A stretch of 33,550 bases of DNA, from positions 1 through 33,550 of the forward strand of contig JAFLKR010000133.1 of NCBI GenBank assembly GCA_019163135.1. Reading direction: 5' to 3'. The notes beneath the pieces were generated by a model that was given only the letters and a program-made list of their open reading frames with translations, ran no database searches and was not told where the DNA came from. This DNA comes from Desulfobulbaceae bacterium (GTDB lineage Bacteria > Desulfobacterota > Desulfobulbia > Desulfobulbales > Desulfobulbaceae). The translations under genes and the position numbers were made by a program. Each line of letters opens with the position of its first letter. The stretch's first letter is position 1. Positions 1-33,550 of this stretch are shown here, piece after piece.

Positions 1-293
1 CCAGGGCTCGGACCGGAAGATAGAAACCCAGGCTGGTGGGATGCCAGCGGCCGGTCCAGCCACTGCTGTCCCTTGTGCTGCTGGCAGCCGGGACAGTGAC
101 GGTTGCCGCAGGCGCGGTGCACCAGCTGGCGATGATCACAGTCCGGACAGCGGTGCACCACTGTGCCGAAGGCTTCGGTGCGGCAGGCGCAGATGTCGGC
201 CATCACCTTGCGGTGTTGCGCGGGCATATCCTGGCCGAACCGGCGGAGGTATTCCGGTCCAAAGGTGCGGAAGATCTCGTTGATGCTGCTCAT
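1..293 (-). CDS. IS91-family transposase, N-terminal part (runs off the window)
   Basis: The first 97 codons of a minus-strand gene begin at ATG 293-291 (MSSINEIFRTFGPEY...). A zinc-ribbon pattern is visible: CAC at about 38-40, CPDC at about 51-54, then CGNRHCPGCQ at about 66-75. This Cys cluster followed by a QQWLDRPL stretch is characteristic of the N-terminal zinc-binding domain of IS91/IS801 (HUH, rolling-circle) transposases. The catalytic HUH and tyrosine motifs would lie outside the window. The start codon overlaps the stop of the upstream recombinase as ATGA, so translation is probably coupled. The last 14 residues before the edge do not resemble the LP-x-hydrophobic-FT-x-P segment normally found there, so this copy may be frameshifted or chimeric, but too little sequence remains to decide. 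Confidence 0.7.
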   Translation of the reverse strand, partial: MSSINEIFRTFGPEYLRRFGQDMPAQHRKVMADICACRTEAFGTVVHRCPDCDHRQLVHRACGNRHCPGCQQHKGQQWLDRPLASHQPGFLSSGPSP

Positions 294-964
294 CGCAGAT
301 CCCCCATGAGTGCATCGCCCAACGCGCCCTGCACGGTGGCGATGGCCATGGGGGCGGTGGCATTTTTTGCGGTGTTGCGGCCGCGCCCCACGGCCGGAAA
401 AAGCAGGGCCGGATGCCGGTGGGTGCGCCAATGGTTCCGCAGGATGTTCAACAGTCCGGCGGGCAGCGGCACAAGCCGATCCTTGTCCCCCTTGCCCCGA
501 TGGACATGGATCATCATCCGTTCGCTGTCGCTATCGGTGGTCTCAAGATGGAGCGCCTCCTGCAACCTGAGGCCGCAGGCGTAAACAGTGGAGAGGAAAG
601 CGCGGTTGTGGCTGGTGCGCACTTGAGCAAGCCGCCGCCGCACCTCTTCCTGGGAAAGGACCGAGGGCAGCTTTTTCTCCCGCTGGGCACGCAGGTACTC
701 GAAGGTGCCCCATTCGCGCCGTAGAACTCGGGTGAAAAAGAATTTCAGGCCGCTGTAGCAGATACGCATGGTGCCCGGTGCCCATCGGTTGACGTTTCTC
801 CGATGGAGGAAATAGTCCTGCAGTTCCTCCTCCGTCACGAGATCGGGTGTTTTACCGGCATGTTCCACCAGCAGGCGGATGGCCCGCAGGTAGCATTGTT
901 GCGATTTTTCGGCATATCCAGCGAGTTGCAGGGCTTTGAACGATCTTTCGTACCAGTCGGTCAT
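290..964 (-). CDS. Tyrosine recombinase associated with IS91 element, C-terminally truncated
   Basis: This 224-residue protein has a SAM-like core-binding N-terminal domain (residues 1-95, WYERSFKALQLAGYAEKSQQ) and the first part of the phage-integrase catalytic domain. Catalytic Arg I is in the ACGLRLQEAL motif and the beta-hairpin Lys is in GKGDKDRLVPLP. The protein stops right after the segment that normally precedes the HTLRHSYATHLL box, so the second Arg, the His residues and the nucleophilic Tyr are all missing; full-length relatives are about 60-80 residues longer. The start at 964 is chosen because GGAAAGGAG lies at good spacing upstream; a longer frame to 1159 has no support. Without the nucleophile it should not recombine DNA; it may be a decayed gene or retain only a DNA-binding role. 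Confidence 0.75.
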   Translation of the reverse strand: MTDWYERSFKALQLAGYAEKSQQCYLRAIRLLVEHAGKTPDLVTEEELQDYFLHRRNVNRWAPGTMRICYSGLKFFFTRVLRREWGTFEYLRAQREKKLPSVLSQEEVRRRLAQVRTSHNRAFLSTVYACGLRLQEALHLETTDSDSERMMIHVHRGKGDKDRLVPLPAGLLNILRNHWRTHRHPALLFPAVGRGRNTAKNATAPMAIATVQGALGDALMGDLR

Positions 965-1210
965 GATGATTGCTCCTTTCCAAAAGGGTTGATGGATGGA
1001 AAGAAGCTGACCAGAAGGCCGACGGGTACGAAAGTTTTTATCGAGACAATGAGGGAATCGAGGAAAACGGCAGGCGTGAATGCGGGGGTGGCAGGATGGG
1101 CCTGCCGCGTAGCGGCTTACTTGAACCTCTGAGACTGTTCCACCCTGAGTAGTTAGCAATCTTTTTCGATCGAACCGGTTGTAGGCTCCTCGCCTGACCA
1201 GTCCAAGTTG

Positions 1211-2149
1211 TTACTTGAAATATTCCAGCACATATTTAAAGGCAGTGCCGAACATGATGCACACCAACATGCATTTGATCACTCTTGCAGGCACGAATTT
1301 CTGACAGCGAGCCCCCAGGTACATCCCGGCGATGCCGCCCAGCCCGAAGAGAATCCCCAGCAGCCAGTCCGGAGCAACCGATACCTGCGGATAGAACGGG
1401 GCCAGCACAGTATAAAAACCCACCCCGGCCACCGAGGTAACAAAGGTACCCATCAGGGCCGCCCCGGCCACGGTGTAGACCGGCAGGCCGAAAAAAGTCA
1501 CCAAAAATGGGGCGATGATTGCACCGCCCCCGATGCCGTAAACCCCTCCCACAATCCCAACGATAAAACAGAGAATAAAGATGCCCGTGGTTGAAACATC
1601 GAAGGTCTCTCCCTGGAAGGTATAACCAAACCGTCGCAGGTTGCAGTGCGTGATTTTGACCGTAGCCGCCGGATTGCCGAAAGTGGCGCTTAACGGTCCC
1701 GCCAGCACCTTGCCGGAATCGCTTGGTGCACGGTTCTGGGCCTTGACCGCATTTTCTTTCAGCAGATCTCCCACCATTTTGATGCCGATGTAGAGGATCA
1801 CTGCCGCCGCGAACAGTTTAAAATTGCGAGGATCACGCAACCCGTTGACCCGGACGAAGGCACCGATGAACACCCCCGGCAGGGTTCCGACTACCACCGC
1901 CCAGGTCAACGGCCAGACCATCCTTCCCTCCTTGCAATACCGGTACACCCCGGAAGGGATGGCCACGATATTATACAATTGATTGGTAGAACTCACCGAA
2001 GGACTGGTATAGCCGAGAAAGGACATCTGAAATGGAAGAAGAAGAAAAGCGCCAGAAATCCCACCCATGGAAGTGAAAAAGGAGATAAAAAAAGCGACCA
2101 ATGGAGGAATCCAGAGTTCAACGGTGACGCCGGAGATAGGAAATAGCAT
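1211..2149 (-). CDS. TauE/SafE-family sulfite/organosulfonate exporter
   Basis: This is a 312-residue integral membrane protein of the TauE/SafE (TSUP) family, which exports sulfite, sulfoacetate and similar anions or carries sulfur compounds. Two homologous halves are visible, each opening with a glycine-rich helix: FFTSMGGISGAFLLLPFQ near residue 25 and FIVGIVGGVYGIGGGAIIAPF near residue 195, the family signature repeated. About eight hydrophobic segments are present. The start is supported by AGGAG seven bases upstream of ATG. It lies alone between the IS91 element and the helicase gene, so no operon partner indicates the substrate. In a sulfur-metabolising anaerobe a sulfite or thiosulfate-related role is plausible but is inference. 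Confidence 0.85.
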   Translation of the reverse strand: MLFPISGVTVELWIPPLVAFFISFFTSMGGISGAFLLLPFQMSFLGYTSPSVSSTNQLYNIVAIPSGVYRYCKEGRMVWPLTWAVVVGTLPGVFIGAFVRVNGLRDPRNFKLFAAAVILYIGIKMVGDLLKENAVKAQNRAPSDSGKVLAGPLSATFGNPAATVKITHCNLRRFGYTFQGETFDVSTTGIFILCFIVGIVGGVYGIGGGAIIAPFLVTFFGLPVYTVAGAALMGTFVTSVAGVGFYTVLAPFYPQVSVAPDWLLGILFGLGGIAGMYLGARCQKFVPARVIKCMLVCIMFGTAFKYVLEYFK

Positions 2150-2159
2150 TAGCGGCTCC

Positions 2160-2530
2160 TAATATCGTTCGGGGGGATGACATTGAAACACGATATGTTT
2201 ATTTTTCGTGTCAACATACCCAAAGGAACGCTCGCCGTCAATGCCGAGATGTGCGTGTTCAAGGAATGGTTGTTCGTTGCAGAGGGACGTTGCGCATCAA
2301 CCTACCGATGTAGCGCCGGGCTGCACGCCTGTCATTTCGACTGTAGGGGGAAATTTACACACTGTGGGAGGAAAACGGCCCGAGATCTCGCGCGGTCGAA
2401 AATAGAGGCCGTCGTGATAATCATTATGATGGCGTGGCATCCCGGCCACCTCGGCCGATGCGGCGTTTCCCACATTCCTCCAGCGCGGGTATGAAAGCAA
2501 CATCTTTAAAATTTCCATCAAAATCGTTCG
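2160..2530. other. Gene-free spacer between the helicase and TauE genes
   Basis: No convincing gene was found in these 370 bases. Several open frames exist on both strands but none has a good ribosome-binding site, a recognisable domain or protein-like composition. A short imperfect direct repeat (CTGTAGGGGGAAA and CTGTGGGAGGAAA) begins near 2340 and 2361. The spacer contains the promoter region of the TauE gene, which I could not place exactly. Confidence 0.5.
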
Positions 2531-5002
2531 TTAAAGGGTTTCGCTATAATGCAGGTGGGCCAAAACTAAATTGAGCTCACCGTAGGAATAGTCATCGCCA
2601 AGGGCTATTTTCAACCCTTTGAGGGATGCTTGCGGCAACTCCTGGATTTTCTCTTCAATAGCGCACTGCCTGGCCTCGTCGACCAGACCGCTGAGGCCCA
2701 GTTCGCCATTTTTGATAAAATAGGCCAGATGCCCTTCGATGGTTTGCCGCACCATCCCCCGTGCCTCGACAATCTCATCGATTGACATCCCTTTTTGGTA
2801 TAATTCCAAACTGATTTTTTTGCTGTCCTCCTTGCGGACCGCCCCCATTTTATTCGGCTCGACTGAGTTGGCGGCAGCGATTTCGGGCAAGGTTACTTCT
2901 TCGACCCCATGCTCCCGACGGTAATCGGCAACCAGGGTCACTAGTTCGTCGCCATATTTCTCGGCCAGGCGCTCGCCGATCCCTTTGATCTTTTTGAGGG
3001 CGGCCAGGGTATCGGGCAGATGGACCGCTATCTGCACCAAGGGCTTCTGGTGGAGAATATGGAACGCCGGCACGCCTTGGGCTTCGGCCTTTTTCATTCG
3101 CCAGTCCCGCAATTGCTGGAACAATACCGGATGACCGACATCCGCCTCGGAATAGAGAGGACCTGTGGCTTTGGTCGATTTTTTTTCGGTGGGGATAATA
3201 GCTGCCGCCGAGAGGGCGCGGAGATAACGCGACGGTGAAAAGCCGTCCGCGCAGCTCTGCACTGCGGCCAGTTTGACCGCTCCCTCTTCCCTGAGTTGCT
3301 TGAGAACGTCCAGGATCTTCTTGCGGACCTCCTTGTTGTCGGTCTCCACCTCCAAAGTTTCGAGGCCCGGCAAGAGGATGATTTGCAACTTATCGTTGAA
3401 ATAGGCGGAGGCCTTGGCCAGCCGTTCGAGAATAGCAGGATCGCTGACAGGCGCGACGTTGTCGCTGAAGAGTCTCTGCAACTGCCGCTTGAAATTATCT
3501 CCGACCAGACAAATGACCTCCTGAGTTTGTTGACCAATCGCAAAGATATCGCCGCTGGCCTGGAGCGCGATCACGCTGGCGTTGCCGCGAAGCAGGCCAA
3601 TCAAACGCCCGAGATAACGGCGCAACTGTTCAAAATCAAAACACTCCAGCAGCAACTGTTGCTGGTAACGAATTTTCGCTAGGGCCAATTTCTCCGGGGT
3701 CGGGGGATTGTTCTCGACCCCGGTTACGAAATGGAGGACAGTCGCGTCGGTTTTCACCGCCTGGGGGCTGAGGGGCGAGCTGAGCACCAACCCCTCGAAG
3801 GTGCGGCAGCGGCTCAAGGCCACATAGACCTGGCCAAAGGCAAAGGCGTCCTGGGCGTCGATAATGGCCTTGTCGAAGGTGAGGCCCTGGCTTTTATGAA
3901 TAGTGATGGCCCATGCTGGTTTCAGGGGATACTGCTTGAAGGTGCCGATGATCTTCTGCGAGATTTCGGTGGTTTCGGGATCAACGGTATATTCGATATT
4001 TTCCCAGGTGACCGGTCCGACCTCAATCGTGCCCGTCTCTCCCGGACAGACGACCTCGACGGTATCATCAGAGATCCCGGTAATTTTACCGATTTTGCCG
4101 TTAAAATAGCGCTTTTCAGGACTCATGTCGTTACGGACGAACATCACCTGCGCCCCGACCTTCAGCTCCAGGCTGGCGGCGTTGGGGAAGATATGTTCCG
4201 GGAAATTGCCGTCAATCCGGGCCTCGAAACGGCGGCTCCTGGCCGACAAGGTTTTGAGCTTGGCCGCATTGATGGTATCCGCTCTCCGGTTGTGGGTGCA
4301 GAGGGTAATATACCCCTCGTTCTCCTGCGGCGAAAAATCTGGAAGATAGCGGACGTTGATCCGTGCCAGGGTAGCCTGGTCGAGCTGATTGGTGCGAACC
4401 CGATTGAGGAGGTCGATGAAATTGCTATCCGCCTGGCGATAGATATGCTGCAACTCGATGGGGACCAGCTCGATTCGGCGCAGGGCCTGACTGCTGAAAA
4501 AGTAGGGGGAATCGTAAAAACCCCGAAGCAACTGCCATTCCGCTTCTTTAACCACCGGTGACAACTGATGCAGATCGCCGATCATCAGGAGTTGCACCCC
4601 GCCAAAAGGCAGCTCGCAACGTCGATAGCGCCGGAGCACACTGTCGACCCCATCGAGCATATCGGCCCGGACCATACTGATTTCATCGATCACCAGGAGA
4701 TCGAGACTTCTGATAATGTTCTTCTTTTCCTTGCTAAACCGATGCTGGGCGGTGTGGGCCTCGCTACCGGGAAGGAAAGGACCGAAGGGTAACTGGAAGA
4801 AGGAATGCAGGGTCACCCCGCCGGCATTGATTGCCGCAACCCCGGTTGGCGCGGTGACCACCAGCCGTTTATGGGTCTGTTTTTTAATCGCATGGAGGAA
4901 GGTGGTCTTGCCGGTGCCGGCCTTGCCGGTGAGAAAAACCGAACAGTTGGTCTGCTCGACAAAGGCTTCAGCCAACTGCAGCTCGGGATTGGGAGTGCTC
5001 AT
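2531..5002 (-). CDS. Pif1/RecD-like superfamily 1 helicase with HRDC and C-terminal helix-turn-helix domains
   Basis: An 823-residue ATP-dependent DNA helicase. Helicase motifs are all present: Walker A GKAGTGKTT at residues 26-34, motif Ia APTGVAA at 51-57, Walker B LLVIDEISM at about 102-110, motif III GDLHQLSPV at 142-150, then ITIHKSQGLTFD and VYVALSRCR in the C-terminal RecA-like half, the Pif1-type signature. After residue 600 come an HRDC domain (about 620-690, with the helix-hairpin-like KKIKGIGERLAEKYG) and a RecQ-type helix-turn-helix region (about 720-820). This architecture is known in anaerobic bacteria and its role is probably DNA repair or replication-fork processing. It lies inside the accessory block beside TIR and caspase genes, so a defence-island role cannot be excluded, but there is no direct evidence. 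The start has only a weak Shine-Dalgarno sequence. Confidence 0.85.
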   Translation of the reverse strand: MSTPNPELQLAEAFVEQTNCSVFLTGKAGTGKTTFLHAIKKQTHKRLVVTAPTGVAAINAGGVTLHSFFQLPFGPFLPGSEAHTAQHRFSKEKKNIIRSLDLLVIDEISMVRADMLDGVDSVLRRYRRCELPFGGVQLLMIGDLHQLSPVVKEAEWQLLRGFYDSPYFFSSQALRRIELVPIELQHIYRQADSNFIDLLNRVRTNQLDQATLARINVRYLPDFSPQENEGYITLCTHNRRADTINAAKLKTLSARSRRFEARIDGNFPEHIFPNAASLELKVGAQVMFVRNDMSPEKRYFNGKIGKITGISDDTVEVVCPGETGTIEVGPVTWENIEYTVDPETTEISQKIIGTFKQYPLKPAWAITIHKSQGLTFDKAIIDAQDAFAFGQVYVALSRCRTFEGLVLSSPLSPQAVKTDATVLHFVTGVENNPPTPEKLALAKIRYQQQLLLECFDFEQLRRYLGRLIGLLRGNASVIALQASGDIFAIGQQTQEVICLVGDNFKRQLQRLFSDNVAPVSDPAILERLAKASAYFNDKLQIILLPGLETLEVETDNKEVRKKILDVLKQLREEGAVKLAAVQSCADGFSPSRYLRALSAAAIIPTEKKSTKATGPLYSEADVGHPVLFQQLRDWRMKKAEAQGVPAFHILHQKPLVQIAVHLPDTLAALKKIKGIGERLAEKYGDELVTLVADYRREHGVEEVTLPEIAAANSVEPNKMGAVRKEDSKKISLELYQKGMSIDEIVEARGMVRQTIEGHLAYFIKNGELGLSGLVDEARQCAIEEKIQELPQASLKGLKIALGDDYSYGELNLVLAHLHYSETL

Positions 5003-5115
5003 AGGGGCATTCTGGGGACAATAGGAAATGTTTGAGTACGAAGAACCGGAGGTCCAAAAACAAGGGTGAACAAGTGTCTGGCGGCTTGGCCACCTGATTT
5101 ATTGCAGGACTTAGC

Positions 5116-5166
5116 CAGGTCAGGGGATAAACGACAGATCCGTTTCCCCACCTGACCTGAATTTTT
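5116..5166 (+). terminator. Inverted repeat with T-tract between the caspase and helicase genes
   Basis: CAGGTCA-GGGG near 5116-5125 pairs with CCCC-A-CCTGACCTG ending at 5159, giving an 11-bp stem with one bulged A and a 19-base loop. TTTTT follows at 5162-5166 on the plus strand. Both flanking genes are on the minus strand, so a plus-strand terminator would act against antisense transcription, or the structure serves another purpose such as an operator or an end of the caspase mRNA. Confidence 0.35.
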
Positions 5167-5228
5167 CAATCCAGAGCGCAAACAACGGCTAGGTTTCTGA
5201 CCGGATTTTGCGATTAGAAATTAGATGC

Positions 5229-6023
5229 TTAGGCAAACACCTTGAAGCGGCGAGCCGACTTGGTCCCAAAAATCTGGGGCGATTGCGGCAAGCGGGTGGA
5301 GGGCAGATAGGCCCGAATTTTATTGAACCAGGCCTCGTACGTGGCCGGTGGCTTGGCATCGCGCAGGGCCTTGAGCGCATAGAAGGTAAAGGCGCCGTTG
5401 GGCCGGCCGTTAAAGCTGGTGTCCCAGCTGTACTCCGTGTCCTGGCAGCCGGCCAGAAGCAAATCGCCACCGGCGCGGGTGAAACCAGCGCGTGGCGCCA
5501 CCGTACGCAGTTGGGCCGGAGGCAGCTGATCCTTGGGCATCCAGGCCTCAGGCGGCATGAAGCGAATCTTAGGCATTCCGGGATCGAGCTCCTCATCCAG
5601 GCCACGCGTCACCGAGCCGGAATGACAACTGTCGGAGATCAGGACGATGCGCACTCCGGCGACACGGCGCGAAAACAGGGCGTGGATATCGTCATCGAGC
5701 AGCGCTCCCTTGGTCGACAGGTCGTAGGGGCAAAGAGCCTCGTCGCGACCGTCGGGCTCATCGCCGTTGCGATCCGGAACCCAGGTGCCGTGACCGGAGT
5801 AGGTAAGGATTAAGGTGTCGCCTTTCACCGCTCCTTGGATAATGCCGCCGATCGCTGCAACCATGGCAGCACGAGTCGCCATCGCATCGAGCAAGATACT
5901 GACGGTAAAACCACGTCCTTTCAACTCACTTGCCCAGTCGTTGGCGTCGTTGACGCAACCCGACAGATCATTGCCCGTACCCGGATAATCATTAATACCG
6001 ATGCAAAGTGCCTTGGTGGTCAT
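5229..6023 (-). CDS. Metacaspase-like cysteine protease (peptidase C14 family), putative defence effector
   Basis: This is a 264-residue stand-alone caspase-fold protease. The catalytic dyad is intact: His78 in LTYSGHGTW and Cys133 in LISDSCHSGS. Other metacaspase landmarks are GINDYPG at 9-15, GCVNDANDW at 22-30, the DGRDEALCPYD / LLDDDIH block at 91-113 expected to shape the acidic S1 pocket, and GRPNGAFTFYALKAL near 206-220. There is no signal peptide, membrane helix or extra sensor domain. The start at 6023 is chosen for AGGAGG five bases upstream. The upstream gene encodes a TIR-NB-ARC-TPR protein on the same strand, suggesting a sensor/effector pair in which the protease kills or arrests infected cells. 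A terminator and its own likely promoter lie between them. Substrate and activator are unknown. Confidence 0.85.
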   Translation of the reverse strand: MTTKALCIGINDYPGTGNDLSGCVNDANDWASELKGRGFTVSILLDAMATRAAMVAAIGGIIQGAVKGDTLILTYSGHGTWVPDRNGDEPDGRDEALCPYDLSTKGALLDDDIHALFSRRVAGVRIVLISDSCHSGSVTRGLDEELDPGMPKIRFMPPEAWMPKDQLPPAQLRTVAPRAGFTRAGGDLLLAGCQDTEYSWDTSFNGRPNGAFTFYALKALRDAKPPATYEAWFNKIRAYLPSTRLPQSPQIFGTKSARRFKVFA

Positions 6024-6127
6024 GGTGTCCTCCTTGGTTTCAGGGAAAAACAATTGGCTGGTTGCGTGCCGTCAAGCCGCGCCCTTGCCGGACAATCCGT
6101 TTTAAAACAGTCGCATCTGAATAAATT

Positions 6128-6154
6128 CTTATAGATGAAAGGGAGATACGTCAA
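6128..6154 (-). promoter_or_regulatory. Candidate sigma-70 promoter of the caspase gene
   Basis: On the minus strand TTGACG (6154-6149) and TATAAG (6133-6128) are separated by 15 bases, about 105 bases upstream of the caspase start and downstream of the terminator of the TIR gene. The spacing is shorter than the ideal 17, so this is a tentative call. Confidence 0.35.
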
Positions 6155-6269
6155 GGGTATTTCATCAACCCTTAAAACCTGTTTGCAACTTGCGAGCAGT
6201 AACAAGCGCGTTCCGGTGAGCGTTGCCCTCAACTCGGCACCTTTATTTCACAAGACACCACCATGCCCC

Positions 6270-6310
6270 AAAAAAGCCGCCCCTTCCTCAATTGTCTGAA
6301 GAAGAGGCGG
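6270..6310 (-). terminator. Rho-independent terminator after the TIR-STAND gene
   Basis: On the minus strand a 13-bp stem with two G-U pairs (CCGCCTCTTCTTC with GAGGAAGGGGCGG), an 8-base loop and a following run of six T (6275-6270) form a canonical terminator, about 90 bases beyond the stop codon of the TIR gene. It separates that transcript from the caspase gene. Confidence 0.75.
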
Positions 6311-6399
6311 ATAGGGTACGGTGAGGATGATGCCTGTAACTAAAAGGGAGAGTCCCGCTTGATGGGGAGCTGTGCGTCACCTGGGGCAGTGGTTATCGG

Positions 6400-8823
6400 C
6401 TACGGCTTGATCAAAGATTCACCATGGTATCTGTTTACAGGCAACGGTACGGTTTCCGGTTGTGGCGACTGGCACGCCGGATTGGCGATTATCTCCAGCA
6501 CCCCTTCCCGTATCAGTCGCTGCTGCGCCCCCAAACCGGTTGGATCACGCTTTGCCAACCAGATCAGGTTATCGCGGAGCACGGCTTGCGCCTGGACGAA
6601 CTCGCTCAATTGATCAAGGGTCCGAAATAAATTCCAAGCACTGATACTGGTGTCGGCATGCTGCTCGCCCTGGACACGACAACGGGCCTCCAGTACCTGC
6701 TCCTCAAGGATGCGGGCACCGGCAAAATCGCCTTGATTCCAGAGTGTCCCGGCCAGATTCCCCATGCTGGTGAGGGTGTTCGGGTGATCTACCCCTAATG
6801 CCCGACGGCTGGTTTCCAGCACTTGCTCCTGCAACGCGCAGGCACGAGTAAAATCCCCCTGATCTCTAAACGTTTCTGACAGATTGTTCATGCTGATCAG
6901 GGTGGCGGAATGGTCTCCACCTAGTATTAAGCGACGAGACTCCACCACTTTTTCTTGCAAAATTCGGGCCCCGGAAAAATCGCCTTGATGCCTGAGCGTT
7001 TCGGCCAAATTATTCATGCTATTGAGCGTGGCCGAGTGGGTTTCGCCCAACAATTCTTTACAGCCCTGATACTCGATATCCCACCAGAACTGAGCAGCCT
7101 GATACCGACCGGGTGCCCATTCATGCCACCCCAGCCAACCAGCCAAATTGAGACTGTCGCAGTTGTCAGCCTCTCCAGCCAGCATCTGCACATGAGGTAG
7201 GTAGAGCGTCAGCGTACGGTGCTGGCGTATATCGTCGGCACCCTCCATCCGTTCAGCCAGCACGGTCATGGCGGCGGCACGTAAGTGGCTTTGTCGCTCT
7301 TGATTGATATCATGATACCGCAGCGTATGACAAACCAAAGAATGAACTCGATAGGCGGTCATATCTGAGGTTTCTTCGGCCAGAGATTGACACAGGATTT
7401 GTTGCAACCCGAGAACGGCACGATTCTCCCCCTCCTGTGGCCCGAGGCCGTCGCCAAAGGCCAGGGTGGCTGTCAACAACTCCACCGGAATGGGGGCCGC
7501 AGCCAATTGCGTCGCCAGACGCAGAGCATCCCGCCCTCGTCCATCCAGTTGCTGAATGCTGGTCAACAATGTGGCGGCGATATACGGGTTATACCCGTGG
7601 TGGGGCAGGTCTTCCTCGAATTGAGCCGCCAGACCTAAGGCCTCCACGCAGGGCCAGTCCAGACTTTGACAAAAATGGTTATAACCGTGACGACGACAAA
7701 CAGTGCGGGCCACGTCCAGAGCCAACGCATGGCCATCCAGGTAATCGAGAATCTTATCAATCGCCTCAGCTTCGTCCAAACCGGGTGGATGTTCGAAGGT
7801 AAGCAGGCTCCGGGCTTCATCCCACGCCAATTCAGCTAGATCTATGCACTTGCCTATGCAGTCTATCCTTTGAGAACGGGTTGTAATTAAGGTCTGTCCA
7901 CGGCCTGAGGGCGCCATCCATCCTTCCAATTCACTCCCCTCACAGGCCGCCAGATCATCAACAATCCAGAGATAGGGCTCGGTCAGCAGGCGACCGATAT
8001 CGGCACGTAGGTCCTGATCACTCTTGTCGCGAACCCTTAAGCCCATTTGCCGTGCAAAACCAGCCAATTGACTCGAATAGGCGTGCCGGCGGCGAATGCT
8101 CAGCGCTTCTGCCGATTCGGCCAAGTCTTCGCGACTTCCCAACCCGTTAAACCAGAAAATACCACCGGGCCACCTGGAGCCAAAGCGCAGCGCATACTCT
8201 TCAACCAGAATCGATTTACCGACACCGCTGCCGCCGCGTACCTGAACCATTCCACTGCTAAAGCGCAGAGAAGACAAGTTGGTGGAGAGGGAGGTATGGA
8301 TGTCCCAGAGGTCGGAAGCCCGACCGACAAAACGATTAGAGCCGCAACCGTGATAGTTGCCGTACCAACGCGGTTTAACCTGGGGACGCAGGTCTCCGAA
8401 GGTCCCCTCGATAGGACGAATGGCTTCGCCAATACGTCGGGCCAGTTCGATGTAATCCCCTTCAAAACAGAGGTAGAGCAGGTCACCCAACTGGTGCGGC
8501 TGATAGGGGGCAAGACTGGCCTCCGGATTTATGACCAGCAATCGTTTGACCGGTGCCGTCTTCGCTTCAACGGCGATTAAACCTGCAGTGAGTTCCCATT
8601 GGCAGACCCGGGACTGAGAATAATCCATGGAAAACCAAGCTAACAAAGCCTTGGATTTGGACAACCCCCGGTCGATGCTCGCCTGGATTGCTTCCGCGCC
8701 CTCGACTTCGTAATGGTCAATCCAGATGCTGAGACCTTCCGCACGGAGAGCCGCGACCAGGGCATCGACACCAACACAATCAGTATGGTGATAACTGATA
8801 TAAAGATCATAGCTCTGATTCAT
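6400..8823 (-). CDS. TIR-NB-ARC-TPR protein (bacterial NLR-like STAND ATPase), putative anti-phage sensor
   Basis: An 807-residue protein with three parts. A TIR domain (about 3-135) begins YDLYISYHH; the Glu expected to be the NADase catalytic residue is E77 in VCQWEL. An NB-ARC STAND ATPase follows (about 165-500) with Walker A GGSGVGKS at 197-204, Walker B LWIVDD near 285-290, TLITTRS near 311-317 and an MHD-like VHSLV near 490. The C-terminus has four 42-residue kinesin-light-chain-type TPR units (DNA 6544-7047), the likely ligand sensor. This is the layout of prokaryotic NLR-like immune proteins, where target binding oligomerises the STAND module and activates the TIR enzyme. The start at 8823 is chosen because GAGG lies eight bases upstream; the frame stays open to 8985 without an ATG. 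A terminator follows the gene and a caspase gene lies beyond it. Confidence 0.88.
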   Translation of the reverse strand: MNQSYDLYISYHHTDCVGVDALVAALRAEGLSIWIDHYEVEGAEAIQASIDRGLSKSKALLAWFSMDYSQSRVCQWELTAGLIAVEAKTAPVKRLLVINPEASLAPYQPHQLGDLLYLCFEGDYIELARRIGEAIRPIEGTFGDLRPQVKPRWYGNYHGCGSNRFVGRASDLWDIHTSLSTNLSSLRFSSGMVQVRGGSGVGKSILVEEYALRFGSRWPGGIFWFNGLGSREDLAESAEALSIRRRHAYSSQLAGFARQMGLRVRDKSDQDLRADIGRLLTEPYLWIVDDLAACEGSELEGWMAPSGRGQTLITTRSQRIDCIGKCIDLAELAWDEARSLLTFEHPPGLDEAEAIDKILDYLDGHALALDVARTVCRRHGYNHFCQSLDWPCVEALGLAAQFEEDLPHHGYNPYIAATLLTSIQQLDGRGRDALRLATQLAAAPIPVELLTATLAFGDGLGPQEGENRAVLGLQQILCQSLAEETSDMTAYRVHSLVCHTLRYHDINQERQSHLRAAAMTVLAERMEGADDIRQHRTLTLYLPHVQMLAGEADNCDSLNLAGWLGWHEWAPGRYQAAQFWWDIEYQGCKELLGETHSATLNSMNNLAETLRHQGDFSGARILQEKVVESRRLILGGDHSATLISMNNLSETFRDQGDFTRACALQEQVLETSRRALGVDHPNTLTSMGNLAGTLWNQGDFAGARILEEQVLEARCRVQGEQHADTSISAWNLFRTLDQLSEFVQAQAVLRDNLIWLAKRDPTGLGAQQRLIREGVLEIIANPACQSPQPETVPLPVNRYHGESLIKP
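6544..7047 (-). repeat. Four tandem 126-bp (42-residue) TPR-coding repeats
   Basis: Units begin with G-E/G/V-x-H and carry NNLAETLRHQGDF-like cores. The first three are strongly alike (MNNLAETLRHQGDF, MNNLSETFRDQGDF, MGNLAGTLWNQGDF) and the fourth is degenerate (WNLFRTLDQLSEF). They form the sensor end of the TIR-STAND protein. Tandem identity at this scale favours unit gain and loss by recombination. Confidence 0.85.
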
Positions 8824-9690
8824 AAGCATTTCCTCAATCCGGATAGTTTGGATGTACATCCCCCCGAAACTTTGGCTCTGGTCCAGCAAACGGCCTTGGC
8901 GTTCGACCGCCCTGCCCTCCCATAATGTCCAATAATTATGGGAAGCGAAAACGTCATTGTGCAGTTCATCGCCTTGCAGGTCATGCTATTCTCCTTGATT
9001 TCCGGAAGATAAGGCAGGCAAACGGATGGCGATAACGAATCGTCTTTGCAGCACATTTATTTCTCATGTTCTGTTGTGATTTAATGGGGTTCTATCCAAA
9101 GCCCAGTAGTTACGTTGCGAACAACCCACTTGATTACGCAACGCTCCAAACAAATTTATGGTCGGTAATAAGGCTGGCAAGCAAGCGGGTTGAAAACTCG
9201 CTGGCATCAACAGTCACACTGCAGAGGCTCTTCGTCGGAAGGTACGAAGCCTGCTTCAATTTTTTCATACCGACGGCAGGCGCACTTCCCGTAATATTTT
9301 CATAATCATCGCGCCCTGGTCCTTGCCATGACTGAAACTTTTCAATTACCGTGCCAAAAATAATTTTCTGAAAAACTTCAGTATATCAAAATGTTAGCTA
9401 TAAGGTCCCGAACAAATCATTCTCAACTTGAAACATCCAGTCTCACATTAAGACCTAGAACGTATATTTAGCCGATGTAACCGTTCAAGTTAGTTCATCA
9501 GTAACCGTAACCCGTAACGAATCGTCCTTTTGCACCGGCAATCCTCTCCCCATAAAATAAGGAACGACGGTATATATTTATCTTTCGGCTAGTTAACAGA
9601 TATTTTCGGCAAAGTAGGTGTAGATACTGCCCTGTTCTTCAACAGCCCCCCAGGTTGGAATCTTTCAGCTATAATAGTTCTGTCCCCTTT
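8824..9690. other. AT-rich, mostly gene-free stretch upstream of the TIR-STAND gene
   Basis: No intact gene was recognised here. A 54-codon minus-strand frame (8984-8820) has a fine AAGGAG site and overlaps the TIR start as ATGA, but its residues do not look protein-like. The frame continuous with TIR upstream to 8985 looks more like coding sequence. A 12-base direct repeat TAACGAATCGTC occurs at 9033-9044 and 9515-9526, each followed within two bases by TTTGCA or TTTTGCA. From about 9320 to 9620 base composition is clearly more AT-rich than the core genes, consistent with acquired DNA. Confidence 0.5.
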
Positions 9691-9822
9691 TTATATGCGG
9701 TGAGAGGCAACTCGGTTGCCCTTATAGAAACACTCAACGATCGTCTCGGTGTAACGGAGCTCCACCTGCTCTTTCACCAACCGATGGGGGGCACTGTAGA
9801 AATGCCCTTCCAGTTCAACGTG
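9691..9822 (-). pseudogene. Relic of an IS21-family transposase (IstA), C-terminal fragment
   Basis: On the minus strand 43 codons read HVELEGHFYSAPHRL then VKEQVELRYTETIVECF and end in ASHRI-stop. This matches the beta-barrel segment near the C-terminus of IS21-type IstA transposases (V-x-V-x-G-x-YYS-x-PH-x-L ... VE-x-RYT ... GRRVASH). A TGA immediately precedes the fragment and the normal C-terminal tail is absent, so only this piece survives. It abuts an integrase relic on the opposite strand. Confidence 0.7.
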
Positions 9823-9824
9823 TC

Positions 9825-10031
9825 ACTGTCACCACCGAATGGGTGCGTAGCCTCGGCTGCCTTGAACCGCCCCCTGCCGTGGAGAAGCCCTTCACAGCTC
9901 AAATCGCCGCCTTTGCTCGGTATTTGCGCGAGGAGCGAGGGCTATCCCCCGTCACTATTGCGACACGTTATGAACACCTGGCCTGGTTTTTTGAAAGCCT
10001 GCATCCGCATCGGGACGCGTTGCACACCTAG
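9825..10031 (+). pseudogene. Relic of a tyrosine integrase, N-terminal SAM-like domain only
   Basis: The plus-strand frame reads WVRSLGCLEPPPAVEKPF then TAQIAAFARYLREERGL, SPVTIATRYEHLAWFFESL and stops. The helical pattern and the ARYLREERGLSPVTI-type motif are typical of the core-binding domain of tyrosine recombinases. The catalytic domain is absent after the TAG at 10031. The fragment starts where the opposite-strand IS21 relic ends, so this is a recombined scar of mobile elements. Confidence 0.55.
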
Positions 10032-10482
10032 CCCTTAAAATATTGGGCAGAGTCATGACCTCGGGATATTGATGATGCCACGAAAGATGGGGAAGGAATG
10101 CATTCAAGATAATTTTTCGAGACCACATCGGGCCAAGCTGTGGTGTCAGGGAAAAATATTGGTGATCTCCTTGCGATTCCAACTTTCACCCAGAGCGGTC
10201 AGGCGGAATATAGTATTGACGGGCAACAGACCTATTTGCTATAGCTTACTGCCAATCGCCATGCCTGTTTTCCCTCAGGATGGCCAGAGCAGCAAACAGT
10301 ACGGCTAAGGTTACGCAGGGGAACCCTATTGCGGGAACCACGCTGATGGACGCCGCACGGGTGTTCCCAAAATCGGAAAAGCAGATGTTTGAACCATCAT
10401 CCGGAAAACGTGACCACCGGTTGCTCTGTGCACGACAGGCTGGGCGAACAAAGATCATCCTAATAGAGGTCCAGGATATCCC
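10032..10482. other. Gene-free spacer upstream of the CoaD-like gene
   Basis: Open frames exist here on both strands, including one of 68 codons ending inside the next gene, but none has a ribosome-binding site or a recognisable family. The stretch separates the mobile-element scar from the plus-strand metabolic genes. Confidence 0.45.
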
Positions 10483-11013
10483 ATGAGAGGAATCTACGCT
10501 GGAAGTTACGACCCGCCGACCAACGGCCATCTGTGGATGATCGAACAAGGTGCCAGGCTGTTCTCAAAATTTTTCATCGCGGTCGGACAGAATTCCCAGA
10601 AAGAGTACACCTTCAGCCTGGAGGAACGTCTGGAAATGCTACGGGAGATGTGCGCCAGATTCAACAATGTCGAAGTGGTCCATTTTGAAAATAAATTTCT
10701 GGTGAAATACGCCGAAACCATCGGTGTTGACTACATTCTTCGCGGCATCAGGAATGAGAAGGACTACACCTACGAACGGAGCATGCGGTACGTCAACAGC
10801 AACATGAACGAGACTATTCAAACCCTGTTCATGATGTCGCCTCGGTATCTGGTGGAAGTCAGTTCCAGCATGGTCAAGGGGTTGGTCGGTTCAGATGGGT
10901 GGGAACAGATTGTCAGCGAGTATGTTCCGGAATCGGTTCATAGCAAAATATTAAATAAATTCAAGGATATAAACCCGCATCGCTCCAACAGAAGAACACC
11001 TGAGACACGCTGA
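10483..11013 (+). CDS. Cytidylyltransferase-superfamily protein resembling phosphopantetheine adenylyltransferase (CoaD)
   Basis: A 176-residue nucleotidyltransferase. The first motif GSYDPPTNGHLW contains the T/HxGH nucleotide-binding signature. FSLEERLEMLREM, DYILRGIRNEKDYTYE and VSSSMVKGL occupy the same positions as the FSLEER, RGLRxxxDFEYE and ISSxxVR motifs of CoaD, which converts 4-phosphopantetheine to dephospho-CoA. Standard bacterial CoaD is about 160 residues. This copy differs in the middle (MRYVNSNMNETIQTLFMMSP) and has a longer loop after the SSS motif, so it may be a divergent CoaD or a paralogue with another phospho-acceptor. AGAGGT lies upstream at loose spacing. No operon partner. 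Confidence 0.65.
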   Translation: MRGIYAGSYDPPTNGHLWMIEQGARLFSKFFIAVGQNSQKEYTFSLEERLEMLREMCARFNNVEVVHFENKFLVKYAETIGVDYILRGIRNEKDYTYERSMRYVNSNMNETIQTLFMMSPRYLVEVSSSMVKGLVGSDGWEQIVSEYVPESVHSKILNKFKDINPHRSNRRTPETR

Positions 11014-11384
11014 AAGCAAACGACACCCCCTCTTTTCCTATTCGCTGTCTTTTCCTTTCCATGCAGATTAGGCTGTTCAGCAACTTGCCGCCGACGGCCT
11101 GATTACCGCCCTTGTGCACGGCGATGTTCCTCAGTATCGACTCGCAACTCATCAAAGATCAAATCCCTTATATTGGTAAATTAAGCGCTTATAGGTTATC
11201 CATACCCTTGGCCGCACGAGTTAAAAGGAGTCGTACATTCCGTGGGGAACAAAGTGCTGCCAGGAAGGGTCGGTTCGCCATCAGGGTTTACGGAAGATGA
11301 ATCGATGCACGGCATGACAGGCATAGCAACGGGCTGTAAGATCATCGGCTACAACAACATCAATTAATAAAATTAGAGCGAATT
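11014..11384. other. Gene-free spacer between the CoaD-like gene and terC-family gene
   Basis: No intact gene recognised. A minus-strand frame at about 11281-11365 contains one CYACH haem-like motif and stops at 11281, possibly a relic or chance. Another minus-strand frame near 10961-11155 has no recognisable family. Confidence 0.4.
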
Positions 11385-12170
11385 ATGGAATGGTTGTGGG
11401 ATATTAGCATCTGGAGTTCACTGCTGACGCTGACCGTGCTGGAAATTGTTCTCGGCATAGACAATATCGTTTTCCTGACCCTGCTGGTCGGGAAAGTGCC
11501 GGCCAAAAAACGCCCGTTCGCCCGTCAGTTCGGCCTGCTTGCAGCCATGGGCACCCGCATTCTCCTGCTGATGTCGGTGGCCTGGCTCGCAAAATTGGTC
11601 GCACCGTTGTTTGAGGTCATGGGGCACCCGGTTTCCGGACGTGATCTGGTCCTACTGTTCGGCGGCCTGTTCCTGATCTATAAAGCAGTGACCGAGATCC
11701 ACGGCAGCCTGGAAGGCGGTGAAGAAATTCAAGGCCCCAAGCATATGGCCTCGGCGCTGCCACTGGTTATCGCCCAGATCGCCATAATCGACATCATTTT
11801 TTCCTTGGATTCGGTAATCACCGCCGTGGGGCTTGCCGACCATCTCTGGGTGATGGTGACCGCCATTGTCATCGCCATCGGCGTCATGATGGTGGCGGCC
11901 CGCTCGATCGGTGATTTCGTCGAAAAGCACCCGACCGTCAAGATGCTGGCCCTGGCCTTTCTCGTCCTGGTGGGCGTGGCCCTGGTGGCCGAAGGAACCG
12001 GTCATGAAATGCCCAAAGGGTACCTCTATTTCGCCATGGCCTTTTCCTTTCTGGTGGAGATGCTCAATCTCCGTCTGCGCCGCAAGACCGCCCCGGTACA
12101 CCTCCACCAGATTTACGATGAAATCGCCCAGGAAAAGACCAGCCCTGGCGACAATGAGCGGTTGCAATAA
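11385..12170 (+). CDS. TerC-family integral membrane protein
   Basis: A 261-residue polytopic membrane protein of the TerC/YgdQ/YoaE family. The paired family signatures are clear: VLEIVLGIDNIVFLTLL at residues 18-34 and the inverted-repeat counterpart IAIIDIIFSLDSVITAVGL near 132-150, each with the acidic Asp-Asn or Asp-Ser pair thought to bind metal. About seven membrane helices are visible, followed by a soluble tail. TerC relatives are implicated in tellurite resistance and in manganese export or metal loading of exported enzymes; the specific role here is unknown. The gene stands alone with a weak ribosome-binding site (AGAGCGA). Confidence 0.85.
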   Translation: MEWLWDISIWSSLLTLTVLEIVLGIDNIVFLTLLVGKVPAKKRPFARQFGLLAAMGTRILLLMSVAWLAKLVAPLFEVMGHPVSGRDLVLLFGGLFLIYKAVTEIHGSLEGGEEIQGPKHMASALPLVIAQIAIIDIIFSLDSVITAVGLADHLWVMVTAIVIAIGVMMVAARSIGDFVEKHPTVKMLALAFLVLVGVALVAEGTGHEMPKGYLYFAMAFSFLVEMLNLRLRRKTAPVHLHQIYDEIAQEKTSPGDNERLQ

Positions 12171-12602
12171 CTGCAAAATTTAATGGCCTTGACAAGACGA
12201 GCTAATCAATGCGCAAAAGGCAGGATTCCTCCAGATACCCCGCCCATGGTCGATGGTGTTTAATATGTGCCATGGTTTTCCCCCGCCCTTTTCGCTCCGC
12301 ATCTTCTTGTGCTGCACCCGCTGCCGGGCAAGAATTCGGCTCTCTGTCCACCGTTTTATCAGCAATGCGGTCAACCCCGGTGGACAAGCGGGGAGAAATA
12401 TGCAACTGACGCCGGTATCCCCTGCGCACCCGCTAAAAGTGTTCGCGTAGTCGTGACCGGCCAGGTCACCGCCCACCCTTGAAAAAGACCAACATCCGCC
12501 GAAAGCAAAGTATTCACAAGACAACGTTGACCTGTAAGAGAGTTCAGCTTATCTTGGTCAAGTTACAAACCGTATTTGGAGAGGAATAAGAGGGTAGGAA
12601 AA
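12171..12602. other. Spacer between the terC-family gene and pdxH
   Basis: No gene recognised; frames on both strands lack ribosome-binding sites and protein-like composition. The right end carries a plausible promoter for pdxH. Confidence 0.45.
12527..12554 (+). promoter_or_regulatory. Candidate sigma-70 promoter of pdxH
   Basis: TTGACC at 12527-12532 and TTATCT at 12549-12554 are separated by 16 bases, about 50 bases upstream of the pdxH start. Confidence 0.35.
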
Positions 12603-13241
12603 ATGGATATTAAAGGATTGCGTAAAGAGTATAACAGTCCGGTACTCAGCCGGGAGATGCTTGCCCCCGACCCATTCCGCCAGTTCGAGCAATGGTTCAA
12701 CGATGCCTGTCATGCAAACCTGCCCGAACCCAATGCCATGAGCCTGGCCACGGTGGGGGCAGATGGCCAACCGACCCTGCGAACCGTACTGCTGAAGCTG
12801 TTTGATCACAACGGCTTTGTCTTTTTCACCAATTATAGCAGCCGCAAGGCGCAACAAATCGCCGGAAACCAACAGGTGTCCCTGCTCTTTCCCTGGATCA
12901 AACTGGCGCGCCAAGTGGCCATCACCGGCATTGCTGAAAAAATCAGTGCAGCTGAATCGGCCCGCTATTTTGCCAGTCGGCCGCGCGATAGCCAGTTGGG
13001 CGCCTGGATCTCACAGCAAAGCTCGGTGCTTTCCTCCAGGCAGCTGTTGATGATGGAACTGGATAAAATTAAAGCTAAATTTCTTAAAGGGGAAATCCCC
13101 CTGCCCGACTTCTGGGGCGGATACCGGGTGCGGCCTGTCAGTATCGAATTCTGGCAGGGCCAGACCAGCCGCCTTCATGATCGTTTTCTGTATTCTCATC
13201 AAATTGACGGCAGTTGGACGATTGAACGGCTGGCACCCTGA
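12603..13241 (+). CDS. pdxH: Pyridoxamine/pyridoxine 5'-phosphate oxidase
   Basis: A 212-residue FMN enzyme that makes pyridoxal 5'-phosphate from the pyridoxamine or pyridoxine phosphate, the last step of vitamin B6 synthesis or salvage. It is collinear with E. coli PdxH: RTVLLKLFDHNGFVFFTNY, SSRKAQQI, LLFPWIKLARQV, RPRDSQLGAWISQQSS, FWGGYRVRP and RLHDRFLYS, ending in the characteristic RLAP. The start MDIKGLRKEY matches family length better than an upstream ATG at 12576. The enzyme uses O2 as electron acceptor in aerobes, so its presence in an apparent anaerobe suggests low oxygen exposure or another acceptor. The MscS-like gene follows after 66 bases. Confidence 0.93.
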   Translation: MDIKGLRKEYNSPVLSREMLAPDPFRQFEQWFNDACHANLPEPNAMSLATVGADGQPTLRTVLLKLFDHNGFVFFTNYSSRKAQQIAGNQQVSLLFPWIKLARQVAITGIAEKISAAESARYFASRPRDSQLGAWISQQSSVLSSRQLLMMELDKIKAKFLKGEIPLPDFWGGYRVRPVSIEFWQGQTSRLHDRFLYSHQIDGSWTIERLAP

Positions 13242-13307
13242 CCTGCGAAGCCCTATACCCGACCGCTTCCTTCGTCCACCTCTACATTCCTCCTCCTTGA
13301 CCTGACC

Positions 13308-15494
13308 ATGCGAATAACCTTCTTTTGTTCAATCCTTCTGGCCTTTGCTCTCACCGTGTTTGCCGAGGAACAGTCCGTTGCCCCCGAGCAGACGCCGCCC
13401 CCTCTGTTAACAGCGCCGGTACTATCCGCACCGGCTGATAACAAACCGGAGGGAATTCTTCCTTTGCCCATAGCAGCGCAGTCCGAATCAACCCAACCTG
13501 CCCCGCTGCTGCCTAAAGAAGCATCAACAGATGCCACCCCCCTCCCCTCGCCAACAACCGAGGCCCCGGAGGCGAAGAGTGTAGCCCCCGCCCAGACCGT
13601 CACACCGAAAAAAATTACCAACGGGACCAAAACCGCCCTGCGGGGACGAAAGAGCCCCTCCAAAAAATCGGTCGGCTTGCTGAACAATGTCCCGCCACTA
13701 CTCGCTCCTGCTTCCGCAGAACCGGCGCAACCAGCCTTCCCCTGGCAAGGCATCCTCCTTCGACAACCGCCCCTTCGCCAGATCCTCACCACCCCGCCGC
13801 TGCTCGCCGGAATCCGCAACACTTCGCGCTCAACGATGGAAACAGGTGATGAGCAGGAACTTCAGATCAAGATCCAATCCGTTCTCACCAAAAATTTAGC
13901 CGAACAGCTCAACGGCACAGAAAAAGCAATCGAATCCCTCGAGATGCTGGCGTCCCTGGTGGATCTGCAGAAAACCATCAAACAGCAGATATCGGTCCTC
14001 AATAAAAAACTCAAAACCAGCACCTCGGAAGCTGAAAAACAAGGTCTGCAAGAAGAGTTGACCAAACTGGACAAGCAGCTTTCCGAGACCGGAGCCGATT
14101 TCGAGCGGATCGCCACCGGGGTGGAATCCGACGTCTTTGCCGAGAAAAAACAGGAAACTTTCAGCTGGAAAGATGAACTGGCCACCCTGCTGGAGCCGAG
14201 CATTAAGGAACTCAAGCAACTCACCGCCCGTGCCCGGCTGAAAACCCAACTTAAAGACACCATTGCCGATTACAATACCCAAGCCGCCACCGCCCACCAG
14301 GCGGTGGAAAACCTCAACAAACTGATCGCTGAGTCCAAAGATCCCAAGATTAAGGCCTACATGGGGGAATTACTGCCCGCTTGGCTACATGTGGAGAAGC
14401 GCATTCGCAGCAAACTGGAACTGGCCCAGTTGGAACTGGGCAAACTGGAAAATAAGGATACCTCGCTGATTAAAAGTTCAGGCAACTCCATACGGGAGTT
14501 TTTCCGCACCCGTGGCCTGTACCTGCTAATCGCTTTCCTGGCCTTTGTTGCCATCCTCCTGGCGTTCAAACTGCTTTCCCGCCTGATCCTCTATCTGCTC
14601 CCCGGCTCAAAAAAGGAACAGCGTCCTTTGCATGTTCGCATCCTCGATATCTTCTTTCAGATCTTTTCGGTCGCTTCGGCTATCTGCGGCTTGATCTTCG
14701 TGCTGTATAGCGCCGAGGACTGGTTTCTGCTCAGCATGACCATTATCATCTTCCTGGGGCTCATCTGGACGGTACGTCAGGCCCTGCCCAAGATGTGGCA
14801 GCAGGTCCGACTGGTGCTCAACATGGGTTCAATCCGCGAGGGCGAGCGGGTCATATATAATGGCGTGCCCTGGAAGGTGGAGTCGCTCAACGTCTTTTGC
14901 AAGCTGTATAACCCGGCCCTGGCCATGCATGTTCGCATTCCGATCGAGAACATGATCGGTCTCATTTCCCGGCCGTACCATGTGGAAGAGCCCTGGTTTC
15001 CGTGCAAAAAAGGTGACTGGGTGGCGATTGACGGCAAACCCTTTGCCAAGGTTGCCAGCCTTTCTCTTGAACAGGTCGAGGTGGTCGAACTCGGCGGTCG
15101 GCGAACCATCTACCAGACCGGAGATTTCCTCGGTAAGTCACCGGCCAACCTCTCGCGCAATTTCAGCATCCGGGTACCCTTCGGGCTCTCCTATGACCTC
15201 CAGGCCGTGATCACCACCACCGTCCCCGAAACCTTGAAGACCTTTCTCCAGGAAAAGTTGAAGGAAAACGGTCACGGTGAGGACTGCCTGAGTCTGAATG
15301 TCGACTTCCTCCAAGCCGGAGCCTCGTCGCTGGACCTGGTCGTCCTGGCGGATTTCAAAGGTGAACAGGCCGCCGCCTATCGACGACTGGAACGAGCTTT
15401 GGGCAAATGGTGTGTCGATTGCTGCAATGCCAACAACTGGGATATACCCTTCCCGCAGATGACCGTGCACCTGCCTTCCGTGACCCGCCCCTGA
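13308..15494 (+). CDS. MscS-like mechanosensitive channel family protein with long periplasmic domain
   Basis: A 728-residue protein. It opens with a signal peptide (about residues 1-19, cleavage after FA) and a Pro/Thr-rich low-complexity segment to about residue 150. A long coiled-coil-rich region (about 180-390, many E, K, Q, L) follows, then three membrane helices (about 404-430, 445-470, 471-493). The last helix leads into a beta-rich domain (GSIREGERVIYNGVPWKV, KKGDWVAIDGKPFAKVASL) and a mixed C-terminal domain, the order seen in MscS/MscK-type proteins. A role in turgor response is likely from the fold, but the pore-helix glycine/alanine pattern is poorly conserved, so gating by tension is not assured. 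It precedes the lactate operon by 29 bases. Confidence 0.7.
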   Translation: MRITFFCSILLAFALTVFAEEQSVAPEQTPPPLLTAPVLSAPADNKPEGILPLPIAAQSESTQPAPLLPKEASTDATPLPSPTTEAPEAKSVAPAQTVTPKKITNGTKTALRGRKSPSKKSVGLLNNVPPLLAPASAEPAQPAFPWQGILLRQPPLRQILTTPPLLAGIRNTSRSTMETGDEQELQIKIQSVLTKNLAEQLNGTEKAIESLEMLASLVDLQKTIKQQISVLNKKLKTSTSEAEKQGLQEELTKLDKQLSETGADFERIATGVESDVFAEKKQETFSWKDELATLLEPSIKELKQLTARARLKTQLKDTIADYNTQAATAHQAVENLNKLIAESKDPKIKAYMGELLPAWLHVEKRIRSKLELAQLELGKLENKDTSLIKSSGNSIREFFRTRGLYLLIAFLAFVAILLAFKLLSRLILYLLPGSKKEQRPLHVRILDIFFQIFSVASAICGLIFVLYSAEDWFLLSMTIIIFLGLIWTVRQALPKMWQQVRLVLNMGSIREGERVIYNGVPWKVESLNVFCKLYNPALAMHVRIPIENMIGLISRPYHVEEPWFPCKKGDWVAIDGKPFAKVASLSLEQVEVVELGGRRTIYQTGDFLGKSPANLSRNFSIRVPFGLSYDLQAVITTTVPETLKTFLQEKLKENGHGEDCLSLNVDFLQAGASSLDLVVLADFKGEQAAAYRRLERALGKWCVDCCNANNWDIPFPQMTVHLPSVTRP

Positions 15495-15523
15495 TATTTT
15501 CCTCTGGATAGAAAACTGACACC

Positions 15524-16939
15524 ATGCCAAACAACCAGATTCTGCAGCTTCTGAAAGACATCGTCGGGGCTGATAATGTCTCAAGCAGCATCGCCGACCG
15601 GCTCACCCACTCTTTTGATGCCACTCAGCAGCAGTTTCTGCCGGATATCGTGGTTCATGCAGGCACCGCCGACGAGGTCAGCCGAATCGTCCGCCTGGCC
15701 AATACCGAGCGGATTCCCATCCTGCCCCGGGGCGCGGGCAGCGGCTTCACCGGCGGCAGCCTGCCGATCAAAGGCGGCATTGTGCTGGTGCTTACCCGAA
15801 TGAACCATATCCTGGAGATCGACACCGAAAATCTGATCGCCATCGTCGAACCAGGCGTGGTCACCGGACGATTGCAGCAGGCAGTGGAAAAACTCGGCCT
15901 CTTTTATCCGCCCGATCCCGCCTCCAAAGATTTCAGCACGCTGGGCGGCAATATCGCCGAATGCGCCGGTGGCCCGCGCTGTGTTAAATACGGCGTCACT
16001 CGAGATTACGTCTTAGGCCTCGACGTCGTAACCCCGGCAGGCGATCTTATCCACACCGGCGGGCGGACCATGAAAAACGTCGTCGGCTATGACCTGACCC
16101 GGCTCTTTGTCGGCTCGGAAGGAACGTTGGGCATCGTCACCCGAATCATCCTCCGCTTACTGCCTAAGCCCGAAGCCTGCAAGACCATGCTGGTGGCATT
16201 TGCGACCATCGACGGGGCCGCCCAGGCGGTTTCAGCTATCATCCGCGGCAAGATCATCCCCACTACCCTGGAATTCATGGATGGGTCTGCCATCGACTGC
16301 GTCCGCAAAGCCATGCCGCTTGATCTGCCGCTGGGTTGCCGGGCGGTGCTGATCATCGAGGTGGATGGCGACCGCGAAGCCCTCGACGGGCAGGCCCGGA
16401 AAATCCTGGAAATAATCCGGCCCCTGGGAGTCCTGGAAAGCCGGATAGCCGAAACGCCTGAAGAATCGGAGGCGATCTGGAAGGTCCGGCGCAGCATCAG
16501 CCCCAGCCTGCGCCGGCTCAACCCCGATAAATTCAACGAAGATATCGTTGTGCCGCGATCCAAGGTGCCAGACATGATCCGCGCCCTGGAAGCGATTTCA
16601 ACCCGGTACAGCGTCCCCATTGTCAACTTTGGCCATGCCGGCGATGGCAATATCCATGTCAACGTCATGGTGAATCTGGCGGAAAGCGGTATGGAGAATA
16701 AAGTTCAACAGGCATTGAACGATATTTTCCGCACTACGGTGGCACTAGGCGGCTCGGTCAGTGGCGAGCACGGCATCGGCACGGCCAAGGCCTCTTTTAT
16801 CGGCATGGAACTGAACCCGGCGACCATGGCGACCATGCAGGCAATCAAGAAGGCCCTGGACCCCAACAACATCATGAATCCGGGCAAGATTTTCCCGGAG
16901 GCAGTCTCTGAAACCAGTCCCTCCAGCCAACCTTCATAG
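15524..16939 (+). CDS. glcD: FAD-linked 2-hydroxyacid (D-lactate/glycolate) dehydrogenase, GlcD family
   Basis: A 471-residue flavoprotein of the VAO/PCMH fold that oxidises D-lactate or glycolate to the 2-oxoacid. The FAD-binding motif LPRGAGSGFTGGSLP lies near residue 67 and YPPDPAS-x9-GGNIAECAGG near residue 130. The C-terminal FAD-oxidase domain carries NFGHAGDGNIHVNV, GGSVSGEHGIG and the terminal DPNNIMNPGKIF, all standard for the family. It starts 29 bases after the MscS-like gene and ends five bases before the Fe-S subunit gene. With the Fe-S partner and a LarA racemase downstream it forms a complete lactate-use module delivering electrons to the quinone pool or to cytochromes. Glycolate remains an alternative substrate. 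Confidence 0.88.
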   Translation: MPNNQILQLLKDIVGADNVSSSIADRLTHSFDATQQQFLPDIVVHAGTADEVSRIVRLANTERIPILPRGAGSGFTGGSLPIKGGIVLVLTRMNHILEIDTENLIAIVEPGVVTGRLQQAVEKLGLFYPPDPASKDFSTLGGNIAECAGGPRCVKYGVTRDYVLGLDVVTPAGDLIHTGGRTMKNVVGYDLTRLFVGSEGTLGIVTRIILRLLPKPEACKTMLVAFATIDGAAQAVSAIIRGKIIPTTLEFMDGSAIDCVRKAMPLDLPLGCRAVLIIEVDGDREALDGQARKILEIIRPLGVLESRIAETPEESEAIWKVRRSISPSLRRLNPDKFNEDIVVPRSKVPDMIRALEAISTRYSVPIVNFGHAGDGNIHVNVMVNLAESGMENKVQQALNDIFRTTVALGGSVSGEHGIGTAKASFIGMELNPATMATMQAIKKALDPNNIMNPGKIFPEAVSETSPSSQPS

Positions 16940-16944
16940 ACGTC

Positions 16945-18204
16945 ATGGCTATACAAAAAACACTGGAAGAATATGGGGCGCAATTGGCCCAGTGCGTCCG
17001 TTGCGGCGCCTGCCAGGCTCATTGCCCAGTCTACTTGGAAACCGGCAGCGAGGGCTCGGTGGCTCGCGGCAAGATCGTCCTGGCCGCTTCCGTACTTGCC
17101 GGCGACATCGATTTAGATGAGCGGTTGCAGGAAGAGATCAGCCTCTGCCTGATGTGCGGCTCCTGCGTGACCAAATGTCCCAACCAGGTGCCGACCGATG
17201 CCATCGTCGCCGCGCTCCGGCGTCGGATCACTGCGGACCAGGGGTTGTCGCCCATCGGCAAAGGCGTAGCCGCCCTTACCGGCAGCCCAACCTTGCTCAA
17301 GGGAGTGCTCCGGGGGGCGGGTCTCCTTTCCCCTCTGCTCTTTAAAAAAATACCGGCGACCAGCGGCCTGCAACTGCGTTTTTCCCCGGACAACCTCAAA
17401 GAGCGTACCCTCCCGCCCATTCCGGACCATCATCTTTTTGCCCGTTTGCCGGAATTTCTGGAGGGACAGCCTGACAAACCGGTGATCGGTTTCTTTGCCG
17501 GTTGCGCGATCACCTACCTCTATCCCGCAGTAGGTGAGGCCCTGGTCCGACTGCTGCAAGCCTTCGGTTACCCGGTTTCCCTCCCTAAAAACCAGGGATG
17601 CTGCGGTATGCCGGCACTTTCCTCCGGCAACGGTCCGCTACTGGATAAGCTGGCCACCGCTAACCTTGCGGCCTTTGCCGACCGCGAAGTGGCCTGCATC
17701 CTCACCGCCTGTGCCTCATGCCATGGGGCGCTCGCCGGCCATTATGCGGAAAAGGATGGCTACCGCTTCGACGTTCCCATCGTCGATATCCATGCCTTCC
17801 TCAAACAAGAAGGGATTATCGACCAGTTGTCGGCCCTACCCAAATGGCCGCAACGTCAACGGGTCACCTACCACGACCCCTGCCACCTGCGGACCCAAGG
17901 CATCACCCAAGCGCCCCGCGAACTCCTGCGGGCTTTGCCCCAACTCGAGTACATCGAAATGGCGGATGCGGGGCTCTGCTGCGGTCTGGGTGGTACCTTC
18001 ACCGCGGCCCACCCCGAACTCAGCCGGGCAATCGGCGACCGCAAGTTAGCGGGTTTGGAAGCCAGCGGAGCCACCCTCATCGCCAGCGGTTGCCCCGGTT
18101 GCATCCTGCAACTGCAGGACATCATCAACCGAGCCGGCCTGCCGATCAGGGCGGTGCATACCCTGGAACTGATCCATCAGGCTATAACCGAGCAACACGG
18201 ATGA
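16945..18204 (+). CDS. glcF: Fe-S electron-transfer subunit of the 2-hydroxyacid dehydrogenase (GlcF family)
   Basis: A 419-residue protein with two [4Fe-4S] ferredoxin-type clusters near the N-terminus, CVRCGACQAHCP at residues 17-28 and CLMCGSCVTKCP at about 68-79. Two CCG (heterodisulfide-reductase-like) modules follow: GCCGMPAL with CASCHG, and DPCHLRTQG with GLCCGLGGTF and SGCPGC. This layout matches GlcF and the Fe-S partners of D-lactate dehydrogenases, which pass electrons from the FAD subunit to the membrane acceptor. There is no membrane helix. It is separated from the FAD subunit by five bases and its TGA overlaps the next ATG, so the three genes form an operon. Confidence 0.88.
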   Translation: MAIQKTLEEYGAQLAQCVRCGACQAHCPVYLETGSEGSVARGKIVLAASVLAGDIDLDERLQEEISLCLMCGSCVTKCPNQVPTDAIVAALRRRITADQGLSPIGKGVAALTGSPTLLKGVLRGAGLLSPLLFKKIPATSGLQLRFSPDNLKERTLPPIPDHHLFARLPEFLEGQPDKPVIGFFAGCAITYLYPAVGEALVRLLQAFGYPVSLPKNQGCCGMPALSSGNGPLLDKLATANLAAFADREVACILTACASCHGALAGHYAEKDGYRFDVPIVDIHAFLKQEGIIDQLSALPKWPQRQRVTYHDPCHLRTQGITQAPRELLRALPQLEYIEMADAGLCCGLGGTFTAAHPELSRAIGDRKLAGLEASGATLIASGCPGCILQLQDIINRAGLPIRAVHTLELIHQAITEQHG

Positions 18205-19436
18205 TGGCAGGGCAAACTATCGCCCTGCGCTATGGCCGCGGCACCAGGGAATGCACTATTCCCGCCACCGCCGAATGCCTCGATATCCGCGAACCGCTGC
18301 AATCCGTTACTCCCGAGAACTTTCGCCATGGCTTGGCCAACCTCCTCCCCGTAATCATTCCGACGGGAACGGTCGCCATTGTGGTAGCCGACAAGACCCG
18401 TTTGTGCGGGTATCCCCTTGTGCTTCCCTGGTTGGTGGAGATGCTGGAAGAGCGAGGGGTCAAGCGGGAGCGCATCGTTTTCTATATTGCCTACGGCAAC
18501 CATACGCCACAAGGTGAGGCCGAATCTCTGGCCGCTTACGGGCCGACATTTCGTGAATATCCCTTTATCCATCACTGCAGCACCGCCCCTGAGCTGTTCG
18601 TTGAGCTAGGAGCAACCAGTCGCGGAACCCCGGTGCGGATGCGAAAAGATCTGCTGAGGGCTGGATTGATCATCACTGTCGGGGCGATTTCCCACCACTA
18701 TTTCGCCGGATTCGGCGGCGGCCGCAAACTCCTTTTCCCGGGTTTGGGCGAGCAGCAGGCCATCTATGACAATCACCGACTTTTTCTCGATACCGACCGA
18801 CGAACCCTGTCCCCTGGCTGCCGGCCTGGGCGACTGGAGGGCAATCCCCTTGCCGAAGATCTGGCTGAAGTCAACCGACTGCTGCCGCCCTATCTTTCCA
18901 TTCATGGCTTGCCGAGCAGCACCGGAGAAATCGCCGCCTTTCGTTTTGGCCGCACCTACGAGGATTTCCTCAGCGTCTGCCGGGAACACGACCTTCATTA
19001 CCGGGCAAGTATTAATAAGCAATTTGATCTGGTCTTGGCCTCTACAGGCGGTTACCCCAAAGATATCAACATGATTCAAGCTCACAAGGCCATCGATAAC
19101 GCCGCTGCTTTTGTCCGGGATGGCGGCACACTGATCCTCCTGGCCGAGTGTCCGGACGGCATCGGCTCCGAAACCTTTCTTCCCTATTTCGAGACGGGCG
19201 ACTGGGAAACGGCCTTTGACCAACTGGCCCGCGACTATAGCGGCAACGGCGGAACCGCGCTGGCCATGATGGCAAAAACCAACCGGATTCGGATTTCCCT
19301 GATTACCGACCTGGACCATAACCTCTGCGCCCGGATCGGCATCACCCGGATGAGCAGCAAACAGGTCGACAACCTACTGGCAAAGGAACGACAACGCGTC
19401 GCGGTCATCAGAAACAGTTCCATGCTTATTCGATAA
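18201..19436 (+). CDS. larA: LarA-family nickel-pincer lactate (2-hydroxyacid) racemase
   Basis: A 411-residue LarA homologue (DUF2088 plus C-terminal domain). Residues matching the catalytic set of Lactiplantibacillus plantarum LarA are present at the same spacing: H101 (AYGNHTPQ), H166 and K176 (SHHYFAGFGGGRKLL) and H192 (YDNHRLF), corresponding to H108, H174, K184 and H200; DKTR near 64-67 is also conserved. LarA uses the nickel-pincer nucleotide cofactor made by LarB, LarC and LarE, which are not in this window. The ATG overlaps the stop of the Fe-S subunit gene (ATGA), so it is translationally coupled to the dehydrogenase. It would convert L- to D-lactate for the D-specific enzyme; other 2-hydroxyacids are possible because LarA homologues vary in substrate. 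Confidence 0.85.
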   Translation: MMAGQTIALRYGRGTRECTIPATAECLDIREPLQSVTPENFRHGLANLLPVIIPTGTVAIVVADKTRLCGYPLVLPWLVEMLEERGVKRERIVFYIAYGNHTPQGEAESLAAYGPTFREYPFIHHCSTAPELFVELGATSRGTPVRMRKDLLRAGLIITVGAISHHYFAGFGGGRKLLFPGLGEQQAIYDNHRLFLDTDRRTLSPGCRPGRLEGNPLAEDLAEVNRLLPPYLSIHGLPSSTGEIAAFRFGRTYEDFLSVCREHDLHYRASINKQFDLVLASTGGYPKDINMIQAHKAIDNAAAFVRDGGTLILLAECPDGIGSETFLPYFETGDWETAFDQLARDYSGNGGTALAMMAKTNRIRISLITDLDHNLCARIGITRMSSKQVDNLLAKERQRVAVIRNSSMLIR

Positions 19437-19514
19437 TTAAAAGCCGACAGCAAACCACACCGTGGTACGCTATCGAACTAGCGATTTTGTTTGTTGATAG
19501 TTGCAGCATGCCGT

Positions 19515-19542
19515 GCTAATGAACTCCCATACGTTCATTAGC
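19515..19542. repeat. Perfect 10-bp inverted repeat between larA and resB
   Basis: GCTAATGAAC (19515-19524) and GTTCATTAGC (19533-19542) flank an 8-base loop. No T-tract follows on either strand, so it is not a standard terminator. It lies about 60 bases upstream of the resB start and could be an operator or an mRNA processing or attenuation hairpin. Confidence 0.6.
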
Positions 19543-19600
19543 CCAACCGAGTCAAATCAGCAATAAACAACCACGCCTAATACTCTTCAAATAGAATCCC

Positions 19601-20953
19601 ATGACACCACCCAAAAAAAATCCGATCGTTGCCCTGTTCGCATCGGTGGAACTCGCCCTGTTTCTCATTTTTTGCCTTGCTGCCACCTCGATCATCGGTA
19701 CACTGATCCCCCAAAATAATATTCAGGAATTTTATATAGAGAAGTATGGCCTGAAAACAGCCAACCTTCTGCGTATTCTTGACATTCCGGATATGTACAA
19801 TTCCTGGTGGTTCATTGCCCTGCTCGCTCTTTTTTCCCTGAATCTCATGGTCTGCAGCCTGGAACGTATTCCTCAGGTCATCCGGACCATCCGCCGAGAT
19901 GGTCTGATGGTGAGACCGGAACAACTTGAAAAATTTCCATTCCATCAAATGGAGACCGTATCAATCGTACCTGGGGAAGCCATCCTTCGGGTAACCTCGC
20001 TTTTTCACGCCCATGGTTGGACGACCCGGGCTGCTGACAAGGACAACGGCCGTCTGCTCTTTGCGGAAAAAGGTGCCTGGACACGATTCGGGGTCTACGT
20101 GGTGCATTGCTCTATCCTGATTATCCTGACCGGAGCGGTGGTCGGATCATCGACGGTGGCCCATAAAATACTCCGCAACCCGCACTTCGCCTTCAAGGGT
20201 TCGGTCATGCTCCCGGAAACAGAAACAGCGGATCATGTCACTGCCTTTAAAAGCGGTGAACGCCTCGGACTCGGCTTTACGGTCCGCTGCGATCGTTTCA
20301 CTATTGAATTTTACCCGAACGGCATGCCCAAAACCTATCGTTCGCGCGTCACGGTCATCGATGGCGGCCAGTCCGTACTCTCTACCGATATCGAAGTTAA
20401 TCGACCTTTGACCTACAAAGGGGTTACTTTTTATCAATCGAGTTACCAACCTTTCCAACGCTACACCGTCGCATTAAAAAAGCAGGGCGCACCCGAAGAG
20501 TCGACCACCGTCATCTCCCCGGCGAAACAGATGGACTGGCGTGAGGCAGGCGTCAGTTACGGTATCATCAACCGGGAGAGTCAGGGTGAGATTACCCGCC
20601 GACTCAAGGTCTGGTTCTCCGATAACCAGGGAGAACCTTCCACTTTCTGGGTCAATGTCGGCCAGGAGGCCATCATCGAACGACCGTCGGGCAAGTATCA
20701 GTTCCGAGCGCAGCAAGTCTACGCCACCGGCTTGCAGGTGGCCAAGGATCCTGGTGTCTGGCTGGTCTACGGTGGCTGCCTGCTCATGCTTGTCGGCCTG
20801 TACATCGCCTTTTTCCTGTCGCACCGAAAAATTTATGCCTTTATTCAACCGGGTGCAGAGGGAACCAATATTCTTTTCGCTGGCGAGGCTAATAAGAATA
20901 AAGTAGGCTTTTCAGAAAAATTCTCTGAATTAATCAGCAAGTTAGAGAAATAA
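19601..20953 (+). CDS. resB: Cytochrome c biogenesis protein ResB (system II)
   Basis: A 450-residue membrane protein of the ResB/Ccs1 family that, with CcsA, exports haem and attaches it to apocytochromes c. Three N-terminal-half helices are visible (LALFLIFCLAATSIIGTLIP near 18-37, WWFIALLALFSLNLMVCSL near 68-86, VYVVHCSILIILTGAVVGSS near 163-182), then a large periplasmic domain with the family VNRPLTYKGVTFYQSSY motif near 265-280. A last helix lies near 385-405. The conserved His in helix VVHCS is a likely haem ligand. The start has no clear Shine-Dalgarno sequence. CcsA follows after 50 bases, then a multihaem cytochrome, consistent with supply of the haem-rich respiratory proteins encoded here. 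Confidence 0.9.
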   Translation: MTPPKKNPIVALFASVELALFLIFCLAATSIIGTLIPQNNIQEFYIEKYGLKTANLLRILDIPDMYNSWWFIALLALFSLNLMVCSLERIPQVIRTIRRDGLMVRPEQLEKFPFHQMETVSIVPGEAILRVTSLFHAHGWTTRAADKDNGRLLFAEKGAWTRFGVYVVHCSILIILTGAVVGSSTVAHKILRNPHFAFKGSVMLPETETADHVTAFKSGERLGLGFTVRCDRFTIEFYPNGMPKTYRSRVTVIDGGQSVLSTDIEVNRPLTYKGVTFYQSSYQPFQRYTVALKKQGAPEESTTVISPAKQMDWREAGVSYGIINRESQGEITRRLKVWFSDNQGEPSTFWVNVGQEAIIERPSGKYQFRAQQVYATGLQVAKDPGVWLVYGGCLLMLVGLYIAFFLSHRKIYAFIQPGAEGTNILFAGEANKNKVGFSEKFSELISKLEK

Positions 20954-21003
20954 TTCGTATCAAGACTCATTCCCAAGGCACTTATTCCCTGGACGGACAA
21001 ATT

Positions 21004-21855
21004 ATGGATAGTTCCCAGTTCTTCGGCGTCACCATGATCGCCTATCTGTTAGCCGCCGCCTTTTACCTCGGGCTGTTTCTCTTTAAACACCCGCGAATTG
21101 GTTTCATTGGCATGGTACTGGCACTGAGCGGGGTCATTGTGCAGACCGCTGCCATTGGTCTCCGCTGGTACGAATCCTACCAGATGGGCGCCGGGCATGC
21201 TCCCTTGACCAACATGTACGAGTCGCTGGTCTTTTTCGCCTGGTGCACCACGCTTTTTTATCTGATCATGGAATACCGATTCAAAGTACGAGTGATGGGT
21301 GCCTTTGTCATGCCGTGCGTGGCGGTAGCTATGGCTTACGCCTCGTTCTCCGATCGAATCGACTCGCAGATCAGCCCGCTGATCCCGGCCCTCCAGTCCA
21401 ACTGGCTGATCGCCCATGTCGTCACCTGTTTCATCGGCTACGGCGCCTTTGCCATGGCAGGCGGCTTAGGGGTGATGCATCTGCTGAAACAGTCGACCCA
21501 AAATAAAAAAGCATCGGCGGCTTCACTGTTCGCCTCGCTGCCGGAATTGAAGGTGATCGATGACCTCACCCACAAAACCATTGTGTTCGGCTTCATGTGG
21601 TTGTCAGCAGGTATCATCACCGGCGCCATCTGGGCCAACGAGGCCTGGGGTACCTACTGGAGTTGGGACCCCAAGGAAACCTGGTCGATTATAACCTGGT
21701 TTATGTACGCCTTAACCCTCCACGCGCGCTTTACCCGGGGCTGGCGCGGCAACCGCATTGCCTGGCTGGCGATCATAGGCTTTATCGCCGTCTTCTTCAC
21801 TTATTTCGGGGTCAACTTCTTCCTGTCCGGGTTGCACAGCTACGGTTCCAGCTAA
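21004..21855 (+). CDS. ccsA: Cytochrome c biogenesis protein CcsA/ResC (system II haem handling)
   Basis: A 283-residue, eight-helix membrane protein. The tryptophan-rich WWD-type motif WGTYWSWDPKETWSII sits near residues 216-231, the external haem-binding element of the haem-handling family. Conserved His residues flank it (HVVTCFIGYGAFAM near 138, LTHKTIVFG near 188, LHSYGS at the end), as expected for the haem ligands. It forms the ResBC pair with the preceding gene. Confidence 0.92.
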   Translation: MDSSQFFGVTMIAYLLAAAFYLGLFLFKHPRIGFIGMVLALSGVIVQTAAIGLRWYESYQMGAGHAPLTNMYESLVFFAWCTTLFYLIMEYRFKVRVMGAFVMPCVAVAMAYASFSDRIDSQISPLIPALQSNWLIAHVVTCFIGYGAFAMAGGLGVMHLLKQSTQNKKASAASLFASLPELKVIDDLTHKTIVFGFMWLSAGIITGAIWANEAWGTYWSWDPKETWSIITWFMYALTLHARFTRGWRGNRIAWLAIIGFIAVFFTYFGVNFFLSGLHSYGSS

Positions 21856-22000
21856 TCGGACAAAGGTTTTCGTCAAGATGGAGCCAACCGGCAACCGGTA
21901 CACCGTCAGCTTGACAACATCCCACAATCACGCTATAAAATCTGCGTCGTCTTTACTATATTTTCTCAATCGATTAAAAGTAGAAGGGAGGAGGAGTGAC

Positions 22001-22396
22001 ATGAAGAAAAAGCTGGTTTACGGAGCTATCCTGGCGTTTTGTTGCGTACCTTGTTTGGTCGGGCTCGCAACGGCTGGGGACAAGGGTCCAGCGGAAATCA
22101 CCCTGCAGTCCACCATTGATCCAGCTAAGACCCCTAAGCCTGCGCAATTTCCGCATGGTGCCCATCAGGCCCGTTTGGAATGCAAAACTTGCCACCACGG
22201 CAAAGGCCCCGATGGCAAACGTCTCTCCTTTGCTGAAGGGCAGAAAATCGAGAAATGTGAAACCTGCCACAACAGCCAGTCCGGTCTGCCTGAGACTGTC
22301 AATACCTTCAAAGGCGCCGCCCATGCCCTCTGTCAGGATTGTCACAAAAAGAACAAGCCGGAACTAGCCAAATGCGGCGTTTGTCATAAGAAATAA
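22001..22396 (+). CDS. Periplasmic tetrahaem class III cytochrome c (cytochrome c3)
   Basis: A 131-residue protein with a signal peptide of about 25 residues (MKKKLVYGAILAFCCVPCLV...ATAG). Four CxxCH haem sites follow: CKTCH 61-65, CETCH 86-90, CQDCH 111-115 and CGVCH 125-129. Extra His residues at FPHGAH and CHH supply sixth ligands. This is the class III cytochrome pattern used for periplasmic low-potential electron transfer with hydrogenases and membrane complexes in sulfate reducers. All four sites are CxxCH, with none of the CxxxxCH sites found in many Desulfovibrio c3. The start is chosen for GGAGGAGG-type Shine-Dalgarno sequence. A bidirectional terminator lies 30 bases downstream. Confidence 0.9.
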   Translation: MKKKLVYGAILAFCCVPCLVGLATAGDKGPAEITLQSTIDPAKTPKPAQFPHGAHQARLECKTCHHGKGPDGKRLSFAEGQKIEKCETCHNSQSGLPETVNTFKGAAHALCQDCHKKNKPELAKCGVCHKK

Positions 22397-22427
22397 CCAT
22401 CCTCACCTTTACGGTAGCGTCGGTCAT

Positions 22428-22465
22428 AAAAAAAAAGGCTGCCCTTTGAGGGGTAGCCTTTTTTT
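22428..22465. terminator. Bidirectional Rho-independent terminator between cytochrome c3 and glyS
   Basis: GGCTGCCC and GGGTAGCC pair around a short loop, with an A-run on the left (to 22436) and a T-run on the right (22459-22465). It can terminate both the plus-strand cytochrome gene and the minus-strand glyS transcript. Confidence 0.85.
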
Positions 22466-22527
22466 GTGCGCTTTGACAGAGGTAGGGACAGAATTTCACA
22501 CCTGCGCCTCTCTCTATAGGGTAAATC

Positions 22528-24609
22528 TTACTCTTTTTCTACATGCATCTTCGAAATGTCGCCCACATGGAGCACAAGTTCGCCCAGGGCGGTCAACAGG
22601 TTAAGCCGGTTCTGACGGATAGTCTCGTCATCTGCCATGACCATGACTTCATCGAAGAAACGATCAACCGGTCCTTTCATCTCCAGCATCTCAAGCAGAG
22701 CCCCTTGGTATTCACGATCCCAGATCAACGGCAAGGCTTTCTCTCGGACCCTAGCCAATGCTGAAAACAATTGCTGTTCAGCGGTCTCAGTCAGCAGATC
22801 GGGATTGACTTCGGTTTCCTTATTGTCCTTAATGATATTTCTGATCCGTTTAAACGAACCGGCCAACACCCGAAAACTCTCCTGCCCGCGAATCTGATCA
22901 AGGGCATCAATTCGTGCGAGGCAGTCAACCGGGTTATCAAAACCAACCGTGGTAGCAGCCTCTATCAACTCCTGAGGCAAGCCTGTGGCAATCTGCTCAT
23001 TTTCAAATCGGAGTCGGATGAAGGTCAGCACCTCGGCGATAACCTCCGGCCCATGCTCAACCACGCTGGCGTATCCATCGAGGGCCGCCGTGGCTGTCTC
23101 ACTCAAGGAGAGCGAGATGTTCAAGCCGCGAATGATGTTGAGCAGGCCGATAGCCTGACGCCTGAGGCCAAAAGAATCCTTGTTGCCGGTGGGCTTTTCG
23201 CCGATGGCGAAGCAACCGACCAAGGTATCCATCCGGTCGGCAATGCCGACCAGCGCCCCCAGCAGGGACTGCGGCAATTCACCGCCGGCTCGCAGCGGCA
23301 GATAATGTTCCTCGATGGCCTGGGCAACGTCTGGTTTTTCCCCGTCATGCAGGGCATATACCCGCCCCATGATCCCCTGCAGCGAGGGGAACTCCCCAAC
23401 CATGGCGGTCAGTAAATCGGCCTTGGCCAGTTGTGCTGCGCGGACCACATCCTCTTTCAGTTCGGGAGCGATCCTGGTTGCCAGGAGTGCGGCCAGCGTC
23501 GTAATCCGCTCGCTTTTAGCCTGCATGGTCCCCAATTTATGTTGAAAGACAATCCCGTTGAGATTATCGCACAGAGCGGCAAGCGGGTTTTTACGATCTT
23601 CATTGAAGAAGAACAAGCCATCCTCGAGCCGCGCCCGCAGGACTCGTTCATGACCGCTGGCGGCCAGCGTCTGGTCGTTAATCCTCGTGTTATTGACCGC
23701 CACGAAGAGCGGCAACAGGTTGCCGTCAGGCCCGGCGACCGGAAAATACTTTTGATGCTCACGCATCGAGGTCACCAGGGTTTCTTTGGGCAATTGCAAA
23801 AATTTCGGATCAAAGCGGCCACAAATACCATATGGATATTCCACCAGATTGGTCACCGTGTCGATCAACCCTTCATGGAGCACCGGTTGCGCACCGAAGT
23901 CACCGGCTCCTTCATGTACAGCCCGTTTGACCTCTTCAATCACCCGGACCCTTCGTTGCGCGGTATCAACCAGGACAAAACGCTCGGTCAATCCGTCCAA
24001 ATACGAATCGATCCCACTGACTTCAAACTCAGCGGGCGCCATAAACCGGTGCCCACGGGTAGTTTTTCCGGAGTCAGTCCCTTCGAGGTGCAAGGGAACC
24101 ACGGCACCGTCATACAAGGCCAGCAACCATTGAATAGGTCGAGCAAAAACCATGCTGTAATCAGCCCAACGCATGGATTTAGGGAATACCAACTCTCGGA
24201 TAAGGGCCTCCAGCAAATCAGGGAGCAGCAACGCAGTCTCCAGCCCTTTGACGTCTTCAACCGACATCAGATACTCTCCTTTGGCCGTCGCTACGACTTG
24301 CAACTGTTCAGGTTGCAAACCACGGGAACGAGCAAAGCCCAAGGCAGCCTTGGTGAATTTACCGGTGGTATCAATACCGGCACTTTTCGAAGGACCAAAA
24401 TATTCCTGACGGCGATCCGCCTGACGGGATTGCAAATTACCAATGGCCAGCGTCAGACGCCGTGGGGTCCCATAGGTACGGATCGGATCAAATACCAGTT
24501 CCAAGGCTGACAATTTTTTGGCCGCACCTTCCGCCAGGGCTTCTAAGGCCGGTTGGATATACCCGGCTGGAATTTCTTCTGTTCCAATTTCAAAAAGGAG
24601 TTCACTCAT
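22528..24609 (-). CDS. glyS: Glycyl-tRNA synthetase beta subunit
   Basis: A 693-residue beta subunit of the alpha2beta2 bacterial glycyl-tRNA synthetase, full length for the family. It begins SELLFEIGTEEIPAGYIQPA, the usual N-terminus, and contains YGTPRRLTLAI, LDTVTNLVEYPYGICG-like and FPSLQGIMGRVYALHDGE segments and a C-terminal anticodon-binding helical domain. It charges tRNA-Gly together with the alpha subunit GlyQ. In most genomes glyQ lies immediately upstream; here the upstream neighbour is a folE2-like gene, 31 bases away, and no glyQ is in the window. Confidence 0.95.
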   Translation of the reverse strand: MSELLFEIGTEEIPAGYIQPALEALAEGAAKKLSALELVFDPIRTYGTPRRLTLAIGNLQSRQADRRQEYFGPSKSAGIDTTGKFTKAALGFARSRGLQPEQLQVVATAKGEYLMSVEDVKGLETALLLPDLLEALIRELVFPKSMRWADYSMVFARPIQWLLALYDGAVVPLHLEGTDSGKTTRGHRFMAPAEFEVSGIDSYLDGLTERFVLVDTAQRRVRVIEEVKRAVHEGAGDFGAQPVLHEGLIDTVTNLVEYPYGICGRFDPKFLQLPKETLVTSMREHQKYFPVAGPDGNLLPLFVAVNNTRINDQTLAASGHERVLRARLEDGLFFFNEDRKNPLAALCDNLNGIVFQHKLGTMQAKSERITTLAALLATRIAPELKEDVVRAAQLAKADLLTAMVGEFPSLQGIMGRVYALHDGEKPDVAQAIEEHYLPLRAGGELPQSLLGALVGIADRMDTLVGCFAIGEKPTGNKDSFGLRRQAIGLLNIIRGLNISLSLSETATAALDGYASVVEHGPEVIAEVLTFIRLRFENEQIATGLPQELIEAATTVGFDNPVDCLARIDALDQIRGQESFRVLAGSFKRIRNIIKDNKETEVNPDLLTETAEQQLFSALARVREKALPLIWDREYQGALLEMLEMKGPVDRFFDEVMVMADDETIRQNRLNLLTALGELVLHVGDISKMHVEKE

Positions 24610-24640
24610 CGCAGTTCATTGGTGTTGAGTTGGTCTGAAA

Positions 24641-25432
24641 TTATGAAGTGGAAGACACCCACTGTTCCGTTGCCCCGCCCTTGGATTGGCTACCACGCAG
24701 GCTTTCCTTGAAGATGCCGTCCGGTTCGGGCCATTCTGTAGAGGCAAATGTTGAATACCCGCTGGCTATATTTTTCACAACAACTTTATACCAGTCAAAG
24801 GCGCCTTGGGCCAAGAGAACGGAGCTGATCCGTCGACACATGGATTCCACCGTATCCGGATGTGCCGGCTGCGGGATAGCACCCTCTTCAACCAGGGCGA
24901 TCAAGTCTTCAATCCAGAGGAAGCGGTTCATCCGTACGGCCACGGTGATCATCCCCCATAATCCTGAAAAAACAGCAACCTGACTTTGGGTGACCGGAAG
25001 ACAGGGCAACGGCACCGGGACGTCGACCTCGACGACCAGATCAAGTTGGCGGGCCAGGGAACCGTGCAGTCGACAATCATATCGCGCCATCATACCGGCA
25101 GGATGAACGGTCTGTCTAGCTTTGAGGAAATAGGGGAACTCGATAGCCAGATGCGCTGTTTCCGCCTCCAATTTCTCCTTCATCTCCTCAAGGATCAAAT
25201 GAAAGGTTTTGAGGTTGAACTGACCATGGAAGCGATTGAGAATTTCGACAAACCGGCTCATGTGCGTCCCCTTGAACCGGTGCGGCAGGCTGACATACAT
25301 GTTGACCATTGCAACCGTTTGCTGGGTTTTACACTCCTTGTCCAAAACAATGATCGGATAGGTAATGGTTTTAACGCCGACTTTACGGATGCTGATCCTG
25401 CGGGAGTCGTACAGGCTCTGGATATCTTTCAT
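24641..25432 (-). CDS. FolE2/MptA-type GTP cyclohydrolase homologue with degenerate active-site motif
   Basis: A 263-residue protein whose first half is a good match to GTP cyclohydrolase IB: MKDIQSLYDSRRISIRKVG, ITYPIIVLD, VNMYVSLPHRFKGTHMSRF. The later FLWIEDLIALVEEGA segment also fits. The C-terminal active site does not. The usual CPCSK ... GAHNQR block, which supplies zinc Cys and His ligands, is replaced by LPCLPVTQSQVAVFSGLWG, so the GAHNQR His is absent and only one Cys could correspond. It may have lost cyclohydrolase activity, changed substrate, or use a different ligand set. The start at 25432 matches the family N-terminus, though no Shine-Dalgarno sequence is visible. It lies between a response regulator gene and glyS. 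Confidence 0.7.
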   Translation of the reverse strand: MKDIQSLYDSRRISIRKVGVKTITYPIIVLDKECKTQQTVAMVNMYVSLPHRFKGTHMSRFVEILNRFHGQFNLKTFHLILEEMKEKLEAETAHLAIEFPYFLKARQTVHPAGMMARYDCRLHGSLARQLDLVVEVDVPVPLPCLPVTQSQVAVFSGLWGMITVAVRMNRFLWIEDLIALVEEGAIPQPAHPDTVESMCRRISSVLLAQGAFDWYKVVVKNIASGYSTFASTEWPEPDGIFKESLRGSQSKGGATEQWVSSTS

Positions 25433-25509
25433 GGGGGAGGCTATCAGCAATAGTGTGGCAATGCGGTCGGTAACGCCTTGCTTTTCCTTCGTGACAGAAA
25501 AACGTCAGG

Positions 25510-25866
25510 TCAGGCGAGATATTTACGAACCGTGCCCTTAAGTTCATCCATATTGGCAGATTTGACCACATAGGCCTCGGAAGCCCAAGTACCAAAATCC
25601 TGTTTGTATTCCTGATATGCTGAACTGAGAATAACAGGCAACTCGGGATGCAGTTCCTTCATCTGACGAAGGACCTCGATGCCGTTCATACCGGGCATGT
25701 TGATATCGAGAATGACCAAATCAGGAGGATTTTTTTTGAATTTCTCCAGAGCCTCATCCCCGTTATAGGCAGAATCAATGGCAAAGCCTTCGTCTTCAAA
25801 CTCTCCGCGATAGAGCAACTGGATGCTTTCTTCGTCATCGACCAGCAGTATACGTTTTTTTTCCAC
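25510..25866 (-). CDS. Single-domain response regulator (CheY-like receiver)
   Basis: A 118-residue receiver domain with no output domain. The acidic pair is D10-D11 in LLVDDEE, the phosphoacceptor is D54 in LVILDINMPGMNG, the switch Ser/Thr region is VILSSAY at 78-84 and the conserved Lys is K102 in VVKSAN. It would be phosphorylated by an unlinked histidine kinase and act by protein contact. It lies eight bases downstream of galT and 77 bases upstream of the folE2-like gene. Confidence 0.9.
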   Translation of the reverse strand: MEKKRILLVDDEESIQLLYRGEFEDEGFAIDSAYNGDEALEKFKKNPPDLVILDINMPGMNGIEVLRQMKELHPELPVILSSAYQEYKQDFGTWASEAYVVKSANMDELKGTVRKYLA

Positions 25867-25874
25867 GACTCCTC

Positions 25875-26873
25875 CTACAAGGTTACCTCACGGAGATACC
25901 TGCAGGTTTCCTCCGGTGGCATAGGATTGATGTAGAACCCGGTACCCCATTCAAATCCGGCAATGGAGGTCAATTTAGGAACAATTTCAAAATGCCAGTG
26001 ATAGTGTTCCAGCGAGCCAGAACGCAAAGGCTGGGTATGGAGCACAAAATTGTACGGTATATTGGGGATACACGTATCCAGACGACGCAGGGTCTCGGAG
26101 AAAATTTCAGCAAGCGCCATTAGTGAGTCTTCATCCTGATCGATATACGAGGAATTGTGGTACCGCGGCATGATCCACATCTCAAACGGAGAGCGGGGTG
26201 CAAAAGGGGCGAGGGTGACAAAAAGGCTGTTTTCACAAACCAAGCGGACCTTCTGCTGGATTTCCTGACGAATAATGTCGCAAAAGACACAGCGGTCTTT
26301 GTATTTGAAATAGGACAGACTGCCCTCTAGTTCCGAGGTGATCATCCTGGGCAGAATAGGCAGGGCAACTAACTGCGAATGGGAATGTTCGAGCGAAGCG
26401 CCAGCAGCTTTACCGAAATTCTTAAAAACCACGACATAATTAAATCGGTTATCCTTGGACAAATCACGGATTCGGTCTCGAAAGGCTCGAAACGTCAAGA
26501 GCATGTCATGGGGGGGCAGGTGGGAGAAGCGGTCCTGATGATTAGGACTTTCTATAATGACTTCGTGGGCGCCGATACCGTTCATCCGGTCATAGAGGCC
26601 CTCGCCCTGTTTATCGAGATTACCTTCGATAATCAGGGCCGGATATTTGTTAGGCACGACCCGCAACTGCCAACCGGGGGTGTTGGGGTACCCCCATTCC
26701 CTTCCATAAACTAACACTTCATCCGGGGTGGTCTTTTCATTGCCAGGACAAAGGGGGCAAAAGCCACCTTTCACCTTGAACTCTTCAATCAGAAAATCGG
26801 TGGGACGCTTCCCCCGTTCCTGGGCAATGATGATCCAGCGGCCGAGAATCGGATCTCTACGTAATTCAGGCAT
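25875..26873 (-). CDS. galT: Galactose-1-phosphate uridylyltransferase family (GalT)
   Basis: A 332-residue nucleotidyl-transferase of the HIT superfamily, which exchanges UMP between UDP-glucose and galactose 1-phosphate. The N-terminal CPLCPGNE near 38-45 supplies zinc ligands, and LRRDPILGRWIIIA and RVVPNKYPAL are standard. The catalytic region GASLEHSHSQLVALP near 157-171 has His-x-His-x-Gln; a second HYHWHFEIVPK lies near 295. The second cysteine pair CVFC near 196 is also zinc-like. No other Leloir gene is nearby, so a role in nucleotide-sugar or glycogen metabolism (relatives use ADP-sugars) is possible. It begins five bases after the DksA-like gene. Confidence 0.85.
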   Translation of the reverse strand: MPELRRDPILGRWIIIAQERGKRPTDFLIEEFKVKGGFCPLCPGNEKTTPDEVLVYGREWGYPNTPGWQLRVVPNKYPALIIEGNLDKQGEGLYDRMNGIGAHEVIIESPNHQDRFSHLPPHDMLLTFRAFRDRIRDLSKDNRFNYVVVFKNFGKAAGASLEHSHSQLVALPILPRMITSELEGSLSYFKYKDRCVFCDIIRQEIQQKVRLVCENSLFVTLAPFAPRSPFEMWIMPRYHNSSYIDQDEDSLMALAEIFSETLRRLDTCIPNIPYNFVLHTQPLRSGSLEHYHWHFEIVPKLTSIAGFEWGTGFYINPMPPEETCRYLREVTL

Positions 26874-26878
26874 CTATC

Positions 26879-27241
26879 TTACCGACCCCGTTCTTTTTCA
26901 CGCTGTTCCTGGAGAGACTTGCAGTCAATACAATACTTGGCCACGGGACGAGCCTGCAATCGCTTGATCGCAATATCGCAACCGCACCCGTCGCAGACAC
27001 CATAAGTGCCGTCTTCAATCCGGGCCAGCGCTTCATCGACCTTGTCCATCAATTTCCGTTCCCTGCCGCGTATGCGCAGTTCAAAACTACGGTCCGACTC
27101 CATGGTAGCCCGATCATTGGGATCGGGAATATTCCCGGTCTGGCTGGTCATTTCAGTCAGGGTCTGCTCGACATCGATATTGATTTCGGCTTTCATTGCC
27201 TCAAGTTGCTCTTTGAATCGCAGCAAATCGCTTTCATCCAT
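26879..27241 (-). CDS. dksA: DksA/TraR-family RNA polymerase-binding transcription factor
   Basis: A 120-residue protein with the DksA layout: a long N-terminal coiled coil (about 4-80) whose tip carries the DxxDxA motif as DPNDRA near 40-45, then a C4 zinc finger CDGCG ... CIDC (about 83-107). DksA binds in the secondary channel of RNA polymerase and mediates ppGpp-dependent control of rRNA and amino-acid genes. The protein is shorter than E. coli DksA (151) but keeps the key tip residues. Confidence 0.88.
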   Translation of the reverse strand: MDESDLLRFKEQLEAMKAEINIDVEQTLTEMTSQTGNIPDPNDRATMESDRSFELRIRGRERKLMDKVDEALARIEDGTYGVCDGCGCDIAIKRLQARPVAKYCIDCKSLQEQREKERGR

Positions 27242-27295
27242 GTTTATCTCTCCAGCAAGGTGGTTCTAAAATGTACTGACAATATAGCAGGCGGC

Positions 27296-27781
27296 TCAAG
27301 GCCGGACAAACAGTCCGCTTTTACCGCCGCTCTTTCGCAGCAACCGAATATCCGATATCACCATGGTCTTGTCGACAGCTTTGCACATGTCGTAAATGGT
27401 CAACGCTGCTACCGATACCGCCGTCAGGGCCTCCATCTCGACCCCGGTTTGCCCTGTCATTGACACGGTTGCCTCAACTTCAACGGCACACCCTGCATCG
27501 TTAAATAAAAATGCTATATCCACACTGGTAATCGCCAGGGGGTGACAAAGCGGGATCAACTGATCTACTTTTTTGGCCGCCATGATGCCAGCGATCCGGG
27601 CTACCCCGAGGACATCCCCTTTAGCCACGATCCCCTGGCGAATCATGCGGTACACCTGCGGGGACATGGAAATAACACCGGCCGCAACCGCCTGCCGCCC
27701 CGTCTCGCTCTTCCCGCTGACATCTACCATGCGGGCGTTGCCGGCGCTGTCAAAATGGGTGAACTGCTGTTCTTCAGCCAT
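27296..27781 (-). CDS. moaC: Cyclic pyranopterin monophosphate synthase
   Basis: A 161-residue MoaC. It converts the 3',8-cyclo-GTP product of MoaA to cyclic pyranopterin monophosphate in molybdopterin synthesis. Recognisable blocks are [45 protein letters not shown] (catalytic region), [21 protein letters not shown] and the active-site Lys in CKAVDKTM. The start overlaps the end of dnaJ by eight bases. Supports molybdo- or tungsto-enzymes elsewhere in the genome. Confidence 0.95.
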
Positions 27782-28934
27782 TAGCTACCCGTTCCGAATC
27801 TTCTGTCTTTTTCTTTTGTTTGCCGAGATGCCCGTGAAACAGTCGGGAAAAAAAGCCCTCTTCCTCGTTCGGTTCCTTGCTCAACTCGTCAAATTGCCGC
27901 AGGAGTTCCTTCTGTTCTTTAGTCAACTTGGTAGGGGTCTGCACCTGAATCTCTACAACCATATCCCCTTTGCCACCGCCGCGCAGACTGGGTACCCCTT
28001 CGCCGCGCAGGGAAAATCGCTCACCCGACTGGGTGCCAGCCGGAATCTTGAGTTTGGCGGTGCCGTGGACAGTCGGAACTTCCGCATCGCAACCGAGAGC
28101 GGCCCGCGCCATCGATACCGGCAACCGCAAATAAATAGTCTGGCCGTCACGTTGAAAATATTCGTGCTCGTCGACATGGATAACTACATACAAATCGCCG
28201 GGAGGTCCACCGCGTCGTCCACCTTCGCCCTCGCCGGAGAGTCGCATGCGGGAGCCGGTATCAACCCCGGCCGGAATCCTGACACTGACTTTTTTACTCC
28301 GATTGATCAATCCTTCACCATGACAATCGGTGCAGGGGTCGGTTATGATCTGCCCGCTGCCATTACAGCGGGAACAGGTAGTACTCACCTGAAAAAATCC
28401 CTGGGAACGGATGACCTGCCCCCGCCCATGACAACTCGGGCAGACCTGGGGTTTATGGCCCGGTCGCGCCCCTATGCCTTCACAGGTCCAGCAGGTTTCC
28501 TTCTTGGTGACCTCGACCTCTCGATTAACCCCATGAACTGCTTCCATGAAGGTAATTCTGATGTCATAGCGCAGATCTTCTCCCTGAACCGGTGCATTAG
28601 GATCGCGTCGTCGGCCCCGTCCGCCACCGCCGAAACCGAAAATATCGCCGAACATATCGTTGATGTGCGAAAAAATGTCCTCGCTGGTCCCCGGCCCGCT
28701 ATACCCACTATTCCGCAAACCTTCCTTGCCATAGGTGTCGTAGATCCGCCGTTTCTGGAGATCACTGAGCACCTCATAGGCCTCGGCAGCTTCTTTGAAT
28801 TTCGCTTCAGCTTCGGCATCGCCCTGCGTCCGGTCAGGATGATACTTCATCGCCTGTTTCCGGTACGCTTTTTTGATGGATTCAGCCGATGCGTCTTTGC
28901 TGACTCCAAGTATCTCGTAATAACTTTTGCTCAT
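27774..28934 (-). CDS. dnaJ: Chaperone protein DnaJ
   Basis: A 386-residue type I Hsp40. The J domain (1-70) has the HPD tripeptide in KYHPDRT. A Gly/Phe-rich linker follows ([12 protein letters not shown] ... [11 protein letters not shown]), then four CxxCxGxG zinc repeats ([32 protein letters not shown]) and the substrate-binding domain. It stimulates DnaK ATPase and presents unfolded substrates. No dnaK or grpE is in the window. The gene lies between rpoZ (22-base gap) and moaC (8-base overlap). Confidence 0.96.
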
Positions 28935-28956
28935 AATTCGTTACATCACGCCATTA

Positions 28957-29229
28957 CTATTCTTCAATAATGAGTTCTTCAGCCGCATTTTCGACCACCG
29001 GAGTTTTCTCAATCTTGCGCTGCTTGGGAAGATCGAAGATATTTTCAAAAGTGACCTTACCGGCTGCAATCTCCCTTAGGGTCATGACTATTTCCTTGTT
29101 CTTACCGGCTACAAGGAAAGGTTCTCCTTTCCTGTGCTGACGCACCCGTTCTACCGCTAGATGGATCAGGGAAAATCGGTTATCGTCGCCCACTTTTTCC
29201 AGGCAATCTTCTACTGTAATACGAGCCAT
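28957..29229 (-). CDS. rpoZ: RNA polymerase omega subunit
   Basis: A 90-residue omega subunit starting [19 protein letters not shown], with the family DRFxLxxxAxxRxRQ-like segment [14 protein letters not shown] and [12 protein letters not shown]. It assists assembly of the beta-prime subunit and, in enterobacteria, contributes to the ppGpp site. The start at 29229 has GGAGG eight bases upstream, preferred over an upstream ATG. A terminator lies just before it. Confidence 0.92.
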
Positions 29230-29248
29230 GCTGTTAGCCTCCATGTAA

Positions 29249-29278
29249 TAAAAATCCCGGAGCGAACTATCTCCGGGA
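29249..29278 (-). terminator. Rho-independent terminator between purA and rpoZ
   Basis: On the minus strand CCCGGAG, an 8-base loop and CTCCGGG are followed by ATTTTTATT. It lies about 135 bases past the purA stop and just upstream of the rpoZ ribosome-binding site. Confidence 0.7.
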
Positions 29279-29411
29279 GCGCATCTATCTTTTCACGGTT
29301 CATCCGTCTTCAGAAATGAACAAGAAATCCAGCAAGATGCTGAGTTTTTGAAAATAATCATCATCAAGAAATTGACAAGGTGTTACTTGGCAAACGACCT
29401 CCCAGGCAGTC

Positions 29412-30731
<1,320 letters not shown>

Positions 30732-30900
30732 TTAATATATAAAAACGAAAAAAGCCGCAGCTCTCCTCCTGAAAAATACAAAACCTGCACCGAACCTGAC
30801 TAATCTAGCAGAAAAATTTGAAAAAGTCAAACGAGCGAAAAAGCCGATAATTTCATATGAAAATTTCGACAATACGGGGAAATAACAGCGAGGGCGAAGA

Positions 30901-30942
30901 AAAGTGGCCAGCCCTGACCATGAGGAGGTGGTCAGGACTGGA
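30901..30942 (-). terminator. Rho-independent terminator after nrfA
   Basis: On the minus strand CCAGTCCTGACC pairs with GGTCAGGGCTGG (one G-U) around a 10-base loop and is followed by CCACTTTTC. It ends the nrfHA transcript about 30 bases after the nrfA stop. Confidence 0.7.
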
Positions 30943-30973
30943 TTTCGGACATGTCCTATCGGGCCGGAAAAAA

Positions 30974-32473
30974 TCAGTTATAGGAGGTTTTAAGGGTCAT
31001 ATCCTTTCGTGAGGCCGGATCATAGATTCCTTTTTCTTCCGCTTTTTTGAACCATTCCTGTTTCAAGGTGTTAAGGAAGGTTTTCTTTTCCTCAACCAAT
31101 TTCCCGTAATCCATGCCGACCAGGACTTGGGCCTTTTCTTTGGTGGAAAAATCCGGGGCGACAAAATCGGCGGCATTATACTTGGCCAGGACAATGCGCA
31201 GCTTCAGGCGGGCATCCTGCCCCTTGTTGATAGCGCCGCCCAGTACCCGCAGGGTTTCCTCGGGGGCATGGAAGAAGGCACCATGACCCGCCACTGCATA
31301 ATCCCATCGCCATTGACCGTGACGAATGTCCTGCAAGGCTGGTTTCATCTCCTCTTCAGTCGCCCCTACGGCCCAGGCCTTGGCCGCATCGAGATGAGCC
31401 TTGGCCAGGATATCGGTAGCGAGTTTGGCCAACTCATTTTTGCGAACCAATTTTTTCTCCACAGTCTCGCGGAATTCTTTTTCCGTTCCCTTATGACAGT
31501 TCAGGCAGGTGTTGGCGATGTTATCCAGCGGGCTGCCGACCTTGTGACTTGAATATTTCACGCCGCCTTCACGGACATACGGCATATGGCAATCGGCGCA
31601 GGCGAGATTGTTGCGACTGTGGACACCGGTTACAAAGGTTTCATAATCAGGGTGCTGGGCCTTAAGCATCGGGGTCTTACTCAACTGATGGGTCCAATCG
31701 GAGAATTTGATTTCATCGTAATAAGCCTCCATATTCTCGACCGACAACCCGTTTTTCCATGGGAAGGTGACCACCATGGCGGTTTTCTTTTCCCCTTTAT
31801 CTTCCCATTCGGTCTTCTTGAAATAATATTCGGCATGACACTGCGCACAAACCAGGGAGCGCATGTCCTGATGGGTGACATCGGCAACTTTCAACCGGCC
31901 TTCGGCCTCCAGGCCACGTTTGAGATACTCTCGGGTCAAGGTCAATTTCATGGTCTTGTTGTCATGACAATCGCCGCAACCGATGGTATTAACCACCTCG
32001 TCCCCATATTTCGCCCACTTGCCGGTGAAGTATTCCATCTCACCATCACGTTTGATCAATCGGGGCACATCGGGAGATTTACAGGTCCAGCAGGCCGTTG
32101 GCAGAGGGCCAGTTTTGGCATCGACCGGGGCACCGGTCCGCAGGGTGTTGATATTGTCCTCAAGTGCGTAATAATGACCGCGCGGCTTGTTGTAATCCTT
32201 GGAAAAAGGATACCCGGCCCACATCACCACCAAGGCAGGATCTTCCTTGAGGACATCGTCGATTTTATCACTCTTCCTGGTCTGCATGTAAGTGTCGTAC
32301 TGACGCGGGTAGAGTTTGCCCCATTCCGAGGATCGAGTTTCATTGTCTTTGACCTCCGGAACCGCATTGATCACTTGCTGCTCGGCCTTATTCTCTTTGA
32401 TCGAGAGGGTCAGGAGCACCATCGGCACCATGACGAGCACACAAAGAATAAAGACGATTGATGATTTTTTCAT
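30974..32473 (-). CDS. nrfA: Cytochrome c nitrite reductase catalytic subunit NrfA
   Basis: A 499-residue pentahaem nitrite reductase that reduces nitrite to ammonium with six electrons in the periplasm. A signal peptide or anchor covers residues 1-25. The active-site haem is bound by the special CWTCK (128-132); four CxxCH haems follow at 166-170 (CGDCH), 209-213 (CAQCH), 292-296 (CADCH) and 323-327 (CLNCH). The substrate-site residues are present: Arg205 in MRSLVC, Tyr216 in EYYF and His274 in AQHPDYE. Length and motif order are those of lysine-ligated NrfA. The gene lies 23 bases after nrfH and ends before a terminator. It can also reduce NO and hydroxylamine. Confidence 0.95.
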   Translation of the reverse strand: MKKSSIVFILCVLVMVPMVLLTLSIKENKAEQQVINAVPEVKDNETRSSEWGKLYPRQYDTYMQTRKSDKIDDVLKEDPALVVMWAGYPFSKDYNKPRGHYYALEDNINTLRTGAPVDAKTGPLPTACWTCKSPDVPRLIKRDGEMEYFTGKWAKYGDEVVNTIGCGDCHDNKTMKLTLTREYLKRGLEAEGRLKVADVTHQDMRSLVCAQCHAEYYFKKTEWEDKGEKKTAMVVTFPWKNGLSVENMEAYYDEIKFSDWTHQLSKTPMLKAQHPDYETFVTGVHSRNNLACADCHMPYVREGGVKYSSHKVGSPLDNIANTCLNCHKGTEKEFRETVEKKLVRKNELAKLATDILAKAHLDAAKAWAVGATEEEMKPALQDIRHGQWRWDYAVAGHGAFFHAPEETLRVLGGAINKGQDARLKLRIVLAKYNAADFVAPDFSTKEKAQVLVGMDYGKLVEEKKTFLNTLKQEWFKKAEEKGIYDPASRKDMTLKTSYN

Positions 32474-32496
32474 AAAAAATTCTCCTGGTTGATATC

Positions 32497-33009
32497 CTAG
32501 AGGACCTTGACTGTGAAATTATTCTGGGTGGCCGTCAGATTCCGCATCGTCCCGTGGGGCACTCCCCGGTGACAATCCCAACAACGCCGCCCCATCTGGA
32601 CGCCGCTGTCAGCAACTTTTTGATAAAGCGCGCTGTTGGTCAACATCTGTGAAACCACTTCGCGGTGGCAGGAAATGCAGTTATCCTGAATTCTTCTGGC
32701 AGCATCACTGGAGATGCGAAGATTGTTGCCATAGGTTTTGAAGGTCATGGCAACGGAATGGTTATACCCGTCACGGGCCTTGGACATCATTTTATGGGCA
32801 AACGTATCCCTCGGTAAATGACAATCAACGCAGGTTGCCCGTGCCCGATGCGAACTGTGCTGCCAGGTTTCAAAGGCGGTTATCATGGGATGACAGGTGA
32901 TACAGACCTTCGGCTCGCTTGACAGATAGGAGAGCATCTTGGACTCATGCACCAGATTGGCGAACACGCCAAGAACCGCGAAAACTGCAAATATCGCTAT
33001 ATATTTCAT
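32497..33009 (-). CDS. nrfH: Cytochrome c nitrite reductase membrane subunit NrfH
   Basis: A 170-residue NapC/NirT-family quinol dehydrogenase. One N-terminal membrane helix (about 3-22) anchors the protein; four CxxCH haems are at 36-40 (CITCHPM), 60-64, 111-115 and 143-147. The CxxCHxM pattern at the first haem gives the Met ligand typical of NrfH. It takes electrons from menaquinol and passes them to NrfA. The start at 33009 precedes the membrane helix; a longer frame to 33087 lacks a signal-like N-terminus. Confidence 0.93.
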   Translation of the reverse strand: MKYIAIFAVFAVLGVFANLVHESKMLSYLSSEPKVCITCHPMITAFETWQHSSHRARATCVDCHLPRDTFAHKMMSKARDGYNHSVAMTFKTYGNNLRISSDAARRIQDNCISCHREVVSQMLTNSALYQKVADSGVQMGRRCWDCHRGVPHGTMRNLTATQNNFTVKVL

Positions 33010-33483
33010 GATGCAACCGGTCTCCCTAAGCAACTTTTCGGGTCGCTGTGTTTTCCATGGCTCAATACAGGATAAACCTGCCCCCATCGACTCACGTATT
33101 CCATGTGACTCTTGCCCCCTGTGTCAAAACCACAAAATCAAAGTCAACCAAGGCAAAGCCTGTTGTTCCTCAAAAGTCACCTTGTGTTAATGCAAACACT
33201 ATAATAAAGCAAACAACATACCACCCAAAACAATGCGGTAAAATCAGCATAATGACACGATGAGCATCGCACCTTTGCTACCCCATGGTAACGCTTCCAG
33301 CACCAAGGCGTTACCTATAAGTAACACTCCCCCGGCCAACTATCTACAATTTTGAAATGTTTCTACGCATTGCAGACTTCCCATTTTTCAGTTCGGCATT
33401 TATTTTGCGCAGAGACCTTAGGAACGGTATAATTACGCCCAACCCTTGATCAGTTGAGGAAATCCGATCCTTTTTAAAAGAAT
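33010..33483. promoter_or_regulatory. Divergent promoter region between nrfH and a YgbA-family gene
   Basis: No gene. Two inverted repeats with 5-base arms and a 6-base centre, GTGTT-N6-AACAC (33184-33199) and GTTAC-N6-GTAAC (33310-33325), have the symmetry of CRP/FNR-family operators. An 8-base perfect dyad, GGTAACGC with GCGTTACC (33287-33315), overlaps the second. A TATAAT-like sequence lies at about 33201 on the plus strand. Which regulator binds is not known. Confidence 0.4.
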
Positions 33484-33550
33484 ATGCAACCACCTTTTTC
33501 ATCAAAACGTATGCGGAGGGAAGCCAGGACGGTCGAAATAATGATCCAGC
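33484..33550 (+). CDS. YgbA-family (nitrous oxide-stimulated promoter) protein, N-terminal fragment cut by window edge
   Basis: A plus-strand frame starting ATG 33484 gives MQPPFSSKRMRREARTVEIM and continues to the edge. The KRMRREARTVEIMI pattern matches the N-terminus of E. coli YgbA (RRMKRELRT-x-x-VMI), a small protein of the NO-stimulated promoter family that belongs to the nitrosative-stress regulon. Only 22 codons are visible and the Shine-Dalgarno sequence is weak, so this is tentative. Its divergent position next to nrfHA fits a joint nitrite/NO response. Confidence 0.5.
   Translation, partial: MQPPFSSKRMRREARTVEIMIQ

Follow-up and report, generated by a model that had tools for sequence, protein, structure and literature searches.

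Among the described systems, the closest to the gene studied here is the first enzyme of folate synthesis, the GTP cyclohydrolase IB or FolE2 (Pfam PF02649 and NCBIfam NF010200, with solved chains in the PDB entries 2r5r, 3d2o, 5k95 and 8g6c), which has descent, fold and a first-module motif in common with it. Ordinary FolE2 carries both halves of the enzyme in one chain. The residues that we take to be the metal-binding and catalytic ones are found in CPC...GAHNQR, in the Glu of KRPDEK and in SIHxHSAY; presumably, the metal ligands are Cys147, His159 and Glu201 in the count of 3d2o (numbering counted along our alignment, with the first Cys of CPC at 147 and the His of GAHNQR at 159), and Cys149 and Glu216 are essential. 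The archaeal-type GTP cyclohydrolase MptA is related by sequence to FolE2 and has the [KR]GxxMSR motif in common with it and with the gene described here; unlike the latter, it keeps both halves. A literature search, with most subscription journals outside its coverage, returned no FolE2 pseudoenzyme, no Desulfobulbales FolE2 paralogue and no split FolE2.

The window (the whole stretch of DNA that was analysed, 33,550 nucleotides long) contains a FolE2-derived gene, hereafter D, which lacks the second-module catalytic and metal residues of ordinary FolE2 and whose start codon is fixed by the conservation of M-K-D-I-Q across the D group. The features of this locus, in which the gene names (as well as dksA, moaC, dnaJ and purA below) are presumed from the sequence, are the following:

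22528..24609, minus strand: glyS (glycine-tRNA ligase beta), 31 bases downstream of D (from sequence)
24641..25432, minus strand: gene D, FolE2-derived, 263 aa, encoding a candidate subunit (ATG at 25432, stop at 24641-24643)
24644..25120, minus strand: second T-fold module of D, residues 105-263, with the catalytic residues lost (alignment of 83 distinct D)
24743..24766, minus strand: ASGYSTFA, residues 223-230, where ordinary FolE2 has ESIHxHSAYA; a two-residue deletion (alignment)
24845..24850, minus strand: V195-E196, the kept second-module pair (alignment)
24953..25009, minus strand: LPCLPVTQSQVAVFSGLWG, residues 142-160, which replaces CPCSK...GAHNQR and contains the D-specific G-x-W-G (alignment to the solved FolE2 chains)
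25121..25432, minus strand: first T-fold module of D, residues 1-104, the conserved half (alignment of 83 distinct D)
25250..25273, minus strand: KGTHMSRF motif, residues 54-61, where the first helix begins (from sequence)
25400..25432, minus strand: N-terminal MKDIQ...DxR segment, residues 1-11, kept in D (alignment)
25510..25866, minus strand: stand-alone receiver-domain response regulator, upstream of D (from sequence)
25875..26873, minus strand: galT-like gene, upstream of D (from sequence)

Elsewhere in the window, inspection by eye points to a possible defence pair (5229-8889), made up of a caspase-like protein on the minus strand (5229-6053) and a TIR/NTPase/tetratricopeptide-like protein (6400-8889), and to a tyrosine recombinase resembling an integron-type integrase (290-1159).

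The first half of D aligns cleanly to the solved FolE2 chains, with the KGTHMSRF motif in place (running, in the structural model of D, into the first helix, residues 57-68), as the initial annotation of this DNA had claimed in calling the N-terminal half canonical. That annotation had also noticed the replacement of the CPCSK...GAHNQR region, which is borne out by both sequence and alignment, and the loss goes further than it had stated, since D also lacks the KRPDEK loop and the SIHxHSAYA strand. The profile alignment against FolE2 and MptA that it had proposed gave a PF02649 match of 139.4 bits (curated cut-off 25), covering profile positions 1-195 of 260 only, and scores under the cut-off for both the FolE2 equivalog NF010200 (116.7 bits against 215, with two other D proteins at 113 and 117.2) and the MptA model TIGR00294 (36.5 bits against 220). 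Additionally, AlphaFold2 models D (mean pLDDT 84.1) as a tandem T-fold resembling that of FolE2, in agreement with the earlier assignment to the T-fold proteins; the best structure match of the model is 2r5r (Z 21.6 over 215 residues, rmsd 3.6, 33% identity), the solved FolE2 chains lie between Z 20.8 and 21.6, and urate oxidases come next (up to Z 14.8 over ~209 residues, at ~7% identity). It is near certain that D is a conserved FolE2 derivative which is not self-sufficient, and, as judged from its sequence, stand-alone FolE2 activity of D is very unlikely, because the metal-binding and catalytic residues are absent. We file D in the FolE2 family by descent and not as a FolE2 enzyme, given that the defining catalytic features were tested and found to be missing. 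The kept fold and the V195-E196 pair might suggest that D itself has retained, or gained, GTP cyclohydrolase activity with other ligands, but the ordinary residue is present in at most 5% of the D rows at the two Cys, in 0% at the His and in 29-31% at the Glu of KRPDE, and we consider such an activity highly improbable.

D is widespread in its order, which is one of sulfur-cycling bacteria, with a match in the D range of the profile in 224 of the 242 sampled genomes. We compared 74 D-type loci (L033-L106) from the species-genome collection, whose records are titled Desulfobulbus, Desulfocapsa, Desulfobulbaceae and relatives and include many metagenome bins; two of the loci, L038 and L094, come from the cultured species Desulfobulbus elongatus DSM 2908 and Desulfoprunum benzoelyticum DSM 28570. 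KGTHMSR, an N-terminal D[IV]Q and G-x-WG are present in all 74, and CPC, AHNQR, PDEK and SIHxH are each found in 0/74. The G-x-W-G is present in 77/77 D sequences of one alignment, and a later sequence from outside the 74 (L157) reads A-L-WG. Because the same pattern occurs in all 74 loci, the motif loss in D is not due to chance or to sequencing error; a frameshift or a sequencing error as the source of the unusual motif was considered separately and dropped, since the other reading frames there give no CPCSK or GAHNQR and the orthologues share the new motif. The loss of the known catalytic residues would also be expected of a pseudogene that is decaying inside an operon of essential genes and is carried along with them. 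This explanation, to which we give almost no credence, is rejected by the low whole-gene dN/dS of D (0.02-0.11 in 13 of 15 pairs, the other two giving no whole-gene value) and by the conservation of the first-module positions, with 12/12 of those tested kept in 83 distinct sequences. In the seven pairs for which both parts could be computed, the dN/dS of residues 1-102 is below that of the remainder (7/7).

The surroundings of D are conserved as well, and the placement of D in a core-gene operon, made in the initial annotation, agrees with the conserved gene block seen in the 74 loci. The response regulator lies directly upstream of D in 74/74 loci, and galT is found upstream in 71/74, the remaining three contigs beginning too close to the gene. 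Downstream, glyS is present in 70/74; in three of the other four the contigs end too close, and in L061 there is none within 6 kb. A dksA-like gene, moaC, dnaJ and purA mostly stand further upstream, and moaC had no match in L097-L100. Links of D to two of these neighbours were considered: the one to the response regulator is weakened by a genus (g9, described below) which keeps the regulator without D, and the one to glyS was dropped, since in that genus glyS stands at another place, without D.

The initial annotation had further proposed to check the genome for another folE or folE2, and it is this check which exposed the complementary loss discussed below. Besides D, the genome of the window has one other FolE2, hereafter X (L001, C2:9279-10010), which scores 216.7 against NF010200, barely above the cut-off of 215. 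X has a full-length match in 211 of the 242 genomes of the order. Its second module is complete, with the whole catalytic set, and at the position of KGTHMSRF it has unrelated sequence (RLESCVNVM, for example). The pattern [KR]Gx[HN]MSR is found in 0/30 distinct X sequences (three of them chosen for their low scores), and is also absent in the contig-cut L240; in D, it is found in 83/83 distinct sequences. A DxQ upstream of the first VG is likewise present in 0/33 of the checkable X frames (35 in total, L202 and L238 being the other two), several of which are short, with a stop just upstream. Type IA FolE was found in 0/90 genomes (the window's own and relatives), in a search whose control matched 11 of 14 known genomes.

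Ordinary FolE2 provides the reference for these losses. The first-module motif is present in 28/28 distinct ordinary FolE2 sequences and in 5/5 outgroups (Caballeronia, Cupriavidus, Priestia, Paracoccus and Sulfitobacter, that is beta- and alphaproteobacteria and a bacillus), and its MptA equivalents read RGIHMSR in three MptA-like proteins and KGADMSR in the haloarchaeal MptA of Natrinema. In a sample of the phylum outside the order, matches were obtained in 317 of 379 genomes, only one per genome in 314 of these and never above 295 bits; the 16 genomes of the same sample that fall inside the order all have two matches, 15 scoring 320-396 and one (G018) 262. The best 15 loci outside the order (L158-L172) have CPCSK, KRxDEK and IHxH in 15/15 and GAHNQR in 14/15 (GAHSQR in the other), and the loci outside the order that were fetched with the X profile (L214-L227) have [KR]Gx[HN]MSR in 14/14. 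A single-contig genome from outside the order has its FolE2 in two frames (L241/L253, G413:C1:2417049-2417922), with the break near the module boundary, one open reading frame holding the first module with KGTHMSRF and the other the second module with CPC and GAHNQR; this may be a frameshift, an error or a real split gene.

In order to compare the losses in D and X position by position, we used the positions that are at least 97% invariant in the 28 ordinary and 5 outgroup FolE2 sequences (n=36), together with 83 D and 30 X sequences, from which rows at least 98% identical had been removed and in which X was left untrimmed. In the first module, D keeps 12/12 of these positions and X 4/12; in the second, D keeps 2/24 and X 24/24 (Fisher p of 7e-8 for D and 2e-5 for X, with positions treated as independent). 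Over the 36 positions, 6 are kept by both proteins, 8 by D only, 22 by X only and 0 by neither. The two second-module positions kept by D are V195 and E196, the latter being Glu in 99% of the 83 D rows. The loss of two N-terminal positions in X partly reflects its shorter start, and omitting them leaves 10/10 for D and 4/10 for X in the first module. With the sets thinned at 80% identity, 36 of 37 positions are kept in at least one of the two proteins, the remaining one (L206) being under 90% in both; in the unthinned version, for which the X rows were trimmed near the first strand, 2 of 44 positions are below in both. The mean pairwise identities of the first and second modules follow the same division, at 0.748 and 0.410 for D, 0.436 and 0.683 for X (0.488 and 0.694 with trimmed X rows), and 0.675 and 0.684 for ordinary FolE2. 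The first module is more conserved than the second in 3398 of 3403 D pairs and in 0 of 435 X pairs (pairs which share a tree and are not independent).

Based on these results, we consider it probable, from the sequences and by analogy with related enzymes, that D and X are obligate complementary subunits of a hetero-oligomeric GTP cyclohydrolase IB in which the active sites are shared. The initial annotation had presented D as non-catalytic or re-purposed. The first part of this stands, in so far as the metal-binding and catalytic residues are absent, but it is not the whole story, since the paralogue X lacks the complementary half. Because X lacks that half, and because D keeps its motif in 83/83 distinct sequences, it appears more likely that D still contributes to GTP cyclohydrolase activity, as half of an enzyme with two subunits, than that it is a dead or re-purposed protein.

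One could argue instead that D has taken on an unrelated activity or binding role, with X being independently self-sufficient thanks to a changed first module. The new G-x-W-G of D would be in line with this, as would the fact that D lies away from X (the two are close together in 1/74 loci, with flanks of up to 6 kb) and the existence of six fairly complete genomes with D and without X. The position-by-position complementarity with X, the lack of both D and X in the genus that has an intact FolE2, and the conservation within D, which is highest in the part common to ordinary FolE2 and not in a new one, speak against it, and we find this explanation distinctly unlikely. The sole D locus with X nearby is L073, where X (L073:8931-9656) lies beyond glyS on the opposite strand.

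The co-occurrence of the two genes was read from the tables of profile matches, with X called at E <= 1e-90 and D at E <= 1e-60, and the identity of D and X was confirmed on the sequence only for the named loci. These thresholds separate the groups within the order (where the intact FolE2 of genus g9 matches the X profile at 1e-78 to 1e-81 and the D profile at 1e-52 to 1e-55) but do not hold everywhere, since outside it E-values down to 4e-88 (D profile) and 1e-112 (X profile) are seen for ordinary copies. Among the 242 genomes of the order, 198 have both genes, 26 have D only, 13 have X only and 5 have neither; all 13 single-contig genomes carry both. In six of the X-only genomes (G051, G003, G088, G092, G543 and G547) the D locus is interrupted, either where the contig ends or at an assembly junction, and in the remaining seven the galT of the D block is absent from the assembly. 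When 11 of the 26 D-only genomes were searched again, fragments of X appeared in five (G585, G085, G612, G039 and G515) and none were found in the other six (G063, G067, G071, G079, G490 and G511), which are at least 90% complete, so that D may exist without X. We do not claim strict co-occurrence, because of these six fairly complete genomes, which are the main weakness of the argument from co-occurrence. Three of the six carry an MptA-like gene. The MptA-like GTP cyclohydrolases seen in the order (L192 in G071, L193 in G067 and L194 in G511) have RGIHMSR, CPCTQ, THSQR, KRPDE and SIHIH, and L193, with a score of 143, stays below the cut-off of 220 for MptA; in several genomes the X profile finds a third match, which may likewise be MptA-like.

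The five genomes with neither gene are all those sampled from a single genus of the family, g9 (loci L113-L116 and L259-L263), and represent only one joint loss. Four of them have an intact FolE2 and the fifth, which is 69% complete, has no match; the galT-regulator block is present without D in four genomes. In the tree with outgroups, the g9 FolE2 joins the beta-proteobacterial copies (93/80) and the ordinary copy of the phylum L168 stays in the native group, and in a tree rooted on X and without outgroups the g9 FolE2 pairs with L168 (99/97). Since its placement differs with and without outgroups, a foreign origin of the intact g9 FolE2 is moderately supported only.

As for the origin of the two proteins, D forms one clade (100/100) on a long stem, and, in three trees with outgroups, D, X and the ordinary FolE2 of the phylum group together (100/100, 98/97 and 94/94). 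D and X as a single clade is not the best tree, and it is not rejected (p-AU 0.369). A single duplication at the base of the order would fit these trees, without proof. The acquisition of X from outside, which would have freed the native enzyme to decay, was also considered and dropped, as the trees place X with the native FolE2 of the phylum.

Put together, the following course of events can be proposed. In the ancestor of the order, the native FolE2 of the phylum would have been duplicated, probably once; one copy, X, would have kept the metal-binding and catalytic second T-fold module while its first module decayed, and the other, D, would have kept the first module, with DxQ and KGTHMSRF, while its second module decayed. 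The D and X chains would then bind each other, giving a hetero-oligomeric barrel of tandem T-folds whose working sites would each be formed between chains by the second module of X and the first module of D. This complex would make dihydroneopterin triphosphate for folate, with an activity that would need both proteins. The roles suggested here for the first-module residues rest on conservation and on analogy.

The retention of V195-E196 in the otherwise decayed module of D is not explained by complementary subunits with shared sites. Another explanation is that D is a regulatory pseudoenzyme, with X active alone as a homo-oligomer and D binding X, or another partner, to tune its activity or to sense GTP or a pterin. 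In such a protein, without catalytic residues, the pair would be kept at the position of a conserved second-module Glu, which in T-fold enzymes presumably holds the purine or pterin ring; moreover, the second module of X is complete, and the activation of an enzyme by an inactive paralogue reportedly occurs elsewhere. What a regulatory D leaves unexplained is the loss, in X, of a motif that is universal in the full-length ordinary FolE2 and MptA examined, as well as the retention of that motif in all 83 distinct D sequences, and we regard this explanation as unlikely, although it is the alternative to be taken most seriously.

Returning to complementary subunits, we lean towards a general picture in which a homo-oligomeric housekeeping enzyme became, across the order and by mutual decay, an obligate hetero-oligomer of X (FolE2-alpha) and D (FolE2-beta), neither of them working alone and each composite site receiving one module from either chain, a change which would have been undone once, in g9, by the acquisition of an intact FolE2 of other origin. 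If true, this would be a natural case of subfunctionalisation within an active site: once a homomeric enzyme with composite sites has been duplicated, either copy may lose the half that its partner supplies, and both would then be locked in. It would also reveal which FolE2 residues act across the subunit boundary. For annotation, the consequence would be that D and X both match the FolE2 family and that neither may work alone, with D being read as a broken enzyme.

Whether D and X could rebuild a site can be judged by comparison with urate oxidase and bimodular QueF, which, like D, have two T-fold modules per chain and carry out other chemistry. The active site of urate oxidase is formed by the second module of one chain and the first module of its neighbour. 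We take its Thr57 and Asp58 to occupy the place equivalent to KGTHMSRF and, together with Lys10, to complete the second-module site of the neighbour. If FolE2 is built in this way, the second module of X and the first module of D would make up a full site, and the sites at the second module of D would be dead. In bimodular QueF, by contrast, a single chain forms the active site between its own two modules (PMC5372742). The two site plans, between chains and within a chain, disagree, and if FolE2 is built like QueF a simple pairing of D and X would not rebuild the site. The complementarity of the losses favours the shared-site plan, because a site within one chain would be incomplete in both D and X. 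Among other systems, inactive paralogues are reportedly retained because an active partner needs them, as is said of the trypanosomatid AdoMet decarboxylase "prozyme" and of deoxyhypusine synthase. In those pairs, one partner is reportedly degenerate, whereas here both are, and in complementary halves, X keeping the full second module without KGTHMSRF and D the opposite half.
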